Shown here one piece after another: positions 1 to 64,000 of a DNA stretch of 64,000 bases. The DNA comes from an uncultured Pseudomonadota bacterium (lineage in GTDB: Bacteria > Pseudomonadota > Gammaproteobacteria > Burkholderiales > Rhodocyclaceae), in assembly GCA_903870055.1 (NCBI GenBank), contig CAIQBG010000024.1, positions 62,001-126,000 of the forward strand. Direction: 5' to 3'. The number at the start of each line of letters is the position of its first letter. Within the stretch, counting starts at the first letter, position 1. The position numbers and the translations under genes are program-made. The notes beneath the pieces are model-generated. The model made no database searches, had not been told where the DNA came from, and saw nothing but the letters and a program-made list of their open reading frames with translations.

Positions 1-692
1 TTGTCTGTGCCAAACCATGATTCAAAAAAGCGATCGGCCGAGAGCTGCGCATAGCGCTTATCGTGCATCACTTCCGCCGAATCCGGATGCTGCCCAGGAA
101 TCGTTGTGCGCTGTACAGCTTCGTCATAACTAATGGCTTTACCTGCATGTAACAACATGCCCCGCACAGCAGCTGTTTGATTATTCAAAGCGACTGGCCC
201 GCTCACGGAAATATCACCACGCGCATTGAGTAAACTGTACGGAATACGGTGGAGACCACCACGCATGGCCAGCATCTGGGTTATCGTGGCGCGACCTTGC
301 TGGCAGTCCGCCAGGCAACCGGTGCTTTGCAATTGCAAACGAATGTCTGACCCGCCAAGTGCAACTCCTTTAAGCTTTACGGTCGCATCAAGCTGATCGC
401 CCAAAGACACTTTCTGCTCTGGCTGCAGAATCGTGTCGTAAGCACCATTAGCTTTACGGTCAACCAGTATCTGATTGCGCAGTAGTGGATCATTCAGACG
501 ATCCAAGGCGACTGCTAAACCGGAATCAGCGGCTGCATAAGCGAGCCGATGACTATACCCATTCTGAGTGATGCGCAGGTCGGTGAGCAGATTACGTTGT
601 GTAAACAGCAGCATGAGTGCCGCCCCGCCCAGTAAGATCAATGATATAGGCAGGACACCGGCACCTTGCTGTCTGTGAAACAGGCGATTCAT
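1..692 (-). CDS. PilX-like minor type IV pilin, 3' part outside window
   Basis: The reading frame is open from an ATG at 692 down to base 1, so the C-terminus lies outside the window. The roughly 230 visible residues begin MNRLFHRQQGAGVLPISLIL, a short basic leader followed by one hydrophobic helix, as in PilX-type prepilins. The next segment (RLAYAAADSGLAVALDRL) resembles the post-helix region of that family. Its ATG overlaps the stop of the upstream PilW-like gene (ATGA), which indicates translational coupling. PilX-type minor pilins prime pilus assembly at the inner membrane. The helix has a Pro and no clear Glu5, so cleavage by the prepilin peptidase is plausible but not certain. Assignment rests on context plus N-terminal architecture. 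Confidence 0.72.
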   Translation of the reverse strand, partial: MNRLFHRQQGAGVLPISLILLGGAALMLLFTQRNLLTDLRITQNGYSHRLAYAAADSGLAVALDRLNDPLLRNQILVDRKANGAYDTILQPEQKVSLGDQLDATVKLKGVALGGSDIRLQLQSTGCLADCQQGRATITQMLAMRGGLHRIPYSLLNARGDISVSGPVALNNQTAAVRGMLLHAGKAISYDEAVQRTTIPGQHPDSAEVMHDKRYAQLSADRFFESWFGTD

Positions 693-1309
693 GGTGATGC
701 CACCGAATTGCGCCAGGTGATGCGATCTACCAGCACCCGTTCGACCGTGGGATCTGATTTGAGACGACCCACAATGCGTATCTGTAGTGAAGGTATAGAC
801 ATTGCCATACTGCCAGCAGGTGCTTGTGCTAGCGCTGCCTGAAACTCAAGTTCCGTTACACTCATAAAGGCCGGATCGGTAATCGTCTCGGGTGCTGCTG
901 CTGTACCGGTATGCATCAGAATCGTGCCCGCTTTGGCATCGTGGGTAAATCGACCACTGACTAATTTCCCATCAGCCTCCCGATAGGCATAAGTTAGCGA
1001 ACTACCCCGTAGTCCGGCATACAAGGCTTCTCCGTCAATGGCTGGGAGCGCTGGTTGATCAATCACAAATTTAGCGGGCACGCCGATGTCTGAGACTGCT
1101 TCGGGAAACTGCCCTGCCCGACGGATGTCCTGAACCATCATATCCATCAGCGTTCGGACATCTTGCTCCAGACGGGCAACTTTCAACGTCGTTGTATTGC
1201 CTTCGACTAAACGCGACATAAACTGCAAGACACCGGCCAGCACCATGAGCCCCAATGCCATGGCAATGAGGGTTTCCAATAACGTAACGCCGCGTTGATC
1301 GCGGCACAT
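689..1309 (-). CDS. PilW-like minor type IV pilin
   Basis: About 206 residues starting MCRDQRG, then VTLLETLIAMALGLMVLAGV: a prepilin leader ending in Gly, Glu at mature position 5, and a hydrophobic helix. PilW-family proteins sit at the pilus tip complex with PilV and PilX. The body (EQDVRTLMDMMVQDIRRAG around residues 40-60) matches the PilW pattern. The frame is open further upstream (ATGs at 1357 and 1381), but those starts overlap the preceding pilin gene and give an implausibly long leader. The ATG at 1309 lies 19 bases after that gene's stop, although its ribosome site is weak. The gene overlaps the PilX-like gene by 4 bases. Confidence 0.8.
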   Translation of the reverse strand: MCRDQRGVTLLETLIAMALGLMVLAGVLQFMSRLVEGNTTTLKVARLEQDVRTLMDMMVQDIRRAGQFPEAVSDIGVPAKFVIDQPALPAIDGEALYAGLRGSSLTYAYREADGKLVSGRFTHDAKAGTILMHTGTAAAPETITDPAFMSVTELEFQAALAQAPAGSMAMSIPSLQIRIVGRLKSDPTVERVLVDRITWRNSVASP

Positions 1310-1328
1310 CTTCAGACGCTTAAGGGCT

Positions 1329-1760
1329 TTATTGCTGCCAACAAACCGCGGGTTCATAGTTTGTTTCCAAGCCGCGAACAACCAGCGTTAGGGTATTACA
1401 TGGCGTACCTGCTTGTTCATCCTGAGCTTGATTGCTACCCGGCAATGCTCTGGCCGTCAGCGTGTAGTCCTGCCCACCCTGCGGCTGCAAGCTTAGTTGG
1501 TAGTGTTTTCCAACGCCTGCAGCTGTTGTCCAGCTTGCCGGCAGTGTCGGCGCCGCACCAATGCGCACAAGCCGCTGCTTTTCAACAACAAGCTGCATAC
1601 GTAAAAGCTCTGCCTTGGCGTCCGCCCGCGCGCTGCGCTTGAGATAGCCGGAATACGATGGATAGGCGATGCCGGCCAAAACGCCGACGATCACCAGCAC
1701 GATCAGCAATTCAATAAGGGTAAAGCCCGTCTGTAGCCGCCTGGCGGTTAGCACGGGCAT
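1329..1760 (-). CDS. PilE-like minor type IV pilin
   Basis: 143 residues. The N-terminus has the class III signal: leader MPVLTARRLQTG, then FTLIELLIVLVIVGVLAGIA with Phe1 and Glu5, processed by PilD and N-methylated in this family. It continues YPSYSGYLKRSARADAKAEL, the usual PilE alpha-1 region. Two Cys near the C-terminus (PCNTL and AVCWQQ) could form the D-region disulfide loop. The length suits a minor pilin. It starts 4 bases after the pssA stop and is followed by PilW- and PilX-like genes, so it probably belongs to the minor pilin set rather than being the major subunit. Confidence 0.85.
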   Translation of the reverse strand: MPVLTARRLQTGFTLIELLIVLVIVGVLAGIAYPSYSGYLKRSARADAKAELLRMQLVVEKQRLVRIGAAPTLPASWTTAAGVGKHYQLSLQPQGGQDYTLTARALPGSNQAQDEQAGTPCNTLTLVVRGLETNYEPAVCWQQ

Positions 1761-1764
1761 AGGC

Positions 1765-2523
1765 TCAGACCTGTGGGCGCCGTTGCCGCTTAGGCAGAAT
1801 GGTCATGACATAGCCCGAAAGCGCATAGACCAGGAAAAAGCCAAAGAGCCAACCCGGGGGGTAGCTTGAAATCAATACCAACGCCAGGGCAAAAGCGGCA
1901 ACAGCGACAAAGGGCACGCTCTTGCGCAGGTTGATATCTTTGAATGAATAAAACTTGACGTTAGTCACCATGGTGACACCCGCAAAGATAGTCAGCCCAG
2001 CCGCCAGCCAGGAAACATCTGGCCCAGCAATGCCCAGATCACCCATCACCCAGATAAAGCCAACAACCAGCGCAGCGGCTGCCGGGCTAGGCAAGCCCTG
2101 GAAGTAACGCTTATCAACCACTTCTAAGGTCGTATTAAATCGAGCAAGACGTAACGCCGCACCCGCACAATAAAGGAAGGCTGCGAGCCAACCGAACTTA
2201 CCCATGCCGCGTAGGGCCCATTCGTAAACGATGAGCGCCGGTGCCGCACCAAAGGACACCATATCGGACAGCGAATCATATTCCGCGCCAAAGGCGCTTT
2301 GCGTGCGCGTCATACGCGCGACGCGACCATCGAGGCCATCCAGCACCATGGCCACGAACACACCCACAGCGGCCTGTTCAAAGGCACCGTTCATGGCTTG
2401 CACAATGGCGTAGAAACCTGCAAATAGCGCCCCTGTTGTAAACAGATTCGGCAATATATAGATTCCCCGACGTTTTACCTCGGGGTTAAATAGCGCTTTG
2501 CGTGGTTTTTTTGCAGGAAACAT
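1765..2523 (-). CDS. pssA: CDP-diacylglycerol-serine O-phosphatidyltransferase
   Basis: 252 residues. Makes phosphatidylserine from CDP-diacylglycerol and L-serine in the inner membrane, the first step to phosphatidylethanolamine. The CDP-alcohol phosphatidyltransferase signature is visible at about residues 62-88: DGLDGRVARMTR, then FGAEYDSLSD, giving the DG-x2-AR-x8-G-x3-D-x3-D metal and substrate site. Several hydrophobic segments flank it. It lies 9 bases after psd, which encodes the next enzyme of the pathway, so the pair are co-transcribed. It is the Gram-positive/betaproteobacterial integral membrane type, not the E. coli PLD-like type. Confidence 0.93.
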   Translation of the reverse strand: MFPAKKPRKALFNPEVKRRGIYILPNLFTTGALFAGFYAIVQAMNGAFEQAAVGVFVAMVLDGLDGRVARMTRTQSAFGAEYDSLSDMVSFGAAPALIVYEWALRGMGKFGWLAAFLYCAGAALRLARFNTTLEVVDKRYFQGLPSPAAAALVVGFIWVMGDLGIAGPDVSWLAAGLTIFAGVTMVTNVKFYSFKDINLRKSVPFVAVAAFALALVLISSYPPGWLFGFFLVYALSGYVMTILPKRQRRPQV

Positions 2524-2532
2524 GCGGGAAGC

Positions 2533-3171
2533 TTAATCCAGTTCGGCAATGACCGTGGAAGAAGCATACACCTTCTCGCCGATGCTGACTTTAACCTTGG
2601 CATTGAGCGGCAAGTAGAAATCCACACGCGAGCCAAAACGGATAAATCCGTAGCGCTCACCGGGATTGAAACGATCACCCACGTTAGCGTAGTTCAGAAT
2701 ACGACGCGCCACCAGGCCGGCGATCTGCACACAGGTGATGTCCTGACCGGTTGGCGTACGCAGGTGTAATGCGCAACGCTCATTATGTTCAGAAGCTTTA
2801 TCCAGGGCAGCGTTCAGGAAGCTGCCTGCCACATACCATTTGCCAACGACTTCGCTGGTGGTCGGGATACGATTCGAATGAACGTTAAATACGTTCATGA
2901 ACACACTGACCTTGAGTGCCCGGCGATTCAGCCAGGGATCATCGGTTTCAGCCACGACGATCACACGACCGTCGGCTGAAGAAACAACGCTGTTGGGGCC
3001 ACCGGCGACAACACGTGGCGGATCCCGGAAAAACTGAACGACGAAAATAGCGATTGGCCAGAGCAACCAGGCCAATGCGCTATCCAGGATACTGGCCAGA
3101 ATGGCCGCACCCAGCGCCAACCCGATAAAGGGCCAGCCCTCGCGGGCGAGAATAGGGTGCGGATAGTTCAT
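2533..3171 (-). CDS. psd: Phosphatidylserine decarboxylase proenzyme, short form
   Basis: 212 residues. Converts phosphatidylserine to phosphatidylethanolamine at the inner membrane with a pyruvoyl cofactor. The self-cleavage site is the GS of RFGSRVDFYLP (Gly180-Ser181), leaving a 32-residue alpha chain that carries the pyruvoyl group. Two N-terminal hydrophobic segments (about residues 15-47) anchor the beta chain. The length fits the roughly 215-residue short Psd of betaproteobacteria. The ATG at 3171 has a clear AAAGGA site and follows the ilvC stop by 18 bases. Confidence 0.93.
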   Translation of the reverse strand: MNYPHPILAREGWPFIGLALGAAILASILDSALAWLLWPIAIFVVQFFRDPPRVVAGGPNSVVSSADGRVIVVAETDDPWLNRRALKVSVFMNVFNVHSNRIPTTSEVVGKWYVAGSFLNAALDKASEHNERCALHLRTPTGQDITCVQIAGLVARRILNYANVGDRFNPGERYGFIRFGSRVDFYLPLNAKVKVSIGEKVYASSTVIAELD

Positions 3172-3189
3172 GGTGTGTCCTTTAATAAC

Positions 3190-4227
<1,038 letters not shown>

Positions 4228-4244
4228 TCAAAAAAATTAAAAAA

Positions 4245-4736
4245 TCAAACCTTGAGCATACGGTCACCGCGACCGATACCCGAGACGCCTGAGCGAACGG
4301 TTTCCAGAATAAGTGCCGGGTCAATGGCAGCAATGAACGAATCCAGTTTGTTCGATGTGCCCGTGAGCTCGACGACATAAGCCGAATCCGTGACGTCAAT
4401 AATGTGCCCGCGGAAAATATCAGCCAGGCGCTTCATCTCTTCACGATCTTTACCTGTAGCACGCACCTTGATCATGAGCAGTTCGCGTTCAACGTGCGGC
4501 GCTTCCGACAGGTCGATGACCTTAACCACATCAACCAGCTTATTCAGCTGCTTGGTGATTTGCTCAACGATGTCATCCGTACCGGAAGTCACCAGCGTAA
4601 TACGTGACAGCGATGGGTCTTCCGTTGGCGCTACCGTCAACGACTGGATGTTGTAACCACGGGCCGAAAACAGGCCGGCAACGCGGGAAAGCGCACCCGA
4701 TTCGTTTTCCAGAAGAATGGAAATAATGTGTCTCAT
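4245..4736 (-). CDS. ilvN: Acetolactate synthase regulatory (small) subunit
   Basis: 163 residues from ATG 4736 (MRHIISILLENESGALSRV). It binds the catalytic subunit and confers feedback inhibition by valine. The N-terminal ACT domain (about residues 1-78) has NESGALSRVAGLFSARGYNI, the effector-binding loop. The C-terminal domain (about 85-160) has the usual RELLMIKV start. At 163 residues it matches E. coli IlvH rather than the short IlvN. The open frame extends upstream to 4937 but that stretch is antisense-like sequence overlapping ilvB. It starts 10 bases after the ilvB stop. Confidence 0.96.
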   Translation of the reverse strand: MRHIISILLENESGALSRVAGLFSARGYNIQSLTVAPTEDPSLSRITLVTSGTDDIVEQITKQLNKLVDVVKVIDLSEAPHVERELLMIKVRATGKDREEMKRLADIFRGHIIDVTDSAYVVELTGTSNKLDSFIAAIDPALILETVRSGVSGIGRGDRMLKV

Positions 4737-4746
4737 CGTGCGCTCC

Positions 4747-6465
4747 TTACAGGTGATCTTCGGCCAGAACCATGTCGGACAGGCCCTTGCCAGCCGACAC
4801 CATCGGGAAGACGTTAGCCGTCGGGTCGATGATGAAGTCCATGAACACCAGATCATTCTTGTGTTTGTCGGAGAAGGCGAGTTCCAGCGCCGGACCCACA
4901 TCTTCCGGACGTTCGATACGCATACCCACATGGCCATAAGCTTCTGCCAGCTTCATGAAGTCAGGCAGCGACGACATGTACGAATGCGAGTAACGATTCT
5001 CGTAGAACATTTCCTGCCACTGACGCACCATGCCCAGATAGCCATTGTTCAGGTTGATGATCTTGACCGGTACGTTGTACTGCTTACAGGTCGAGAGTTC
5101 CTGAATACACATCTGGATCGAAGCTTCGCCGGTTACACAGGCAACCGTAGCACCCGGATTTGCGTAGCGCACACCCATGGCGTAGGGCAAGCCCACACCC
5201 ATGGTGCCCAAGCCGCCGGAGTTAATCCAGCGACGTGGCTTATCAAACTTGTAGTACTGCGCAGCAAACATCTGATGCTGACCCACATCCGAGGTCACAA
5301 AGGCATCGCCCTTGGTCACTTCCCAGAGCTTCTCAACCACGGCCTGTGGCATGATCTTCTCGGGATTTTTACGGTAATTCAGACTGTTACGACCACGCCA
5401 ATCGGCAATGGTTTCCCACCACTGAGCGACAGCCGCATCCGGTTTGGAGCCAATGGCTTCCAGCTGTTTCATCAGCTCTTCCAGCACATCCGGTACGTTG
5501 CCGACGATGGGCACATCCACCTTCACGCGCTTCGAAATCGACGATGGATCGATATCAATGTGAATGATTTTGCGTGGGTGCGTTGCGAAGTCTTCTGGGT
5601 TGCCAATCACACGGTCATCGAAACGGGCACCGATCGCCAGCAGCACATCACAGTGTTGCATGGCCATATTGGCTTCGTAAGTACCGTGCATACCCGGCAT
5701 GCCCATGAACTGCTTATCGGTCGCAGGATAAGCGCCAAGTCCCATCAGCGTATTGGTGATTGGGAAACCGAGGTAACGGGCCAGCTTGGTCAGTGGGTCA
5801 GCTGCGTCAGACAGAATGACACCACCACCGCTGTAAATCATCGGGCGCTTGGCTTCCAGCAGCAGATGCGCTGCCTTCTTGATCTGTCCCTGATGACCCT
5901 TAACTACCGGGTTGTAGGAACGGATATTGACCGTATCCGGATAAGTAAATTCGGTGCGGTGTGCCGTCACGTCCTTCGGAATATCAATCAGCACCGGGCC
6001 AGGACGGCCACTGCGTGCGATATGGAAGGCTTTTTTGACGGTCTCGGCCAGATCTTTGACGTCTTTAACCAGGAAGTTGTGCTTGACACACGGACGGGTA
6101 ATACCAACCGCATCACTTTCCTGGAAGGCATCCTGACCAATATAGAAGGTTGGTACCTGACCACTGATTACAACCAGCGGGATCGAGTCATAGTAGGCGG
6201 TTGCAATGCCGGTTACTGCATTGGTCAGGCCAGGACCCGAGGTCACCAGTGCAACGCCAACGCGCTGCGACGAACGGGAATACGCATCGGCAGCATGAAC
6301 GGCAGCCTGCTCGTGTCGTACCAGTACGTGATGAATTGTGTCTTGTTTGAAGAGCTCGTCGTAAATATGAAGAACCGAGCCACCTGGGTAGCCGAAAATC
6401 GTATCGACGTTTTCAGCTTGCAGACATTTAACAAGAATCTCTGCGCCACTTATTGCTGCTGACAT
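4747..6465 (-). CDS. ilvB: Acetolactate synthase catalytic (large) subunit
   Basis: 572 residues. A thiamine diphosphate and FAD enzyme condensing pyruvate with pyruvate or 2-ketobutyrate, the committing step of branched-chain amino acid synthesis. Seen: the N-terminal SGAEILVKCLQAENVDTIFG, with the catalytic Glu in VRHEQAAVHAADAYSR, and the C-terminal ThDP motif from GEASIQMCIQEL to NNGYLGMVRQWQ. The usual motif start is GDGS/GDAS; here it is GEAS. The start at 6465 is fixed by AGGAGG eight bases upstream; a further upstream ATG would lie before that site. Size and architecture are closest to E. coli IlvI. First gene of the ilv-psd-pssA-pilin run. Confidence 0.95.
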   Translation of the reverse strand: MSAAISGAEILVKCLQAENVDTIFGYPGGSVLHIYDELFKQDTIHHVLVRHEQAAVHAADAYSRSSQRVGVALVTSGPGLTNAVTGIATAYYDSIPLVVISGQVPTFYIGQDAFQESDAVGITRPCVKHNFLVKDVKDLAETVKKAFHIARSGRPGPVLIDIPKDVTAHRTEFTYPDTVNIRSYNPVVKGHQGQIKKAAHLLLEAKRPMIYSGGGVILSDAADPLTKLARYLGFPITNTLMGLGAYPATDKQFMGMPGMHGTYEANMAMQHCDVLLAIGARFDDRVIGNPEDFATHPRKIIHIDIDPSSISKRVKVDVPIVGNVPDVLEELMKQLEAIGSKPDAAVAQWWETIADWRGRNSLNYRKNPEKIMPQAVVEKLWEVTKGDAFVTSDVGQHQMFAAQYYKFDKPRRWINSGGLGTMGVGLPYAMGVRYANPGATVACVTGEASIQMCIQELSTCKQYNVPVKIINLNNGYLGMVRQWQEMFYENRYSHSYMSSLPDFMKLAEAYGHVGMRIERPEDVGPALELAFSDKHKNDLVFMDFIIDPTANVFPMVSAGKGLSDMVLAEDHL

Positions 6466-6477
6466 ACACACCTCCTC

Positions 6478-6494
6478 GCGAAGCGTCACTTCGC
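6478..6494 (-). promoter_or_regulatory. Hairpin just upstream of the ilvB ribosome site
   Basis: GCGAAG, a 5-base loop, then CTTCGC form a perfect 6-bp stem in the ilvB leader. It ends one base before the AGGAGG-containing ribosome site (6471-6477). A role in translation control is only inferred; no leader peptide rich in Ile, Leu or Val codons was found. Confidence 0.4.
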
Positions 6495-6567
6495 CTTGCC
6501 CCTATCCGGCACGCGCACCTTGTGAGTGGCTCCGACAACAGGGTTGTGGTTACGGGGAAAACCGCCA

Positions 6568-6596
6568 ATGATAGCTAGTGCAGCGCTTTTGGGCAA
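6568..6596 (-). promoter_or_regulatory. Predicted ilvB promoter
   Basis: On the minus strand TTGCCC (6591-6596) is separated by 17 bases from TATCAT (6568-6573), a good sigma-70 type promoter. It would give a leader of about 95 bases before ilvB. It drives the ilv-psd-pssA-pilin run and faces away from the sigma factor gene. Confidence 0.6.
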
Positions 6597-6602
6597 GACT
6601 TG

Positions 6603-6624
6603 CTAGAATCGCCCCGAATTCTAG
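6603..6624 (+). promoter_or_regulatory. Inverted repeat upstream of the ECF sigma gene
   Basis: CTAGAAT (6603-6609), 8-base spacer, ATTCTAG (6618-6624): a perfect 7-bp inverted repeat 28 bases before the sigma gene start and upstream of the ilvB promoter. It could be an operator or part of the sigma gene promoter (TAGAAT resembles a -10). Function is unknown. Confidence 0.4.
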
Positions 6625-6651
6625 TGTTTTCTTTCTAGCCGGAGCAATTGC

Positions 6652-7215
6652 TTGGCCACCCCACGCGAACTGGATGCTTTTCTTGCCGATGTCGAGCGCC
6701 GGGCCTATAAAACGGCCTGGTTTGCCGTGCATAACGAAGAAAATGCGCTCGATATCGTGCAGGATTCCATGCTGAAGTTGGCCGAACACTATGGCGACCG
6801 CCCCGCCGATGAGCTACCAGCGCTGTTCCAGCGCATTCTGCAAAATACGATCCGTGATTTTTACCGTCGTAGCAAGGTGCGCAACCTGTGGACCACGCTG
6901 TTTTCCGCACTCGGCGGCGGTGAAGATGAAGACGATCAGGAAAAAATAGACCGTTTACGGGCAACCGATGCCGATCAGGCTGAACGCCCTGAGGATGCGC
7001 TGGAACAACGGCGAACCCTCGATGACATCGAAGAATCCCTGGCAAAACTGCCGGCTCGTCAACGAGAAGCCTTCCTCCTGCGTTATTGGGAGGGATTAGA
7101 TACAGCAGAAACTGCCGAAGCCATGGGTTGCTCCCAAGGCAGCGTCAAAACCCACTGCTCACGGGCCACCCAAGCCCTAGCAGCGGATCTGAAAGCAAAA
7201 GGACATCAGCTATGA
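6652..7215 (+). CDS. RNA polymerase ECF-type sigma factor
   Basis: 187 residues. Region 2 is at about residues 8-75 (AWFAVHNEENALDIVQDSML, then LFQRILQNTIRDFYRRSKV), the core-binding and -10 recognition helices. Region 4 is at about 130-180 (LPARQREAFLLRYWEGLDTA, then GCSQGSVKTHCSRATQAL), the -35 helix-turn-helix. The start is TTG at 6652, supported by GGAG seven bases upstream; no better ATG lies before region 2. It heads a set of overlapping genes (DUF3619, DUF3106, RDD) typical of Burkholderiales. The membrane protein next to it may be its anti-sigma factor, but that is inferred only from position. Confidence 0.9.
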   Translation: MATPRELDAFLADVERRAYKTAWFAVHNEENALDIVQDSMLKLAEHYGDRPADELPALFQRILQNTIRDFYRRSKVRNLWTTLFSALGGGEDEDDQEKIDRLRATDADQAERPEDALEQRRTLDDIEESLAKLPARQREAFLLRYWEGLDTAETAEAMGCSQGSVKTHCSRATQALAADLKAKGHQL

Positions 7216-7649
7216 CCCATAAAACGCCTCACCATGACCGCCCGCAGGAAGACCTGCTGGCCAAAGCCATGGCACGCGCACTGGATCAGGGCACAGATAC
7301 GCTGCCCAGCCGTGTGACTGCACGCCTGGCGCAAATGCGTGAACAAGCGCTTTCCCATCAGAAACAGTGGCAAAGCGCGCTGCAACTGGCTGGACAAAGC
7401 ACCCATCGCGCTATGGGTAGCCTGTTTGGCGACTCATTTGGCTCTGCGACCGACTGGCGCCGCTGGGCTGCCTCGGCAGGCATTCTGCTGGTTGCTGGCG
7501 CTTTTATGTTCTGGCAGGCACAAACACAAATCGAAGATCTGGCTAATGAAGACAGCGCCCTGCTTAGCGAGGCACTACCGCCTAATGCATTGATCGATAA
7601 GGGATTCCAGACATGGCTTTCCACCGGAACGCCAGCCGAAAAGGACTGA
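7212..7649 (+). CDS. DUF3619-type membrane protein, possible anti-sigma partner
   Basis: 145 residues starting MTHKTPHHDRPQEDLLAKAM. The ATG overlaps the sigma gene stop (ATGA), implying coupled translation. The N-terminal half is soluble and helical (DTLPSRVTARLAQMREQAL). One membrane helix lies at about residues 90-107 (ASAGILLVAGAFMFWQAQT), followed by a short acidic tail. Layout and position match the DUF3619 family found beside ECF sigma genes in Burkholderiales. The single-pass topology and coupling fit an anti-sigma factor, but no zinc-binding or other anti-sigma motif is visible, so function is unproven. Confidence 0.75.
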   Translation: MTHKTPHHDRPQEDLLAKAMARALDQGTDTLPSRVTARLAQMREQALSHQKQWQSALQLAGQSTHRAMGSLFGDSFGSATDWRRWAASAGILLVAGAFMFWQAQTQIEDLANEDSALLSEALPPNALIDKGFQTWLSTGTPAEKD

Positions 7650-8341
7650 TCCTTGTTGTAGCAGTGACTGCCATCATTGCGGTGGTGGTCGGGTATCCGC
7701 GCGTCCGCTCTAACCAGGATACCCCCAGCGGCGTGCGCGTCGCCGTACCCCCCCAGCCAGACTGGAAAGATTTAACAGCAACGCAAAAAGACATCCTCGC
7801 GCCGCTGCAAGAGGATTGGAACAATATGGAGCGATTCCGCCGCAAAAAGTGGCTGGAAATTGCTGCAAAATATCCTAATCTGAATGAAGCTGAGCAGGAA
7901 CGTGTCCGCGACCGCATGCAGGTCTGGGCCAATCTGACCCCGGCGCAACGCCAGGCAGCTCGTGAACGTTTCCGGGAATTAGCCAAACAGACCAACCCTG
8001 AAGAACGGGCTGAGCTGGCGCAGAAATGGGCCGATTACCAGAACCTGCCTGAAAATGTACGTGCCCGGCTGGAAGAAGAGGCTCGCGAACTGGACAGAGC
8101 CAACAAACGCGCCGCCCGTACCCCTGCCGTTGATGGCAAACCCACGGTAACCACCACCAAAGAGGGCGCCCTGCCCGCCGGAACTGCAGCTGGCTCGTTA
8201 GCAACGGCACCCGGCGCAGTCAAAGTCGTACCACCGAAAGCGGCTGCACCTGCCAGCCCACTCACTTTTGCCCCGACCAAACCCGTTGAGGAAAGCGCAA
8301 ACCCGGTATCTGCTGAATCTTCTGGCAATGAGAGCCGCTAA
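7613..8341 (+). CDS. DUF3106-domain protein, membrane-anchored
   Basis: 242 residues. An N-terminal signal anchor (KGLILVVAVTAIIAVVVGY, about residues 10-28) is followed by the DUF3106 region (about 48-155), rich in W, R and E: DWKDLTATQKDILAPLQEDW, then LTPAQRQAARERFRELA, likely helical repeats. The last 80 residues are a low-complexity Ala/Pro/Thr tail. It overlaps the DUF3619 gene by 37 bases in another frame; AAGGGA lies upstream of the ATG, which supports this start. Probably periplasmic and helical; function unknown. Confidence 0.78.
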   Translation: MAFHRNASRKGLILVVAVTAIIAVVVGYPRVRSNQDTPSGVRVAVPPQPDWKDLTATQKDILAPLQEDWNNMERFRRKKWLEIAAKYPNLNEAEQERVRDRMQVWANLTPAQRQAARERFRELAKQTNPEERAELAQKWADYQNLPENVRARLEEEARELDRANKRAARTPAVDGKPTVTTTKEGALPAGTAAGSLATAPGAVKVVPPKAAAPASPLTFAPTKPVEESANPVSAESSGNESR

Positions 8342-8750
8342 CTACGCACCCCTAGGCCGCCGACTAGGCAGCCTGCTCTACGAAATGCTGGTGGTTCTAG
8401 CGCTGGGTATTTTTTTATTTGTCCTACCCGTCGCGATATTGTCCGGATTGACCCAACACACACCCGGCCCTGCCTTGCTGTGGTTTTATTTGTTCAGCCT
8501 ATTAGGCACTTATTTCATCTGGTGCTGGGTCCGTGCCGGCCAAACCCTAGCGATGAAAACTTGGCGCTTACGCCTAGTAGACGCACAATCCGGATTGCCC
8601 CTACGCCCTTTACAGGCCTTTGTTCGTTACGGCATGGGCTGGATCTGCTGGCCAACCGGTCTGGCGTTATTGTGGAGTTTTATTGATCCGGACCAGCAGT
8701 TTCTGCATGACCGTATTGCCGGTAGCCGGATCGTCCTGCTCGCTAAATAA
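8328..8750 (+). CDS. RDD family integral membrane protein
   Basis: 140 residues starting MRAANYAPLGRRLGSLLYEM. The RDD fold has two or three membrane helices; seen here are segments at about residues 17-40, 50-68 and 105-122. The family motif RAGQTLAMKTWRLRLVD lies between helices two and three, and the Arg-rich start resembles the RRLGSLLYE signature. The first Asp of the name-giving RDD is replaced (LLYE). RDD proteins include transporters and stress-related proteins; no substrate can be named. Its start overlaps the DUF3106 gene by 14 bases. Confidence 0.82.
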   Translation: MRAANYAPLGRRLGSLLYEMLVVLALGIFLFVLPVAILSGLTQHTPGPALLWFYLFSLLGTYFIWCWVRAGQTLAMKTWRLRLVDAQSGLPLRPLQAFVRYGMGWICWPTGLALLWSFIDPDQQFLHDRIAGSRIVLLAK

Positions 8751-9821
8751 TTAGCGTTTCTCGGCCCGCTTGAGCAAAGTGATTGCCGCACCCATAAACA
8801 GAATCATCGGCATAGCGGCTGTAACAAAGGGTGACCAGTTATTGATGGCACCCAGGCTGGAAACCAGCCCGTTCAGCATGTAGAACAACGCGCCAATCAT
8901 GACGCCGGCGAAAATACGCAGACTGACACCGCCCACGCGGTCGTGTCGGTAAGCAAAAGGCAAGGCCAACGCCATCATCACCAGGATCGACAGCGGATAG
9001 AACACCTTCTTCCAGATGGCAATGACGTAGGTTTCACTACCCAGACCATTACGCTTAAGGTGCTGGATGTAGGTGTACAGCTCATAAATCGACATCAGAT
9101 GCGGCCGCACCAACAAGACCTGTAAAACGTCCGGGGTAATAGCTGACTGCCAGGCCTTGTTAGCCAGTTGCACCTGACGCACGCGCTGGCCCTCTAGGAC
9201 GGTTTCCGACACCTCATTGAGCATCCAGGTATCTGGCGCCTGAAAAGTAGCCGTCTTGGCATAAGACACGCGATCCAGCGTCATATCCTTACGGAACTGA
9301 TAGATCCGTACCGATTCCAGACGGCCATCCGGGCGCAAGGCGTTGATGTTGGCGAATGTCTTGTCATCTTTAACCCAGACACCGGACTGCAGGCCCTGGG
9401 TAATCGTGCCGCTCATGGCTTTAACCCGCCACTCCTGAGCTTTCTGCTCGGCCGGCGCCACAACGAACTCACCCAGCACAAAGGTTGTTAGTACCAACCA
9501 GAAGCCAACACGCATCAGCGTCGTCAGCAATTGTGTACTGGATACCCCGGAGACACGGAGTACATTAATCTCGGAGTGCCGAGCCAGATTCGACAAGGCG
9601 TACAAGGTGCCAATCAAGACACAGATCGGCATCAACTCATAGATCCGGCCTGGCTGAATCAGTGCGACATAAACGATGGCCTGATAGAGCTTGTAACCCC
9701 CCTCACCCAATTTGCCCAATTCACCCATCAAATCGAAGAAGGCAAACAGCACCATAAAGGCACCCAGAATCAACAGGGTGGCCAGCAAGACTTCCCGACC
9801 GACATACTTGCGGTAAATCAT
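8751..9821 (-). CDS. lptG: LPS export ABC permease LptG
   Basis: 356 residues from ATG 9821 (MIYRKYVGREVL). With LptF and the LptB ATPase it forms the inner membrane complex that extracts LPS and feeds the Lpt bridge. Seen: membrane helices near residues 11-35, 53-75 and 95-118, a central beta-jellyroll periplasmic domain (about 125-265), and three C-terminal helices. The conserved SEINVLRVSGVS coupling segment is at about 84-95. The start follows the lptF stop by one base, and a G-rich ribosome site lies upstream. It ends right at the 3' end of the RDD gene, so the two converge. Confidence 0.95.
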   Translation of the reverse strand: MIYRKYVGREVLLATLLILGAFMVLFAFFDLMGELGKLGEGGYKLYQAIVYVALIQPGRIYELMPICVLIGTLYALSNLARHSEINVLRVSGVSSTQLLTTLMRVGFWLVLTTFVLGEFVVAPAEQKAQEWRVKAMSGTITQGLQSGVWVKDDKTFANINALRPDGRLESVRIYQFRKDMTLDRVSYAKTATFQAPDTWMLNEVSETVLEGQRVRQVQLANKAWQSAITPDVLQVLLVRPHLMSIYELYTYIQHLKRNGLGSETYVIAIWKKVFYPLSILVMMALALPFAYRHDRVGGVSLRIFAGVMIGALFYMLNGLVSSLGAINNWSPFVTAAMPMILFMGAAITLLKRAEKR

Positions 9822-9822
9822 T

Positions 9823-10929
9823 TCAGACCCCCGCCTTACGAGCGGCACGCATACGACGATGGGCACCGCGGGTCGTTGCGGTCATGCGGTAATAGAAACC
9901 CCAGATCAGCACCGAGAGCATCAGCAGATGCGGTACAACCAGGCCGACAGCAAAGGGGACGCGACCCTGGATGACCCAGGCACGCGAAATGGTCATCAGG
10001 TTGATGTACACAAAATAAACCAGCAGCGCGAGGATCATATTGGCAGAACGACCAGCGCGCGGGTTCACATAAGACAGCGGAATGGCTAGCAGTGCCAGCA
10101 TCACCACCATAATGGTAGTGCCTAAGCGAGTGACGACGTCGCCAAGACTCTCGCGGGTGGGATTCATCAACAATTCACGCGTCGGCGTGCTGTCCTGATG
10201 ACGGACACTGTTTTCAGCGGCGTTGGTTTCTACGCGAAAGCCATATTCTTCGTAGTCCATTTCGCGCAGCTCTGGAGAATTAGGCTTGAGCTCGTAGCGG
10301 TGCCCTTTTTCCAGAACAATAAAGCGATCCCCGTTCTCGTGAATCTCTTGGCGCCCCCGCTCGGCGACTGTAATGCCCAGCTTTTCGGGCTGGTTATCGC
10401 TCACAAAGATGTTGTTAACCGTCGCCCCTGATTTATCCGAAGATTCAATAAAGAAAATCCGACGGCCATCCGACGATTCCCTGAATACGCCAGGGCGCAC
10501 CAGGCCCAACTCATTTTTATCTGAAACCTGTTTACGGTATTTGAGACTTTCACCATGCGCCCAGGGCACCAGCTCCTGCGTCAGCGCGCCCACCACCAGC
10601 ATGATGGGAATAGAAAAAATCAGTACCGGGCGTATCCAGGCGGTTAAAGGCTGGCCGGCACTAAACCAGACCGTCATTTCAGAATCCCGGTACCAACGCG
10701 ATAGCGTCAGCAGAATCGCCATAAAACAGGCCAGCGACAACAGAATCGGCAGGAAATTGAAGATGGCAAAACCCAGCAATGGGCCCACAGCGCCCGCAGA
10801 CACCTTGCCAATCGTCGCCTCATTCAGCAGACGCACTAAAAACGTCGTCAACAGAATCACCAGCAAAGCCACCGAGATGGCTACCGCGTTCTGGACGAAT
10901 TCACGCCGCATGGCGCGCGCAAAAATCAT
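9823..10929 (-). CDS. lptF: LPS export ABC permease LptF
   Basis: 368 residues from ATG 10929 (MIFARAMRREFVQNAVAISV). Partner of LptG. Six membrane helices flank a periplasmic domain containing DSTPTRELLMNPT near residue 260. The coupling region ALTEQ-type segment (LTLSRWYRDSEMTVWFSAGQ) is visible. The frame is open to 11259 but the extra 110 residues overlap pepA and look non-coding. No strong ribosome site precedes ATG 10929. Divergent from pepA, the usual arrangement in beta- and gammaproteobacteria. Confidence 0.94.
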   Translation of the reverse strand: MIFARAMRREFVQNAVAISVALLVILLTTFLVRLLNEATIGKVSAGAVGPLLGFAIFNFLPILLSLACFMAILLTLSRWYRDSEMTVWFSAGQPLTAWIRPVLIFSIPIMLVVGALTQELVPWAHGESLKYRKQVSDKNELGLVRPGVFRESSDGRRIFFIESSDKSGATVNNIFVSDNQPEKLGITVAERGRQEIHENGDRFIVLEKGHRYELKPNSPELREMDYEEYGFRVETNAAENSVRHQDSTPTRELLMNPTRESLGDVVTRLGTTIMVVMLALLAIPLSYVNPRAGRSANMILALLVYFVYINLMTISRAWVIQGRVPFAVGLVVPHLLMLSVLIWGFYYRMTATTRGAHRRMRAARKAGV

Positions 10930-10979
10930 GATCGGAGAGAGTGCTTCAAAACGGTGCGGCCTGTACAGAGTGCGGAATT

Positions 10980-11009
10980 TTGACGAAAAGCAATGCCGGC
11001 GGGGATAAT
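10980..11009 (+). promoter_or_regulatory. Predicted pepA promoter
   Basis: TTGACG (10980-10985), 18-base spacer, GATAAT (11004-11009): a strong sigma-70 type promoter 58 bases before the pepA start, in the lptF-pepA divergent region. Confidence 0.65.
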
Positions 11010-11067
11010 CACAGGTTAAAGTTTGCAACGCAAACCCAACGCAATCTATTTCCTTCCGGAGAATCCG

Positions 11068-12561
11068 ATGAAATTTAGCACAAAAACCGGCGTAACCCAG
11101 ACATTGAGCACTGATGCCCTTATTCTGGGCGTCTTTGAAAGTGGTGCTCAACCTGCTGCGACGGTCGCTGCAGACAAGGCCAGCAAGGGTCTGATCGGCC
11201 GACTCCAGAAGCAAGGCGACTTTAATGGCAAGGCTGGCACCAGCCTCGTCGTGCGTCATCCGGAAGGTCTTAAAGCAGAACGTCTCGTACTCGTAGGGTT
11301 AGGAAAAGCTGACGAACTGAACACTAAGAGTTGGACACAGGCTAACCGTACGGCCATTAATGCCGTTTTGGCGACCACCGCTGCTGATGCCATCAATACC
11401 CTAACTTCAGTAAAAGTCACCGAACTTTCAAGCACCGCGCAAGTGCGCCAGGCCATTGTTCTGGCCGGTGAGTGCGCGTATCGCTTCGATAGCTTCAAGA
11501 CCATGCCCAAAGCCACACCAGTCAAACTTAAATCCGTTGCTGTACTGGTTAATGACAAAGCAACCAAAGCCACAACGGATGCTGTTAGCCAAGGCACCGC
11601 CATTGTCGAAGGCATGAACCTGACGCGTGATCTGGGTAACTTACCGGGCAACATCTGCACCCCGACTTATCTGGCTAATGAGGCCAAGAAGCTGGCTAAG
11701 ACTTACGGTCTTAAATGCCTGATTCTGGAAAAAGCGGCCATGGAAAAGCTGGGCATGCATTCACTGCTAGCCGTGGCCAAAGGCTCGGATCAACCACCCA
11801 AGTTCATCGTGCTCGAATACAACGCCGGCAAGAAGACCGACAAGCCTGTCGTTCTGGTTGGCAAGGGCGTTACTTTTGATACCGGCGGCATCTCGCTCAA
11901 GCCAGCTGCCGAAATGGACGAAATGAAGTACGACATGTGCGGGGCTGCCAGCGTGCTGGGCACCCTACGTGCCGTAGCTGGCATGAAGCTGCCGATTAAC
12001 CTTGTGGTGATCATACCGACTACCGAAAACATGCCGGGCGGGAGTGCCACACGTCCGGGCGATATCGTTAGCTCGATGTCGGGTCAGACCATCGAAATTC
12101 TGAATACTGACGCCGAAGGCCGTCTGATTCTCTGTGATGCCCTCACCTACGCCGAACGCTTCAAGCCAGCAGCTGTAGTTGATGTGGCCACGCTAACTGG
12201 TGCCTGCGTAGTTGCCTTGGGTCAGGTCGCTACCGGCCTACTGGGCAACAACGATCCATTGGTGAATGAACTGCGCACTGCGGGTACGGCCACAATGGAC
12301 CGCGCCTGGGAACTGCCGCTATGGGATGACTACCAGGATCTACTGAAGAGCCCATTCGCTGACATGGCCAACATCGGTGGCCGCTGGGGCGGCACGATTA
12401 CCGCTGCCTGCTTCCTCTCGCGCTTTACCAAGGCTTATCCGTGGGCACACCTGGATATCGCAGGCACTGCCTGGATTCAAGGTAAGGATAAGGGTGCCAC
12501 TGGCCGCCCAGTACCTTTGCTGACGCGCTTCCTGATGACGCGCGCTGGCAAAGCCGACTAA
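11068..12561 (+). CDS. pepA: Leucyl (cytosol) aminopeptidase, M17
   Basis: 497 residues from ATG 11068, with GGAGAA upstream. A di-zinc or di-manganese hexameric peptidase removing N-terminal residues; in E. coli it is also a DNA-binding protein in site-specific recombination. Seen: the M17 signature NTDAEGRLIL (about residue 349) and metal-ligand region VGKGVTFDTGGISLKP (about 265). The N-terminal domain (1-165) is the less conserved macro-like domain. First gene of a pepA-holC-valS run, the standard context. Confidence 0.96.
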   Translation: MKFSTKTGVTQTLSTDALILGVFESGAQPAATVAADKASKGLIGRLQKQGDFNGKAGTSLVVRHPEGLKAERLVLVGLGKADELNTKSWTQANRTAINAVLATTAADAINTLTSVKVTELSSTAQVRQAIVLAGECAYRFDSFKTMPKATPVKLKSVAVLVNDKATKATTDAVSQGTAIVEGMNLTRDLGNLPGNICTPTYLANEAKKLAKTYGLKCLILEKAAMEKLGMHSLLAVAKGSDQPPKFIVLEYNAGKKTDKPVVLVGKGVTFDTGGISLKPAAEMDEMKYDMCGAASVLGTLRAVAGMKLPINLVVIIPTTENMPGGSATRPGDIVSSMSGQTIEILNTDAEGRLILCDALTYAERFKPAAVVDVATLTGACVVALGQVATGLLGNNDPLVNELRTAGTATMDRAWELPLWDDYQDLLKSPFADMANIGGRWGGTITAACFLSRFTKAYPWAHLDIAGTAWIQGKDKGATGRPVPLLTRFLMTRAGKAD

Positions 12562-12579
12562 GCCACCTTCAATCGCACC

Positions 12580-12996
12580 GTGACCCAGATCGATTGCTAC
12601 CACGACCAACCGGATCGCCTCACTCAGGCCATCCGGTTGGCTGCACTCGCCTGGGAACGACGGAGACCGATCACTTTTTTCATACCGGATCCGGCACAGG
12701 CCGAAGCCTTTGATAAAGCGCTCTGGGCCAACGAGCCTACGTCGTTTATTCCGCACTGCCACGCTAATAGTGCCGAAGCTGATCGTACGCTGATCATCAT
12801 TACTGATGATCTGAACACCGTGCAACAGGATGAGCTGTTGGTCAATCTGGCCGACGATGTACCCACCGGTTTTGCCCGCTATCAGCGCCTGTTTGAAATT
12901 GTCACCAGACAAGATACCGACAAAGCAACAGCCCGTAACCGCATGGCTTTCTATAAAGATCGCGGTTACCCGATCACCTATCGCAAATCCAATTAA
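12580..12996 (+). CDS. holC: DNA polymerase III chi subunit
   Basis: 138 residues starting with GTG at 12580. HolC joins psi in the clamp-loader complex and contacts SSB. Seen: the Rossmann-like pattern of the family, [20 protein letters not shown] at the N-terminus and [20 protein letters not shown], with [13 protein letters not shown] matching the chi consensus (LW-x-FIPH). It begins 18 bases after pepA and is followed by valS, the conserved pepA-holC-valS order. Confidence 0.93.
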
Positions 12997-13016
12997 CCCC
13001 GCTTGAATTGAACACC

Positions 13017-15830
13017 ATGACGCTTGCCAAATCCTTTGAACCCGCCGAAATCGAACGCCGCTGGTACCAGACCTGGGAAGACAGCGGCTACTTCGCTGCT
13101 GGCGATGACGCTGCCAAAGATGAGGCTTTCTGCATTTTGCTGCCGCCCCCCAATGTCACGGGCACCCTGCACATGGGTCACGGTTTCAATCAGACGCTGA
13201 TGGATGCACTGACGCGCTATCACCGGATGCGCGGCGCCAATACACTCTGGCAACCAGGCACCGATCATGCCGGCATTGCAACGCAGATCGTTGTAGAACG
13301 CCAACTGGAACGCGATGGCATTTCCCGTCATGACCTCGGTCGCGAAAAATTCCTGGAAAAAGTGTGGGAATGGAAAGCCTATTCCGGCGGCACGATTACA
13401 CAACAGATGCGTCGCCTCGGCAGCTCCTGCGATTGGACGCGCGAACGATTCACGATGGATGCCGGTCTTTCCAAGACCGTTACCGAAAGCTTTGTGCGCC
13501 TTTACAACGAAGGCCTCATCTATCGTGGCAAGCGCCTGGTTAACTGGGATCCGAAGCTCAATACCGCCGTCTCCGATCTGGAAGTGCTCTCTGAAGAAGA
13601 AGATGGTTTCCTCTGGCACATCCGTTATCCGTTAGCCGATGGCAGCGGCTCTCTGGTGGTAGCAACCACCCGTCCGGAAACCATGCTGGGCGATACCGCT
13701 GTGATGGTGCATCCGGAAGACCCGCGTTATCAACACCTGATCGGCAAGATGGTGAAGCTGCCACTGACCGATCGTGAGATTCCGATCATTGCCGATAGTT
13801 ATGTCGATCTGGAATTTGGTACAGGCTGCGTCAAGGTCACGCCAGCGCATGACTTTAATGACTATGCGGTAGGCCAACGTCACAACCTGCCTTTGATTTC
13901 GATCCTGACACTGGATGCCAAGATCAATGACAATGCGCCGGAAAAATACCGTGGCCTGGATCGCTTTGATGCACGCAAAGTGGTTGTCGCTGATCTCGAA
14001 GCCCTGGGCATTCTGGAAAAAACCGACAAGCACAAACTGAAAGTGCCACGTGGCGATCGCACCGGCGTGGTGATTGAGCCGATGCTCACCGATCAGTGGT
14101 TTGTTGCCATGAGCAAACCCGGTGCAGACGGAAAATCGATTACGCAGAAGGCACTGGATGTCGTTGCCAATGGCGAAGTCCGCTTCCATCCGGAAAACTG
14201 GGTGAATACGTACAACCAGTGGCTGAATAATATTCAAGACTGGTGTATTTCTCGTCAGCTGTGGTGGGGCCATCAGATTCCAGCCTGGTACAGCGATAGT
14301 GGCAAGGTGTATGTCGCGCACGATGAAGCCGAAGCGAAAGTACAGGCCACCGCAGCCGGCGATACCGGCACGCTACGTCGCGATGAAGATGTACTCGATA
14401 CCTGGTACTCCAGCGCCCTGTGGCCGTTCTCGACCCTGGACTGGACGCCGGATTGGCCGAATACGCCAAACGCCATGCTGGAACGCTATCTACCGACCAG
14501 CGTGCTGGTCACCGGCTTTGACATCATCTTCTTCTGGGTCGCTCGTATGGTGATGATGACCCAGCACCTGACCGGCCGTATTCCATTCAAAGATGTCTAT
14601 GTTCATGGCCTGATCCGCGATGCCAAGGGTCAGAAGATGAGCAAGTCCAAGGGCAATGTGCTGGATCCGATTGATCTGATCGACGGCATTACCCTCGATG
14701 AGCTGATCAAAAAACGTACCTTTGGCCTGATGAATCCGAAACAGGCACAGAGCATCGAGAAGGAAACCCGAAAAGAATTTCCAGACGGCATCCCGAGCTT
14801 CGGTACGGACGCCCTGCGCTTTACCTTTACGTCACTAGCCAGCCCGGGTCGTGACATCAAGTTCGATCTATCGCGCTGTGAAGGCTATCGCAACTTCTGC
14901 AACAAACTGTGGAATGCCACACGTTTCGTGCTGATGAATACAGAAGATCAGGATTGCGGCATTGAGGCCACTGATGCAGATCTAAAATTCTCAGCCGCCG
15001 ATCGTTGGATCGTGAGTCTGCTACAGCGCGCCGAAACAGAAATCGCCCAGCAATTGAACGAATACCGTTTTGATCTGGCGGCCCAAGCGCTTTACCACCT
15101 GGTTTGGGATGAATACTGCGACTGGTATCTGGAAATTGCTAAAACCCAGATTCAGACTGGCACTGCAGAAGAGCAACGTGCAACACGTCGTACGCTGTTG
15201 CGCGTTCTTGAAACGATTCTGCGTCTGGCACATCCGTTCATTCCATTTATTACGGAAGAACTCTGGCAGACCATAGCACCGATGGCCGGCCGAAAAACCG
15301 GAGACACTATCCTGCTAGCTGCCTACCCGGTGGCTGATAGCACCCAGATTGATAGCGCGGCAGAAGCACAGATCGATCGTCTCAAAGGGCTGGTTTCCGC
15401 TTGCCGTAACCTGCGTGGCGAAATGAGCCTGTCCCCAGCAACACGCGTGCCGCTGATTGTTGCCGCACCTGCAGCTGAACAATCTGAATTAGAAAGTGCG
15501 GCCGCTGTCCTGAAAGCACTCGCTAAGCTGGCTGATGTACGCTTTGTAGAATCTCTCCCGGCTGATGCCATGGCACCCGTTGCCGTCTTGGGCAATGTCC
15601 AACTCATGCTGGAAGTAGAAATTGATATTCCTGCTGAAATCGCCCGCCTGGAAAAGGAAATTGAACGCCTAGAAGGCGAAATCCGAAAAGCAGAGGGCAA
15701 ATTGAGCAATGCATCGTTCGTTGATCGCGCACCTCCTGCCGTGGTGGAACAGGAGCGTCAACGCATGGCAGACTTCGGCAATACGCTGGCCATGCTGAAA
15801 CCGCAACTGGCCAAGTTGAAACTGAGCTAA
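13017..15830 (+). CDS. valS: Valyl-tRNA synthetase
   Basis: 937 residues. Class I synthetase charging tRNA-Val, with an editing domain that hydrolyses Thr-tRNA. Seen: the HIGH-type motif in [13 protein letters not shown] (about residue 45), the CP1 editing domain (about 190-330; [20 protein letters not shown]), KMSKS in [14 protein letters not shown] (about 543), and a C-terminal coiled coil (about 865-935; [20 protein letters not shown]). ATG 13017 is preferred; an in-frame TTG at 13008 adds three residues. Ribosome signals are weak for both. Confidence 0.97.
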
Positions 15831-15832
15831 AT

Positions 15833-17707
15833 CTATTTGAGATAGGCCGGCATCAAACCGCGTAGGGCGTTGCCCACGCGCAGCCGGCCTTCTCTCGATG
15901 CTGCCTTGATATCTGCGATTGTCAGCAAGGACTCGCTGGCCTCGCCTCGAGCCAATAATTCTGCACGCAGCACCCCTGGCAAAAGACCACAACGTAGCGG
16001 TGGCGTCAGTAAGCGATTACCCTCGCGCACAAATACATTGCTACGCCCTCCCTCGCATACCAATCCATCCTGATTGCAGAACAGGGCATCAAATGCCTGT
16101 TGCGCTATTGCGGTTTCGATTGCTGCATCGTAAACCGTGCGTGCAGAAGTCTTGTAGCGCAACAAAGGATTAGAGCCATCGAGTCGCTCTGCAGCCCAGA
16201 TTAAAGCGACACGATCAGCCAAAGGCGGCAATACCGCCCAGGTTGATTGGAAAACGCCGTTATGTTCAAGATCAATGCGCACACGGAATGTTTTGGCATC
16301 TGTATTAACTGGTGATTTCTGACGAATTTCTGCTTTCACCTGCCAGAGCAGCGCTTCAAATGCCTGCGCGTCAAACGCATAACCCAGTGCCAGTGCTGAT
16401 GTTGCCAAACGCGCACAGTGGCCCCGATAATGGGGATAGAGCTCCACTAGCGGCAAAGTGTCTTCAAGATCGGCAGCAGGCAATTCCAAACGCAATGTCT
16501 CAAAAAGCGTAAAGCCGGGATCCGGTTTAATGAGGAACGTGCTCTTCAACAGACATTCGTCATACTCTTCGGCAGCCTGTGAATCCCAGACAATACCGCT
16601 ACCTATTCCTAGCACACCAGTCCGCGCTCCCGGGGTTTCGCCGGTAGGCGGGTCCAGAACCAGTGTACGTATAGCGACATTAGCTTGCACACGATCCGCA
16701 GATGCCCAACCGATACTGCCCGTATACAAAGCTCTGGGGGCGATCTCCCATTGATTGATCTTCTGCATGGCAGCAACCTTGGGTGCACCCGTTACCGAGC
16801 CACAGGGAAACAATGCAGCCATCAGATCGTTCAGGCGTGTCGTATTCAAGGTTGCCGACACCGTGGAAGTCATCTGATGGACAGTTGCATAGGCCTCAAT
16901 ATCAAAGAGACTCTCAACTACCACGCTACCCGGTTGCGCCACGCGGCCCAGATCATTGCGCAGTAGATCGACGATCATCAGATTCTCGGCACGATTTTTC
17001 TCAGAAGCCTTGAGTGATGCCGCATAGGCCTTGTCGGTTTTTGCCTCATCGCCACGCGGCGCGGTGCCTTTCATCGGACGCACATGAATCCGATCACCAT
17101 CAACCGCAAAAAAGAGCTCTGGCGACAACGACAACACCTGATATTCAGGCATATCGATGTATACCGCATGCGCCGTTGGTTGCGCCTGCGCCATTTTTAA
17201 AAAAGCGCTAGCAGGATCGCCATAAAGCATCACATCCAGCGGAAACGTGTAATTCACCTGATAGATTTCACCATCGGCAATAGCTTGACGGATCTGCATC
17301 AATTTCCGGCTATAACTTTCGGCATTCAGGTGAGCTGCGCCTCTAATGCATCCAGAGGGAATATCCGTACCGCGCGCACGTAACCAGGCATCAGCTTGCG
17401 CTACTGAGAGCCACGATGCCTCGTTAAAAATCCAGACGTAGCCCAGTGGCGTAAGCCCGTTAGCTTCATTCGCCTTGCGCTGAGCAACAGCAGGCTCCAG
17501 AACACTACCCAACTCATAATCTAGGGCAAAAACAGCCAAGGCGCCTTGTGCACGTGCCACGTCAGCTGCATCTAAAGCGGTCTTGAGCGACTGTTTATCG
17601 TAAATAATCCAGGTCGACTGCACTGACGTACAGAGCAAGCTTCTAGCAACAGAGGCATCTGCCGTGCCATTGCGGAAGAGAACTGCGGGTAATGTCACTG
17701 ACTGCAC
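15833..17707 (-). CDS. Bifunctional aminodeoxychorismate synthase I and lyase (PabB-PabC)
   Basis: 624 residues. The N-terminal part (about 1-390) is a chorismate-binding PabB domain: GDRIHVRPMKGTAPRGDEAK and GSVTGAPKVAAMQKI. The C-terminal part (about 400-624) is a class IV PLP aminotransferase fold like PabC: RYKTSARTVYDAA carries the likely PLP lysine, and VCEGGRSNVFV follows. Together they would make p-aminobenzoate for folate from chorismate plus ammonia supplied by a PabA elsewhere. Start codon is GTG at 17707, two bases after the upstream gene. Its stop lies two bases from the convergent valS stop, with no terminator between. Confidence 0.92.
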   Translation of the reverse strand: MQSVTLPAVLFRNGTADASVARSLLCTSVQSTWIIYDKQSLKTALDAADVARAQGALAVFALDYELGSVLEPAVAQRKANEANGLTPLGYVWIFNEASWLSVAQADAWLRARGTDIPSGCIRGAAHLNAESYSRKLMQIRQAIADGEIYQVNYTFPLDVMLYGDPASAFLKMAQAQPTAHAVYIDMPEYQVLSLSPELFFAVDGDRIHVRPMKGTAPRGDEAKTDKAYAASLKASEKNRAENLMIVDLLRNDLGRVAQPGSVVVESLFDIEAYATVHQMTSTVSATLNTTRLNDLMAALFPCGSVTGAPKVAAMQKINQWEIAPRALYTGSIGWASADRVQANVAIRTLVLDPPTGETPGARTGVLGIGSGIVWDSQAAEEYDECLLKSTFLIKPDPGFTLFETLRLELPAADLEDTLPLVELYPHYRGHCARLATSALALGYAFDAQAFEALLWQVKAEIRQKSPVNTDAKTFRVRIDLEHNGVFQSTWAVLPPLADRVALIWAAERLDGSNPLLRYKTSARTVYDAAIETAIAQQAFDALFCNQDGLVCEGGRSNVFVREGNRLLTPPLRCGLLPGVLRAELLARGEASESLLTIADIKAASREGRLRVGNALRGLMPAYLK

Positions 17708-17709
17708 AC

Positions 17710-17964
17710 TTATTTGCGTTTGAGGTAAAACACCAGACAGGCTTCTGTTTCTATCAATTGCAATAAGACATGTCCGGTCTGCCGAGCAAAAGCAGCCAAA
17801 TCATCTTTCGTTGCAGGGTCTGTTGCATGGATCTCCAGAACCTCACCGCTTGTCATTTCTGCCAGCGTTTTCTTGGTTCGTAAAATCGGCATCGGACATT
17901 TCAATCCGGAAACATCGAGCTGACGATCAGAAATGGGGCGGGCAAATTCACTCATGGTGTGCAT
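17710..17964 (-). CDS. TusA/SirA-family sulfur carrier-like protein
   Basis: 84 residues. The TusA fold motif LDVSGLKCPMPILRTKKTL is present, with the conserved Cys-Pro-x-Pro at about residues 23-26, the persulfide-bearing cysteine. Such proteins relay sulfur for tRNA thiolation or other sulfur transfer. ATGs at 17964 and 17955 are both possible and neither has a good ribosome site. It lies between a BepA-like protease and the PabBC gene, all on the minus strand with gaps of 14 and 2 bases, so probably one operon. A specific TusA role is not proven. Confidence 0.87.
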   Translation of the reverse strand: MHTMSEFARPISDRQLDVSGLKCPMPILRTKKTLAEMTSGEVLEIHATDPATKDDLAAFARQTGHVLLQLIETEACLVFYLKRK

Positions 17965-17978
17965 AACGCGTGCATTAA

Positions 17979-19454
17979 TTAGAACGGCGACTGATTGGCA
18001 TTTTTACGTTCTTCCATCAATTGCGCACGCAAAGCACGCAACCGGGTATCAATCATGGATTGATCCTGAAACTGTTTCGCTTCACGTTGTGCCAGTTCAA
18101 GTTGCTCAACTGCCGCCTGCGTCTGCCCATTCAGCGCATACGCCTCGGCGGTTGCGCGACGCGACTGCACTGATTTACCCAGTGCCGCATAAGACTGTGC
18201 CTCCAGCAAATATAGCTTCGGATCCCGCGCATTTGTACGCAGACGCGCATCTAGCACCTGTATCGCCGTTTCCTGTTGCCCCTGCAATTGCAGCACGTTC
18301 ACAAACCCCAGAACAATGGCCTCATCATTCGGATAACGTTTGTACGCTTCACGGTAAATCAGGGCAGCTGCACCGATATCTTTTTCTGACATCTTGATCT
18401 CTGCAGCCAGCGTTTCAAACATGGGGTTAGCAGGCGCCAGCTTTTTAGCTTGTGTCAGCGATTTTTCCGAATCAGCCAAACGACCCTGACGCAATTGCGC
18501 ACGAGAAATACCATACCAAACTGCGGACTCATGAGCGAAACGACGCTCTCTCAGTTGTGTTTCAAATTCAGCCAGCGCATCCTGCGGCGTAAATTCCATC
18601 ACGCGTAGCTTGGCGCGCACCAGATAAAACTCCAGACTATCCCGCACCTGTTTATAGGGGGCGTTATGAGCACGCCCCTGCATATCGGAAATACGTTCCG
18701 TCGTTAATGGGTGCGTACGCAGGTAAACCGGTGCATTGTTTTCATAAAGCGCGGTGGCTTTCTGCAAACGTTCGAAAAAATCAGACATGCCTTTGGGGTC
18801 ATAGCCGGCTTTAGTCAATGTGGTGAAACCCACTCGATCGGCTTCACGTTCGAAGTCCCGTGAATAACCGAGTTGCGATTGAATATTGGCGGCTTCAATG
18901 GCCTGTCCTGCCCCACTCACCACCTGACCTGTATTGCCGCCCGCCCGAGCAGCCAGCAACATAAGCGCCAGGCTCGCCAATGAAGCGATCGACTGGTTTT
19001 TAGCGGCCATAATGCCGCGCGCCAGATGTTGCTGAATGACGTGAGATATTTCGTGCGCCAAGACGCCGGCAAATTCCGATTCGGTACGCGCCGCCAGTAG
19101 CAAGCCCGTATTCACCCCAACATAACCACCAAAAGTCGCAAAGGCGTTGATCTGTCTATCCCGCAACACGAAGAAGGTAAAACGCCCATTGGGATCAGCA
19201 CTGGCCGATACCAGCCGGCGCCCGACACGATTTACATAACCGGCAATTTCCGGATCATCGATGTAGCTTGGTTCGCGTAGACGTATTTCGTTATAAAACT
19301 CAGCCCCCAGCTTGCGCTGTACCTGTGGCGGCAATACCTCATGCGCCGCATCGCCCAGCTCGGGCAATTCGCTGGAAGCAGCAAAGCCCTGCATTGAGGC
19401 ACTAGCAACCGCTATGGCCAATACTAACGAAAACGTCTTCCTGATGAAGTGCAT
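17979..19454 (-). CDS. M48 metalloprotease with TPR repeats, BepA-like
   Basis: 491 residues with a signal peptide (about residues 1-25, ending GFAA). The zinc protease motif HEISHVIQQH is at about 137-146, with the third ligand Glu in DFEREADRVGF downstream. The C-terminal half (about 270-480) is a run of TPR-type helices. This is the BepA (YfgC) architecture: a periplasmic protease and chaperone monitoring outer membrane protein and LptD assembly. The neighbouring lptF/G and ppiD genes fit an envelope role. The start follows a terminator that belongs to the cold-shock gene. Confidence 0.9.
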   Translation of the reverse strand: MHFIRKTFSLVLAIAVASASMQGFAASSELPELGDAAHEVLPPQVQRKLGAEFYNEIRLREPSYIDDPEIAGYVNRVGRRLVSASADPNGRFTFFVLRDRQINAFATFGGYVGVNTGLLLAARTESEFAGVLAHEISHVIQQHLARGIMAAKNQSIASLASLALMLLAARAGGNTGQVVSGAGQAIEAANIQSQLGYSRDFEREADRVGFTTLTKAGYDPKGMSDFFERLQKATALYENNAPVYLRTHPLTTERISDMQGRAHNAPYKQVRDSLEFYLVRAKLRVMEFTPQDALAEFETQLRERRFAHESAVWYGISRAQLRQGRLADSEKSLTQAKKLAPANPMFETLAAEIKMSEKDIGAAALIYREAYKRYPNDEAIVLGFVNVLQLQGQQETAIQVLDARLRTNARDPKLYLLEAQSYAALGKSVQSRRATAEAYALNGQTQAAVEQLELAQREAKQFQDQSMIDTRLRALRAQLMEERKNANQSPF

Positions 19455-19475
19455 ACCGAATGATACCCAACAACG

Positions 19476-19503
19476 AAAAAGCCCGCCTTGCGGCGGGCTT
19501 TTT
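19476..19503 (-). terminator. Rho-independent terminator of the cold-shock gene
   Basis: AAAAAGCCCGCC, loop TTGC, GGCGGGCTTTTT: a 7-bp GC stem with A and T tracts on both sides. It lies 3' of the cold-shock gene and just before the M48 protease start. Confidence 0.85.
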
Positions 19504-19544
19504 CATGATGGGGCTCTGTCACAAGGACATTGCCCACATCCGCA

Positions 19545-19748
19545 TTAAGCGCGGCCGATGTTAGCGGCTTGCTTACCCTTCGGGCCGTCGACCACGTCGA
19601 AGGAGACGCGTTCGCCTTCCTTCAGGGTCTTAAAACCATTCATGGTGATTGCGGAGAAATGGGCGAACAGATCCTCACCGCCGCCATCCGGCGTGATGAA
19701 ACCAAAACCCTTTGCGTCATTGAACCACTTGACGGTACCTAGTGCCAT
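19545..19748 (-). CDS. Cold-shock domain protein (CspA family)
   Basis: 67 residues, a complete single cold-shock OB domain that binds single-stranded RNA and DNA. RNP1 ([10 protein letters not shown], about residues 13-22) and RNP2 (DLFAHFSAI, about 27-35) are both present. The strong GGAAGG ribosome site is just upstream of the ATG at 19748. Between this gene and clpS there are about 240 bases holding its leader; long 5' leaders are common in this family, but no specific cold-box is identified. Confidence 0.95.
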
Positions 19749-19956
19749 GTTACTACTTCCTTCCGGTCGTACTGACCTCTTTAAACTATTTCAGAACGTA
19801 GCACACTCAGTGCGCCCACACTCCTCCCTGTACCGGAGTTCCGGTATTTGGCTTTTTTACGCGATGTTTTCCACATCGTCAACATATTTTTTCATTTATT
19901 TATGTTGCACCGCGGGGGCAACCAGACTGGCTCAGGCGTATTTTATGTCAAACCCA

Positions 19957-19985
19957 TTGAAGAATTGCCGTTCACCCCTTAAATT
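19957..19985 (+). promoter_or_regulatory. Predicted clpS promoter giving a near-leaderless mRNA
   Basis: TTGAAG (19957-19962), 17-base spacer, TAAATT (19980-19985). A start site seven bases after the -10 falls on the A of ATG 19992. No ribosome site precedes that ATG, in keeping with leaderless translation. Prediction only. Confidence 0.45.
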
Positions 19986-19991
19986 GTGCCC

Positions 19992-20312
19992 ATGCCCAAT
20001 CAACGAAAAACACAGGAAGGCACCGCACTCCTCGAACGAGAAGTGCTGGATCTCCGACCGCCACCGCTTTACCAGGTACTGCTACTTAATGACGATTTCA
20101 CCCCCATGGATTTCGTCGTCCACGTACTGGAATTAATCTTTCGGATGGATGAGGATCGCGCAATGCGTGTCATGATGGCGGTGCATACAGAAGGACGTGG
20201 CATCTGCGGTATCTACACCCGCGACATTGCTGCCAGCAAAGTCGAACAGGTCGTTAATCTGGCCAGGGAACACCAGCACCCCCTGGCCTGCGTGATGGAG
20301 GAAGCCCCATGA
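19992..20312 (+). CDS. clpS: ATP-dependent Clp protease adaptor ClpS
   Basis: 106 residues from ATG 19992; an in-frame GTG at 19986 would add two. ClpS delivers N-degron substrates to ClpA-ClpP. The core fold has [20 protein letters not shown] (about residues 27-46), with the Asn-Asp-Asp/Thr-Pro-Met loop lining the N-degron pocket, and [20 protein letters not shown] after it. The flexible N-terminal tail (1-25) is the part that engages ClpA in this family. Its stop overlaps the clpA start. Confidence 0.96.
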
Positions 20313-22594
20313 TTGCCCAGGAACTTGAAGTCAGCCTACATACCGCTTTTGTAGAAGCCCGCCAAAAACGACACGAATTCATCACCGTCGAACATCTATT
20401 ACTTGCGCTGATCGACAACCCATCAGCCTCAGATGCGTTACGTGCCTGCGGTGCGCAACTTGAAGCACTGCGGCATGAACTCACACGCTTTACCCAGGAT
20501 CACACGCCGGTTGTTGCCGAAGACGCGGAGACCGAAACACAACCAACGTTGGGTTTTCAACGCGTCATTCAGCGCGCCATACTGCACGTGCAGTCCTCCG
20601 GAAAAAAAGAAGTCACCGGTGCCAATGTGCTGGTGGCCATTTTTGGTGAAAAAGATTCACATGCCGTGTACTACCTGCAAAAACAGAATATTTCCCGTCT
20701 GGATCTGGTGAATTTCATTTCACACGGCATCTCCAAAGTGCCGCGTGACAGCGCCAAGCCTCAAGGCGACGATGGCGAGGCAGAATCTGCTGACAAGACT
20801 CAGAACGGCCCGCTCGAGCAATACACCATTAATCTGAATGTCCTTGCCCAGGAAGGCAAGATCGATCCGCTGATCGGCCGCGAGCGCGAACTGGAACGTG
20901 TCGTGCAGATTCTCTGTCGACGCCGCAAGAATAATCCACTGCTGGTTGGCGAAGCAGGCGTAGGCAAAACTGCTATTGCAGAAGGTCTAGCCCGCCGCGT
21001 TGTTGATAAAGATGTGCCTGATGTGCTGGCCAATGCCATTGTTTATTCACTGGACATGGGTGCCCTGCTCGCCGGCACCAAATACCGTGGCGATTTCGAG
21101 CAACGCCTGAAAGGCGTGCTCAAAGCACTGAAAAACAACCCGGAAGCCGTTCTCTTTATCGATGAAATCCATACGCTAATCGGAGCCGGCTCGGCATCCG
21201 GCGGAACCCTTGACGCCTCTAACTTGCTCAAACCTGCATTGGCGAATGGGCAACTGCGCTGTATCGGCGCTACGACCTTTGTCGAATACCGTGGCATCTT
21301 TGAAAAAGATTCTGCTCTTTCGCGCCGCTTCCAGAAGGTTGACGTGAATGAGCCCTCTGTTGCAGAGACGATCGAGATCCTAAAGGGCCTTAAATCCCGC
21401 TTCGAGTCTCATCACAGCATCAAGTACACCGCATCAGCACTCACCACGGCTGCCGAGTTAGCAGCACGTCACATTACTGATCGCCATTTGCCAGATAAGG
21501 CGATCGACGTTATTGATGAGGCTGGCGCCGCGCAGCGCATTCTGCCGAAGAGCAAACAGAAGAAAGTGGTCGGCAAGCACGAGATCGAAGAAATCGTAGC
21601 GCGGATCGCCCGCATTCCACCGTCGCATGTCTCTAACGATGACAAACGCGCATTGAAGAATCTGGATCGCGATTTGAAAGCGGTTGTCTTCGGACAAGAC
21701 AACGCGATTGACGCGCTCGCCCGCGCCATCAAGATGGCCCGCTCAGGTTTGGGCAACCCCGGCAAACCGATCGGTGCCTTTCTCTTCTCGGGCCCTACTG
21801 GTGTGGGCAAAACCGAAGTGGCCAAACAACTGGCGTACTGCCTCGGCATAGAGTTGCTACGATTTGACATGTCTGAATACATGGAACGCCATGCGGTTTC
21901 GCGTTTAATCGGTGCGCCACCAGGCTATGTCGGCTTTGAGCAAGGCGGCTTACTCACCGAAGCCATCAATAAAAAACCCTACTGCGTGCTACTCCTTGAT
22001 GAAATCGAGAAGGCACATCAGGACATCTACAACGTCCTGCTTCAGGTGATGGATCATGGCACGCTCACCGATAACAATGGACGCAAAGCAGACTTCCGCA
22101 ATGTGGTGATTATCCTCACTACCAATGCTGGCCAGGAAACCCTCAACAAATCCGTGATGGGCTTTACCGCCAAGAAACAGGTTGGGGATGAGATGGAAGA
22201 GATCAAACGCGTCTTCACTCCAGAATTCCGTAACCGTCTCGATGCCACTATCTCGTTCAAGCCCCTGGATCTGGAAGTTATCTTGCGCGTGGTCGATAAA
22301 TTCCTGATGCAACTGGAAGAACAGCTGCATGAGAAGAAAGTAGAAGTCACTTTCACGGAAGCGCTCAAAACCTATCTGGCGGAAAATGGTTTTGATCCAC
22401 TCATGGGTGCACGACCCATGGCACGTCTGATTCAGGACACCATCCGCTCTGCATTGGCCGATGAACTCCTTTTTGGAAAACTTGCTCACGGCGGACAGGT
22501 CACCGTAGATATTGACCAGAATGACAAGGTACAACTACATTTCACCGACGCCGAAAAACTTGACCCACAAGGTCAGGCTTCAGTACCGGCCTAA
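20309..22594 (+). CDS. clpA: ATP-dependent Clp protease ATPase subunit ClpA
   Basis: 761 residues. AAA+ unfoldase feeding ClpP. The N-domain (about 1-145) has the ClpS- and substrate-binding repeats. D1 has Walker A GEAGVGKT (about 214) and [11 protein letters not shown]2 has GPTGVGKT (about 494) and [11 protein letters not shown]. The ClpP-docking loop, usually IGL or IGF, reads MGF (about residue 617). The C-terminal D2-small domain has [13 protein letters not shown]. The ATG overlaps the clpS stop by four bases, so the pair are translationally coupled. Confidence 0.97.
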
Positions 22595-22621
22595 CCCCTC
22601 TTTCGTCACGACACCGCTAAT

Positions 22622-23119
22622 ATGACTGCCCTACTCACCACCGACCTCCTCGATAATAATGAAGCCCTGATCAAAGCTGAGCAGCTAAGAATCCTCGCGC
22701 CGATGTTTCAACGCTACGGCGGCAAGACAGCGTTTGCAGGCAGCATCGTGACGCTGAAGATTTTTGAAGACAACTCGCTTGTGCGCACCGTTCTTGGTGA
22801 ACCGGGCACGGGTAAGGTATTGGTCATTGACGGTGGCGGTAGCCTGCGTTGCGCATTACTCGGCGACCAACTCGCGGACATGGCCGTAAAAAATGGCTGG
22901 GCGGGGGTTGTCGTTTATGGCTGTATTCGCGATAGTGCTGCTATTAACGCACTCCCACTGGGTGTCCGTGCTCTGAATACACACCCGTTAAAAACGGTTA
23001 AGAAAAACGTAGGCGAGCGCGACATTCCCGTTACCTTTGGCGGTGTCACCCTCAAGCCTGGCGAGTGGCTGTGCGCTGATGAAGACGGCGTCATTGTTTC
23101 AACAACACCCTTGATCTAG
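22622..23119 (+). CDS. rraA: RraA family protein (RNase E activity regulator A type)
   Basis: 165 residues, usual length. Seen: the RraA core [20 protein letters not shown] (about residues 60-79), [15 protein letters not shown] (about 97-111), and the acidic C-terminal [13 protein letters not shown]. The GCIRD and DEDG motifs are shared with HMG/CHA aldolases, to which this fold belongs. In E. coli RraA binds and inhibits RNase E; some homologues act instead as 4-hydroxy-4-methyl-2-oxoglutarate aldolases, and sequence alone does not decide. It follows clpA and ends at a strong terminator. Confidence 0.87.
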
Positions 23120-23144
23120 ATACGGCACCTTTACCGCCCTGCTG

Positions 23145-23173
23145 AAAAACCGGCCGGTCTGGCCGGTTTTTTT
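23145..23173 (+). terminator. Rho-independent terminator after rraA
   Basis: AAAAACCGGCC, loop GGTCT, GGCCGGTTTTTTT: a strong GC stem followed by a T run. Confidence 0.88.
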
Positions 23174-23258
23174 ATGCGGCAACGCACACAAAGTTCCAAA
23201 ACAACAAAACAAACACGTTCCAACGCAATGTTTTTATTGGATTTTATATAATCTTATG

Positions 23259-23303
23259 TCTTATATAAGAGTTGTTGCGCACGCAGCAAAATGTGTATAT
23301 AGT
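23259..23303 (+). promoter_or_regulatory. aceA promoter with a 12-bp palindromic operator
   Basis: The perfect palindrome TCTTATATAAGA is at 23259-23270, with an extra TCTTAT half-site at 23252. It lies just upstream of TTGCGC (23275-23280), 17 bases, TATAGT (23298-23303). A near-identical box lies at the pckG/maeB promoter and a weaker one at aceB, so a shared regulator is inferred. The bound protein is not identified in the window. Confidence 0.55.
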
Positions 23304-23386
23304 GATTCATGCACCGACGCGCGACTACCGCAAGAATCAACCGCACGCCAGAGCACTCCTCTTGCAAACTCTCCTAAGGAATCAAC

Positions 23387-24697
23387 ATGGCAACTCGTGA
23401 ACAGCAAATCGCCGCCCTGGAAAAAGACTGGGCTGAAAATCCTCGCTGGAAGAACGTCAAGCGCGGTTACTCTGCCGCTGACGTCGTACGTCTGCGCGGC
23501 TCTCTGCAGCCAGAATACACACTGGCTCAACGCGGTGCCAAAGTTCTGTGGGACAAAGTCAACGGCGGCGCCAAAAAGGGCTACGTGAACGCCTTCGGCG
23601 CTATCACCGCCGGTCAAGCCATGCAACAGGCCAAAGCTGGCCTGGAAGCCGTATACCTGTCAGGCTGGCAAGTAGCCGCCGACGGCAACACCTCGGAAAC
23701 CATGTACCCGGATCAGTCGCTGTATGCCTATGACTCCGTGCCAACCATGGTTCGCCGCATTAACAATACTTTCAAGCGCGCAGATGAGATTCAGTGGTCG
23801 CGTGGCATCAACCCGGGCGACAAAGAGTTCATCGACTACTTCCTGCCGATCGTTGCCGATGCTGAAGCTGGTTTTGGTGGCGTTCTGAACGCCTTCGAAC
23901 TGATGAAGAACATGATCGCCTCCGGTGCTGCTGGCGTTCACTTCGAAGACCAACTGGCTGCTGCCAAGAAGTGTGGCCACATGGGTGGCAAGGTTCTGGT
24001 ACCAACGCGTGAAGCCATCGAAAAGCTGATCTCCGCACGTTTTGCTGCCGACGTCATGGGCGTACCGACCCTGATCCTGGCCCGTACCGATGCTGAAGCG
24101 GCTAACCTGATCACTTCCGATTACGACGAAAACGATAAGCCATTCCTGACCGGTGAACGTACGCAAGAAGGTTTCTACCGCGTGAAAAATGGTCTGGAGC
24201 AATCGATCAGCCGTGGTGTTGCTTACGCGCCTTATGCTGATCTGGTCTGGTGTGAAACTGGCGTGCCTGACATTGGCTTCGCCCGCGAATTCGCCCTCGC
24301 CGTTCTGGCTTCTTGCCCAGGCAAGCTGCTGTCGTACACCTGCTCGCCATCGTTCAACTGGAAGAAGAACCTTAACGACTCACACCTCGCGGCCTTCCAA
24401 GAAGAACTGTCGGCACTGGGTTACAAGTACCAGTTCATCACACTGGCTGGCATCCACGTCAACTGGTACAACACCTTCAAGTTCGCCAAGGCCTATGCTG
24501 GCGGCGAAGGCATGAAGCACTACGTTGAAATGGTTCAGGAACCTGAATTCGCTGCTCGTGAAGATGGTTACACCTTCGTTTCGCACCAGCAGGAAGTCGG
24601 TACCGGTTACTTCGACGAAGTAACTACCGTCATCCAGGGTGGTTCGTCGAGCGTGAAGGCGCTGACCGGTTCGACAGAAGAAGAACAGTTCCACTAA
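23387..24697 (+). CDS. aceA: Isocitrate lyase
   Basis: 436 residues. Cleaves isocitrate to glyoxylate and succinate, the first glyoxylate-shunt step, needed for growth on acetate and fatty acids. Seen: the catalytic motif KKCGHMGGKVLVPT (Cys at about residue 191) and the N-terminal QQIAALEKDWAENPRW usual for the AceA type. The active-site His and Glu regions (around SPSFNWKKNL at about 324) are in place. AAGGA precedes the ATG. Malate synthase lies 1.7 kb downstream, separated by tpx and a LysR gene. Confidence 0.97.
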   Translation: MATREQQIAALEKDWAENPRWKNVKRGYSAADVVRLRGSLQPEYTLAQRGAKVLWDKVNGGAKKGYVNAFGAITAGQAMQQAKAGLEAVYLSGWQVAADGNTSETMYPDQSLYAYDSVPTMVRRINNTFKRADEIQWSRGINPGDKEFIDYFLPIVADAEAGFGGVLNAFELMKNMIASGAAGVHFEDQLAAAKKCGHMGGKVLVPTREAIEKLISARFAADVMGVPTLILARTDAEAANLITSDYDENDKPFLTGERTQEGFYRVKNGLEQSISRGVAYAPYADLVWCETGVPDIGFAREFALAVLASCPGKLLSYTCSPSFNWKKNLNDSHLAAFQEELSALGYKYQFITLAGIHVNWYNTFKFAKAYAGGEGMKHYVEMVQEPEFAAREDGYTFVSHQQEVGTGYFDEVTTVIQGGSSSVKALTGSTEEEQFH

Positions 24698-24716
24698 GCA
24701 CTGCAATTCTTCTAAA

Positions 24717-24745
24717 TAAAACAGCACCTTCGGGTGCTGTTTTTG
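24717..24745 (+). terminator. Rho-independent terminator after aceA
   Basis: AAAACAGCACC, loop TTCG, GGTGCTGTTTTT. The cUUCGg loop is extra-stable. A sister hairpin with the same core terminates aceB. Confidence 0.88.
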
Positions 24746-24806
24746 TTTCTGGCAAATCCGTCTAAACTATTCGAACACTACAACATCGAACTCAAAGGAC
24801 CCCACC

Positions 24807-25310
24807 ATGACTCAAGCAGTGACCCTAGGCGGCAACGCCATTCAAATCGGCGGCAAACTCCCACAAGCCGGTGCTACCGCACCTGCATTCAAACTAGTAG
24901 CAAAAGACCTGAGTGACGCTACGCTGGAAAACTTTACGGGCAAGCGCAAGGTGCTGAACATTTTTCCGAGTGTAGATACGCCTACATGTGCCACTTCCGT
25001 TCGTAAATTCAACACCCAGGCCAGCCAGCTGAAAAACACCGTCATACTGTGCATCTCGGCAGATTTACCTTTTGCCCAATCCCGCTTCTGCGGTGCAGAA
25101 GGCCTCGACAATGTACAAACGCTATCGACGATGCGTGGTCGCGAATTCCTGCAGGACTACGGTGTTGCGATTGAGTCTGGCCCGATCGCTGGCCTAGCTG
25201 CACGTGCCGTGGTCGTGCTTGATGAAAACAATCGCGTGCTACATAGCGAGCTTGTCAGCGAAATCAAGAACGAACCGAATTACGATGCCGCTTTAGCGGT
25301 TCTGGCTTAA
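24807..25310 (+). CDS. tpx: Thiol peroxidase (Tpx-type peroxiredoxin)
   Basis: 167 residues, normal length. Reduces hydrogen peroxide and alkyl hydroperoxides using thioredoxin. The peroxidatic Cys is in [14 protein letters not shown] (about residue 60) and the resolving Cys in [10 protein letters not shown] (about 94), with the atypical 2-Cys spacing of Tpx. AAAGGA precedes the ATG. Its last 47 bases overlap the 3' end of the convergent LysR gene, so there is no terminator between them. Confidence 0.95.
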
Positions 25311-26223
25311 TGCCATTGCCTTTAGGCAACCAGTAATCCTTCTGACTGTACGCGTCTTTTAAAAGATCAATAAAGGCGCGTACTTTCAACGGCAAATGTC
25401 GCCGCTCAGGAAACACCGCATAAATCCCCACCGGGGGTGCAGCCCAATCATCCAGCACGCTGACCAGACGCCCTGCCTGCAAATCTTCACCCACCTCCCA
25501 CATTGAGCGCCAGGCGAGCCCAGCGCCAGACCGTGCCCATTCAGCCAGCACAACGCCATCGTTGCACTCCATAGACCCCTTAACGCGAATGCTGCGCGTC
25601 TTTGTACCTGCCCCGCCCGAACGGAAAGTCCAACCACGCTGCGGCCCCAAAGCAAGACAATCATGTCCCGCGAGTTCTTCAGGGGTGCGTGGTTGCCCAT
25701 GCTTTTGCAAATAACTGGGTGCAGCAACGACCACACGCTTCATTTCGCCCAGATGCACCGATACGAGGTTAGAGTCGGCCAGTGCGCCTAATCGAATGCC
25801 GCAATCAAAACCCTCGTTAACTAAATCCACCAAACGATCCGATAGATCCAGGGTCACATTCACATCCTGATGCCGATCAAGAAAATCCGGTACATGGGGT
25901 GCAACGTGCTGACGTCCAAAGCCAGCGGGTGCTGTCACCCGTAGATGCCCACTCACCTGCACACTACCTCGCGCTGCCGCAGCTTCTGCACTTGCTAGGT
26001 CATTCAGGATACGAATACAGTCTTCGAGATAATTAGCCCCTGATTCAGTGAGCGAAATACGCCGTGTCGTGCGATGTAACAAACGGGATCCGAGGCGCTC
26101 CTCGAGCGCATCCAGTCGCCGGGCCATAATCGCCGGAGTAACCCCATCAACACGCGCAGCGGCTGAAAGTGAGCCATGCGTTGCTACCAGCACGAGTGCC
26201 TGCATTTCCTTGAAAGGATTCAT
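25264..26223 (-). CDS. LysR-family transcriptional regulator
   Basis: 319 residues from ATG 26223, preceded by AAGGCG; an in-frame TTG at 26229 is closer to the ribosome site and less likely. The N-terminal winged helix-turn-helix (about 1-60) reads [20 protein letters not shown], then [20 protein letters not shown]. The effector domain (about 90-300) is complete. The gene is divergent from aceB, so it may control malate synthase or the glyoxylate shunt. No ligand can be inferred. The C-terminal tail is basic and overlaps tpx. Confidence 0.88.
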
Positions 26224-26237
26224 ATGCAACGCCTTAT

Positions 26238-26310
26238 TTATTTGATACTAAAAGTATAAGAAGAACAGATATTTTTACATCTTTCAATCTTATTTGATAC
26301 CCAATAGAAT
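26238..26310 (+). promoter_or_regulatory. aceB/LysR divergent regulatory region
   Basis: Two copies of TTATTTGATAC (26238-26248 and 26290-26300) lie 52 bases apart in direct orientation. The first runs into the palindrome ATACT-AAA-AGTAT (26245-26257), a LysR-box-like T-N11-A element. The second overlaps a TCTTAT half-site (26288), related to the aceA palindrome with 9 of 12 matches. A plausible promoter TTTCAA (26282-26287), 17 bases, TAGAAT (26305-26310) contains the second copy. Inferred to be LysR and possibly shared-operator sites. Confidence 0.5.
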
Positions 26311-26352
26311 GTACCCTGTTTTGTTAATCATCCTTTCCATCCGGAGTTATCC

Positions 26353-27951
26353 ATGAGCCTCAAACTGCCTGCCGGCGTTCAGATCACTGGCCCGATCAAT
26401 GCCCGTTACGACGAAATCCTGACGCCTGAAGCGCTAGCATTTGTTGCCAAGCTTCATCGTGCTTTCGAACCACGCCGTCAAGAACTTTTGAAGGCTCGCA
26501 TTGAGCGTCAAGCACGAATCGACGCTGGCGAGATGCCTGACTTCCTGCCGGAAACCAAGCACATCCGCGAAGGTGACTGGAAAGTTGCACCGCTGCCTAA
26601 GGCTCTAGAACGCCGCCGTACCGAAATCACCGGCCCCGTTGAAGCCAAGATGATCATCAACGCCTACAATTCGGGCGCTGATTCGTACATGACCGACTTT
26701 GAAGATTCGAACAGCCCGAACTGGGAAAACCAGATCCAGGGTCAGGTCAATCTGTACGACGCCATCCGTCGCAAGCTGTCGTTCAAGAACGAAGCCGGCA
26801 AAGAATACAAACTCAACGATAAGATTGCCACCCTGCAGATCCGTCCGCGTGGCTGGCATCTGGATGAAAAGCACGTACTGATCGATGGTCAGCGCGTTTC
26901 CGGCGGCATCTTCGATTTCGGCCTGGTGTTCTTCCATAATGCCAAGGAACAGATCGCCCGCGGTGCCGGCCCATACTTCTATCTGCCGAAGATGGAAAGC
27001 CATCTGGAAGCCCGTCTGTGGAACGACATCTTTGTCATGGCCCAGAATGAAATCGGCCTGCCACAAGGCACCATTAAAGCCACCGTGCTGGTTGAAACCA
27101 TTCTCGCTACCTTCGAGATGGAAGAAATCCTGTACGAACTGCGTGAGCACTCGGCTGGCCTGAATGCCGGTCGTTGGGATTACATCTTCAGCGGCATCAA
27201 AAAATTCAATAAGAACAAGGATTTCTGTCTGGCACAGCGTGGTGCCATCACCATGGAAGTGCCATTCATGCGTTCGTATGCACTGGCACTGGTTAAGGCT
27301 TGCCACAAGCGTGGTGCGCCGGCCATGGGCGGCATGTCGGCGCTGATCCCAATCAAGAACGATCCAGTCGCCAATGAAAAGGCACTAGCCGGCATTCGCC
27401 ACGATAAGACCCGTGACGCCAATGACGGCTTCGATGGCGGCTGGGTAGCTCACCCGGGTCTGGTATCAATTGCTGCCGAAGAATTCCAGAAGGTCCTCGG
27501 CGATCGTCCGAACCAGTGGGAAAAACAACGCACCGAAGATTTCGGCGCCAAGGACTGGCTGAACTTCCAACCAGAACAGCCCATCACCGAAGCCGGTCTG
27601 CGCAACAACATCAACGTAGGTATCCACTACCTGGGTAGCTGGCTGGGCGGCAATGGCTGCGTACCAATCCACAACCTGATGGAAGATGCTGCTACGGCTG
27701 AAATCTCCCGTTCGCAGGTATGGCAATGGGTCGTGTCGCCGAAGGGTGTTCTAGACGATGGCCGCAAGGTTACCGAAGACATGGTACGTGGCATGATCGC
27801 AGAAGAGCTGACTAAGGTGAAAGCCACTGTCAGCGCTCAGGGCGAAGATACTGCGACCTACGATCAGGCGGCAGTGATTTTCGATAAGATGTCGCTAACC
27901 CCGGAATACCCGGAGTTCCTGACGCTGCCTTTGTATGAAGCCATGGCCTAA
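26353..27951 (+). CDS. aceB: Malate synthase A
   Basis: 532 residues. Condenses glyoxylate with acetyl-CoA to malate, closing the glyoxylate shunt. The length and the start (PAGVQITGPINARYDEILTP) fit the A isoform. Seen: the catalytic TIM barrel with TDFEDSNSPNWENQ near residue 115, KMESHLEARLWND near 214, the Mg-binding VLVETILATFEMEEI region (about 242-256), and the Asp/Glu-containing C-terminal plug. The ribosome site TCCGGAG lies upstream. It ends in a strong terminator. Confidence 0.97.
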   Translation: MSLKLPAGVQITGPINARYDEILTPEALAFVAKLHRAFEPRRQELLKARIERQARIDAGEMPDFLPETKHIREGDWKVAPLPKALERRRTEITGPVEAKMIINAYNSGADSYMTDFEDSNSPNWENQIQGQVNLYDAIRRKLSFKNEAGKEYKLNDKIATLQIRPRGWHLDEKHVLIDGQRVSGGIFDFGLVFFHNAKEQIARGAGPYFYLPKMESHLEARLWNDIFVMAQNEIGLPQGTIKATVLVETILATFEMEEILYELREHSAGLNAGRWDYIFSGIKKFNKNKDFCLAQRGAITMEVPFMRSYALALVKACHKRGAPAMGGMSALIPIKNDPVANEKALAGIRHDKTRDANDGFDGGWVAHPGLVSIAAEEFQKVLGDRPNQWEKQRTEDFGAKDWLNFQPEQPITEAGLRNNINVGIHYLGSWLGGNGCVPIHNLMEDAATAEISRSQVWQWVVSPKGVLDDGRKVTEDMVRGMIAEELTKVKATVSAQGEDTATYDQAAVIFDKMSLTPEYPEFLTLPLYEAMA

Positions 27952-27968
27952 TAGCTAACGCTTCAGGC

Positions 27969-27996
27969 AAAGACGGCACCTTCGGGTGCCGTCTTT
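27969..27996 (+). terminator. Rho-independent terminator after aceB
   Basis: AAAGACGGCACC, loop TTCG, GGTGCCGTCTTT followed by CTTT. Same GCACC-TTCG-GGTGC core as the aceA terminator. Confidence 0.88.
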
Positions 27997-28014
27997 CTTT
28001 GCGGATCCTCTCTC

Positions 28015-28383
28015 ATGATCGCTGCACTCACCTGGTTACTGTTGTATCAACTCACCGGAGAAATCCTGGCACACGTTCTAGCGTTGCCCGTGCCCGGCCC
28101 CGTAATTGGCATGGCGCTTCTCTTCCTGACGCTGGTAGTCCGGGGCCAAAGTGAACGCCCGATTCCCAAGGCGCTAGAGCAGACGGCCAGCACGCTGTTA
28201 CAACACCTATCACTACTCTTTGTTCCCGCTGGCACAGGCGTGATGCTCTACTTACAACTGATTGTTGATGAATGGTTGCCGATTAGCGTAGCCCTTGTTG
28301 TCAGCACTCTCGGCGCCATGACAGTAACAGCGCTGATATTACGGGTCATGACCCATAAGAAGTCGGGAGCAGATCATGCCTGA
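28015..28383 (+). CDS. CidA/LrgA family membrane protein
   Basis: 122 residues with four predicted membrane helices (about 2-20, 28-45, 60-80, 88-110). Seen: PVPGPVIGMALLFLTLVVRG, the CidA/LrgA signature, and SLLFVPAGTGVMLY. The family is holin-like and in several bacteria affects murein hydrolase activity or pyruvate/overflow metabolite transport. It overlaps the LrgB gene by eight bases, so the two make one unit. Association with glyoxylate-shunt genes is seen here, but causal linkage is not shown. Confidence 0.9.
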   Translation: MIAALTWLLLYQLTGEILAHVLALPVPGPVIGMALLFLTLVVRGQSERPIPKALEQTASTLLQHLSLLFVPAGTGVMLYLQLIVDEWLPISVALVVSTLGAMTVTALILRVMTHKKSGADHA

Positions 28384-29107
28384 ACGGATAACGCAGACCT
28401 GGGTATACCTTTCCGCAACACCACTCTTCTGGTTAACCATGACATTGGTGGCGTATCAGATCGCTCATTGGATATACCGTCGCTGTGGTGCTCATCCATT
28501 AGCGAACCCGGTACTGATTGCCGTGGCCTTGCTACTTACGCTCTTACAGCTGACCCAAACCCCTTACGACACCTATTTCAGCGGTGCCCAGTTTGTACAT
28601 TTTCTGCTGGGGCCTGCGACAGTAGCTCTGGCCATTCCGCTCTACGGCCAGTTCCAGCGCTTGGTTGGACTGGCTGGCCCTTTGCTACTCGCTTTGATCG
28701 GTGGCTCACTGACAGCCATGCTGAGCGCTGTGTTTGTTGGCCACTGGCTGGGAGGCAGCATCCCCACATTGCTTTCCTTAGCGCCTAAATCAGTCACCAC
28801 CCCTATTGCGATGGGTATTGCAGAACGCATTGGTGGGCATCCATCTCTGGCCGCCGTGATGGTCATCGCCACCGGGATCCTGGGTGCCATTACCGCACAA
28901 ACACTCTTTCGCTGGCTCAAAGTCAAAGATGATGCCGTCGGCGGTTTTGCCCTCGGCGTTGCTGCGCATGGTATCGGCACTGCGCGTGCATTTCAGGTGA
29001 GTGAAACCATGGGTGCCTTCGCTGCTTTAGGCATGGGATTAAACGGCATACTCACTGCCATCTCTTTGCCCAGCCTGATGCAGTGGCTCAAACCTTTGTT
29101 GCAATAG
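28376..29107 (+). CDS. LrgB/CidB family membrane protein
   Basis: 243 residues, about eight membrane helices. Seen: the LrgB signature LGPATVALAIPLYGQFQRL (about 83-101), SLAPKSVTTPIAMGIAERIGG (about 138-158, here split around the Ser-Val-Thr) and GVAAHGIGTARAFQV. Partner of the overlapping CidA/LrgA gene; together they are proposed to transport small organic acids such as pyruvate or control murein hydrolases. The start overlaps the upstream stop. Confidence 0.92.
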   Translation: MPERITQTWVYLSATPLFWLTMTLVAYQIAHWIYRRCGAHPLANPVLIAVALLLTLLQLTQTPYDTYFSGAQFVHFLLGPATVALAIPLYGQFQRLVGLAGPLLLALIGGSLTAMLSAVFVGHWLGGSIPTLLSLAPKSVTTPIAMGIAERIGGHPSLAAVMVIATGILGAITAQTLFRWLKVKDDAVGGFALGVAAHGIGTARAFQVSETMGAFAALGMGLNGILTAISLPSLMQWLKPLLQ

Positions 29108-29122
29108 ATCGCAAAATAAGCG

Positions 29123-29851
29123 TCAGGCCAGAACCAGCTCACAGGGCACCGCCCAATCTAATGCAGCGGCCTGCCAACGTTGCGCCCAGGCACTCGGTCC
29201 AAATAGCCGCACTTTTTCAACACCCGGTTCGCCCACGAGCGACAGTGCAACAGGATCACGCACATAGATCACGTTAAACACCCTATCCGGCAAGCCACAT
29301 TGACCACAAAGTTCGGCCAATGCCAGGGCACAGGAAGCTGCATTAGCATCTGGAACCAGGGTTACTGCGCCCCCAGTACTGACAACCGGTAGCGTCAATT
29401 GAATAGCTGCTGAAAGTGGCATGCCCGGCCCAGCCAGTGCCAATATTGATCGATTCGCTTCAACTGAAGCAATATCGTTGGCAGGCTGCGCCATCAGTGC
29501 CTGCACAAGCGCAATTGCATTCGCAACGTCGGCTTTGCCCGCATCCAGATGCGTATGGCTCTCCACCGCGCTGAGTCCGGCAAAATGCGCTTCCAATTCA
29601 CCCAGGGCGAGCAGCAAAGATTCCAGAAAACTTTTAACCGCTTCAGGCAATAGGCGCTGTGCCTGATTCGCATTAGTAATCGCACTGGCAGCCAGCTCTC
29701 GATCCACCATGGGTACACGGCGTATTAATCGCTGCGTCGCTGCCTCGCGAATTTCATGAAACTCCTGGGGCATCGCCAAAACCGCGCGACCATTAATCCA
29801 TAACGGAATCGCCGGTGCTTCACGCGGCGGAAAAGTACAACATCCTGTCAT
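29123..29851 (-). CDS. Half-length aldehyde dehydrogenase-like protein lacking the catalytic domain
   Basis: 242 residues from ATG 29851, with a GGGA ribosome site. The opening (PLWINGRAVLAM) resembles the N-terminal start of ALDH proteins. Later, TGGAVTLVPDANAASCALAL and GLPDRVFNVIYVRD match the NAD-binding region of that superfamily (AGN-T-V-LKP and GLP-GV-NVV). It then ends just after a GVEKVRLFGPS segment, at the level of the ALDH F-x-GS motif. The second half, holding the catalytic Cys and most of the oligomerisation arm, is absent; a normal ALDH is about 480 residues. The frame is intact, so it is a real short protein or a stable remnant. It is divergent from an IclR regulator. Confidence 0.6.
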   Translation of the reverse strand: MTGCCTFPPREAPAIPLWINGRAVLAMPQEFHEIREAATQRLIRRVPMVDRELAASAITNANQAQRLLPEAVKSFLESLLLALGELEAHFAGLSAVESHTHLDAGKADVANAIALVQALMAQPANDIASVEANRSILALAGPGMPLSAAIQLTLPVVSTGGAVTLVPDANAASCALALAELCGQCGLPDRVFNVIYVRDPVALSLVGEPGVEKVRLFGPSAWAQRWQAAALDWAVPCELVLA

Positions 29852-29957
29852 TTTTATTCCCGGCAGCAAGACCCGTTTTCACATAGTAAAATACGGTCTA
29901 ATCACTAAATTATTCCTGCACGCATTCTATCTTTTCTATAAGCCCACTGCCCGACTG

Positions 29958-30752
29958 ATGACGACGAAGCCTCAAACAAAACGCACGGTAGCCACCCTTA
30001 GCGGTATTCAGGTGTTTGAACGTGCAGATCTGCTTCTGGGCATACTCGCTGCACAGGCCGCTCCCGTGGGGCTGAAATTGCTCGCCGCTGAATCCGGTCT
30101 CAATATCTCAACCGTCCATCGAATTCTGGGTGCGCTTGCCAGCATTGGTCTGGTAGAACATCAGGTCGGTGGCTTTTATCGCCTCGGCTTGCGCTGGCTC
30201 GAATACGGCAATCTGGTGCGTGAACGTCTACAGATTCGCGATATCGCCCGACCCTTCATTGAACAACTGCATGAGCAGATCGGTGAACCCGTTAACCTGG
30301 CCATCCGTGATGGCGATGACATCATCTACCTGGATCGGGCTGCAGCCAATGCAGCTCGAGTACGCGTTTTCTATCGGGTTGGTTCACGCGCACCGCTGCA
30401 CCTGACCTCACTAGGCAAACTCTTTCTGGCAGAAGAAAGCGCGGTCCAAATTGAAGCCTATGCCAAACGCACCGGTCTCCCGGGCAATACCGAACACTCG
30501 TTGACTCGGTTAGCTTCTTTGAATAAAGCCCTGTCGGCAGTGCATCGTGCTGGCGTTGCATTCGACAATGAGGAAGCTGAACTTGGGCTGCGGTGCGTTG
30601 CTGCACCTGTCAAAGATGACCAGGGATTGCTCGTAGCCGCTATTTCTGTGTCATCACCCAGTGAGCGATTCAGCGAGCACGAAGCCGTCTGGGTACCCGC
30701 GCTTAAATCCTGTGCGGACGAAGTATCACGCGCACTAGGTGCGCGCCTATAA
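29958..30752 (+). CDS. IclR-family transcriptional regulator
   Basis: 264 residues. The N-terminal winged helix domain is at about 15-80: GIQVFERADLLLGILAAQAA, then SGLNISTVHRILGALASIGL. The C-terminal effector domain (about 90-262) includes IEQLHEQIGEPVNLAIRDGD and the ligand-pocket region DNEEAELGLRCVAAPV. IclR proteins bind small carboxylates and often repress aromatic acid or glyoxylate genes. Here it is divergent from the half-ALDH gene and near, but not next to, aceA/aceB. The target is uncertain. Confidence 0.93.
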   Translation: MTTKPQTKRTVATLSGIQVFERADLLLGILAAQAAPVGLKLLAAESGLNISTVHRILGALASIGLVEHQVGGFYRLGLRWLEYGNLVRERLQIRDIARPFIEQLHEQIGEPVNLAIRDGDDIIYLDRAAANAARVRVFYRVGSRAPLHLTSLGKLFLAEESAVQIEAYAKRTGLPGNTEHSLTRLASLNKALSAVHRAGVAFDNEEAELGLRCVAAPVKDDQGLLVAAISVSSPSERFSEHEAVWVPALKSCADEVSRALGARL

Positions 30753-30757
30753 GCCAG

Positions 30758-31846
30758 TTAGCTCTGCGCTTCAGCCCACTTCTTCAGACGATTGGCGTCA
30801 CCGACGCGCGTCATAGAGCCTTCGGAATCGAGCAGCACGAATAACATCGGACGATTGTTCACCTTGGCCTGCATCACTAGACACTTACCTGCCTCGCGGA
30901 TGTAACCCGTTTTAGACACGCCAATCTCCCAGCCATCGGTACGGACCAACGGATTTGTATTGCGATATTCCAGCATGCGACCCAACACGTCCATACGCGC
31001 ATCAGAGGTCGTTGATGCTTCGCGGATGGCAGGATACTTATAGGCAGCCCCAACCATCTTGGCAAGGTCACGTGCCGTGGACACATTAGAAGAATTTAGG
31101 CCCGTCGGATCGAGGAAGCGGCTATTAGTCATACCCAGTTCCTGCGCTTTGCGGTTCATCGCTGCTACAAATGCTGAAATACCGCCCGGGTAGTTACGGC
31201 CCAGCGCATGTGCTGCACGATTTTCCGATGACATCAGTGCCAGCAGCAATGTTTCCTGACGTGTCAGGCGTGCGCCCACAGAAAGACGTGAACGGCTCCC
31301 TTTGAGCGTATCTACATCGTCATCAGTAATGACCAGTTCCTCCTGCATAGGGAGGTTGGCATCCAGCATTACCATGGCTGTCATGAGTTTGGTGATAGAG
31401 GCGATCGGCACAATCTGTGTCGCATTCTTCTGATACACCGCTTCGCCATTCTGCATATCCAGCAGCAACGCAGCATGCGAATGCAAACCGGGTGAACTAC
31501 CTACCGGACCATTCCAGTCGCCCCAGTGGCTCGGCGGATTAGCCCGTGGCTTCTTGCTAGCAATGAGGCGACTCGGCTTTTTAGCCGTTGCACTCACTAC
31601 TTTGTCCCGCGCTGCACTCTGCGCTGCAACAGTTTTCGGTGTTGCCTTCATCACCTGTGACTTCACAGGTTGCGCCGTCTTTTTGGTTTTTGAGGCGACA
31701 GTTTTGCTCTTGCTACTCTGCTTGCTATCCGAAGTAGCTGCGCTCTTGCTTGATGTCGCTGCATAACTCGCAGAGGCAGAAAGCAGGCAGCTGCTTATGA
31801 GCGCTGCCAACAATTTCAGAGAGAGAGATCGCTTATTCAAAGCCAT
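30758..31846 (-). CDS. pbpG: D-alanyl-D-alanine endopeptidase PBP7-type
   Basis: 362 residues from ATG 31846; the signal peptide (residues 1-30, MALNKRSLSLKLLAALISSC) decides this start over ATGs at 31906 and 31921. Family S11 catalytic motifs are present: SxxK in ASITKLM, SxN in SSENRAAHALG, and KTG in VSKTGYIREAG. A Lys/Ser/Ala/Thr-rich linker of about 75 residues precedes the domain. PBP7 cleaves D-Ala to meso-DAP cross-links in the periplasm. Its gene follows IclR convergently with a 5-base gap. Confidence 0.9.
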   Translation of the reverse strand: MALNKRSLSLKLLAALISSCLLSASASYAATSSKSAATSDSKQSSKSKTVASKTKKTAQPVKSQVMKATPKTVAAQSAARDKVVSATAKKPSRLIASKKPRANPPSHWGDWNGPVGSSPGLHSHAALLLDMQNGEAVYQKNATQIVPIASITKLMTAMVMLDANLPMQEELVITDDDVDTLKGSRSRLSVGARLTRQETLLLALMSSENRAAHALGRNYPGGISAFVAAMNRKAQELGMTNSRFLDPTGLNSSNVSTARDLAKMVGAAYKYPAIREASTTSDARMDVLGRMLEYRNTNPLVRTDGWEIGVSKTGYIREAGKCLVMQAKVNNRPMLFVLLDSEGSMTRVGDANRLKKWAEAQS

Positions 31847-32010
31847 AGACACGCACCACCCGAGCAAAGTGCTCCACAAGCAAACAGCCAATGGAACCCG
31901 ATTCATATTCAATGGGTGCATTCTAGCGCAAAAGCCCGGATTTTCAAAAGAAAACCCGGGCGCAAAGCCAATTAAATTAATGAGATAGGCGAGTTCTCTT
32001 AAGCAACCTT

Positions 32011-34398
32011 TCAGCTTCGCTGCTGCTCATCCATCAATGCATCAACCACAGCTAGCGCAGTCACGTTAACAATACGACGTACCGTTGCCGTAGGCGTGAG
32101 AATATGCGCTGGTTTGCGCGAACCCAACAGAATCGGGCCCACGGTCAGATTATCGCCGGCGGCCACCTTAAGTAGGTTAAACGCAATATTTGCGGCATCC
32201 AGATTTGGCATGACCAGCAAATTGGCGGGGCCTTTCAAACGGCTATTAGGGAACACCTGCGAACGGATCACGTCATCCAGGGCAGCATCCCCATGCATTT
32301 CACCCTCCACTTCAAGCGTCGGCGCCACTTCATGCAGCCGCGCCAGTAGTGCGCGCATTTTCTGTGCAGTAGGCGTATCCAGACTGCCGAAAGAAGAATG
32401 CGATAGCAAGGCTACTTTCGGGGCGATACCAAAACGACGGATCTCTTCGGCAGCCAACAGCGTCGTTGTCACCAACTCTTCTACGGTCGGGTCGTAATTG
32501 ACGTACGTATCGGCGATGAATACCGTACGGCCCGGCAGCATGAGCAGATTCATGGCAGATAGTCGATCAACGCCATCCGCATTGCCAATGATGTTTTCTA
32601 CGTGCGTCAGATGCAGCTCATAACGACCAAATGTGCCGCAAACCAGGCCATCGGCATAACCCAGGCGAACCATCAGTGCAGCGTACAGCGTGGCACGGCG
32701 ACGAATCTCACGCTTGGCATACTCTGCGCCGACGCCCTTGCGTTCGGTCAGACGGTGATACTCCTGCCAGAACTCCTCATAGTGGGCTGCAAAGAAGTCA
32801 CCATCGTTATAGATAACTTCGAAATCCACACCCGGACGAATGCGCAGGCCGGCGCTTTCAATCTTGCGTTCAATCTCGGCAGGACGCCCAATCAGTACCG
32901 GCTTGGCAATAGCTTCATCGCAGATAACCTGCACCGCACGCAGTACACGTTCCTCTTCACCTTCAGCGAAAACAATACGCTTAGGTGCTAGCTTGGCCTG
33001 AGCAAAAACAGGCTTCATGATCATGCCGGAGTGGTACACAAAGTCATTCAGACCCTGCAGATAGGTATCCCAGTCACGAATCGGCCGGGTAGCCACACCG
33101 GAATCCATAGCCGCCTTGGCTACGGCAGGTGCAATCTTCACAATCAGGCGTGGATCAAAGGGTTTGGGAATCAGGTACTCGTGCCCGAAACCCGAAATCT
33201 TCTCACCGTAAGCGGAGGCCACTACATCCGATTGTTCTGCACGCGCCAGATCAGCAATCGCTTTCACAGCGGCCAGTTTCATTTCTTCGGTAATGGTCGA
33301 AGCACCCACATCCAGTGCGCCGCGGAAAATGAACGGGAAGCACAGTACGTTGTTCACCTGGTTCGGGTAGTCTGAACGGCCGGTGGCAATGATTGCATCA
33401 TCACGCACTGCCTTCACTTCATGCGGCAGAATTTCCGGCGTCGGATTAGCCAGTGCCAGAATCAGCGGGTCTTTCGCCATTTTGGCAACCATCTCTGGTT
33501 TCATCACGCCGCCCGCAGACAACCCCAGGAATACGTCAGCCCCTTCGATCACTTCACTGAGCGTGCGCGCATCCGTCTTCTTGGCATAACGCGCCTTGAT
33601 CTCATCCATGTCTTCCGGGCGGCCTTCATACACCACGCCATGAATATCCGTCACCCAGATGTTCTCAACCGGCACACCAAGTTGCACCAGCAGCCCCAGA
33701 CAGGCCAGAGCCGCTGCACCGGCACCGGATGTGACCAGTTTTACTTCCTTCAAATCTTTACCCAGCAGGTGCAAGCCATTGAGCAAGGCAGCGCCCACCA
33801 CAATGGCCGTGCCGTGCTGGTCATCGTGAAACACGGGAATCTTCATGCGCTCGCGTAACTTCTTCTCAATGTAGAAGCACTCGGGGGCTTTGATGTCTTC
33901 GAGATTGATGCCACCGAAAGTCGGTTCCAGACTGGCAATAATTTCGACCAATTTATCCGGATCGTTTTCACTGACTTCCAGATCGAATACATCGATGTTG
34001 GCAAACTTCTTAAACAGCACACCCTTGCCTTCCATCACCGGTTTGGCCGCCAACGGGCCAATATTGCCCAGCCCCAGCACGGCGGTGCCATTGGTAATCA
34101 CCCCAACCAGATTAGCGCGCGAGGTCAACGTTGCCACCTCTTCCGGTTTCGCCACGATTTCTTCACACGCAGCCGCCACACCCGGCGAATAGGCCATGGA
34201 AAGGTCGTACTGGTTGGTCAATTGCTTAGTGGGCGTCACCGCAATCTTGCCCGGCTTAGGGAAGCGATGATAGTAAAGCGCCGACTCCCGCAGGCGTTGT
34301 GTGTTGTTTTTTGCAGAATTAACGCTATCACTTTGTTTTTTATCGATTTTGTCGCTCACCGCACCGTCTCCATGGGGATTGTTCTTCATTGAAAGCAT
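32011..34398 (-). CDS. maeB: NADP-dependent malic enzyme with phosphotransacetylase-like C-terminus
   Basis: 795 residues. The N-terminal malic enzyme domain (about 40-460) oxidatively decarboxylates malate to pyruvate: seen are [12 protein letters not shown], the Lys-containing [30 protein letters not shown] (metal site) and a Rossmann motif ([16 protein letters not shown]). The C-terminal domain (about 465-795) is PTA-like ([20 protein letters not shown]). In E. coli MaeB that domain is thought to be regulatory. ATG 34398 is used; ATG 34389 is also possible. It is divergent from pckG. Confidence 0.95.
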
Positions 34399-34420
34399 AC
34401 GCCGACTTTCTTAGCCGTGC

Positions 34421-34453
34421 TTGAAGTGCGATAATTACACTCTTATATGAGAG
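34421..34453 (+). promoter_or_regulatory. pckG/maeB promoter region with aceA-like palindrome
   Basis: TTGAAG (34421-34426), 17 bases, TATATG (34444-34449) is a plausible pckG promoter. The -10 lies inside CTCTTATATGAGAG (34440-34453), a near-perfect palindrome (central ATAT flanked by T/G and CTCT/AGAG) that differs little from the aceA box TCTTATATAAGA. Overlap with the -10 suggests a repressor. It also lies upstream of the divergent maeB gene. Confidence 0.5.
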
Positions 34454-34551
34454 ATGCGCTTTCGCGCACCAGATACCCATCACAGAAGACTGGCCGGCAC
34501 GCTTCAGCCAAAGCAATCCAGCGGAATGCACAAGGACACACAGGAGAAACC

Positions 34552-36405
34552 ATGGTCGCCATCAATGCCCCCGAATACCTTAAGAATGCCCGCCTGAAGG
34601 CTTGGGTTGAACAGATTGCCCAACTGACCGAACCGGATCAGGTGGTCTGGTGTGATGGCTCACAAGAGGAATACGATCGCCTCTGCGCGCAGATGGTTGA
34701 GTCAGGCACGCTGATCAAGCTTAACGAAGCCAAGCGTCCGAATTCTTACCTGGCCTTCTCCGACCCATCGGATGTGGCTCGCGTAGAAGATCGCACCTAC
34801 ATCTGCTCCGAAAAGCAGATTGATGCCGGCCCAACCAACAACTGGGAAGAGCCTGCCAAGATGCGCGCCACCCTGAACGGCCTGTTCAAGGGTTGCATGC
34901 ACGGTCGCACGATGTACGTGATTCCATTCTCGATGGGCCCACTGGGTTCGCCGATCGCACACATCGGCATTGAGATTTCAGATTCGCCTTATGTCGTTAC
35001 CAACATGCGCACCATGACACGCATGGGTAAAGCGGTTGTTGAACTGCTGGGCACGGATGGTGAGTTTGTTCCGTGTATTCACACCGTGGGCGCCCCACTG
35101 GGCAAGGGCGAAAAAGATTCTGCCTGGCCATGCAACCCGGACACCAAATACATTGTTCATTTCCCGGAAACTCGTGAAATCTGGTCCTACGGCTCAGGCT
35201 ACGGCGGCAACGCACTGCTCGGCAAGAAGTGCTTTGCGCTGCGTATCGCTTCAAGCATGGCGCGTGACGAAGGCTGGCTGGCTGAACACATGCTGATTTT
35301 GGGTGTTGAATCGCCTGAAGGTGAAAAGTCCTACGTAGCTGCCGCTTTCCCATCGGCCTGTGGCAAAACCAACTTCGCGATGCTGATTCCACCGCAAAGC
35401 TTTAACGGTTGGAAGATCACCACCATCGGTGATGACATTGCCTGGATCAAACCACGCAAAGACAAAGATGGCGTTACCCGCTTCTACGCCATTAACCCGG
35501 AAGCTGGTTTCTTCGGCGTTGCCCCGGGCACCAGCGAGAAGACCAACTTCAATGCGCTGGCTACCCTCAAAGAAAACATCATCTTCACCAACGTTGCGCT
35601 GACCGACGATGGCGATGTCTGGTGGGAAGGCCTGACCAAAGAAGCACCGGCACACCTGATCGACTGGCAAGGTAAAGACTGGACACCGGAAATCGCTAAG
35701 GAATCTGGCCGTAAGGCAGCGCATCCGAATTCACGCTTCACCGCTCCGGCTGCTCAATGCCCATCTGTGGATAGCGCCTGGGAAGATCCTGCTGGCGTAC
35801 CAATCTCGGCATTCATCTTCGGCGGCCGTCGTGCAACGACCGTACCGCTGGTGTATGAAGCATTCAACTGGAACTACGGTGTCTATCTGGCATCAACGCT
35901 GGGTTCGGAAACCACTGCCGCTGCCTTCGGTGCACAGGGTGTTGTTCGCCGCGATCCATTCGCCATGCTGCCGTTCTGCGGCTACAACATGGGTGACTAC
36001 TTCCGCCACTGGCTGAAAATGGGCAACACCGTCGACAACCCACCAGGCATCTTCTGCGTTAACTGGTTCCGTGTTGATGAAGACGGCAAGTTCATGTGGC
36101 CTGGCTTTGGCGACAACATGCGCGTCCTCAAGTGGATCGTCGACCGCGTCAAGGGTCGTGTCAACGCCAAGGAAACTGCTCTGGGCTGGACACCGAACTA
36201 CGAAGACATCGACTGGACCGGTCTGGAAATGACTCGTGAAGACTTCAACAAACTGACCAAGCTCGATGCGGCCGGTTGGGAGAAGGAGCTTGAGTCGCAC
36301 AAGGAATGGTTCGACAAGCTGGCTGAGCGTCTGCCGCAGGAACTGGAACTGATTCGTCAGCTCAGCACCCTGTCGATGGCCGAGGCTAACAAGCAGGTCG
36401 CTTAA
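34552..36405 (+). CDS. pckG: Phosphoenolpyruvate carboxykinase (GTP)
   Basis: 617 residues from ATG 34552, with CAGGAG upstream; the frame is open to 34447 but the added residues are non-family. Decarboxylates oxaloacetate to PEP with GTP, the entry to gluconeogenesis. Seen: the P-loop region [14 protein letters not shown] (about residue 271), the kinase-2 motif TIGDDIAW, the GTP-family signature ([19 protein letters not shown], about 505-523), and hypercysteine Cys in the P-loop. It is not the ATP-type enzyme. Confidence 0.97.
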
Positions 36406-36423
36406 AAGCCACGCGCTTCGTTA

Positions 36424-36448
36424 CAAAGGCCACCTACGGGTGGCTTTT
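36424..36448 (+). terminator. Hairpin terminator after pckG
   Basis: AAAGGCCACC, loop TACG, then GGTGGCTTTT: six GC-rich pairs plus a G-T and three A-T pairs, followed by GTATTG rather than a long T run. Loop TACG is a UNCG-type stable tetraloop. Confidence 0.65.
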
Positions 36449-36469
36449 GTATTGATAGCAACGGCAGAT

Positions 36470-37882
36470 ATGCATATGAGCCCTAAGAACAACGCCTTGC
36501 ACAAACTGGCCATCTGCCTTGCCTGCCTGGCCATTCTGTCCTTGGGTTTACCCGCACAAGCACAGATAGCATCCAGTTCTTTGCCCAGAATGACCAAAGA
36601 GGAAGTGGTGCCGACCCGATCTGATTTTGTGGCCCCTAATACGTTATTGGGAGACTGGGGCGGACTTCGATCTGCACTGGATCAGTATGGGATTGGTTTC
36701 ACGCTTAACCAGACCAGCGACTATGTGGGCAACACTCACGGAGGTATTCAGCAAGGATTTGTCTACGATGGTCTGTTAGACCTTGAAGTGGATATCGATC
36801 TAAACAAAGCAGTCGGCTGGAAAGGCGGAAAGGTTCACTTTACCGGCTATGGCATCCAAGGCCAGAACCTCGCTACCCAATACGTCGGCAGCGTTTTCAC
36901 CACCACCAACGTCGAAGCAAATCCATCGATCCCTAAAGTGGGCGAGTTCTGGTTAGAGCAAACACTGCTAGACAATCGACTTGGCATTCGTGCTGGCCTG
37001 CTCGAAGCAGATCGGTATTACATTATCAGCCCGACTGCCAATGTATTCGTCAACTCGACTTTCGGTTTCCCTGACAGCTGGGAAACGAATATGCCGGGTA
37101 GCGGCCCCGGTTACCCGAATGCAACACCGGGTTTGCTCGCCAGCTACGACTTTAACGATGATTGGAAAGTCACGGCATCCGTCATGAACGGCACACCCAA
37201 TGGTCCTGACACCACTTCCTCACAATATGGAATCACGCTACCCATAGGCACTGGCACCCTCTCCTGGCTTGAAACAGCTTTTTCCCCCGAATGCTCTCTG
37301 GGTAACCAGGTTCTCCCGGGGTATTACAAACTCGGCGGTTGGTATAACTCTTACACGGTTGACAACGTCACCCTCGATGATAGTGGGCGGACATTCAGCA
37401 ACCCGATTAATACGACCTATAAGGGACAATATTCCGTATACGGCGTGGTCGATCAGGCACTATGGCGCGAAGCCAACAGCACGACCCAAGGCCTAAATGC
37501 CTTTGCCCGTGTCACCTATAGCCCGCAAACCAACCGCAACCTGATCACCTGGTACTTTGATACCGGTCTTGCCTACATCGGGTTGTTTGATGGTCGCCCG
37601 GAAGACATTATTGGTCTCGGTTTTGCCTGGGCAAAATTTACACCTTATCTCGACAGCCAAATCAGCTCACAAAATATACTGGCCGGCACACAAACGCCGA
37701 TGGCCACGGCAGAATCCTTGATTGAACTCACCTACCAAGCACCCATCTCCCCCTGGTTAACGTTGCAGCCATTTTTCCAATACGCCATGAATCCTGGCGG
37801 CAAAGCACCTATGCCTAACAACCCGAACCAGGCCATCCCTAGCGCAACCGTCGTTGGTTTACGCGCCAACGTTGCTTTCTAG
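36470..37882 (+). CDS. OprB-family carbohydrate-selective porin
   Basis: 470 residues from ATG 36470; ATG 36476 is an equal alternative. A signal peptide ends near PAQAQ (about residue 30-35). The body has the OprB family start (LLGDWGGLRSALDQYGIGFT), an alternating beta-strand pattern, a GELWLEQ-like segment (VGEFWLEQTLLDNRLGIRAG) and a terminal aromatic residue (RANVAF), as for outer membrane barrels. It diffuses sugars across the outer membrane. It starts shortly after the pckG terminator, so read-through is possible, but a separate promoter is not identified. Confidence 0.88.
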   Translation: MHMSPKNNALHKLAICLACLAILSLGLPAQAQIASSSLPRMTKEEVVPTRSDFVAPNTLLGDWGGLRSALDQYGIGFTLNQTSDYVGNTHGGIQQGFVYDGLLDLEVDIDLNKAVGWKGGKVHFTGYGIQGQNLATQYVGSVFTTTNVEANPSIPKVGEFWLEQTLLDNRLGIRAGLLEADRYYIISPTANVFVNSTFGFPDSWETNMPGSGPGYPNATPGLLASYDFNDDWKVTASVMNGTPNGPDTTSSQYGITLPIGTGTLSWLETAFSPECSLGNQVLPGYYKLGGWYNSYTVDNVTLDDSGRTFSNPINTTYKGQYSVYGVVDQALWREANSTTQGLNAFARVTYSPQTNRNLITWYFDTGLAYIGLFDGRPEDIIGLGFAWAKFTPYLDSQISSQNILAGTQTPMATAESLIELTYQAPISPWLTLQPFFQYAMNPGGKAPMPNNPNQAIPSATVVGLRANVAF

Positions 37883-37890
37883 CAAGGTCG

Positions 37891-38448
37891 TTAAGGCGTC
37901 ACTGCCATATGAGGGCAAGCTGCTCGAACTTCTGCCCAATCAAAACAGGAGCCCGGATCTGTCTTGCGCCCCGGCGCAATATGCGAATGGCTGGTAATAG
38001 CAGCAATCGGCCATATCCCTGTCAAAGATTTCAACAGAGCATTTAACGTTAGGTACTGCGCCGGTTCAAACGGCGTATTGTCGTCACCTTCCAGCTCGAT
38101 ACCTATCGAAAAATCATTACAGCGCTCACGCCCTTGCCAGTTCGACAAACCGGCGTGCCAGGCACGCATGCCTACCGGCACAAACTGCACCAACTCGCCA
38201 TTCCGACGGATCAGAAAATGGGATGACACCCTCAAGCCGGCAATCTGCGCGTAGTACGGATGCTCATCGGGACTCAGTTGGTTCGTAAAAAGCTGTTCAA
38301 TAGCCGGCCCACCATACTCCCCGGGAGGCAGACTGATCGAATGGATCACAATGAGATCGATCGAGACCCCATCCGGCCGTTGGTCAAAATTGGGTGAAGC
38401 AACAATTCGAGCACCAGAGTGCCACTCGCATGACGTCTTTGAATTCAT
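37891..38448 (-). CDS. ampD: 1,6-anhydro-N-acetylmuramyl-L-alanine amidase AmpD
   Basis: 185 residues from ATG 38448. Cytosolic Zn amidase that cleaves the lactyl-amide bond of imported anhydro-muropeptides in murein recycling; AmpD loss can derepress AmpC beta-lactamase. Zn ligands are visible: His in IVIHSISLPPG (about residue 33), and His and Asp in SHSHIAPGRKTDPG (about 150 and 160). N-terminal WHSGARIVASPNFDQRPDG is typical. The upstream open frame to 38475 is not family sequence. Divergent from the SYLF gene. Confidence 0.94.
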   Translation of the reverse strand: MNSKTSCEWHSGARIVASPNFDQRPDGVSIDLIVIHSISLPPGEYGGPAIEQLFTNQLSPDEHPYYAQIAGLRVSSHFLIRRNGELVQFVPVGMRAWHAGLSNWQGRERCNDFSIGIELEGDDNTPFEPAQYLTLNALLKSLTGIWPIAAITSHSHIAPGRKTDPGSCFDWAEVRAACPHMAVTP

Positions 38449-38564
38449 GCAACGATAATAACCAATTCCTTGCAATTTATTCAGCTTTCACATGGTTTCC
38501 GTGACATAGATAGCGATTTTGTGTAACTTAAGCACCTCAACCAATCACTCAAATTTTCAATTCC

Positions 38565-39164
38565 ATGATTCGCAAACTTATTCTTGCCATTGGCATCCTT
38601 CCTACTCTTCTGGCGCTCACCGCCTGTCAGACCACCAATAGCAATGGTCAAGCGTTGACACCCCGTGAAGTGGTTGCCAAACGAGAGGCTATTCTCAAGA
38701 TGTCACGCACTGGCCTGGATGATCTGATCCGCCAGAATCCGAAAGTCGCAGAAGAAATTCGCAAGAGCGCCGGTTATGCCGTCTTCAATGCAACCAATGT
38801 GAACATCGTTCTAGTCGTTCTATCTAACGGCGATGGCGCTTTGTTCCAGCCTGGTCAGAAACCTTTCTTCATGCAAGAGCGAAAAGCAGGCGAAGGTGCC
38901 GGAGCTGGCTATCAGAAGCAGTACCAAATCATCATTTTCAAGAACGCTGATGCGATCAAACAATTCACAGCAGCCAAAGGTGTTGGTGGTGACGTGAACG
39001 CTAACATCTCTGCGGGCTCTGGTGGCATGCAACGATCATTCAACCCTAACGTCACCACTTATCTGGTTGGCCAATCAGGCTACGATCTACAAGCCAACTG
39101 GGGTGGCGAGCTTTACACACCGAATGACACACTGAACAACCCTGACATTCAGGGCGGCTACTAA
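38565..39164 (+). CDS. SYLF-domain (Ysc84-like) lipoprotein
   Basis: 199 residues. A type II signal ends at LTAC (Cys at about residue 21), so the mature protein is lipid-anchored. The SYLF (DUF500) domain follows: KSAGYAVFNATNVNIVLVVL (about 66-85), then GEGAGAGYQKQYQIIIFKNA and a C-terminal glycine-rich region. SYLF domains bind phosphoinositides or other anionic lipids in eukaryotes; bacterial role unknown. A clear terminator follows. Divergent from ampD. Confidence 0.85.
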   Translation: MIRKLILAIGILPTLLALTACQTTNSNGQALTPREVVAKREAILKMSRTGLDDLIRQNPKVAEEIRKSAGYAVFNATNVNIVLVVLSNGDGALFQPGQKPFFMQERKAGEGAGAGYQKQYQIIIFKNADAIKQFTAAKGVGGDVNANISAGSGGMQRSFNPNVTTYLVGQSGYDLQANWGGELYTPNDTLNNPDIQGGY

Positions 39165-39191
39165 ACCTCAGTGTCTGTCACATTAACGAAT

Positions 39192-39219
39192 AAAAAAGCC
39201 CGGTTCCCCGGGCTTTTTT
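39192..39219. terminator. Bidirectional terminator, SYLF gene and TAXI gene
   Basis: AAAAAAGCCCGG, loop TTCC, CCGGGCTTTTTT with A and T tracts on both sides, so it works on both strands. It touches the stop codon of the convergent TAXI gene (39218-39220). Confidence 0.9.
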
Positions 39220-40645
39220 ATTCTTCGTCGCCTTCGCCCTCTTTCTCATCTGGCTCAACGGGTTGCGCTTCCTTATTCTGATAAGCAGTATAACTATCAC
39301 GCAACAGACAGTTTCGAACAAAATCGATGGAACTGCGGAGGGTGTAGTAATCACTAGAGACTGACTTCGGCACTTTCATACCCAGTGCATCACGCTCCAT
39401 CGTATCCAATCGCGTCAGATACGCCTGCTTTTCATCCGGGTTATAAGAAGACACCAGTTCCTGCTCAAAAAACTTCAGGCTCCCATACATACGGTTAATT
39501 CGACCTCTTACCCGGTTCTTGTGATAGTTGGGCATCGAACGGATGATTGGATAAGCCAAAGCAAAAAACGGCAACAGTGTAACGAAGAGGCGCGCTATAA
39601 ATTCAGCCAGCCAGAAAGGCATAAACTGCATCAATGTTGGCGTACCTTTCTCGTAAAAAATTTCTGCCTCTTTACTCCGGAACTGTGTGCTATCTAAAAA
39701 CCTCGGGAACTCGCCTTCCTTAGAAAAGAAACTTTCCTTGCCGTTAATTGAACGCGCCGCAATGAGGAACAAATATTTAATCGCTGGATGCAAACGGTCA
39801 TCCACCAGAATTTCTGTAGTTGTTGCCAACATGGTGTAGGGTGTTGCCGGAAGATTTCTCTGAAGACTCACGCCACCAACAGGCATTGTCACCATTTCGA
39901 TGGACGGAATAAGCCGGGCATAGGTTTCTGCGCGGCTAAAATTTGCCAACTGCAGCCCGGGCATTTTTAACAGCGCCTGAATATTTGGAGCGTCATAGGT
40001 GTCAACAATACAGACACTCTCTATCTCCTTTTTATTCAGCGCCTCTATTGCCTCATCGTCAGGCATATGTTTGAAGTTTTCATTGTCTAGCGACAGGCCA
40101 TTGATTTCGATCCATAGCTTGGCAACTGCATAGGTACCACTATTTTTCGTACCCACATTGATAGGTCGCCCAATTAATGCATTAATACGTTCCTGCGTGT
40201 CCAGCGGCTTATCCGAGCGGTAAAAACACCAATACGGTTGATAATTGATACTGCCCAGCGTCTGTATACCCTGAGTATGTGGTTTAGCAGCACCGCTCAT
40301 TACAAACGCGGCCATTACGGGATCATTACGATCCTGCAAACGCATCACATTTTCAACCGAGCCTTCAGTCGGCACCAAATCAAGTCGAATACCTTGCGAT
40401 GCAAAGTACTCTTGGTACTTTTTGCCCAACATCTCATTAGAACTGCCTGCCGGTCCGGTTGCCATCACCACATGCGGCGGCGGTGCCGGGTCTGCCCACC
40501 AGATTGCCCCCACAAGTATGACGAATAGAATGGTCAGCGCCGGCCAGGTTTCTTTAATAAACTGAACCAGATCGTTCCAGCCATCGACAATCGTTTCATG
40601 GATAGCGACAATCTGATCTTTTACATCTTCGTGAAAACTGCCCAT
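39218..40645 (-). CDS. Membrane-anchored TAXI-family (TRAP receptor-like) protein
   Basis: 475 residues from ATG 40645, with AGGGG upstream; a start at 40678 lacks that site. Instead of a cleaved signal, an N-terminal segment of about 35 residues precedes a membrane helix (about 36-51, ALTILFVILVGAIWW). The TAXI solute-receptor domain follows (about 58-330; VVMATGPAGSSNEMLGKKYQ, then GRPINVGTKNSGTYAVAKLW). A second hydrophobic segment is at about 350-380 and an extra cytoplasmic domain of about 90 residues ends in an acidic tail. There are no TRAP permease genes nearby. It may be a sensor or tether rather than a transporter subunit. Confidence 0.85.
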   Translation of the reverse strand: MGSFHEDVKDQIVAIHETIVDGWNDLVQFIKETWPALTILFVILVGAIWWADPAPPPHVVMATGPAGSSNEMLGKKYQEYFASQGIRLDLVPTEGSVENVMRLQDRNDPVMAAFVMSGAAKPHTQGIQTLGSINYQPYWCFYRSDKPLDTQERINALIGRPINVGTKNSGTYAVAKLWIEINGLSLDNENFKHMPDDEAIEALNKKEIESVCIVDTYDAPNIQALLKMPGLQLANFSRAETYARLIPSIEMVTMPVGGVSLQRNLPATPYTMLATTTEILVDDRLHPAIKYLFLIAARSINGKESFFSKEGEFPRFLDSTQFRSKEAEIFYEKGTPTLMQFMPFWLAEFIARLFVTLLPFFALAYPIIRSMPNYHKNRVRGRINRMYGSLKFFEQELVSSYNPDEKQAYLTRLDTMERDALGMKVPKSVSSDYYTLRSSIDFVRNCLLRDSYTAYQNKEAQPVEPDEKEGEGDEE

Positions 40646-40728
40646 AAAGCCCCTCAACACTTCAAAATTACTGCCCAAGGCAGAAGACTAACGGATAATC
40701 ACGGTTTTCGTCTAAAACAACGACCATA

Positions 40729-42057
40729 GTGCGTACACAGATCGATCAGACAAATTTGAAAATTGCACACACCCCACATACTCGGGTCGCTGTTGCCGCC
40801 TGCTTTGGTACATTTCTGGAGTGGTACGATTTTCTGACCTTTGCTGCGCTGGCCGTCTGGTTTGGGCCACTTTTCTTCCCTCCGGAAAACCCCACCGCTG
40901 CGCTATTGGCCAGCCTGGCCACTTTTGGTGCCGGCATGGTGGTCAGGCCTTTGGGCGCCGCCATCTTTGGCTCGCTCGGTGATCGCATTGGACGTCGCAA
41001 AGTATTCATGATCACCATTCTGCTGATGGGAGGCGCCACCCTTGCCGTCGGCCTTTTACCAACCTACGCACAAGCCGGCCTCTGGGCACCGATCATGCTT
41101 CTCGTGCTCCGCCTGCTGCAAGGTTTGTCTGCGGGTGGGGAAATTGGTGGGAGCGCTGTCTACCTGACCGAACATGCGCCGGCGCAGAACCGTGGGCTGT
41201 ATACCAGCGTGCTACAACTTATGGGGCCTCTTGGCATTCTGGCTTCAACGCTGCAAATCGCATTCTTACAGCAGACTTTGAGCCCCGAAGACTTTATAAC
41301 CTGGGGATGGCGCGTGCCGTTCTGGGTATCGCTCATCCTGCTGATCATTTCCCTCAAAGCGCGCATGGCGTTGCACGAAACCCCGATATTCCATGCGCTA
41401 CAGGCTAAGGCAGACCTTGCAAAAACGCCACTCCGTGACTGCTTCCGTGATCGGCAAACCCTATCCCGCATGGGCATACTATTTCTCTGCGTATCTGCAG
41501 GCGGTGCCGTCTTATTTTTCTCTGCCCAGGTCTACAGCGGCGTTTTCCTGAAAACGGTTGCCGGTTTTGATGGTGCGCACAGTAGCCTACTGGTTGCGAT
41601 TGGTACCGCGACACTTTTCCCGTTAACGCTATTTGCCGGCTGGTTATCCGACCGCATTGGTCGTCGCAAAGTTGTACTGGCCGGCCTACTTCTCGGCGCT
41701 ATCTGTATTCAGCCCGTGTTTAGCGGCTGGCTTGCGACATCCGCAACAACCAGCAACCTAGAAGCCGGTATGCTCATGGTACTCATCACCCTGCCGTTGG
41801 CACTGGTCACAGGGCCGCAGACAGCGTTACTCGCAGAACTATTCCCTGCCCGTACCCGTTACAGCGCCGCTGCGCTCCCGCATAACCTATCGGCCGGCTG
41901 GGTCGGAGGATTGCTGCCCTTCTTCATTACATTAATTAACGATGCGACTGGCAATCCACTTGCTGGTCTCTGGTATCCGACGATCCTGCTAGCGGTAGCC
42001 TTTCTTGTCGGCTTGAAATATCTGCCAGAGACACGCGGCGTCAATTTAAGCCTGTAG
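40729..42057 (+). CDS. MFS transporter, metabolite:H+ symporter (MHS) type
   Basis: 442 residues, 12 predicted membrane helices. Seen: the MHS start TFLEWYDFLTFAALAVWFGP, loop 2-3 motif GSLGDRIGRRKVF (about 84-96), RLLQGLSAGGEIGGSAVYLT (helix 4) and the second-half copy GWLSDRIGRRKVVLAG. Related to ShiA, KgtP and proline/betaine carriers; substrate undetermined. Start is GTG at 40729 with a poor ribosome site. Divergent from the TAXI gene by 83 bases. Confidence 0.87.
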   Translation: MRTQIDQTNLKIAHTPHTRVAVAACFGTFLEWYDFLTFAALAVWFGPLFFPPENPTAALLASLATFGAGMVVRPLGAAIFGSLGDRIGRRKVFMITILLMGGATLAVGLLPTYAQAGLWAPIMLLVLRLLQGLSAGGEIGGSAVYLTEHAPAQNRGLYTSVLQLMGPLGILASTLQIAFLQQTLSPEDFITWGWRVPFWVSLILLIISLKARMALHETPIFHALQAKADLAKTPLRDCFRDRQTLSRMGILFLCVSAGGAVLFFSAQVYSGVFLKTVAGFDGAHSSLLVAIGTATLFPLTLFAGWLSDRIGRRKVVLAGLLLGAICIQPVFSGWLATSATTSNLEAGMLMVLITLPLALVTGPQTALLAELFPARTRYSAAALPHNLSAGWVGGLLPFFITLINDATGNPLAGLWYPTILLAVAFLVGLKYLPETRGVNLSL

Positions 42058-42058
42058 C

Positions 42059-42664
42059 TTAGCCCCAGCGACGCACCCTACCGGTATCGATATGCACAAA
42101 CTGTTCGGAAGGGTAATAACCAACCCCGCCAGCATCAAGCGAAATCGCTGCGTCCCGTAACTCTGCCAATGGCACACCCGGTAGCCGAACATCAATTGCC
42201 TTGCCTTCCATATGCAGACTACGCTTGGCGACACCACCGCCACGGGAATTTCTCAAATGGCTATTGGTTTCCGGACAGCGATAGCCGGAGATCACCTCAA
42301 AGGCTGGCAGCGACTTCCCACCCAGAACGTGACGCACCTGGTGGAGCAAATCAAACAGCAGTGGATCTATCTGCCCGACAGTACCCGAGTAATGGTCCCG
42401 CAAGAATCGATTCAAAGTACGCAACGCATCCGGCACATACTGATCGTTAACCGCATAAGCCAGATCAATTCGCTCCCGTGTATGAGTATGATTGAATGCC
42501 AAAACCCGCTGCTCACCGGAAACCAATCCGGCTACCGATTCTTTCGATGGCCGTTGCGGGTAGCCCGCTTTGGCCGACCCTGCAAACGGCAAAGCAACAC
42601 CACCAGCCGTTAGTTTGATGGCCTTGTGCAGAAACTGGCGACGATCGTGTTTTGTTGTCTTCAT
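42059..42664 (-). CDS. Murein endopeptidase, DUF882/M15A (MepK/YcbK-like)
   Basis: 201 residues. A Tat-type signal (KTTKHDRRQFLHKAIKLTAG, twin Arg followed by hydrophobic stretch and GSAKA) opens the protein. The M15-type peptidase domain shows EVISGYRCPETN (about residue 124), the Zn-site pair SLHMEGKAIDV (about 149-159) and C-terminal HIDTGRVRRWG. In E. coli MepK cleaves 3-3 and 4-3 murein cross-links. It lies just after an LdtD-like gene, the same pairing as ycbB-ycbK in E. coli. Confidence 0.88.
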   Translation of the reverse strand: MKTTKHDRRQFLHKAIKLTAGGVALPFAGSAKAGYPQRPSKESVAGLVSGEQRVLAFNHTHTRERIDLAYAVNDQYVPDALRTLNRFLRDHYSGTVGQIDPLLFDLLHQVRHVLGGKSLPAFEVISGYRCPETNSHLRNSRGGGVAKRSLHMEGKAIDVRLPGVPLAELRDAAISLDAGGVGYYPSEQFVHIDTGRVRRWG

Positions 42665-42682
42665 GTTTTGATTCTAGTCCAC

Positions 42683-44269
42683 TTACTGAAGATTACCAGT
42701 CGTATTAGACACTTGTGTCTGAAAACGCTGGCTGTATTTCTGCAAAGCTGCTCTCAGTTGGCGATCATGTCCATAAATATCGCCATAGAAGTAAATGGCG
42801 CCACCGCGCTGTTTCACAATAGCGGTCGCATAAGCAATCACTACCATGATCGGATTTTTAATCCGTATGGTTTTAGACGTCCCGTTTTCCATCGCCTCCC
42901 GGATTTTTTCCGGTGTCCACTCTGGCTCACCTTTCAATACAAACTCTGCAAGTTCCACCGGTGATTCCACCCGGATGCACCCATGGCTTAAATCCCGACG
43001 GTCACGCTGAAAGAGCCCAACGGAAGGCGTGTGGTGCATGTAGATATTGTCATTATTCGGGAAAATGAACTTGATATCGCCTAATGCATTCTGCGCTCCG
43101 GGGCGCTGACGTATGCGGGACTGCCCACTCTGCAAGGCAGCTAATTGCGCATCATCCAGATGCGTTACTACCTCGCCCGAACGCGTCACAATCTCGAACC
43201 CCTGACGGTCAAAGTAACCAGGATCCCGTCGCAGCTTAGGCACTGTCTCTGCTTTGGTAATGGATGGTGGCACATTCCAGTAAGGGCTGAATTCAATGGC
43301 ACGCATCTGCTCGTCAAACATAGGCGTCTGGGTATTCAGCGCCTTGCCAACGATCACATTCATTTTTAAGGGAATCTGAACTTCGTCCCCATTAATCTCA
43401 AGACCCCGTAATTCAAACTCTGGCAAATTTACGACCAATAGACGCTTATCCACCATCAATGGCGTCCAGCGCAAACGTTCAAGCGTCAGCGAGATTTGTT
43501 CAACACGGGTCGCAGGTTTAACATTAAGTTGTTCGAAGGTGGTCTTCCCGATAACCCCATCGGGGGTCAAACCATGCCGCTTCTGAAAAAGTTTTACCCC
43601 ATCAACCAGCGTGCCCTGATAACGCTCCGGCGCCAAAAACCCAGTCGGCAAATCACCCAAAGAGACTAAGCGTGCGGCCAGCAACCCTACACCGGCATAA
43701 GCAGCACCAGGTTCCAGCTTTTGTGCGGGTAACGGTGGCAGATTTCCTGACCATGCGGGATTAGCCTCTAAAGCACGGTAAGTGACGAGCCATGGACGCA
43801 ATGCCTTGTATAAAGGAAATGAGGGGGTTGCTTCCTTAACTGCCAGACTCAAGTCACCGGCAGCAACAGCCGCATTTAGCGTTGCCTGTAGATTGAGTGT
43901 CTTGGGCGGCACATCGAAATTGGCGTAAACCGTACGCGGATCTACACGCCCATAGTGCAAATCATGCAGATAGCGCAGCAGAGACTGCGTAATAGATGAA
44001 TCAAGTTCTGTCTGTTTAGCAACAGATAGGGGCACACCCTGACTTGCTGCAGCAACGTCCTTAGACAAGATGGAAGCATCATAATCTGATGGATTGAGCC
44101 CCTCATCCCCCGCCTGCTCAAGAATCTTCACGGCAGATTTTGCCATCGCCGTTGGTCTACCCTGCACGGCCCAAGCAACAGAAGTTTCGGCTGACATAAC
44201 AACTGGAGAGAGGGCCAGCATGCTTAAAGCACAGGTTATAGCCAACAAGCGCTGACGCCAGATAACCAT
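42683..44269 (-). CDS. L,D-transpeptidase, LdtD/YcbB-like
   Basis: 528 residues. A signal peptide (1-25) is followed by an N-terminal scaffold domain, a peptidoglycan-binding (PGB1) motif (VDGVKLFQKRHGLTPDGVIG) and the YkuD catalytic domain (about 280-470), ending with the nucleophile motif LSHGCIRVESPVEL, where His-Gly-Cys carries the catalytic Cys. It makes 3-3 cross-links between DAP residues and attaches to lipoproteins in some homologues. The MepK-like gene follows 18 bases downstream; the pair is conserved in Enterobacteria. Confidence 0.92.
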   Translation of the reverse strand: MVIWRQRLLAITCALSMLALSPVVMSAETSVAWAVQGRPTAMAKSAVKILEQAGDEGLNPSDYDASILSKDVAAASQGVPLSVAKQTELDSSITQSLLRYLHDLHYGRVDPRTVYANFDVPPKTLNLQATLNAAVAAGDLSLAVKEATPSFPLYKALRPWLVTYRALEANPAWSGNLPPLPAQKLEPGAAYAGVGLLAARLVSLGDLPTGFLAPERYQGTLVDGVKLFQKRHGLTPDGVIGKTTFEQLNVKPATRVEQISLTLERLRWTPLMVDKRLLVVNLPEFELRGLEINGDEVQIPLKMNVIVGKALNTQTPMFDEQMRAIEFSPYWNVPPSITKAETVPKLRRDPGYFDRQGFEIVTRSGEVVTHLDDAQLAALQSGQSRIRQRPGAQNALGDIKFIFPNNDNIYMHHTPSVGLFQRDRRDLSHGCIRVESPVELAEFVLKGEPEWTPEKIREAMENGTSKTIRIKNPIMVVIAYATAIVKQRGGAIYFYGDIYGHDRQLRAALQKYSQRFQTQVSNTTGNLQ

Positions 44270-44364
44270 GGGGGATCTCCAAAAGAATATTTGGAATCAT
44301 TGTGCCGTATTTCATGCCAATAGACTATTTGATGACTCACTCAAATCGCCTGCACAAAAAATTC

Positions 44365-44392
44365 TTGACAGGGTGCTGGTAGGCTCTATAAT
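44365..44392 (+). promoter_or_regulatory. Phasin promoter, consensus sigma-70
   Basis: TTGACA (44365-44370), 16-base spacer, TATAAT (44387-44392): both hexamers match consensus exactly. The following leader (about 125 bases) contains a T-rich run and ends in TTAGGAG before the ATG. A strong promoter fits the usually abundant phasin. Confidence 0.75.
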
Positions 44393-44523
44393 TGATTATG
44401 TTGCGCCGCAGCAAATCCATTGGAGAGCCTGCCTGGTGCAAAGAATAAGAAATTCCGAGACCCGCGTTTTTTGTTTTTTTAGTTCTTAGCTTCACCCCTT
44501 TGATCATCTATTAGGAGTTCACC

Positions 44524-45069
44524 ATGTCTGCACTGAATAACGAACAAGTACTGTCGGCCAACAAGGCTGCCATCGATACGCTGCTGTCTGTTGCTAACAC
44601 TGCTCTGGCTACTGCCGAGAGCCTGGCTGCGCTGAACCTGGGCACCGCCCGCGAAGCACTGCAAGACAGCGCCAAGAACGTTCAAGCCGCTATGGGTGTT
44701 AAGACACCACAAGACGCTGCTGCGCTGAACACCAAGCTGGGTCAACCTGCTGTTGAGAAGGCTGTTGCTTACTCGCGTAGCGTTTACGAAATCTCGACTG
44801 GTGCTGCTAACCAATTCACCAAGCTGATTCAAGCCCAGTTCGTAGAACTGAACAAGGCTGCTCAGGATCTGGCCGAAAAGACTGCCAAGGCTTCGCCATT
44901 CGGTTCTGATGTGGCTCTGGCTGCTGTTAAGCAAGCGGTGAATGCTGCTAACTCGGCATTTGACAACCTGAACAAGGCTGCCAAGCAAGCTGCAGAATTC
45001 ACCGAAGCCGGTGTTTCTGCTGCCACTTCGGCTGCTGTTAAGGCTGCTGGCACCAAGGGTAAGAAGTAA
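44524..45069 (+). CDS. phaP: Phasin family protein (polyhydroxyalkanoate granule)
   Basis: 181 residues. A mostly helical, Ala-rich protein that coats PHA granules and controls their size. Seen: the phasin_2 pattern (LSANKAAIDTLLSVANTALA at the start, KAVAYSRSVYEISTGAANQF in the middle) and a Lys/Ala-rich end (KAAGTKGKK). No membrane segments or signal. It has strong codon bias and the best promoter in the window. No other PHA gene is present, so phaC and phaA must lie elsewhere. Confidence 0.93.
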   Translation: MSALNNEQVLSANKAAIDTLLSVANTALATAESLAALNLGTAREALQDSAKNVQAAMGVKTPQDAAALNTKLGQPAVEKAVAYSRSVYEISTGAANQFTKLIQAQFVELNKAAQDLAEKTAKASPFGSDVALAAVKQAVNAANSAFDNLNKAAKQAAEFTEAGVSAATSAAVKAAGTKGKK

Positions 45070-45125
45070 TCCTTCGGTACCTCGCTGGATAGCGCCCTAA
45101 GCCACAAGCTAACCGCTACCCACAG

Positions 45126-45167
45126 AACTCCGCCCGGATCTGATGATCTGCGCGGGGTTTCTCTTTT
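45126..45167 (+). terminator. Imperfect hairpin terminator after phasin
   Basis: AACTCCGCCCGGATC and GATCTGCGCGGGGTT pair around a TGAT loop with two mismatches and a wobble, followed by TCTCTTTT. It overlaps the upstream part of the next gene's leader. Confidence 0.6.
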
Positions 45168-45184
45168 ATAGCGATAATGTCGTC

Positions 45185-46360
45185 ATGATGACATTTAACT
45201 TTGATACGCCCATAAATCGCCAGACGCCTCCCCACGATGACTCTGTAAAGTGGGCAAAGTATGCGGGGCGTGATGTGTTGCCCATGTGGGTAGCCGATAT
45301 GGACTTTGCTCCACCGCCAGTGGTGATAGAGGCCGTGCAAGCCAGGGTGGCGCATGGTGTGCTTGGTTATCCGCACGTCACGCAGTCGGTAATAGATGCT
45401 GTCCTGCTTCATCTTGAGCGGGATCTTGGCTGGGTGGTTGATCCTGATTGGCTGGTCTGGCTTCCCGGTTTGGTGACAGGGCTTAATGTGGCCTGTCGGT
45501 CTGTGGGCGATACAGGTAGTGCTGTACTGACATCAACCCCCATTTATCCACCGTTTTGTTCAGCGCCAAAGTTCAGTGAACGCACCCTGCAAACAGTTTC
45601 CCTACAGCAGCAGGGGAATGACTGGATATGGGATCTGGATGCGCTTAAGTCTGCCAGCGATGCCTCTACTAAGCTCCTGATGCTTTGCAATCCGGATAAT
45701 CCGGTTGGCCGTGTGTGGCGTGAAGAAGAGTTACGTGCTTTGGCTGAACTGGCGGAGGAGCGAGATTGGGTGATCTGCTCGGATGATATTCATTGTGAGT
45801 TGTTGCTAGAGCCAGGCATTCGTTACACACCGCTGGCGAGTCTTTCTCCGGAAATTGCACGACGGACAATTAGTCTATTCGCACCGTCCAAGACATATAA
45901 CATCCCCGGACTGGGCGCTTCATTTGCAGTGATTCCAGATGCGGTTTTACGCCGGCGATTCGAACGGGTGATAGCAGGCATTGTGCCGCATATCAATGTG
46001 CTGGGTTATACCGCTATGGAAGGGGCTTATCGTGATGGGGTGCCATGGCGTAATGCACTGCTTGCGTATTTAAGGGTCAATCGGGATCGTCTGATTGGCG
46101 CAGTCAATGCGATGCCGGGTCTGAAGGTGCATTCACCTGAAGCCACTTATCTGGCCTGGATTGATGCCCGTGGTCTGCAACTGCCAGAAGGGGTAAGCGC
46201 CGCACAGTTTTTTGAAGCAGCCGGTGTGGGGCTCTCGCCAGGTCAGGATTTTCAGCCCGGCGCAGCTGATTATGTGCGGCTCAATTTCGGTTGTACGCGA
46301 CAGACGCTGGAAGAAGCGATTGCCCGCATGGCCAGCGCTTGTGCAAGGCAGGTTGGCTAG
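45185..46360 (+). CDS. patB: PatB/MalY-type C-S lyase (cystathionine beta-lyase-like)
   Basis: 391 residues from ATG 45185 (second ATG 45188). Class I/II PLP enzyme of the MalY-PatB group, which cleave C-S bonds of cystathionine or cysteine conjugates. Seen: MWVADMDFAPPPVVIEAV (about 34-51), the Asn-Pro motif CNPDNPVGRVW, DDIHCELLL (PLP Asp) and the PLP lysine in FAPSKTYNIPGL. It is convergent with the ArnT-like gene and its stop shares the palindrome CTAG with that gene's stop. Substrate not determined. Confidence 0.88.
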   Translation: MMTFNFDTPINRQTPPHDDSVKWAKYAGRDVLPMWVADMDFAPPPVVIEAVQARVAHGVLGYPHVTQSVIDAVLLHLERDLGWVVDPDWLVWLPGLVTGLNVACRSVGDTGSAVLTSTPIYPPFCSAPKFSERTLQTVSLQQQGNDWIWDLDALKSASDASTKLLMLCNPDNPVGRVWREEELRALAELAEERDWVICSDDIHCELLLEPGIRYTPLASLSPEIARRTISLFAPSKTYNIPGLGASFAVIPDAVLRRRFERVIAGIVPHINVLGYTAMEGAYRDGVPWRNALLAYLRVNRDRLIGAVNAMPGLKVHSPEATYLAWIDARGLQLPEGVSAAQFFEAAGVGLSPGQDFQPGAADYVRLNFGCTRQTLEEAIARMASACARQVG

Positions 46361-48096
46361 CGCTTACGGTTATCGAGCAGTAATTCACGCAGGAACAGAT
46401 GCTTGGCAACTTCTCCCTTGAGCATCGCTCGTATTTCCGCATCGCTCTGACGGCCCTTGAGCTCCAGTCGCTCTCCGAGAATTTTACAGTCAGTACATAT
46501 AGGTGCATCCAGAGGCTGCTGAACGATAAGGATCGGGTACTGTTCGCGCAGGAGATGCAGTGGTAGGTTGCCATCGCTCCGGTAACCACGGATATCTGCA
46601 CCGGGTAACAGGAAACGGTATTGCTCGTATGCAGCATTGAAGTTATAGGGTACCCATACCTGCTGACCAGCCAGTTGCCATTGCACGGCTTCTTTATAAC
46701 GGCCCATGGGGCCATCGAAGACGCTTAGAAAGCCCGTAAGGGTTAGATAGGCGGCAAAGACCCCTGGCAGCGTGAGCCAGGGTAGCAGGCGTGGGATAAG
46801 TAGTGATAGCACCAGGGCGCTAAGTACGATGACCAGGAGTACGGCCTCCGTACCGGAATACAACGTTTGGCCGACATCCTGCTGCAAGAGCCAGCCGAGA
46901 TAACCGATCGCGCTGATTGCGAGGGTGCAAATCAGGGTGGTGGCAAAAAGCAACCAGCGATTCAGTCGGAACCATACGAGTGCAATCAGGATAGCCAGCG
47001 CCGGCATAGCTTCAAGTAGGTAGCGGCTGGAACGTTGGCTCGGGAAGCAGAATACGACAAATAGAATCAGCACCCACCACCAGAGATACTTTTCGTCATC
47101 GCTCAAGTCGCCATGACGAAATAGACGCCACAACACAAGACCAATGGTCCCGAAAACAATGATGGCTAATAGACCGGCGTTAATGCCATAGCCCGGAATC
47201 AGCGTCCAGATGCTCCCATCTCCCCAGAACATTTTTGAAAGATAGCTTGGGCCATGTGGATCAAATTTGCCGGCATTTTCACCGATCACAAACTCATTCC
47301 AAACCGCTTGAGGATCCGGATCAAAAACAAACCACAGAGCAAAAATACCGAGCGAGAGTAGGGCAATTAGGATCAGTTTGTAGGAATCGCGTTTAAAACA
47401 CTCAAAAAACCGATAGTGCCGGTAGCGCAGGTACCAGAAGGCAAGACCAACCCCGACGGGTAGCAGTAATGCAAAGGATTTGTAGAGCAGGCCGATGCCG
47501 ATAGCGATGCCGATAGCGAGAGGGATTTTCCAGGCAGATTCAAAACTCTGTTTGCCGCCATAGAGCAGCAGAAAAAAGGGCATGAATAGCCAAAAGATTT
47601 CACCCGCATTGGTAAGGAAGGGGCGGCCGAATCGGTAAGTACTGAAGAAGGCAAGCCAGATAACAGCAGCAATCAGGCCAGTAACAATGTGCCGACCCGA
47701 AATCTTCCAGCCGAGCAGCCCAACCATTAATGCCGTAGCGAAGGTGTAAAGCACGTTGGGATAACGTAATTGCCAGAGGCTCCATTCCTGACCCCAGTGC
47801 GTACTAAGCATGCCTTGCCAAAAGAGCATGGGCGGCTTGGTGTTGCGCATGTTGTCGAGTGTGGATTGCAGGGGCAGCCAGTGGCCGCTATCTGCTGTCA
47901 GGCGGGCGATATGAGCGTAGGGAAACTCATCACCGTTTTTGGGGATTTGCAGACTATCCAGACCGAAAAAGTAGGTGCCGATGGCCAAAAGTAATACCGC
48001 AACACCCCAGAGAATGGCCAAGGGAGCTGAACGTGGGCCAGGATCTAGCTTGAGCCGTTGTTGGCGTAAATTGGCTGGTGTGGCCTGTTTCTTCAT
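46357..48096 (-). CDS. ArnT/PMT-family membrane glycosyltransferase
   Basis: 579 residues with about 12 membrane helices. The first periplasmic loop carries GDEFPYAHIARLTADSGHWL, with Asp/Glu at the place of the ArnT catalytic acidic residue, then NTKPPMLFWQGML. These GT-C enzymes transfer sugars from undecaprenyl-phosphate to lipid A or proteins; the exact donor and acceptor are unknown. The C-terminal domain is periplasmic. The gene overlaps GtrA by four bases and lies downstream of a GT9 glycosyltransferase, so an LPS/glycan role is likely. ArnT name not certain. Confidence 0.85.
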   Translation of the reverse strand: MKKQATPANLRQQRLKLDPGPRSAPLAILWGVAVLLLAIGTYFFGLDSLQIPKNGDEFPYAHIARLTADSGHWLPLQSTLDNMRNTKPPMLFWQGMLSTHWGQEWSLWQLRYPNVLYTFATALMVGLLGWKISGRHIVTGLIAAVIWLAFFSTYRFGRPFLTNAGEIFWLFMPFFLLLYGGKQSFESAWKIPLAIGIAIGIGLLYKSFALLLPVGVGLAFWYLRYRHYRFFECFKRDSYKLILIALLSLGIFALWFVFDPDPQAVWNEFVIGENAGKFDPHGPSYLSKMFWGDGSIWTLIPGYGINAGLLAIIVFGTIGLVLWRLFRHGDLSDDEKYLWWWVLILFVVFCFPSQRSSRYLLEAMPALAILIALVWFRLNRWLLFATTLICTLAISAIGYLGWLLQQDVGQTLYSGTEAVLLVIVLSALVLSLLIPRLLPWLTLPGVFAAYLTLTGFLSVFDGPMGRYKEAVQWQLAGQQVWVPYNFNAAYEQYRFLLPGADIRGYRSDGNLPLHLLREQYPILIVQQPLDAPICTDCKILGERLELKGRQSDAEIRAMLKGEVAKHLFLRELLLDNRKR

Positions 48097-48596
48097 GCGT
48101 TCGGGGGTGTCTGCCGGGCAGCTCGGTTAATCTTGAGCCGGCCAAAAGTCCAGAAATCATTGGCGACAAAGTTGAACAGGCTGGCAATAACTACGGCAAT
48201 CAGGTTGGCCAGCATGTAGTGGAGGAATAATGCAAACAGGTTCGTCAGGCCAAACTGGACGGCAATGCCAACCCAGCAAGCAAGCGAATATTGGCCGAAC
48301 TGAATGAGAACCGGTACGGAACGATGCTGCTTGCGGTCGAGCCAGGTCCAGCGACGGTTCCAGAAGAAGTTGCTAATTGTTGCGACAAAAATTGCCAGGG
48401 CTAGTGACAGATTTAACCGGAGGGTTTGTTGGGCCACTTCAGTGAAGAGGTATTCCTGCCCGACATATAGAACTGCCAGATTGACCACAACACCCGAGGC
48501 GCCAACGATGCCGAATTTGATAAAGCGCGGCCGGAACAAGGCGCCGATGAGCGGCAAAGCCTGCAAGGACTGAATTAGCGCACGCATATCGAACAC
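48093..48596 (-). CDS. GtrA-family membrane protein
   Basis: 167 residues, four membrane helices. GtrA flips bactoprenol-linked glucose in phage serotype-conversion systems and pairs with glycosyltransferases. Seen: FIKFGIVGASGVVVNLAVLY (about 26-45), NFFWNRRWTWLDR (about 79-91) and a later copy FNFVANDFWTFGRL, both matching the GtrA signature N-F-x-x-N/R-x-W-x-F. It overlaps the ArnT-like gene (ATGA), suggesting that the flippase and transferase work together. Confidence 0.92.
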   Translation of the reverse strand: MFDMRALIQSLQALPLIGALFRPRFIKFGIVGASGVVVNLAVLYVGQEYLFTEVAQQTLRLNLSLALAIFVATISNFFWNRRWTWLDRKQHRSVPVLIQFGQYSLACWVGIAVQFGLTNLFALFLHYMLANLIAVVIASLFNFVANDFWTFGRLKINRAARQTPPNA

Positions 48597-48614
48597 TCTC
48601 TCACGAACGTCGTA

Positions 48615-49868
48615 TCAGCGAGATTCGAGTGTGAAGGAAACGGGTTGTGCTGTAGGCGGTAGCCCCAGCAGTTCGTGCGCTTTAGCCAGCACTTGTTCCG
48701 GGGTGATCTGCTTGAGGCACTGGTTGTCACCATCGCAAGGGGACATACGATGGTTGTAGGCCGTTAGACAAGGCGAACAGGCCAGTGGCTGATGGAAAAA
48801 GTAGGCGTTCTTGGCCCACGATTGGTACAGACGCGGCGTTTCTGGACCAAAGAGAATAATCGTGGGAATAGGGGTCATAGCCGCAAATTGCCCCGGACCA
48901 CCGTCATTGGTTACCAGTAAAGCAGCCCGATGGAACAGCGCTAATAGGTGACGGACAGATCGGGTGTATCCCGTCAGATCAATACACATCGGGTGGCGGC
49001 AATGATTCAGTACGGCCTGGCCAAAGGCCTTGTCGCCCTTCAGGCCGATGACACCCACGGCATAACCCTGTTGCAGAAAGTGATCGGCAACACGGTAATA
49101 GTTTTCCAGCGGCCAGGCACGAATCGGTAGAATGCCGCCGCTAGGATAGATCAGCACCAGAGGCTTGCCAGCGACTGTCGGGAAATCGGCTTCGAGTTTA
49201 GTGACTTCGTTGGTGATCTCGCCGTCATTGAAGATCAGGGTCGGTGGGACAATGACTTCGTCTGTTGGTACCGTTTTGCCCGCTGGGTAGGACGTTGCAT
49301 CAATAGCATCAACCATGTTCAGAAGCTGATGGCTAAGATGGCGGTATGGGTTGTACATCACCGGATTGGTGAGGTATCCGCCTCGATAGAGGCCTTCCTG
49401 GGTATGCGGCTCAAAGCCGACCAGTACCGGTGCGCCACTCATATAGGCAATAAGACTGCTGACCCGGGCAAATAGTTCACAGTCGATAACGACATCAAAG
49501 CGCAGGGTGCGCATTTTCTGTAGCGCCTCCCACATGTCTGAAGCAAAGTCTTTCAGATTGCTATCGTTCAGGGTAATAACGTTCTGCTTGGGGACGATAT
49601 TCAGTAGGTCCAGCACTTCGCGGTTTTTGGCGAAAAGCATGACATGGAGTTCAGCACCCGGATAACGTGATTTGATCCGCTGGAACATCGGTTCGGCTAA
49701 TACCAGGCTGCCCATTTCGGACAACAGGATGACCAGAATGCGTTTTGGCTCAAGGCTACGTTTGCGCCGTAGGCCCAGTTTACGGATGCACCAATCCCAG
49801 GCTGTAAAGAGGGCGCACAGGGGCACACCTGCATATTTATCGACAGCGCGTTGGAATCGGATATCCAT
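48615..49868 (-). CDS. Glycosyltransferase family 9 (heptosyltransferase-like)
   Basis: 417 residues. GT-B fold of the ADP-heptose:LPS heptosyltransferase family. Seen: KRILVILLSEMGSLVLAEPM (about 42-61), NTP-type binding region, and LLVTNDGGPGQFAAMTPIPT with IILFGPETPRLY (about 308-340), which match the family's DSGPxH-type and FGxT-type motifs with changes (DGGP for DSGP). The acceptor cannot be set; LPS core or a cell-surface glycan is likely. It heads the GT9-gtrA-arnT-like run. Confidence 0.85.
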   Translation of the reverse strand: MDIRFQRAVDKYAGVPLCALFTAWDWCIRKLGLRRKRSLEPKRILVILLSEMGSLVLAEPMFQRIKSRYPGAELHVMLFAKNREVLDLLNIVPKQNVITLNDSNLKDFASDMWEALQKMRTLRFDVVIDCELFARVSSLIAYMSGAPVLVGFEPHTQEGLYRGGYLTNPVMYNPYRHLSHQLLNMVDAIDATSYPAGKTVPTDEVIVPPTLIFNDGEITNEVTKLEADFPTVAGKPLVLIYPSGGILPIRAWPLENYYRVADHFLQQGYAVGVIGLKGDKAFGQAVLNHCRHPMCIDLTGYTRSVRHLLALFHRAALLVTNDGGPGQFAAMTPIPTIILFGPETPRLYQSWAKNAYFFHQPLACSPCLTAYNHRMSPCDGDNQCLKQITPEQVLAKAHELLGLPPTAQPVSFTLESR

Positions 49869-49967
49869 GTATATGAGTTATTCAGCCAGCAAAGCCTGAA
49901 TGATACCCGCCCTTGAGATAAAATGCCCCCATGACCGCTTGTCTAATCTTACGAAACCGGGGAGCCC

Positions 49968-51179
49968 ATGCTTAAACGCTGGTTCCCTATGATGGTCTTT
50001 GCTGTGGGGCTGTTGGCAGCCATTTTTACGGCTACCTTGCCTGAACGCCCACAGTTTGGGCAACCTGATCAAGCTACGGCAGCGTTGGCTGCCACAAAGG
50101 CCGCTGCTTTGCCCGCAAGCTTTGCCTGGGCAGACTTGCCAAGGCCAACGCCCTCCGCACATGCTGCAACCCTGGCAGAAGTATTGCCGGGTACGCGTTT
50201 GCCCGTTGACAGAACAGAACAGGATCTGGAGCCGGTACATCTGGTCGCGGCCTGGTTCGGCGGTAGCCGGGAAGGCGCGGCGGACGTCTCCCTATACCAG
50301 GCAGACTGGCATGCAAATGCCTCCTGGTTACCTGCGCGGGAAATTATGACGCGACAGCAAGCTGAACGAGAACTGGGTCGTAATATCCGTAAGCTGGGAA
50401 ATCCCCTGATCGTTACAGAACCTGGCCGGCTACATTTATTCTTTGTGAGTGTTTCTTACGGGGGTTGGGCTGGGAGCGCTATTAACCGCAGCACCTCCAC
50501 GGACGGCGGTAAGTTCTGGCAGCCATCACAACGTATTGTGACCAGTCCATTCTTTAATCTGAGTACGCTGGTACGCAACCCGGGCACCTGGTTATCTGAC
50601 GGCAGCCTGGGGTTGCCCGTTTATCACGAGTTTGTGACCAAGCATGGCGAGTGGCTACGCCTGGACCCCGAAGGCCGTGTTCTAGCCAAAGAGCGGATGC
50701 CAATGCCGCGGGCCACATTGCAGCCGGCCGTGGTTGCGCTGGATGGTCAGAATGCCGTTGCCGCACTGCGTGATGCCGGACCCGGCGAAAACCAGGTCCA
50801 ATGGAGCGAAACACATGATGCTGGGCGTAGCTGGCAAGCGGGATCGGCTCGAACCATTCCTAATCCGAATTCTGCGGTCGCGATGATCGGGCTACGCGAT
50901 GGTAGCCTGCTGATGGCCGGAAACCCGATTGGCGGTAACCGTAACCAACTCTCTCTGTTGCGCTCCACTGATCAGGGAAGCACCTGGACCCTGGTACGTG
51001 TTGTAGAACAAAGCCCGAATGACCGTGATGAATTTTCCTATCCGGCACTGATTCAGGATCGTACCGGGGCCATACACCTTGTGTATACCTGGTTACGTAA
51101 GGGCATTCGACATGCCCGATTTACCCAGGCCTGGCTGAATAATCCAGGCAACCCCACTGTACCGGCGGTACCACAATGA
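49968..51179 (+). CDS. Sialidase-fold (BNR/Asp-box) protein with N-terminal anchor
   Basis: 403 residues. An N-terminal hydrophobic segment (about 5-22, WFPMMVFAVGLLAAIFTA) is a signal or anchor. Three Asp boxes (S/T-x-D-x-G-x-x-W pattern) are seen at about 177-184 (STDGGKFW), 282-289 (THDAGRSW) and 333-340 (STDQGSTW), the mark of the six-bladed sialidase propeller. An early AAWFGGSREGA segment resembles the FAEGR-type arginine motif. Catalytic residues are not confirmed, so it may act on another sugar or only bind. Its stop overlaps the next gene. Confidence 0.8.
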   Translation: MLKRWFPMMVFAVGLLAAIFTATLPERPQFGQPDQATAALAATKAAALPASFAWADLPRPTPSAHAATLAEVLPGTRLPVDRTEQDLEPVHLVAAWFGGSREGAADVSLYQADWHANASWLPAREIMTRQQAERELGRNIRKLGNPLIVTEPGRLHLFFVSVSYGGWAGSAINRSTSTDGGKFWQPSQRIVTSPFFNLSTLVRNPGTWLSDGSLGLPVYHEFVTKHGEWLRLDPEGRVLAKERMPMPRATLQPAVVALDGQNAVAALRDAGPGENQVQWSETHDAGRSWQAGSARTIPNPNSAVAMIGLRDGSLLMAGNPIGGNRNQLSLLRSTDQGSTWTLVRVVEQSPNDRDEFSYPALIQDRTGAIHLVYTWLRKGIRHARFTQAWLNNPGNPTVPAVPQ

Positions 51180-51727
51180 TGTTGCCTGATCGTATATTCA
51201 TGCGTTTGCTGCGTTTGCCATATGTGCGCACACGCATGCTTATCATGTTGCTGTCGCTGGTGATGTTCGTGCCTTTGGCAGATCAGCTACTGTGGCGTTA
51301 CGTTTATGGCTTTATTAATGATCTGAGCCCAGGCACCTGGCTGATATTTTTTGTCTGGCTTGGCTTCCCCGACGCTTTTAATTTCTGGGTACGTGAAGAG
51401 TTGGCTTTCAAGCGCCGACTGATCCTCTGCCTGGGAATGCTGTGTTTCTATGTGTTGGCGCTTGGCGCTATCCCGTTTGACCCATATGCCTACGGTTTTC
51501 AGCCTTGGATTATTCTGTTTGGGTTGACTGCCTGGGTAGCCTGGCATGGCCGCAATGCAGCGGGGATTACCCTGTTGCTCGGTATTGATCTGGCCGTTTA
51601 CGCACTGCATGGACTGGCTTCAGATAACCTCTGGGATTACCTCTTTGATCCGGTCATGATGATTGTTCTCGCTATTAGTCTCATCCGCCCGCTCATGTCT
51701 CGTCGTAAAATCCGCTCTCAATCCTAA
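51176..51727 (+). CDS. Unrecognised small integral membrane protein
   Basis: 183 residues, about five membrane helices (about 24-44, 52-68, 82-100, 112-128, 135-165). I do not recognise a family. It begins MMLPDRIFMRLLRLPYVRTR, with a basic cytoplasmic start, and ends in a basic tail. Its ATG overlaps the sialidase-fold gene stop (ATGATG), so the two are coupled and probably act together. The pair lies beside the LPS/glycan genes and ahead of ppiD. Function unknown. Confidence 0.6.
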   Translation: MMLPDRIFMRLLRLPYVRTRMLIMLLSLVMFVPLADQLLWRYVYGFINDLSPGTWLIFFVWLGFPDAFNFWVREELAFKRRLILCLGMLCFYVLALGAIPFDPYAYGFQPWIILFGLTAWVAWHGRNAAGITLLLGIDLAVYALHGLASDNLWDYLFDPVMMIVLAISLIRPLMSRRKIRSQS

Positions 51728-51741
51728 CCTTAGGCTGTTCC

Positions 51742-53175
51742 ATGTTTGATCTCGTTAATAAACATCGTAAATTTGTTCAGATCTTGCTCGCCATGATCAC
51801 GCTGCCATTTGCCTTCTGGGGTATTGATTCCTATTTCAAGGATGCCGCGTCGACAGACGAAGTAGCGCGTGTGGGCAGCAGCAAAATCACCATGCAGCAA
51901 CTGGATGTGGCTATGCGTGAGCGCGCAGATCAAATACGCAGCCGTCAGGGAGGCTCGGTGGATGCCAAACTATTCGAGTCACCTGAGTTCCGTCAGAGTG
52001 TTCTAAACGAACTGGTCGAGCAGCGTTTGCTACTGGTCGAGTCGGAGCGCCTGGGGCTGGTGGCCAATGATGTCATTTTGCGTGAGCTGATCGCCCAGAT
52101 TCCTGCGTTCCAGGAAAACGGTAAATTCTCACCGACGAAATACGAACAAGTATTGCGTGCACAGGGTATGAACCCGACCACTTTCGAACAGAACCTGCGT
52201 CGTGATCTGACACAACAGATGCTGGTGAATGGCGTGGCTGCAACCACACAGATTTCCAAGACTCAGCTGAACCAGATCATTACGGCTGAATCACAGGAGC
52301 GTGATGTGTCAGTTGCCATGATTTCTGCGAGTGATTACCTGAAATCGGTCAGCGTGAGCGATGAAGCGGTTCGACAGTTCTATGAATCCAACCCCAAGCA
52401 GTTCCAGACGCCGGAACGCGTTAAGGTGGCTTATGTCGTGCTGAGTGACCCTAAGGTTGTTGCCAAAGAGTCTGAGAATTTCAGCAATATGGTTTACGAG
52501 CAATCGGATAGTTATAAAGATGTCGCCAAAGCACTTAACCTGAAGGTGGAAGAGAGCGGTTGGATTAGTGGCAATGCTCAGGGCGCACAGGGTTTGCTGG
52601 CGAACCCGAAGGTACTGCAAACCATCTTTAATCCGGGTAGCCTCAAAGATAAGCGGAATAGTGCGGCGATTGAAGTTGCGCCCAATGTGCTGGTTTCGGT
52701 GCGTGTTACAGAATACGAACCAGTTGGCTTACGTCCATTTGATGCGGTTTCTGCAGATATTAAAACCTATTTGACGCGTAAAGCAGCTGTCGAAAAGGCA
52801 ACGGCTGACGGAGAAGCCAAGCTTGCTGAACTCAAAGCTGGCAAAACGCCGGCTGATTTAAAATGGTCGGCCAACAAGAGTGTGAGCCGTCTGCAGCCGA
52901 ATGGTTTGCCGGGGGATGCCGTGCAACTCGTGGGTGCTGTCGATGCTGCAACCTTGCCGGCCTATACTGGTGGTCAGGCGGGCGGTGAGGGTTATGCGCT
53001 TTACAAGGTCAGTGCCGTTAAATCGGGTGCGGCACTCGGTGATGAAAAGCGTGCGCAGATTGGTATGGCTTATCAGCGTTTTGTACAACAGGCTGACGTG
53101 GTCAGTCTGATGGTGGGCTTGCGTGATCGTCACCCGGTAAAGATTGCCAAGCGACCAGAAGCTGAGAAGCAATAA
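51742..53175 (+). CDS. ppiD: PpiD-type periplasmic chaperone lacking the parvulin domain
   Basis: 477 residues. The N-terminal region is classic PpiD/SurA_N: cytosolic MFDLVNKHRKFVQILLAMIT with a membrane helix (about 12-28), then the helical chaperone domain (about 35-200). Around residues 228-246 the sequence passes from VKVAYVVLSDP directly to ESENFSNMVYEQSDSYKDVA. In betaproteobacterial PpiD, these two parts normally flank a parvulin PPIase domain, giving about 620-640 residues. No HIL, GDLG or parvulin motif is found here, so the domain is missing in frame. C-terminal region is retained. Probably a membrane-tethered chaperone near SecYEG. Confidence 0.88.
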   Translation: MFDLVNKHRKFVQILLAMITLPFAFWGIDSYFKDAASTDEVARVGSSKITMQQLDVAMRERADQIRSRQGGSVDAKLFESPEFRQSVLNELVEQRLLLVESERLGLVANDVILRELIAQIPAFQENGKFSPTKYEQVLRAQGMNPTTFEQNLRRDLTQQMLVNGVAATTQISKTQLNQIITAESQERDVSVAMISASDYLKSVSVSDEAVRQFYESNPKQFQTPERVKVAYVVLSDPKVVAKESENFSNMVYEQSDSYKDVAKALNLKVEESGWISGNAQGAQGLLANPKVLQTIFNPGSLKDKRNSAAIEVAPNVLVSVRVTEYEPVGLRPFDAVSADIKTYLTRKAAVEKATADGEAKLAELKAGKTPADLKWSANKSVSRLQPNGLPGDAVQLVGAVDAATLPAYTGGQAGGEGYALYKVSAVKSGAALGDEKRAQIGMAYQRFVQQADVVSLMVGLRDRHPVKIAKRPEAEKQ

Positions 53176-53194
53176 TCTTTGAATTGTAGACGAT

Positions 53195-53226
53195 AAAAAA
53201 AGCCAGGAAATTAACCCTGGCTTTTT
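53195..53226. terminator. Bidirectional terminator between ppiD and fabI
   Basis: AAAAAGCCAGG, loop AAATTAAC, CCTGGCTTTTT with A/T tracts on both sides. It serves both convergent genes. Confidence 0.85.
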
Positions 53227-53244
53227 ACTTGGCCAATCGAATGT

Positions 53245-54036
53245 TTAGACTTCTTCGTGCCCAAGTGCCGTGATGTTAAAGCCCGAGTCGACATAGGTGA
53301 TTTCACCCGTCATGCCGCTGGCCAGATCGGACAGCAGGAAGGCGGCTACATTGCCGACTTCGTCAGTAGTCACGTTGCGGCGAAGCGGGGCAACCTTGGC
53401 GTTATGCGCCAGCAGCTTGCCGAAGTTACCGATGCCCGAGGCTGCGAGCGTTTTGATCGGACCTGCAGAAACTGCATTGACGCGAATGCCTTGTGGACCC
53501 AAAGCGACGGCCATGTAACGGGTTGCCGCTTCAAGGCTGGCTTTCGCCATGCCCATGACGTTGTAGTTTGGCATGACGCGTTCAGCGCCCAGATAGGACA
53601 GGGCTAGAAGCGCAGGGTTATTACCCTTCAACAACAAGGGACGCGCCGCTTTTGCCAGGGCGGCATAGCTGTATGCCGAGATGTCATGAGCAATGCGCGA
53701 GGCTTCACGAGTCAGGCCATCGAGGAAGTCGCCTTCCAAGGCTTCGGCTGGTGCGTATGCAATCGAATGAACCAGACCATCCAAGCCATCCCAGTGTTTG
53801 CCGAGCTCGGTGAATAGATTTTCGATTTCGGTATCGTTGCCGACATCGAGAGGAAAAATCAGTTTGCTATCGAATTCGTCAGCGAACTTGGTAACACGAT
53901 CGATAAAGCGCTCGTTCTGGTACGTGAAGGCTAGCGTGGCGCCTTCACGATGACAAGCCTTGGCAATGCCGTAAGCGATAGAATGTTTGGACAGCAGACC
54001 GGTGATCAGAATGCGCTTGCCAGCTAGAAAACCCAT
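53245..54036 (-). CDS. fabI: Enoyl-ACP reductase (NADH), FabI
   Basis: 263 residues from ATG 54036, with GGAG upstream. The last step of each fatty-acid elongation cycle and the target of triclosan. Short-chain dehydrogenase fold: N-terminal [22 protein letters not shown]-binding; the catalytic pair Tyr-x6-Lys is in [15 protein letters not shown] (about 157-164), with a Tyr in the preceding [12 protein letters not shown]. The upstream frame to 54066 is not conserved. Convergent with ppiD. Confidence 0.95.
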
Positions 54037-54132
54037 GTTGACTCCTCGAAGGCCGCCTAGCGGCAAAACAGGATAAAGAATAAGGCACTAATTATACTTC
54101 GAAGCGGGGCCAGATCAGTTAGACTTGCAGAC

Positions 54133-56346
54133 ATGGTTTTTTTGTCAATTTCTGCGTGCTGCCGATGTCTATGCCTGTTTTTGGGTGCCGCACTGCTGTT
54201 GACGGGCTGTGGTAACGAGTGGAATGACCCCTATCCGGCGGCTGAGCGGGGTGCTAATCGACTCTACAGTGCCTTTTCCGAACGACCCAAGCACCTGGAT
54301 CCGGCTATTTCCTACTCGAATAGCGAAATCGGATTTATTGCTCAGATCTACGAACCGCCCCTCCAATACCACTACCTGAAACGCCCCTACGAGCTCATAC
54401 CGTCTACGCTTGACGGCATGCCTCAAATTCGTCTTTACGACAAAGCAGGTCGGTTGCTTCCGGAAACTGCCTCTGGTGATCAGGTAGAGCGGTCGGTCTA
54501 CCGCCTCAAGCTACGGCCTGATGTGCGCTATCAGCCTCACCCGGCCTTTAGTCTTAATGAGGATGGCTCGGCGCGCTATATGAATTTGGATGCAAGCCAG
54601 AGTCGCGCACTGCAGACGCCCTCGGGTCCTATGGCGCTCGCTGAGCCCGGATCGCGTTTGCTCACTGCGCATGATTATGTTTACCAGATCAAACGATTGG
54701 CGCATCCGAGCGTGCAGTCACCTATATACGGCATGATGAGCGAGCATATACTTGGCTTGAAGTCGCTATCAGCGCTGATTAAATCAGCCCTTGATTCGGC
54801 GCCCGGTGCGTGGGTCGATCTCGATACGATGCCACTGCCCGGTGCCGTTGCAATTGATGATCAAACACTGGAAATTACCCTCGAAGATAAATATCCGCAG
54901 TTCATCTATTGGCTTGCGATGAATTTTTTTGCGCCCGTGCCCAGAGAGGTAGATCAGTTTTACAGTCAGCCGGCGCTGCGTAACGGCAATGTACAGCTGG
55001 ATACATGGCCCGTAGGGACCGGGCCCTTCATGATGGTTTATAACAATCCCAATGCGCGTATCGAACTAAGTCGCAATCCGAATTTTCATGATGAGCGTTA
55101 TCCCTGCCAGGGGCAGCCCGAGGATATTGCAGCAGGCTTGCTGACTAGTTGTGATGCGCGGTTACCGCTGATCGATTCAATTGTTTTCAGCCGAGAGAAG
55201 GAAAGTCTGCCGTACTGGAACAAATTTCTTCAAGGCTATTACGACGAGTCCGGCATCTCGTCGGATAGTTTTGATCAAGCTGTTCGCGTCAATATCAACG
55301 GTGATGTGAACGTCTCTCCGGCAATGTCGGCGCAGGGCATTCAACTTCAAACTTCAGTAAGGACTTCGGTGTATTACATGGGGTTCAATATGCTGGATCC
55401 TGTGGTTGGAGGTCGGACACCAGAAGAACAACGTCGTGCAAAACTCCTGCGCCAGGCACTTTCGATCGTGCTGGATCAGGAGGAGTTTATTTCGATCTTC
55501 CTTAATGGACGAGGGCAACCCGGCATGGGTCCGTTGCCGCCGGGGATATTCGGTCATCTTGACGGAGAAGCGGGTATCAACCCTGTTGTTTATAAATGGA
55601 AGGATGGCGCGCCCCAGCGTCGTAGTCTGGCTGAAGCCAAGGCTTTGTTGGCCAAGGCCGGGTGGCCGGACGGTCGTGACGCCAAAACAGGTAGTCCGCT
55701 GGTGCTCAACCTAGATACTACTTCCGGTGGTCTGGGTGATAAGTCAACAATGGACTGGATGTCCCGCCAGTTGAATCAGGTGGGTGTCCAACTGGTGATA
55801 AGAAGTACAGACTTCAACCGCTTTCAAGAAAAGCTGCGGAAGGGAAGTGCTCAGCTTTATTTTCTTGGCTGGAATGCGGATTATCCGGACCCGGAAAACT
55901 TCTTCTTTTTATTCTATGGCCCGGAGGGCAAGGTTGCCCATGGTGGTGAGAACACGGCTAACTACAGCAATCCGGAATTCGATCGTCTGTTCCGTATCAT
56001 GAAGAATCAACCGAATGGTCCATCCCGCCAAGCCGTGATTGATCAGATGTTGAACCTCGTGCGTGAAGACGCGCCTTGGATTTATTCTTTCTATCCAAAG
56101 TCTTATGTGTTGCGCCAAGGTTGGTTACAGAACTTCAAACTGAATAATGTGGCTAGTAATACGATTAAATATCAACGCATTGATGCTGCCAGTCGCGCTC
56201 AGCTGCGTGCCGAATGGAACGATCCGTTGCGCTGGCCTTTTTTGATTATGCTCGGTGGGTTGGTGCTGCTGCTCTGGCCTGCATTGAATGCTTATCGCGT
56301 GAGATCTGGTCTGGATGCGTTTGGTAAACAGGTTAGGAAGCGCTGA
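54133..56346 (+). CDS. Peptide ABC importer substrate-binding lipoprotein with C-terminal helix
   Basis: 737 residues. A lipobox (LLTGC, Cys at about residue 26) marks a lipoprotein. The SBP_bac_5 (family 5) fold follows: DPAISYSNSEIGFIAQIYEP near 55, RNPNFHDERYP near 316, and YFLGWNADYPDPENFFFLFY near 576-595. It is larger than the usual 520-600 residues. A hydrophobic helix near the C-terminus (about 698-718, WPFLIMLGGLVLLLWPALNA) and a basic tail suggest a membrane anchor in addition to the lipid. First of a four-gene importer with one-base overlap. Confidence 0.87.
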   Translation: MVFLSISACCRCLCLFLGAALLLTGCGNEWNDPYPAAERGANRLYSAFSERPKHLDPAISYSNSEIGFIAQIYEPPLQYHYLKRPYELIPSTLDGMPQIRLYDKAGRLLPETASGDQVERSVYRLKLRPDVRYQPHPAFSLNEDGSARYMNLDASQSRALQTPSGPMALAEPGSRLLTAHDYVYQIKRLAHPSVQSPIYGMMSEHILGLKSLSALIKSALDSAPGAWVDLDTMPLPGAVAIDDQTLEITLEDKYPQFIYWLAMNFFAPVPREVDQFYSQPALRNGNVQLDTWPVGTGPFMMVYNNPNARIELSRNPNFHDERYPCQGQPEDIAAGLLTSCDARLPLIDSIVFSREKESLPYWNKFLQGYYDESGISSDSFDQAVRVNINGDVNVSPAMSAQGIQLQTSVRTSVYYMGFNMLDPVVGGRTPEEQRRAKLLRQALSIVLDQEEFISIFLNGRGQPGMGPLPPGIFGHLDGEAGINPVVYKWKDGAPQRRSLAEAKALLAKAGWPDGRDAKTGSPLVLNLDTTSGGLGDKSTMDWMSRQLNQVGVQLVIRSTDFNRFQEKLRKGSAQLYFLGWNADYPDPENFFFLFYGPEGKVAHGGENTANYSNPEFDRLFRIMKNQPNGPSRQAVIDQMLNLVREDAPWIYSFYPKSYVLRQGWLQNFKLNNVASNTIKYQRIDAASRAQLRAEWNDPLRWPFLIMLGGLVLLLWPALNAYRVRSGLDAFGKQVRKR

Positions 56347-57326
56347 TGTTTGCTTATATCCTGCGCCGTGTTTTATACGCCATACCGATTTTGATCGGAG
56401 TGAATCTGATTACCTTCGCACTATTCTTCATGGTGAACAGCCCGGATGATATGGCTCGAATGCAACTTGGGGTGAAGCGCGTTACACCTGAGGCAATACA
56501 ACAATGGAAAGCCGAACGTGGTTACGACAAGCCGCTGTTCCTGAACGAGACATCTGCCGGGGTGGCACAGATCACCGATACCATTTTCTACAGCAAATCA
56601 CTCACCTTGTTTGCCGGCGAGTTCGGCCGCAGTGAAGATGGACGTGAGATCGGCAGAGAGATCCGTGAGCGGATGGGGCCTTCGTTGGCCATTGCTATCC
56701 CTACCTTTCTGGTGGGTCTGGGTTTGACTGTTAGCCTGTCATTGTTTCTGGTCCTTTTTCGCGGCACTTGGCTTGATCGTACCGGGGTAGTGCTTTGTGT
56801 TGGCCTGATGTCCATCTCCTCACTGTTCTTTATTATCGGTGGGCAATTCATCTTCGCCCGCATGCTGCAATTGGTGCCGATTTCTGGCTACGAAAGCAAT
56901 CCATTAGTTGCCTGGCATTTTCTGATCTTGCCAGTGACTGTTGCTGTTGTTGCCGGCATTGGTAGCTCGACACGTTGGTATCGCACCTTGTTTCTGGAAG
57001 AGATTGGCAAGGACTACGTACGTACAGCGCGTGCCAAGGGCTTGTCTGATACAGCGGTTCTATTCCGCCATGTGCTGCGTAATGGCTTGATTCCTATTCT
57101 GACCGGCGTGGTTGTGGTCATTCCCACCTTGTTTATGGGTTCGCTGCTCATTGAGTCCTTCTTCGGTATTCCCGGATTGGGGAGCTATACCATCGATGCC
57201 ATTGCAGCTCAGGACTTCGCCGTGGTGCGCGCCATGGTTTTCCTTGGTTCTGGTTTGTATTTGCTCGGGTTGATTCTTACTGACCTGTCGTACACCCTGG
57301 TTGATCCTCGGATCCGGTTGAAGTAG
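56346..57326 (+). CDS. ABC transporter permease, DppB/YejB type
   Basis: 326 residues, six membrane helices. The DppB-like start (FAYILRRVLYAIPILIGVNL) and the permease EAA loop (YVRTARAKGLSDTAVLFRHV, about 226-245) are present, followed by GLIPILTGVVVVIPTLFMGS and the C-terminal PRIRLK. Extra residues near 60-95 lie in a periplasmic loop. ATG overlaps the binding protein stop by one base. Substrate is probably peptides, but not determinable. Confidence 0.92.
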   Translation: MFAYILRRVLYAIPILIGVNLITFALFFMVNSPDDMARMQLGVKRVTPEAIQQWKAERGYDKPLFLNETSAGVAQITDTIFYSKSLTLFAGEFGRSEDGREIGREIRERMGPSLAIAIPTFLVGLGLTVSLSLFLVLFRGTWLDRTGVVLCVGLMSISSLFFIIGGQFIFARMLQLVPISGYESNPLVAWHFLILPVTVAVVAGIGSSTRWYRTLFLEEIGKDYVRTARAKGLSDTAVLFRHVLRNGLIPILTGVVVVIPTLFMGSLLIESFFGIPGLGSYTIDAIAAQDFAVVRAMVFLGSGLYLLGLILTDLSYTLVDPRIRLK

Positions 57327-57332
57327 GGCGCC

Positions 57333-58769
57333 ATGACCATTCATGCACTGTTTAGCACATTGAGTCAGAGTTTGTGGGTCTGGCTGGCAACAGACGTGCT
57401 GTTGTGGTTGCTCTTCGTCCTCTTTCTGTTCTCAGTGGTCGTCATCGTCCGGTCACCTTTGCAGCGTGCTGTCTGGCAAAAGGTTTTTAGGCAGCGTCTG
57501 GCCGTGGTCTCTACAGTCTTGCTGGCGATCGCCGCCTGTTTTGCGTTACTGGATTCGATCCATCTGCGCGAGCCTTTGCCGCGACTAACACCCGAGGCTT
57601 CTGTACGCTATAGCGTCGAGGTGAATTCGGTGCTGGATCTGATCCTAACGGATCTACGCAAGAATCATGAGAAAACGTATTCAGCCCCCTTGGCTGTAAA
57701 CCTCGCCGCCCTGGAGCCGGTTACAGTGAGTATGCCCGATGGCGCAGTTGAGGTGCGTCGTGAGGCGCCACGACTTAAAGTGGCCGGATCAATCTTTCCC
57801 CCAGGGCCGGTTAACGATACAACGTACTGGCTGGATGTCTTACAGCGCGTTAGCTTTGGCGCATTGGGTGGGGCGTTGCTCTTTGCCTTGCTATGGTTGG
57901 GTTGCCTCATGGCCCGACGAGTTTTAACAAGTAACCCACAAAGCAATCGTGTTGCCTGGCGCTGGGTAGGCCTGACCTTGGGCGTAGTTTTTATTACTGG
58001 GGGTGTGTTTACCGGCCTCAGTACAAACTTCCATGTGTTCGGTACAGACAAGGTGGGTCAAGATGTGTTGTATCAGGTGCTCAAGAGTTTACGAACCGCC
58101 TTGGTGATCGGTCTGGTGCCAACACTGGTGACGTTACCACTAGGGATTGCTCTTGGTCTTTCGGCCGGTTACTTCCGCGGCAAGGTTGATGATGTCATTC
58201 AGTATATTTACACCACGGTGAGTGCCGTGCCGGGTGTGCTGCTTATTGCAGCGTCGGTGCTGAGCATCCAGGTCATGATTGATAACCACCCGGAATGGTT
58301 TGCAACGGCAGTGGAGCGGGGCGATATCCGCTTGCTTGCGCTGTGCATTATTCTGGGCATGACTAGTTGGACCGGGATTGCCCGCTTGCTACGTGGCGAA
58401 GCCCTCAAGATGCGTGAATATGACTACGTACAGGCAGCTCGAGCCTTTGGTGTGGGTGCTGGCCAGATTTTGTTAAGACATGTGTTGCCCAATGTATTCC
58501 CGATCATTCTGATCACGCTGGTGATGGAGTTTTCTTCACTGGTGCTGGCCGAAGCGGTGCTTTCCTACATTGGTATCGGCGTGGATCCAACCATGTTCAG
58601 TTTTGGACTGATGATCAATAACGCCCGCATGGAGCTTTCACGCGACCCGGTTGTCTGGTGGTCGCTGACGGCAGCATTTCTATTTATGGTTATTCTGGTG
58701 CTGGCAGCAAATCTGTTAGCCGATGCGGTACGCGATGCCCTTGATCCGCGTTCGGAGGGCCAGTCATGA
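57333..58769 (+). CDS. ABC transporter permease, DppC/YejE type, with long N-terminal extension
   Basis: 478 residues, versus about 300-340 for typical DppC. The C-terminal permease core (about 235-470) has FHVFGTDKVGQDVLYQVLKS, the DppC signature, and EAA loop EYDYVQAARAFGVGAGQILL. Before it lies an extra part: helices at about 14-36 and 51-71 and a soluble stretch (about 75-165), then two more helices. Such an insert is reported as large loops in YejE-type permeases. Partner of the preceding DppB-like gene. Confidence 0.9.
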   Translation: MTIHALFSTLSQSLWVWLATDVLLWLLFVLFLFSVVVIVRSPLQRAVWQKVFRQRLAVVSTVLLAIAACFALLDSIHLREPLPRLTPEASVRYSVEVNSVLDLILTDLRKNHEKTYSAPLAVNLAALEPVTVSMPDGAVEVRREAPRLKVAGSIFPPGPVNDTTYWLDVLQRVSFGALGGALLFALLWLGCLMARRVLTSNPQSNRVAWRWVGLTLGVVFITGGVFTGLSTNFHVFGTDKVGQDVLYQVLKSLRTALVIGLVPTLVTLPLGIALGLSAGYFRGKVDDVIQYIYTTVSAVPGVLLIAASVLSIQVMIDNHPEWFATAVERGDIRLLALCIILGMTSWTGIARLLRGEALKMREYDYVQAARAFGVGAGQILLRHVLPNVFPIILITLVMEFSSLVLAEAVLSYIGIGVDPTMFSFGLMINNARMELSRDPVVWWSLTAAFLFMVILVLAANLLADAVRDALDPRSEGQS

Positions 58770-60667
58770 GCAAACCACTATTACAGGTTCGCAATCTTTC
58801 GCTCGGATTCGCCCGAAGGGATGAGGTTAGTGAATCACCCAGGATTGTGGACGCCCTGAGTGCCATCAGCTTTCAGCTACATGCTGGTGAAACACTGGCG
58901 CTACTGGGGGAGTCAGGCTGTGGAAAGTCCTTAACGGCACTGGCACTCATGCGGCTATTGCCACAGCAAGCCAGGTTTCAATCCGGGCATGTGTTGCTGG
59001 AAAGCTCAGAGTCTGGTGTGCGTTCGGAGGATTTGTTACGTGTCTCCGAAGATCGTATGCGCCAGATTCGTGGTCGCCGCATGGCCATGATTTTTCAGGA
59101 GCCAGCTACCAGCCTTAATCCGGTGATGCGGATTGGTGAACAGATTAACGAAGTGCTACGGTTGCATCGTGGGCTAACGACTGCTGCTGGTGATGCAGAG
59201 GTGCTGGCACTGCTCGATCAAGTCGGCTTGCCCGATCCTGCAAGGGCAGCCGCCGCTTACCCCTTCGAACTTTCAGGTGGTATGAAACAACGTGCCATGA
59301 TTGCTATGGCATTAGCTGGTGACCCGGACATATTGCTGGCCGATGAGCCAACGACAGCCCTGGATGTAACACTGCAGGCACAGATCCTGGATCTGATCCG
59401 TGACTTGCAACAGCAACGTCAGATGGGTGTGCTGTTGATTACACATGATCTGGCGGTAGTTTCAGCACGGGCAGATCGTGTAGCCGTGATGTATGCGGGA
59501 CAGATTGTAGAAAGTGGACCAGTGGCCCAGGTGCTGAATCAACCATCACACCCCTATACCAGAGCGCTACTAGCCTCACTGCCGGAAAAGGCTATCCCGG
59601 GAAAGGCCTTGACCCAATTAGCGGGGCGCGTGCCACCACTGGGTAGCTGGCCGATGACTTGTCGCTTTGAACCACGCTGTGCGATACGTGAACCGCATTG
59701 TTTGGAAGAGTCCCCACCCTGGGTTTTTTTGCCGGGCGCTGAGACGCCGCATGAACAGCATCACGCATTGTGCTGGCGGGTAGGGGATGATTCAACCGCG
59801 CCGGTTGATGCGGGAGAGCCTTTATCAGCAAGCACACAAAGCACAGGGTCACCACCTGTATTACAGGTCGTTGATCTGAGTGTTCGCTATGAATCTGCAT
59901 CCAAGGGACTTCTGTATCGTTTAAGGCAGCTATGGCATCGTGCTGAAGCTTTGCCAAGCAGCCCGGTGGTAGATGCCATCAGTTTTGATCTGCGCCCTGG
60001 TGAGACGTTGGCAATCGTCGGTGAATCCGGTTGCGGTAAAACGACCACTGCACGCGCCATCTTGCGTCTGATCGAGAGTGAGTCAGGTCAAGTGATCCTT
60101 GATGGAAAAGAGATCGTTGGCCGCGGCATCAGGCCGGCCAAAGGTTGGCGGCGTGATGTGCAAATGGTGTTCCAGGATCCTTTTGCCTCGCTGGATCCAC
60201 GACAGCGCATCCGTCAGATTCTCTCCGAAGGTCCGCGTGCGTTGGGGCTGTCTGCAACAGACTACGATAATAATGCGTTGATCCGGTTACTTGATCGGGT
60301 CGGGTTACCGCCAGAAGCGCTGAATCGATTCCCGCATGAGTTTTCGGGTGGGCAGCGCCAGCGGATTGCGATTGCGCGTGCCCTGGCTGTTTCGCCTAAA
60401 GTACTGATTTGCGATGAACCGACCTCGGCATTGGATGTTTCTGTTCAGGCGCAGATACTTAATCTCTTGCAGAAGCTACAGGCAGAAACAGGCATTGCCT
60501 ATCTATTTATTACACATAACTTTGGCGTTGTGCGTTACCTGGCGGACCGGGTTTTGGTCATGCAGTCGGGCAGGGTGGTAGAGGCTGGCAACACCGAGCA
60601 ATTATTGAAAAACCCGCAACATGCTTACACCCGGGCGCTGCTCGCTTCTGTACCGGTGCTCAGCTAA
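58766..60667 (+). CDS. Fused double ABC ATPase of a peptide importer (YejF/GsiA-like)
   Basis: 633 residues, two ATPase domains in one chain. First: Walker A LLGESGCGKS (about 48-57), signature LSGGMKQR (about 171), Walker B ILLADEPTT. Second: VGESGCGKT (about 417), FSGGQRQR (about 529), LICDEPTSAL. The oligopeptide-family C-terminal segment with several Cys and HPYTRALLASL lies after the first domain and a related YTRALLASVP after the second. ATGA overlap with the permease gene. Together with the three preceding genes: a complete ABC importer. Confidence 0.95.
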   Translation: MSKPLLQVRNLSLGFARRDEVSESPRIVDALSAISFQLHAGETLALLGESGCGKSLTALALMRLLPQQARFQSGHVLLESSESGVRSEDLLRVSEDRMRQIRGRRMAMIFQEPATSLNPVMRIGEQINEVLRLHRGLTTAAGDAEVLALLDQVGLPDPARAAAAYPFELSGGMKQRAMIAMALAGDPDILLADEPTTALDVTLQAQILDLIRDLQQQRQMGVLLITHDLAVVSARADRVAVMYAGQIVESGPVAQVLNQPSHPYTRALLASLPEKAIPGKALTQLAGRVPPLGSWPMTCRFEPRCAIREPHCLEESPPWVFLPGAETPHEQHHALCWRVGDDSTAPVDAGEPLSASTQSTGSPPVLQVVDLSVRYESASKGLLYRLRQLWHRAEALPSSPVVDAISFDLRPGETLAIVGESGCGKTTTARAILRLIESESGQVILDGKEIVGRGIRPAKGWRRDVQMVFQDPFASLDPRQRIRQILSEGPRALGLSATDYDNNALIRLLDRVGLPPEALNRFPHEFSGGQRQRIAIARALAVSPKVLICDEPTSALDVSVQAQILNLLQKLQAETGIAYLFITHNFGVVRYLADRVLVMQSGRVVEAGNTEQLLKNPQHAYTRALLASVPVLS

Positions 60668-60696
60668 ACGCACCAAGCCGTAATATGGCAGCAAAA

Positions 60697-62172
60697 CTAC
60701 TTGCTTTTATTGTTGCCGGATTTGGCAGTGCTTTTGCTACTGGATTTGGCGGCCGCAGGCTTCGGGTCTGAAGTGGACTTGGCAGGCGATTTGGCGGTGC
60801 TGCTCGACTTAGCGGTGGTTTTGTCAGACTTTGCTGCTTTTGTGCTCTTGTCGGTTTTATCGGTCTTAGCTGTTTTGGCTGCTTTATCGTCTTTGCTGCT
60901 TACGGGCGTCGCTGTTTTGTTGGCCGCGGATTGGGTAAGGGCAGCACTGTTTTTGCCTGTAGGCTTGTCAGCGGTTTCGGCAACATTAACGGGTGTGTTT
61001 TCGTTGAGCTCAGTCAACGATGAAGCGGCCGGTGTTGATTCAGTAGCGCTGTCTTTGAGTACCAGTAGCGGTTGACCCGGCTTACCGAGGGATTTCATCG
61101 AAATCCCATTAGCTTCCTGTAGCTGAGCCAGGGACATATTGAATTTGCCGGCAATGCGATCAGGTTTCTCACCAGGTTGAACGGTATAGCTTCCCCAGCG
61201 GGATAGCGGCTTATCCGATTCCTGATAGGCATTCAGATTAGACTTAAACTGTGGCACGCGGTCTTTGGGTAGGTTGATGGTCTCAACCTTCATGACTGGC
61301 CGGGAGTGTTCAGGGTTCAGTGCCTTGACCTCATCAACGCTAATGTTGGCCAGCTTGGCTACGGTATCCAGATCGATATGTTTGCCGTAAAGGGCAACTG
61401 ATTCGAAGTACGGCCGGTTTGGCAAAACCGGCAGATTCATCTGTGCAACCAGTTGTGGATCGCGCAGGATATTCTTGATTGCCTGGAGTCGAGGCACGTA
61501 GTTCTTGGTTTCCGCAGGCATGCGCAGGTCATCGTAGCCCGTTGCCTGACCTTGAGCCTGATTCTTTGCAACTGCGCGTCCTACGGAGCCTTCGCCCCAG
61601 TTGTAAGAGGCCAGGGCCAGATGCCAGTCGCCCATCAGGCTGTACAGATAGGAAAGGTAGTCGAGGGCGGCACCAGTCGATGAGACAACGTCGCGGCGGT
61701 TATCCTCCCACCACGATTGGCTCAGGCCGTAGCTTTTGCCTGTGGAAGGTATGAACTGCCAGAGGCCGGCAGCGCGGGCAGGTGACAGTGCTTTCGGGTT
61801 GTAGCTACTTTCCACCATGGGCAGCAGTGCCAATTCGCTAGGCATGCCACGGCGCTCCAGTTCCTCGAGCACGAAGTAGGCGTAGCGGCGGCCATTATCT
61901 AGTAGGCGGCGCATGGCGCCCGGGTGCTGGATATAGTAATTCTGATACTTCAGCACCAACTCATTGTTCAGGTCTGGCATGCCAAAACCATCGCGCAGAC
62001 GTTCAAGTAGATCGGGGGCTTCGCGGCCCGGGCGCGTATTGACTGCGCGCGTCCAGCCGATCGGTGATTTATCCGGTGCCACCACTCCCGTCGACTGATC
62101 CGCAGCCAGGGTCATCACTGGGGTGACCGAAGCTCCGAGTAGTACGGCAGTGAGAATGGCGCGCAGCAGCAT
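60697..62172 (-). CDS. mltD: Membrane-bound lytic murein transglycosylase D with LysM and basic tail
   Basis: 491 residues from ATG 62172; the signal peptide (MLLRAILTAVLLGASVTPVM, then LAADQ) picks this start over an upstream GTG. The SLT domain (about 105-230) has the catalytic Glu in VESSYNPKALSPARAAGLWQ. Two LysM-type regions are seen at about 275-310 and 330-372 (TVQPGEKPDRIAGKFNMSLA). The last 100 or so residues are very rich in Lys, Ser, Ala and Thr. Cleaves MurNAc-GlcNAc bonds to form 1,6-anhydro ends. No lipobox is visible. Confidence 0.9.
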   Translation of the reverse strand: MLLRAILTAVLLGASVTPVMTLAADQSTGVVAPDKSPIGWTRAVNTRPGREAPDLLERLRDGFGMPDLNNELVLKYQNYYIQHPGAMRRLLDNGRRYAYFVLEELERRGMPSELALLPMVESSYNPKALSPARAAGLWQFIPSTGKSYGLSQSWWEDNRRDVVSSTGAALDYLSYLYSLMGDWHLALASYNWGEGSVGRAVAKNQAQGQATGYDDLRMPAETKNYVPRLQAIKNILRDPQLVAQMNLPVLPNRPYFESVALYGKHIDLDTVAKLANISVDEVKALNPEHSRPVMKVETINLPKDRVPQFKSNLNAYQESDKPLSRWGSYTVQPGEKPDRIAGKFNMSLAQLQEANGISMKSLGKPGQPLLVLKDSATESTPAASSLTELNENTPVNVAETADKPTGKNSAALTQSAANKTATPVSSKDDKAAKTAKTDKTDKSTKAAKSDKTTAKSSSTAKSPAKSTSDPKPAAAKSSSKSTAKSGNNKSK

Positions 62173-62324
62173 AGGGCGATTGAGTGGTTCAACGAGCACT
62201 TGTGTGCGGTAGTCGAACTAATTAATTATTAGAATCAGTATGATAGCACAAATAGGCTCAAACCCGCGCCGGACGCGGCGTCCAGCTGATGTGGCGGTGC
62301 AAGAGTTTTCCTGTCCCGGAAAAC

Positions 62325-62347
62325 AAAAAACCGCCGTAAGGCGGTTT
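62325..62347 (-). terminator. Terminator of the tRNA cluster
   Basis: On the minus strand: AAACCGCC, loop TTAC, GGCGGTTTTTTG. It lies 36 bases downstream of tRNA-Asp, at the end of the three-tRNA transcript, and before the mltD start. Confidence 0.85.
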
Positions 62348-62382
62348 GATGGCGTGACGTTTCTAGAGGCTACATTTCGATT

Positions 62383-62459
62383 TGGCGCGGAAGACGGGGC
62401 TCGAACCCGCGACCCCCGGCGTGACAGGCCGGTACTCTAACCAACTGAGCTACTTCCGC
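62383..62459 (-). tRNA. tRNA-Asp (anticodon GTC)
   Basis: Cloverleaf read on the minus strand: acceptor GCGGAAG/CTTCCGC, D-arm AGCTCAGTTGGTTAGAGT, anticodon loop CTGTCAC with GTC, T-loop TTCGAGC. The encoded CCA is at 62383-62385. 77 bases with CCA. Confidence 0.96.
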
Positions 62460-62467
62460 GCAAATCT

Positions 62468-62543
62468 TGGCGTCCCCACGGGGATTCGAACCCCGGTTAT
62501 CGCCGTGAAAGGGCGGTGTCCTAGGCCTCTAGACGATGGGGAC
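62468..62543 (-). tRNA. tRNA-Glu (anticodon TTC)
   Basis: Acceptor GTCCCCA/TGGGGAC, D-arm with TCTAGAGGCCTAGGA, anticodon loop CTTTCAC (TTC), T-loop GTTCGAATC, encoded CCA at 62468-62470. 76 bases. Its cognate synthetase gene gltX is the next gene upstream of the cluster. Confidence 0.96.
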
Positions 62544-62582
62544 GTCGATACAACTAACGTCTTGTTCTTGCCATACTTCGAC

Positions 62583-62658
<76 letters not shown>

Positions 62659-62761
62659 GAAGATCGCGGTACAGCAGGAACAGGGCGAAACTATACCTAT
62701 AAATCGGCAGGATTGCAAAGCTTTTTCGAAGTTATCTCGCGAAGCTTTGCAAGCTACTGAT

Positions 62762-64000
62762 TTAGTTACCGCATGCAAGCAAGGTATCGATGCGGCGCAG
62801 CACTTCATCCTTGGGAAAGAGAGCAATCAATGCATCGACTGAGGGTGTTTGAGTCTGTCCAACGAGTGCCAGTCGCATCGGCATGGCCAATGCAGGCATC
62901 TTGGCATTGTGTGCCGCCAGGGTGGCTTTAAGAGCCGCCGAGATGGAGGGAATGTCCCACGCTACGTTCGATAGCTCATCTCTGAATGCTGCAAGTATGG
63001 GGCGCGTTTTTTCTGTGAGATGCTGTGCTTTAAGTTCTGCGGTGGGCGTTGGATGTCCCTGGAGTTGCTCAACTGCATCCGTCAATTCAACCAGGGTCTG
63101 GGCGCGATCCTTGTACAACGCAACAATGCTTTCTACGCTTGGCGTGGCAGTGTCTTTTGCGTTCCGCAATGCAAGACGTCGACGGACGTCGGCCGCTAGA
63201 CGCGGTTCATCGGCTTGCTTGATGTAATGGGCGTTGAGCCAGTTCAGCTTCTGTGTGTTGAATTGCGCTGCCGATGGTGTGATGTGGTTCAGGTCAAACC
63301 ATTCGACGAACTGCTCACGGCTGAATACCTCGTCATCACCATGAGACCAGCCAAGACGGGCTAGGTAGTTGATAACGGCTTCCGGTAGATAGCCCTCGTC
63401 ATCGTATTGCATCACCGATACAGCACCGTGACGCTTGGAGAGCTTCTGGCCGTCATCGCCCAGAATCATGGATAGGTGCGCGTATTGAGGTACGGGTGCG
63501 CCTAGTGCGTTTAGTATGTTGATCTGGCGCGGCGTGTTGTTGACGTGATCATCACCGCGAATCACCTGGGTAATCCCCATATCCCAGTCATCAACGACTA
63601 CACAGAAATTGTAGGTAGGGGTGCCATCAGCACGGGCGATGATCAGATCGTCCATTTCGCTATTGCTGATTTCAATACGACCCTTAACCAGATCATCCCA
63701 GGCCACAACACCATCAACGGGATTGCGGAAACGGATCACCGGGTTAATACCTACAGGCAGGGCAGGGAGATCTTTTCCCGGTTCCGGGCGCCAGCGGCCA
63801 TCGTAACGGGGCTTATCACCACGCGCTGTCTGTTCAGCACGAAGGGTTTCCAGTTCGGCGGTTGAGGTGTAGCAGGGATAGGCAGTGCCGGCTTCCAGCA
63901 TTTGCTGAATAACGGCCTTGTAGCGATCCATACGCTGGGTTTGATAGAAAGGACCTTCGTCATGGTTCAGACCCAGCCAGTTCATGCCGTCCAGAATGGC
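62762..64000 (-). CDS. gltX: Glutamyl-tRNA synthetase, N-terminus outside window
   Basis: 412 residues are visible, out of about 465 for the family; the frame runs open past base 64000, so the N-terminal HIGH region is missing. The internal ATG at 63985 is not the start: the preceding codons read AILDG, joining a family-typical [19 protein letters not shown]. Seen: the KMSKS-type loop in [19 protein letters not shown] (about 170 residues in), and the C-terminal anticodon-binding helical domain. Charges tRNA-Glu; discriminating type. tRNA-Glu follows downstream. Confidence 0.96.

Follow-up and report, generated by a model that had tools for sequence, protein, structure and literature searches.

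A BNR/Asp-box and membrane protein pair linked to ArnT-like transferases as a probable Kdo hydrolase of the KdoH1/KdoH2 type

What is the function of a sialidase-fold protein that is encoded in overlap with a membrane protein and next to lipopolysaccharide genes? The question is raised by two open reading frames in a window of 64,000 nucleotides (contig CAIQBG010000024.1 of assembly GCA_903870055.1, positions 62,001 to 126,000), whose closest relative with a name is a Rhodocyclaceae MAG. The initial annotation, made from the sequence alone, took them for a pair modifying or trimming an envelope glycan, with the sugar that the adjacent enzymes attach as a possible target. The features of the locus are as follows (positions are those of the window).

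46357..48096, minus strand: ArnT-like GT-C transferase, a divergent neighbour and likely partner pathway (its relative in locus L040 matches PMT)
48093..48596, minus strand: GtrA-family protein (PF04138, 8.5e-27)
48615..49868, minus strand: GT9 (heptosyltransferase-family) protein (PF01075, 4.3e-17; TIGR02195 below cut-off)
49968..51179, plus strand: KdoH1-like BNR/Asp-box (sialidase-fold) subunit, 403 aa (by Pfam BNR_2, fold and tree)
49971..50027, plus strand: putative N-terminal membrane anchor, residues 2-20 (hydropathy peak 1.61)
50496..50519, plus strand: Asp box 1, residues 177-184 (strict motif)
50811..50834, plus strand: Asp box 2, residues 282-289 (strict motif)
50964..50987, plus strand: Asp box 3, residues 333-340 (strict motif)
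51176..51727, plus strand: KdoH2-like membrane subunit (MEM), 183 aa, with the motifs DPYxxG(Y/F) and NLWDYLxDP (MEM profile A1; related motifs at the kdoH2-type locus)

The overlapping genes and their near-obligate pairing

The reading frames 49968-51179 and 51176-51727 share four bases, ATGA, and the overlap described in the initial annotation is thus real. Its three Asp boxes and N-terminal anchor hold as well: strict S/T-x-D-x-G-x-x-W boxes occur three times in the BNR subunit, from residues 177, 282 and 333 onwards, a number reached in none of 5000 residue shuffles of the protein, and the predicted anchor is backed by the hydropathy peak at residues 2-20. The best family match of this protein is the general BNR_2 model (Pfam, NCBIfam), with an E value of 6.6e-70 over residues 91-371 in Pfam, and its structure model, which is of low confidence (pLDDT 58), has the sialidase propeller fold (Z 28.8 to human Neu2, rmsd 3.0, 307 aligned).

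The GT9 and GtrA neighbours were also named correctly; together with the ArnT-like gene they lie on the opposite strand, divergent and upstream of the pair. The ArnT-like assignment goes through a relative, the L040 protein, which matches PMT and, weakly, the ArnT model; the window protein has no Pfam or NCBIfam match of its own. On the other side, a PpiD/SurA-like gene (51742-53175, same strand) begins 14 bases past the membrane gene and may share a transcript with the pair.

The membrane protein was described as having five helices and no recognised family. Its structure model, of low confidence (pTM 0.26) and fed into no search, indeed contains five helices of at least 18 residues, while a simple hydropathy scan at one threshold gives four peaks in this protein, six in that of locus L035 and seven in that of L193, so that five helices are plausible and not settled. 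No Pfam or NCBIfam model matches it, and distant MEM members from the four loci tried gave chance-level matches only; that it is of an unknown kind is nevertheless not supported, as it is KdoH2-like (see below).

The BNR and MEM genes form a near-obligate pair. Among 73 loci (the flanks of 72 places plus the window), BNR stands directly upstream of MEM on the same strand in 71, the two others being L132, where MEM is at the contig start, and L133, where a short MEM piece lies near the contig end. Both genes were detected in the same 13 of 61 related genomes. The MEM profile matches 59 of the 297 genomes of the bacterial family (22 of 68 genera) and 13 of the 369 genomes of the class, the own genome being counted in both figures. 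A BNR match at E <=1e-15 is present in 63 of the 297 family genomes, and in all 57 with a strong match (>190 bits) the MEM partner is present too: by the profile in 56, and by direct reading in the 57th (G161). The six remaining genomes have a weak BNR match (83-104 bits), with MEM present in G277 and not found in the stretch read in the other five; G274 and G303 have a MEM match without a BNR match. The short membrane-gene pieces near contig ends in L133 and L206 (G303), which have no recognisable BNR partner, are possibly broken pairs.

Kinship with the kdoH loci of Francisella and Helicobacter

In Francisella novicida, kdoH2 and kdoH1 correspond to FTN_0494 and FTN_0495 in the available part of PMC4688374, and excerpts of PMC2928790 list FTN_0495 as a BNR/Asp-box protein, FTN_0494 as a membrane protein and FTN_0493 as mtn. 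The adjoining gene on the other side of FTN_0495, FTN_0496, is slt, of 1,977 bp and on the opposite strand, as far as the available text of PMC6587636 describes it. We identify our pair as KdoH1/KdoH2-type because the same slt/mtn gene order recurs among its relatives. Two loci, L193 and L198, have slt-BNR-MEM-mtn in immediate succession, both in genomes of about 30% GC (with mtn in L193 confirmed by an equivalog model), and the arrangement is also found in L196 and L197, as judged by eye. MEM and the mtn-like gene are separated in L194, L195 and L199 by another SLT-like gene, whole or in pieces, and in L145 a second long gene lies downstream and a Frag1-like gene between the 1,977-bp SLT gene and BNR.

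A BNR match is present in only 8 of 17 genomes of genus g143 (28-32% GC over the stretches read), which counts against the assignment, and none was found in the 13 other genomes of its family. All eight BNR proteins of g143 (221-259 bits) have an adjoining MEM partner (29-54 bits), which means that both window-family profiles match the genes of the Francisella-type locus in low-GC genomes. These are very probably kdoH1-kdoH2 loci, with their Francisella identity drawn from gene order and GC content. A tree built from 89 BNR proteins, two short fragments having been dropped beforehand, sets 77 pair members, including the eight kdoH-type proteins, apart from 12 unpaired BNR_2 proteins with a support of 0.97. 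Reportedly, a 2010 study described KdoH1 as sialidase-related with a single membrane segment; the window BNR subunit agrees with this description.

In the membrane subunit, Y104, G107, N151, W153, L156 and D158 are common to MEM and the eight KdoH2-like proteins nearly throughout, and G45 and P159 are mostly kept; by contrast, D102 is replaced by K or T and D154 by N in all eight kdoH-type relatives. KdoH2 has seven membrane segments, and the four hydropathy peaks of the window protein, set beside the seven of L193, count against the assignment. Judged by sequence, both subunits are akin to the proteins of the FTN_0494/0495-type locus, and they resemble the Francisella KdoH1/KdoH2 proteins (KdhAB; FTN_0495/FTN_0494) in joining a BNR/Asp-box and a membrane protein from adjacent genes. 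The surroundings differ: the Francisella locus lies beside slt and mtn, whereas the window pair lies beside an ArnT-like gene.

The H. pylori proteins KdoH1/KdoH2 (HP0579/HP0580) form, in the published portions available, a Kdo hydrolase encoded by two genes, which works at the periplasmic face ahead of other changes to lipid A; the likeness to our pair is one of description rather than of compared sequences. Excerpts from the literature report a Kdo hydrolase for both Helicobacter and Francisella, its loss reducing polymyxin resistance in the former and virulence in the latter. For H. pylori KdoH mutants, the available text of PMC5371381 gives polymyxin MICs 37- and 1147-fold lower and ascribes this to deficient lipid A modification; trimming before modification therefore has a precedent, and by homology the window pair should act as the H. 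pylori enzyme does. As for other bacteria, searches for KdoH1/2 in Capnocytophaga yielded nothing and Acinetobacter has no obvious KdoH homologues, according to the consulted parts of one published study each. As far as titles and abstract openings reveal, the pair is untreated outside Helicobacter and Francisella, though "Kdo hydrolase" also occurs in a Haemophilus influenzae annotation paper (PMC3877243).

A conserved pocket compared with that of sialidases

On the pocket check suggested in the initial annotation the outcome is mixed: the propeller lacks the sialidase triad and contains a strongly conserved pocket in most members, with a dense set of invariant polar residues. Three positions were aligned by profile to the Micromonospora viridifaciens sialidase (1eur), the counts referring to the 69 pair members outside the kdoH-type group.

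50769..50771, plus strand: R268, aligned with the second Arg of the sialidase triad; R in 65/69
50940..50942, plus strand: R325, aligned with the third Arg of the triad; R in 66/69
51039..51041, plus strand: Y358, aligned with the catalytic Tyr (Tyr370 of 1eur); Y in 62/69

These residues pair with the catalytic R276, R342 and Tyr370 of the Micromonospora enzyme, the last of which is named in a PDB title. The rest of the site was placed by hand. At what is presumably the position of the first Arg stands H65 (His in 62 of the 69; alignment to the sialidase motif), at the presumed place of the Glu stands Q252 (Gln in 65 of the 69; residue count from the second Arg), and D106 presumably lies near the acid/base (by motif). 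Thus, neither the Arg triad of GH33 (H65 by hand alignment, R268 and R325 aligned) nor its Tyr/Glu pair (Y358 aligned, Q252 by hand alignment) is complete, and the BNR subunit, judging from its residues, keeps a part of the sialidase machinery and not the triad.

With true sialidases (GH33) such as the Micromonospora enzyme and human Neu2, our protein shares the propeller fold, the Asp boxes, the Tyr and two Arg, and the fold, the three boxes and R268, R325 and Y358 speak for an enzyme of this kind, with sialic acid or another nonulosonate as its substrate. This reading is nonetheless extremely improbable, as the hand alignment puts His and Gln where the first Arg and the Glu would be, the best family match is the general BNR_2 model, the protein groups with partnered kdoH-type proteins and, unlike GH33 sialidases, it has a membrane partner. 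A plain sialidase was rejected on the pocket residues.

The unpaired relatives share the domain. H65, N145, R268, N299, N319 and Y358 are found in all 12 unpaired BNR_2 and all eight KdoH1-like proteins, and R325 in 12 and seven of them, respectively. However, these MEM-less "sialidase family proteins" of plasmids, other genomes and viral contigs form a separate clade, and no membrane partner was found in the stretches read. Among plasmids, 307 records contain a BNR_2 protein related to that of the window, and its membrane partner has no match there; four plasmid copies lie amid unrelated genes, e.g., ABC transporters or a rhamnosidase. Distant BNR_2 proteins occur in four viral contigs, and no relative of the membrane protein was found in viral contigs. 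In the large viral contigs L146, L147 and L148, the BNR_2 proteins have many pocket residues in common with the window protein.

Differences from the kdoH-type proteins concern the pocket as well. K142, H220, K225 and E228 are replaced in all eight KdoH1-like proteins, and D106 is replaced by N in seven of them, hence it may not be essential. Because several pocket residues and D102/D154 of MEM differ in this way, the substrate of the window family may be different from that of the kdoH-type proteins.

Linkage to ArnT-like transferases and a role in lipid A modification

The coupling of the pair to ArnT-like transferases is the new element of this locus. By models built from the same 73 loci, with the window gene and the L035 gene as seeds, 43 loci (22 genera) have an ArnT-like gene of the same orientation ending within 1 kb upstream, and it lies within 5 kb in seven more; none was found within 5 kb in 17 loci, and linkage cannot be judged in four loci at contig edges and two without BNR. 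Chance adjacency of the pair and ArnT-like genes was rejected from these neighbourhood counts. Several loci have the pair embedded in an arn-type operon. For L035 and L039, a dehydrogenase of the ArnA type and a formyltransferase pass the NCBIfam cut-offs, with ArnD-, ArnC- and ArnT-like genes below them.

The association extends to whole genomes. At cut-offs of our own choice, the ArnT2 subfamily (E <=1e-60) is present in 26 of 297 genomes and the window ArnT-like subfamily (E <=1e-40) in 8 of 277, and every one of these genomes carries the pair. The association probability is 4e-21 by genomes, a value that ignores relatedness, and 3e-9 by genera, which is only a guide. The link is one-way, since 25 of the 59 MEM genomes have neither subfamily match (the window subfamily being sought in 277 of the 297 genomes). 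It is also not universal: intact pairs exist without an ArnT-like gene within 5 kb, e.g., L125, L127, L129, L134-L136 and L140.

We consider that the pair is probably a KdoH1/KdoH2-type Kdo hydrolase, which would take the outer Kdo off Kdo2-lipid A and feed the trimmed product to an ArnT-like transferase. For the reaction, its substrate, the side of the membrane and the order of the steps alike, we infer the following scenario: the BNR and MEM proteins together would remove the outer Kdo after export, Kdo-lipid A would then be the acceptor, or a better acceptor, for the transferase encoded alongside, and trimming would in this way prepare lipid A for a sugar from a polyprenyl carrier. The own genome contains one match to a WaaA-type gene (PF04413, over cut-off), as expected of a host that makes Kdo-lipid A, and one ArnC-like protein. 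KdkA (Kdo kinase), which should exclude the pair if it were the alternative route to a single Kdo, passed the cut-off in none of the 297 genomes; 218 gave weak matches with a model that also matches 8 of 14 controls, archaea among them.

Of the functional proposals in the initial annotation, that of an envelope-glycan trimming pair beside LPS genes is supported. Its expectation that the pair keeps to glycan genes is contradicted in part by the 17 loci without a nearby ArnT-like gene, and the sugar added by the neighbours is not supported as the likely substrate, homology pointing to the outer Kdo. The former idea survives within an unlikely rival, namely that a hydrolase of KdoH1/KdoH2 architecture acts on a different sugar, e.g., the residue added by the ArnT-like enzyme or hydroxylated Kdo (Ko). 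Tight linkage to two ArnT-like subfamilies and the pocket positions that differ from kdoH-type proteins suit this rival, while intact pairs exist without a nearby ArnT-like gene and beside slt/mtn as in Francisella, and the linked ArnT-like genes span different subfamilies with the pair staying the same.

The fate of the pair in genus g86 bears on these readings. Six of the ten g86 loci read (L111, L116, L118, L119, L124 and L131) have lost at least seven of 13 key pocket residues, and all six are in genomes without an ArnT2 match. The four intact loci (L105, L114, L115 and L123) are all in ArnT2 genomes, the transferase gene being distant in G172 (L123). The corresponding value is 0.005, which treats the ten loci as independent. 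Outside g86, only L144 among the aligned loci is eroded to this level. In the MEM tree the eroded loci are on about three branches, with supports from 0.58 to 0.997 and some unresolved, which suggests about three separate pocket losses. A response-regulator gene lies downstream of the pair in L118 and, by eye, also in L111 and L131.

From this pattern, the hydrolase would seem to be retained where the transferase depends on it, as trimming before transfer would have it. A hydrolase that attacks what the transferase itself produces would fit just as well, and pocket erosion confined within g86 to genomes without an ArnT2 match is counted for the different-sugar rival. A much less probable reading is that the propeller has no catalytic activity and serves to dock or regulate the ArnT-like transferase. 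It would account for the residues that stand in place of the first Arg and the Glu in the sialidase site (H65, Q252; hand alignment) and for the six eroded loci, in which the BNR gene has no stops in the matched stretch and the MEM motif is kept; yet most pair members have the dense invariant polar residues, erosion where the transferase is missing is the opposite of a docking need, and the kdoH relatives are published as enzymes.

Returning to Kdo trimming before transfer, we tentatively propose, as a possibility still rather doubtful, a sugar exchange on lipid A, in which the outer Kdo (or a Kdo-like sugar) would be clipped, a dedicated ArnT-like transferase would add a carrier-borne sugar on the freed site or an uncovered phosphate, and the hydrolase would decay once the transferase is lost. 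That the pair turns up in a further bacterial family, in 59 of the 297 genomes sampled, and is tied to ArnT-like genes suggests a more widespread strategy of trimming Kdo ahead of lipid A modification. Such a reading gives a testable function to a type of protein that public records call "sialidase family" and to a membrane protein without a family model.

Two kinds of neighbourhood should be added. Besides ArnT2, the arn-type operon of L039 has another ArnT-like gene and one that is ArnF-like, as though it served two carrier-linked sugars. In L125, L127 and L129 (genus g78), where no ArnT-like gene was found, a gene of 686-724 aa adjoins the pair; in L129 its product has the sulfatase fold and a weak likeness to lipoteichoic acid synthase, and is perhaps another lipid A or glycan modifier. 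The L125 and L127 genes are similar to that of L129 by eye only.

What the first reader, a model, noticed from the sequence alone, without database searches (positions are those of the whole stretch)
51742..53175. PpiD without its parvulin domain
The N-terminal anchor and chaperone half and the C-terminal half are both present, yet VKVAYVVLSDP runs straight to ESENFSNMVYEQSD, where a parvulin domain of roughly 150 residues is expected. E. coli PpiD's parvulin domain has little or no isomerase activity, so this could be a natural chaperone-only form. The join is in frame, with no stop or repeat nearby.
Basis: partly seen in the sequence, partly recalled or inferred. Interest (0 to 1): 0.6.

Follow-up and report, generated by a model that had tools for sequence, protein, structure and literature searches.

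The report
PpiD chaperone that lost its isomerase domain
A river bacterium's export-channel chaperone, PpiD, has cleanly lost the proline-isomerase domain inserted in it; the loss holds across its genus and recurs in many other small-genome bacteria, so nature has repeatedly made the chaperone-only protein that biologists once built by hand in E. coli.

Summary
Window 51742-53175 encodes a 477-residue PpiD with no canonical parvulin domain; 151 residues are missing against its nearest full-length relative. It is no assembly error: all five genomes of the genus share it, including the finished Fluviibacter phosphoraccumulans chromosome, and the gene is under purifying selection. What was lost is an insert: in full-length PpiD the parvulin sits inside the 'third domain', itself a degenerate parvulin fold, which here is closed up. 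The lost domain was probably not already dead as in E. coli: 42 of 43 full-length PpiDs of the family keep the catalytic His-Asp-His. And it is not unique: parvulin-less PpiDs occur in several other Burkholderiales lineages, in Coxiella endosymbionts and in 15 families of a class survey, mostly with small genomes; the tree needs at least eight changes. SurA with both parvulins, a stand-alone parvulin and PpiD's partner YfgM are retained. Best reading: a natural chaperone-only, Sec-associated PpiD-YfgM unit. Its function is inferred, not tested.

The parts
51742..53175 (+). ppiD gene, 477 aa, without the canonical parvulin domain
51742..51843 (+). N-terminal membrane anchor (residues 1-34, helix 9-34)
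   Evidence: secondary structure; conserved alignment
51853..52293 (+). NC chaperone domain, N-terminal part (about residues 38-184; SurA_N_3 covers 1-161)
52354..52737 (+). 'Third domain', a degenerate parvulin-like fold (residues 205-332) into which the true parvulin is inserted in relatives
   Evidence: domain scheme from PMC9643414
52444..52476 (+). Junction (residues 235-245, SDPKVVAKESE): linker helices and parvulin are absent here
52738..53037 (+). 'Second domain', C-terminal part (about residues 333-432)
   Evidence: PMC9643414
53041..53151 (+). C-terminal helix of the NC domain (about residues 434-470), YfgM contact region in E. coli
53245..54066 (-). fabI, convergent with ppiD: synteny marker shared with full-length relatives

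Best explanation
This is the orthologue of PpiD from which the inserted parvulin domain, with its flanking linker helices, was deleted in frame in the ancestor of Fluviibacter. The host 'third domain' closes up, leaving a folded, membrane-anchored chaperone (NC domain plus two parvulin-like scaffold domains). It most likely works with YfgM at SecYEG as a holdase for proteins emerging into the periplasm, without prolyl-isomerase activity; SurA and a stand-alone parvulin would supply that activity. Shown: architecture, conservation, locus, predicted fold, presence of YfgM and SurA. Inferred: binding to Sec and YfgM, holdase function, lack of isomerase activity.
For: Same form in all five genus genomes, one a finished chromosome. 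dN/dS 0.034-0.072 over the gene; 0.013-0.018 at the junction in the two pairs where dS could be computed. AF2 model pLDDT 92.2 with the junction well ordered; top Foldseek hit is the solved PpiD-YfgM complex 8zht. The full-length relative's model has the same elements plus the parvulin at about 260-366. ppiD-fabI convergent synteny shared with full-length relatives and tree position inside the family make it the orthologue. YfgM lies between hisS and bamB. E. coli PpiD with the parvulin artificially deleted complements and is a stronger chaperone in vitro (PMC2956729). Recurrent loss elsewhere shows that the protein stays useful without the domain.
Against: No experiment on this protein. In E. 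coli the deleted form was present at lower level, suggesting reduced stability (PMC2956729). The retained third domain has a parvulin fold, so an isomerase or peptide-binding role cannot be excluded by sequence alone. The C-terminal part evolves faster than the rest (dN 0.10-0.30).
Confidence: 0.8

Rival explanations
1. The gene keeps a diverged but working isomerase: the parvulin-like third domain (221-335) took over catalysis after the canonical domain was lost.
For: Residues 221-335 match parvulin structures (3gpk Z 9.5 over 100 residues, SurA domain II 4g2p Z 8.7) and Pfam Rotamase_2. The Campylobacter PpiD-like protein Cj0694 was reported active (PMC5368265), although related Campylobacterales sequences score only 5-12 bits with the parvulin profile.
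Against: The catalytic histidines align with Tyr231 and a valine (weak alignment). The same residual signal appears when the parvulin is removed in silico from 104 full-length PpiDs (2-23 bits, median 11; query 16), so it is the ordinary third domain and nothing regained.
Confidence: 0.1
2. Neutral decay: the deletion is a by-product of genome reduction and the protein is on its way to loss.
For: Lineages with the loss have smaller genomes (15 families, median 1.7 Mb, against 2.8 Mb in 99 retaining genomes; Mann-Whitney one-sided p 1e-4, not corrected for phylogeny). Some small-genome lineages show no PpiD match at all.
Against: Strong purifying selection and intact ORF in all five genomes; a whole family (f18, 25 of 26 genomes) keeps the short form.
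Confidence: 0.08
3. Assembly or sequencing deletion at 52444-52480.
For: The window comes from a 73-contig draft.
Against: Independent genomes of the genus, one finished by hybrid long-read assembly, share the same junction.
Confidence: 0.005
4. The short form arose once and spread by horizontal transfer among small-genome bacteria, because three groups share nearly the same junction.
For: Fluviibacter, g91 and f18 join the strand to the E-x-F-(S/A)-N helix at the same place. AU tests do not reject one clade for all 'direct-join' forms (p 0.0985), Fluviibacter+f18 (p 0.083) or g91+f18 (p 0.47).
Against: Fluviibacter+g91 as one clade is rejected (p 0.0155). Fluviibacter PpiD is nearest to its own family's full-length proteins (up to 45% against 31-35%) and sits at the ancestral ppiD-fabI locus. 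The shared junction is explained by the shared insertion point of the domain.
Confidence: 0.08

Closest known systems
E. coli PpiD (b0441)
   Same: Membrane anchor, SurA-like NC domain, second and third domains, YfgM partner; 26% identity over the common parts
   Different: E. coli keeps the inserted parvulin, catalytically dead (both histidines absent); the window protein lacks the whole insert
Artificial PpiD-deltaParv (Matern et al. 2010, PMC2956729)
   Same: PpiD with only the parvulin removed; a functional chaperone in vivo and in vitro
   Different: Engineered with restriction sites; the natural form also lacks the linker helices and is fixed in a genus
SurA
   Same: Related NC chaperone domain plus parvulin modules; its chaperone core works without them (Behrens 2001, cited in PMC2956729)
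   Different: Soluble, no PpiD second/third domains; Fluviibacter SurA keeps both parvulins
Other natural parvulin-less PpiDs found here (g91, f18, g182/g183, G042, G106, G229, Coxiella endosymbionts, 15 families of the class survey)
   Same: PpiD core kept, parvulin profile at most about 22 bits
   Different: Several retain the linker helices (77-93 residues in the gap region instead of 37-46)

Membership tests
PpiD | N-terminal transmembrane anchor and SurA-like N domain | tested here: met
   SurA_N_3 E 5e-47; helix 9-34
PpiD | Second and third domains and C-terminal NC helix | tested here: met
   Alignment to E. coli PpiD and AF2 model; top Foldseek hit 8zht
PpiD | Inserted parvulin domain (the feature behind the name) | tested here: not met
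   No PF00639/PF13616 match; 151 residues missing. It is filed as an orthologue of PpiD without this domain, not as a PPIase.
PpiD | NCBIfam equivalog PRK10788 above its cut-off (493 bits) | tested here: not met
   183 bits in two stretches; full-length relatives were not scored against this model
PpiD | Orthologous locus and tree position | tested here: met
   ppiD-fabI synteny; nested among family PpiDs
PpiD | YfgM partner encoded | tested here: met
   TPR_21 E 6e-51 between hisS and bamB
PpiD | Binds SecYEG/YfgM and acts as holdase | not testable with these tools
   needs bench work
Parvulin PPIase | Parvulin fold | tested here: met
   Residues 221-335, Z 6.5-9.5 to parvulin domains; this is the degenerate third domain
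Parvulin PPIase | Catalytic His-Asp/Cys-His | tested here: not met
   Histidines align with Tyr231 and Val in a weak profile alignment

The most novel reading that the evidence does not exclude
The parvulin of PpiD is a removable module, probably catalytically competent in most lineages sampled, that has been excised many times, often at the same hinge, in small-genome bacteria, and its loss is favoured because it makes a stronger or simpler Sec-YfgM holdase, as the artificial E. coli deletion suggests in vitro.
Probability: 0.25. Interest if true: 0.65.

Novelty: new variant of a known kind. Interest (0 to 1): 0.5.

Why it matters
What PpiD's isomerase domain is for has been an open question since the E. 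coli domain was found inactive and dispensable. Repeated natural loss, from lineages whose relatives keep the catalytic residues, is evolutionary evidence that the core job of PpiD is chaperoning, and it supplies ready pairs of relatives (Fluviibacter against Azovibrio/Dechloromonas; G106 against G191) to measure what the isomerase adds. It also shows an annotation trap: these proteins still match Pfam Rotamase_2 and could be called peptidylprolyl isomerases on that ground.

Tried and rejected
Assembly error: rejected by five genomes including a finished one. Pseudogene: rejected by dN/dS. Diverged canonical parvulin: rejected by in-silico excision of 104 full-length relatives, which leaves the same residual score (a first excision cut at wrong alignment columns and was redone). 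Parvulin moved elsewhere in the genome: PF00639 finds only SurA and a stand-alone secreted parvulin that relatives also have. PDB sequence search did not find the PpiD structure; the fold search did. Searches for papers on natural parvulin-less PpiD found none in the open-licence library; subscription journals are not covered. Locus L230 (548 aa) looked like another loss but keeps the parvulin and is cut by a contig end.

Full report
The gene. Window 51742-53175 (+) is a 477-codon open reading frame. The window lies in G000:C24 of a 2.05 Mb draft genome, 99.96% complete. The same genus holds G001, whose main contig is 2,295,374 bp, exactly the chromosome size of Fluviibacter phosphoraccumulans SHINM1, a finished hybrid assembly (PMC7936642). 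The genus is therefore taken to be Fluviibacter (Rhodocyclales).

The observation. Pfam finds the SurA-like N-terminal domain (SurA_N_3, E 5e-47) but not the parvulin families Rotamase or Rotamase_3. In a full-length family member these score 3e-29 and 1e-34. A six-frame search of five genus genomes with PF00639 rings in SurA and in stand-alone parvulins, never in ppiD. Aligned with 161 other PpiDs, the stretch matching query residues 225-265 holds 184-201 residues in full-length proteins and 41 in every Fluviibacter protein. The closest full-length relative used is 151 residues longer. The other four genus proteins are 81-90% identical to the query, with dN/dS 0.034-0.072 over the gene and 0.013-0.018 at the junction in the two pairs where dS was not saturated. 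dS is high in all pairs, so these ratios are rough, but they speak clearly against decay.

What exactly is gone. In the published E. coli model, PpiD is built of an NC chaperone domain, a second domain, a third domain and the parvulin; the third domain is split by the parvulin inserted in it (Q228-F261 and K360-K470 in that paper's numbering; PMC9643414). In Fluviibacter the first strand of the third domain (RVKVAYVVLSDP) runs straight into its long helix (ESENFSNMVYEQSDS). Missing are the linker helix, the parvulin and the first half of the following helix. The AF2 model of the query has mean pLDDT 92.2, with 92-96 around the junction. Its best Foldseek hit is the solved PpiD-YfgM complex 8zht. 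Residues 221-335 align with parvulin folds, for example 3gpk Z 9.5 over 100 residues and SurA domain II 4g2p Z 8.7. So the host third domain is itself parvulin-like, which explains the Rotamase_2 match at 205-337. The control: removing the parvulin in silico from 104 full-length PpiDs leaves a residual parvulin-profile score of 2.1-23.2 bits, median 11.2; the query has 15.8. The residual signal is thus ordinary, and in the profile alignment the catalytic histidines fall on Tyr231 and a valine.

The lost domain was probably not dead. The E. coli parvulin lacks both catalytic histidines and is reported inactive (cited in PMC2956729 and PMC5368265). But 42 of 43 full-length PpiDs of the window's family, and 120 of 129 overall, keep His-Asp-His; five of the six nearest relatives examined also keep Met and Phe of the active site. 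Whether they are active was not tested.

Locus and partners. ppiD converges with fabI in Fluviibacter and in full-length relatives (G014, G007, Dechloromonas L041, L012) and in G042, so this is the orthologous locus. YfgM is encoded between hisS and bamB, SurA has both parvulins and a 267-aa secreted parvulin is present (hisS and bamB named from their sequences). Full-length relatives have SurA and stand-alone parvulins too, plus the PpiD domain.

How common. In a survey of 61 family genomes from 60 genera, the other genera with a complete ppiD show open frames of 630-705 codons and keep the insert, except G042, which keeps linker helices but no parvulin. Order and family surveys add genus g91 (4 of 4 genomes), family f18 (25 of 26 genomes matched; 12 proteins read in full, all without the insert), genera g182/g183 (4 read), and G106 and G229 in f44, where G191 of G106's own genus keeps the domain. 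A Coxiella endosymbiont of a tick has it too (L057). A class survey found matches in 296 of 321 genomes; 20 further proteins from 15 families were fetched and all score 3-22 bits with the parvulin profile, against 124-202 for full-length ones; one of these 20 (G362) is probably the L057 organism again. The count is a lower bound, since the match list was cut. On a 115-row tree that leaves the junction out, full/lost needs at least 8 changes, and the 'direct-join' form 3. AU tests reject Fluviibacter+g91 as one clade (p 0.0155) but not Fluviibacter+f18 (0.083), g91+f18 (0.47) or all direct forms (0.0985), so the exact number of origins is uncertain. Families with the loss have smaller genomes (median 1.7 against 2.8 Mb, one-sided Mann-Whitney p 1e-4), one genome per lost family against 99 retaining genomes copied from the listing, without phylogenetic correction. 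Small genomes that keep the domain exist (G254, 1.2 Mb, 187 bits).

Mechanism. Matern et al. deleted this domain in E. coli: the protein still complemented fkpA ppiD surA and surA skp defects and protected citrate synthase better than wild type, though it was present at lower level (PMC2956729). By that analogy, and with anchor, NC domain, scaffold domains and YfgM all retained, the Fluviibacter protein most likely is a Sec-associated holdase without isomerase activity. Binding, localisation and activity remain untested.

Verdict. Real, genus-wide, and one case of a recurrent architecture change of a known chaperone that I did not find described in the papers searched. New variant of a known kind; interest 0.5.

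Noticed in passing
window 49968-51179 and 51176-51727: A BNR_2 (sialidase-like) protein and a 183-aa membrane protein without Pfam match lie directly upstream of ppiD on the same strand (15 bases from it) in the Fluviibacter genomes checked; no match to them was found in the (short) flanks of other family members' ppiD. Possibly a genus-specific operon partner.
   Followed up: partly
L077, L084 (Campylobacterales): PpiD-like proteins of about 490-506 aa score only 5-12 bits with the PpiD parvulin profile, yet Cj0694 of C. jejuni was reported to have isomerase activity (PMC5368265); L084 does match Rotamase_2 well (E 2e-19).
   Followed up: no
G053, G033, G178, G223, G265: Genomes at least 92% complete with no PpiD match even at E 0.001; either diverged beyond reach or lacking PpiD.
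   Followed up: no
G413:C54:8859-9593: A PpiD match inside a 3210-codon open frame; unexplained.
   Followed up: no
G001:C1:412825 and 1000457: F. phosphoraccumulans SHINM1 has two stand-alone parvulins where the window genome has one.
   Followed up: no
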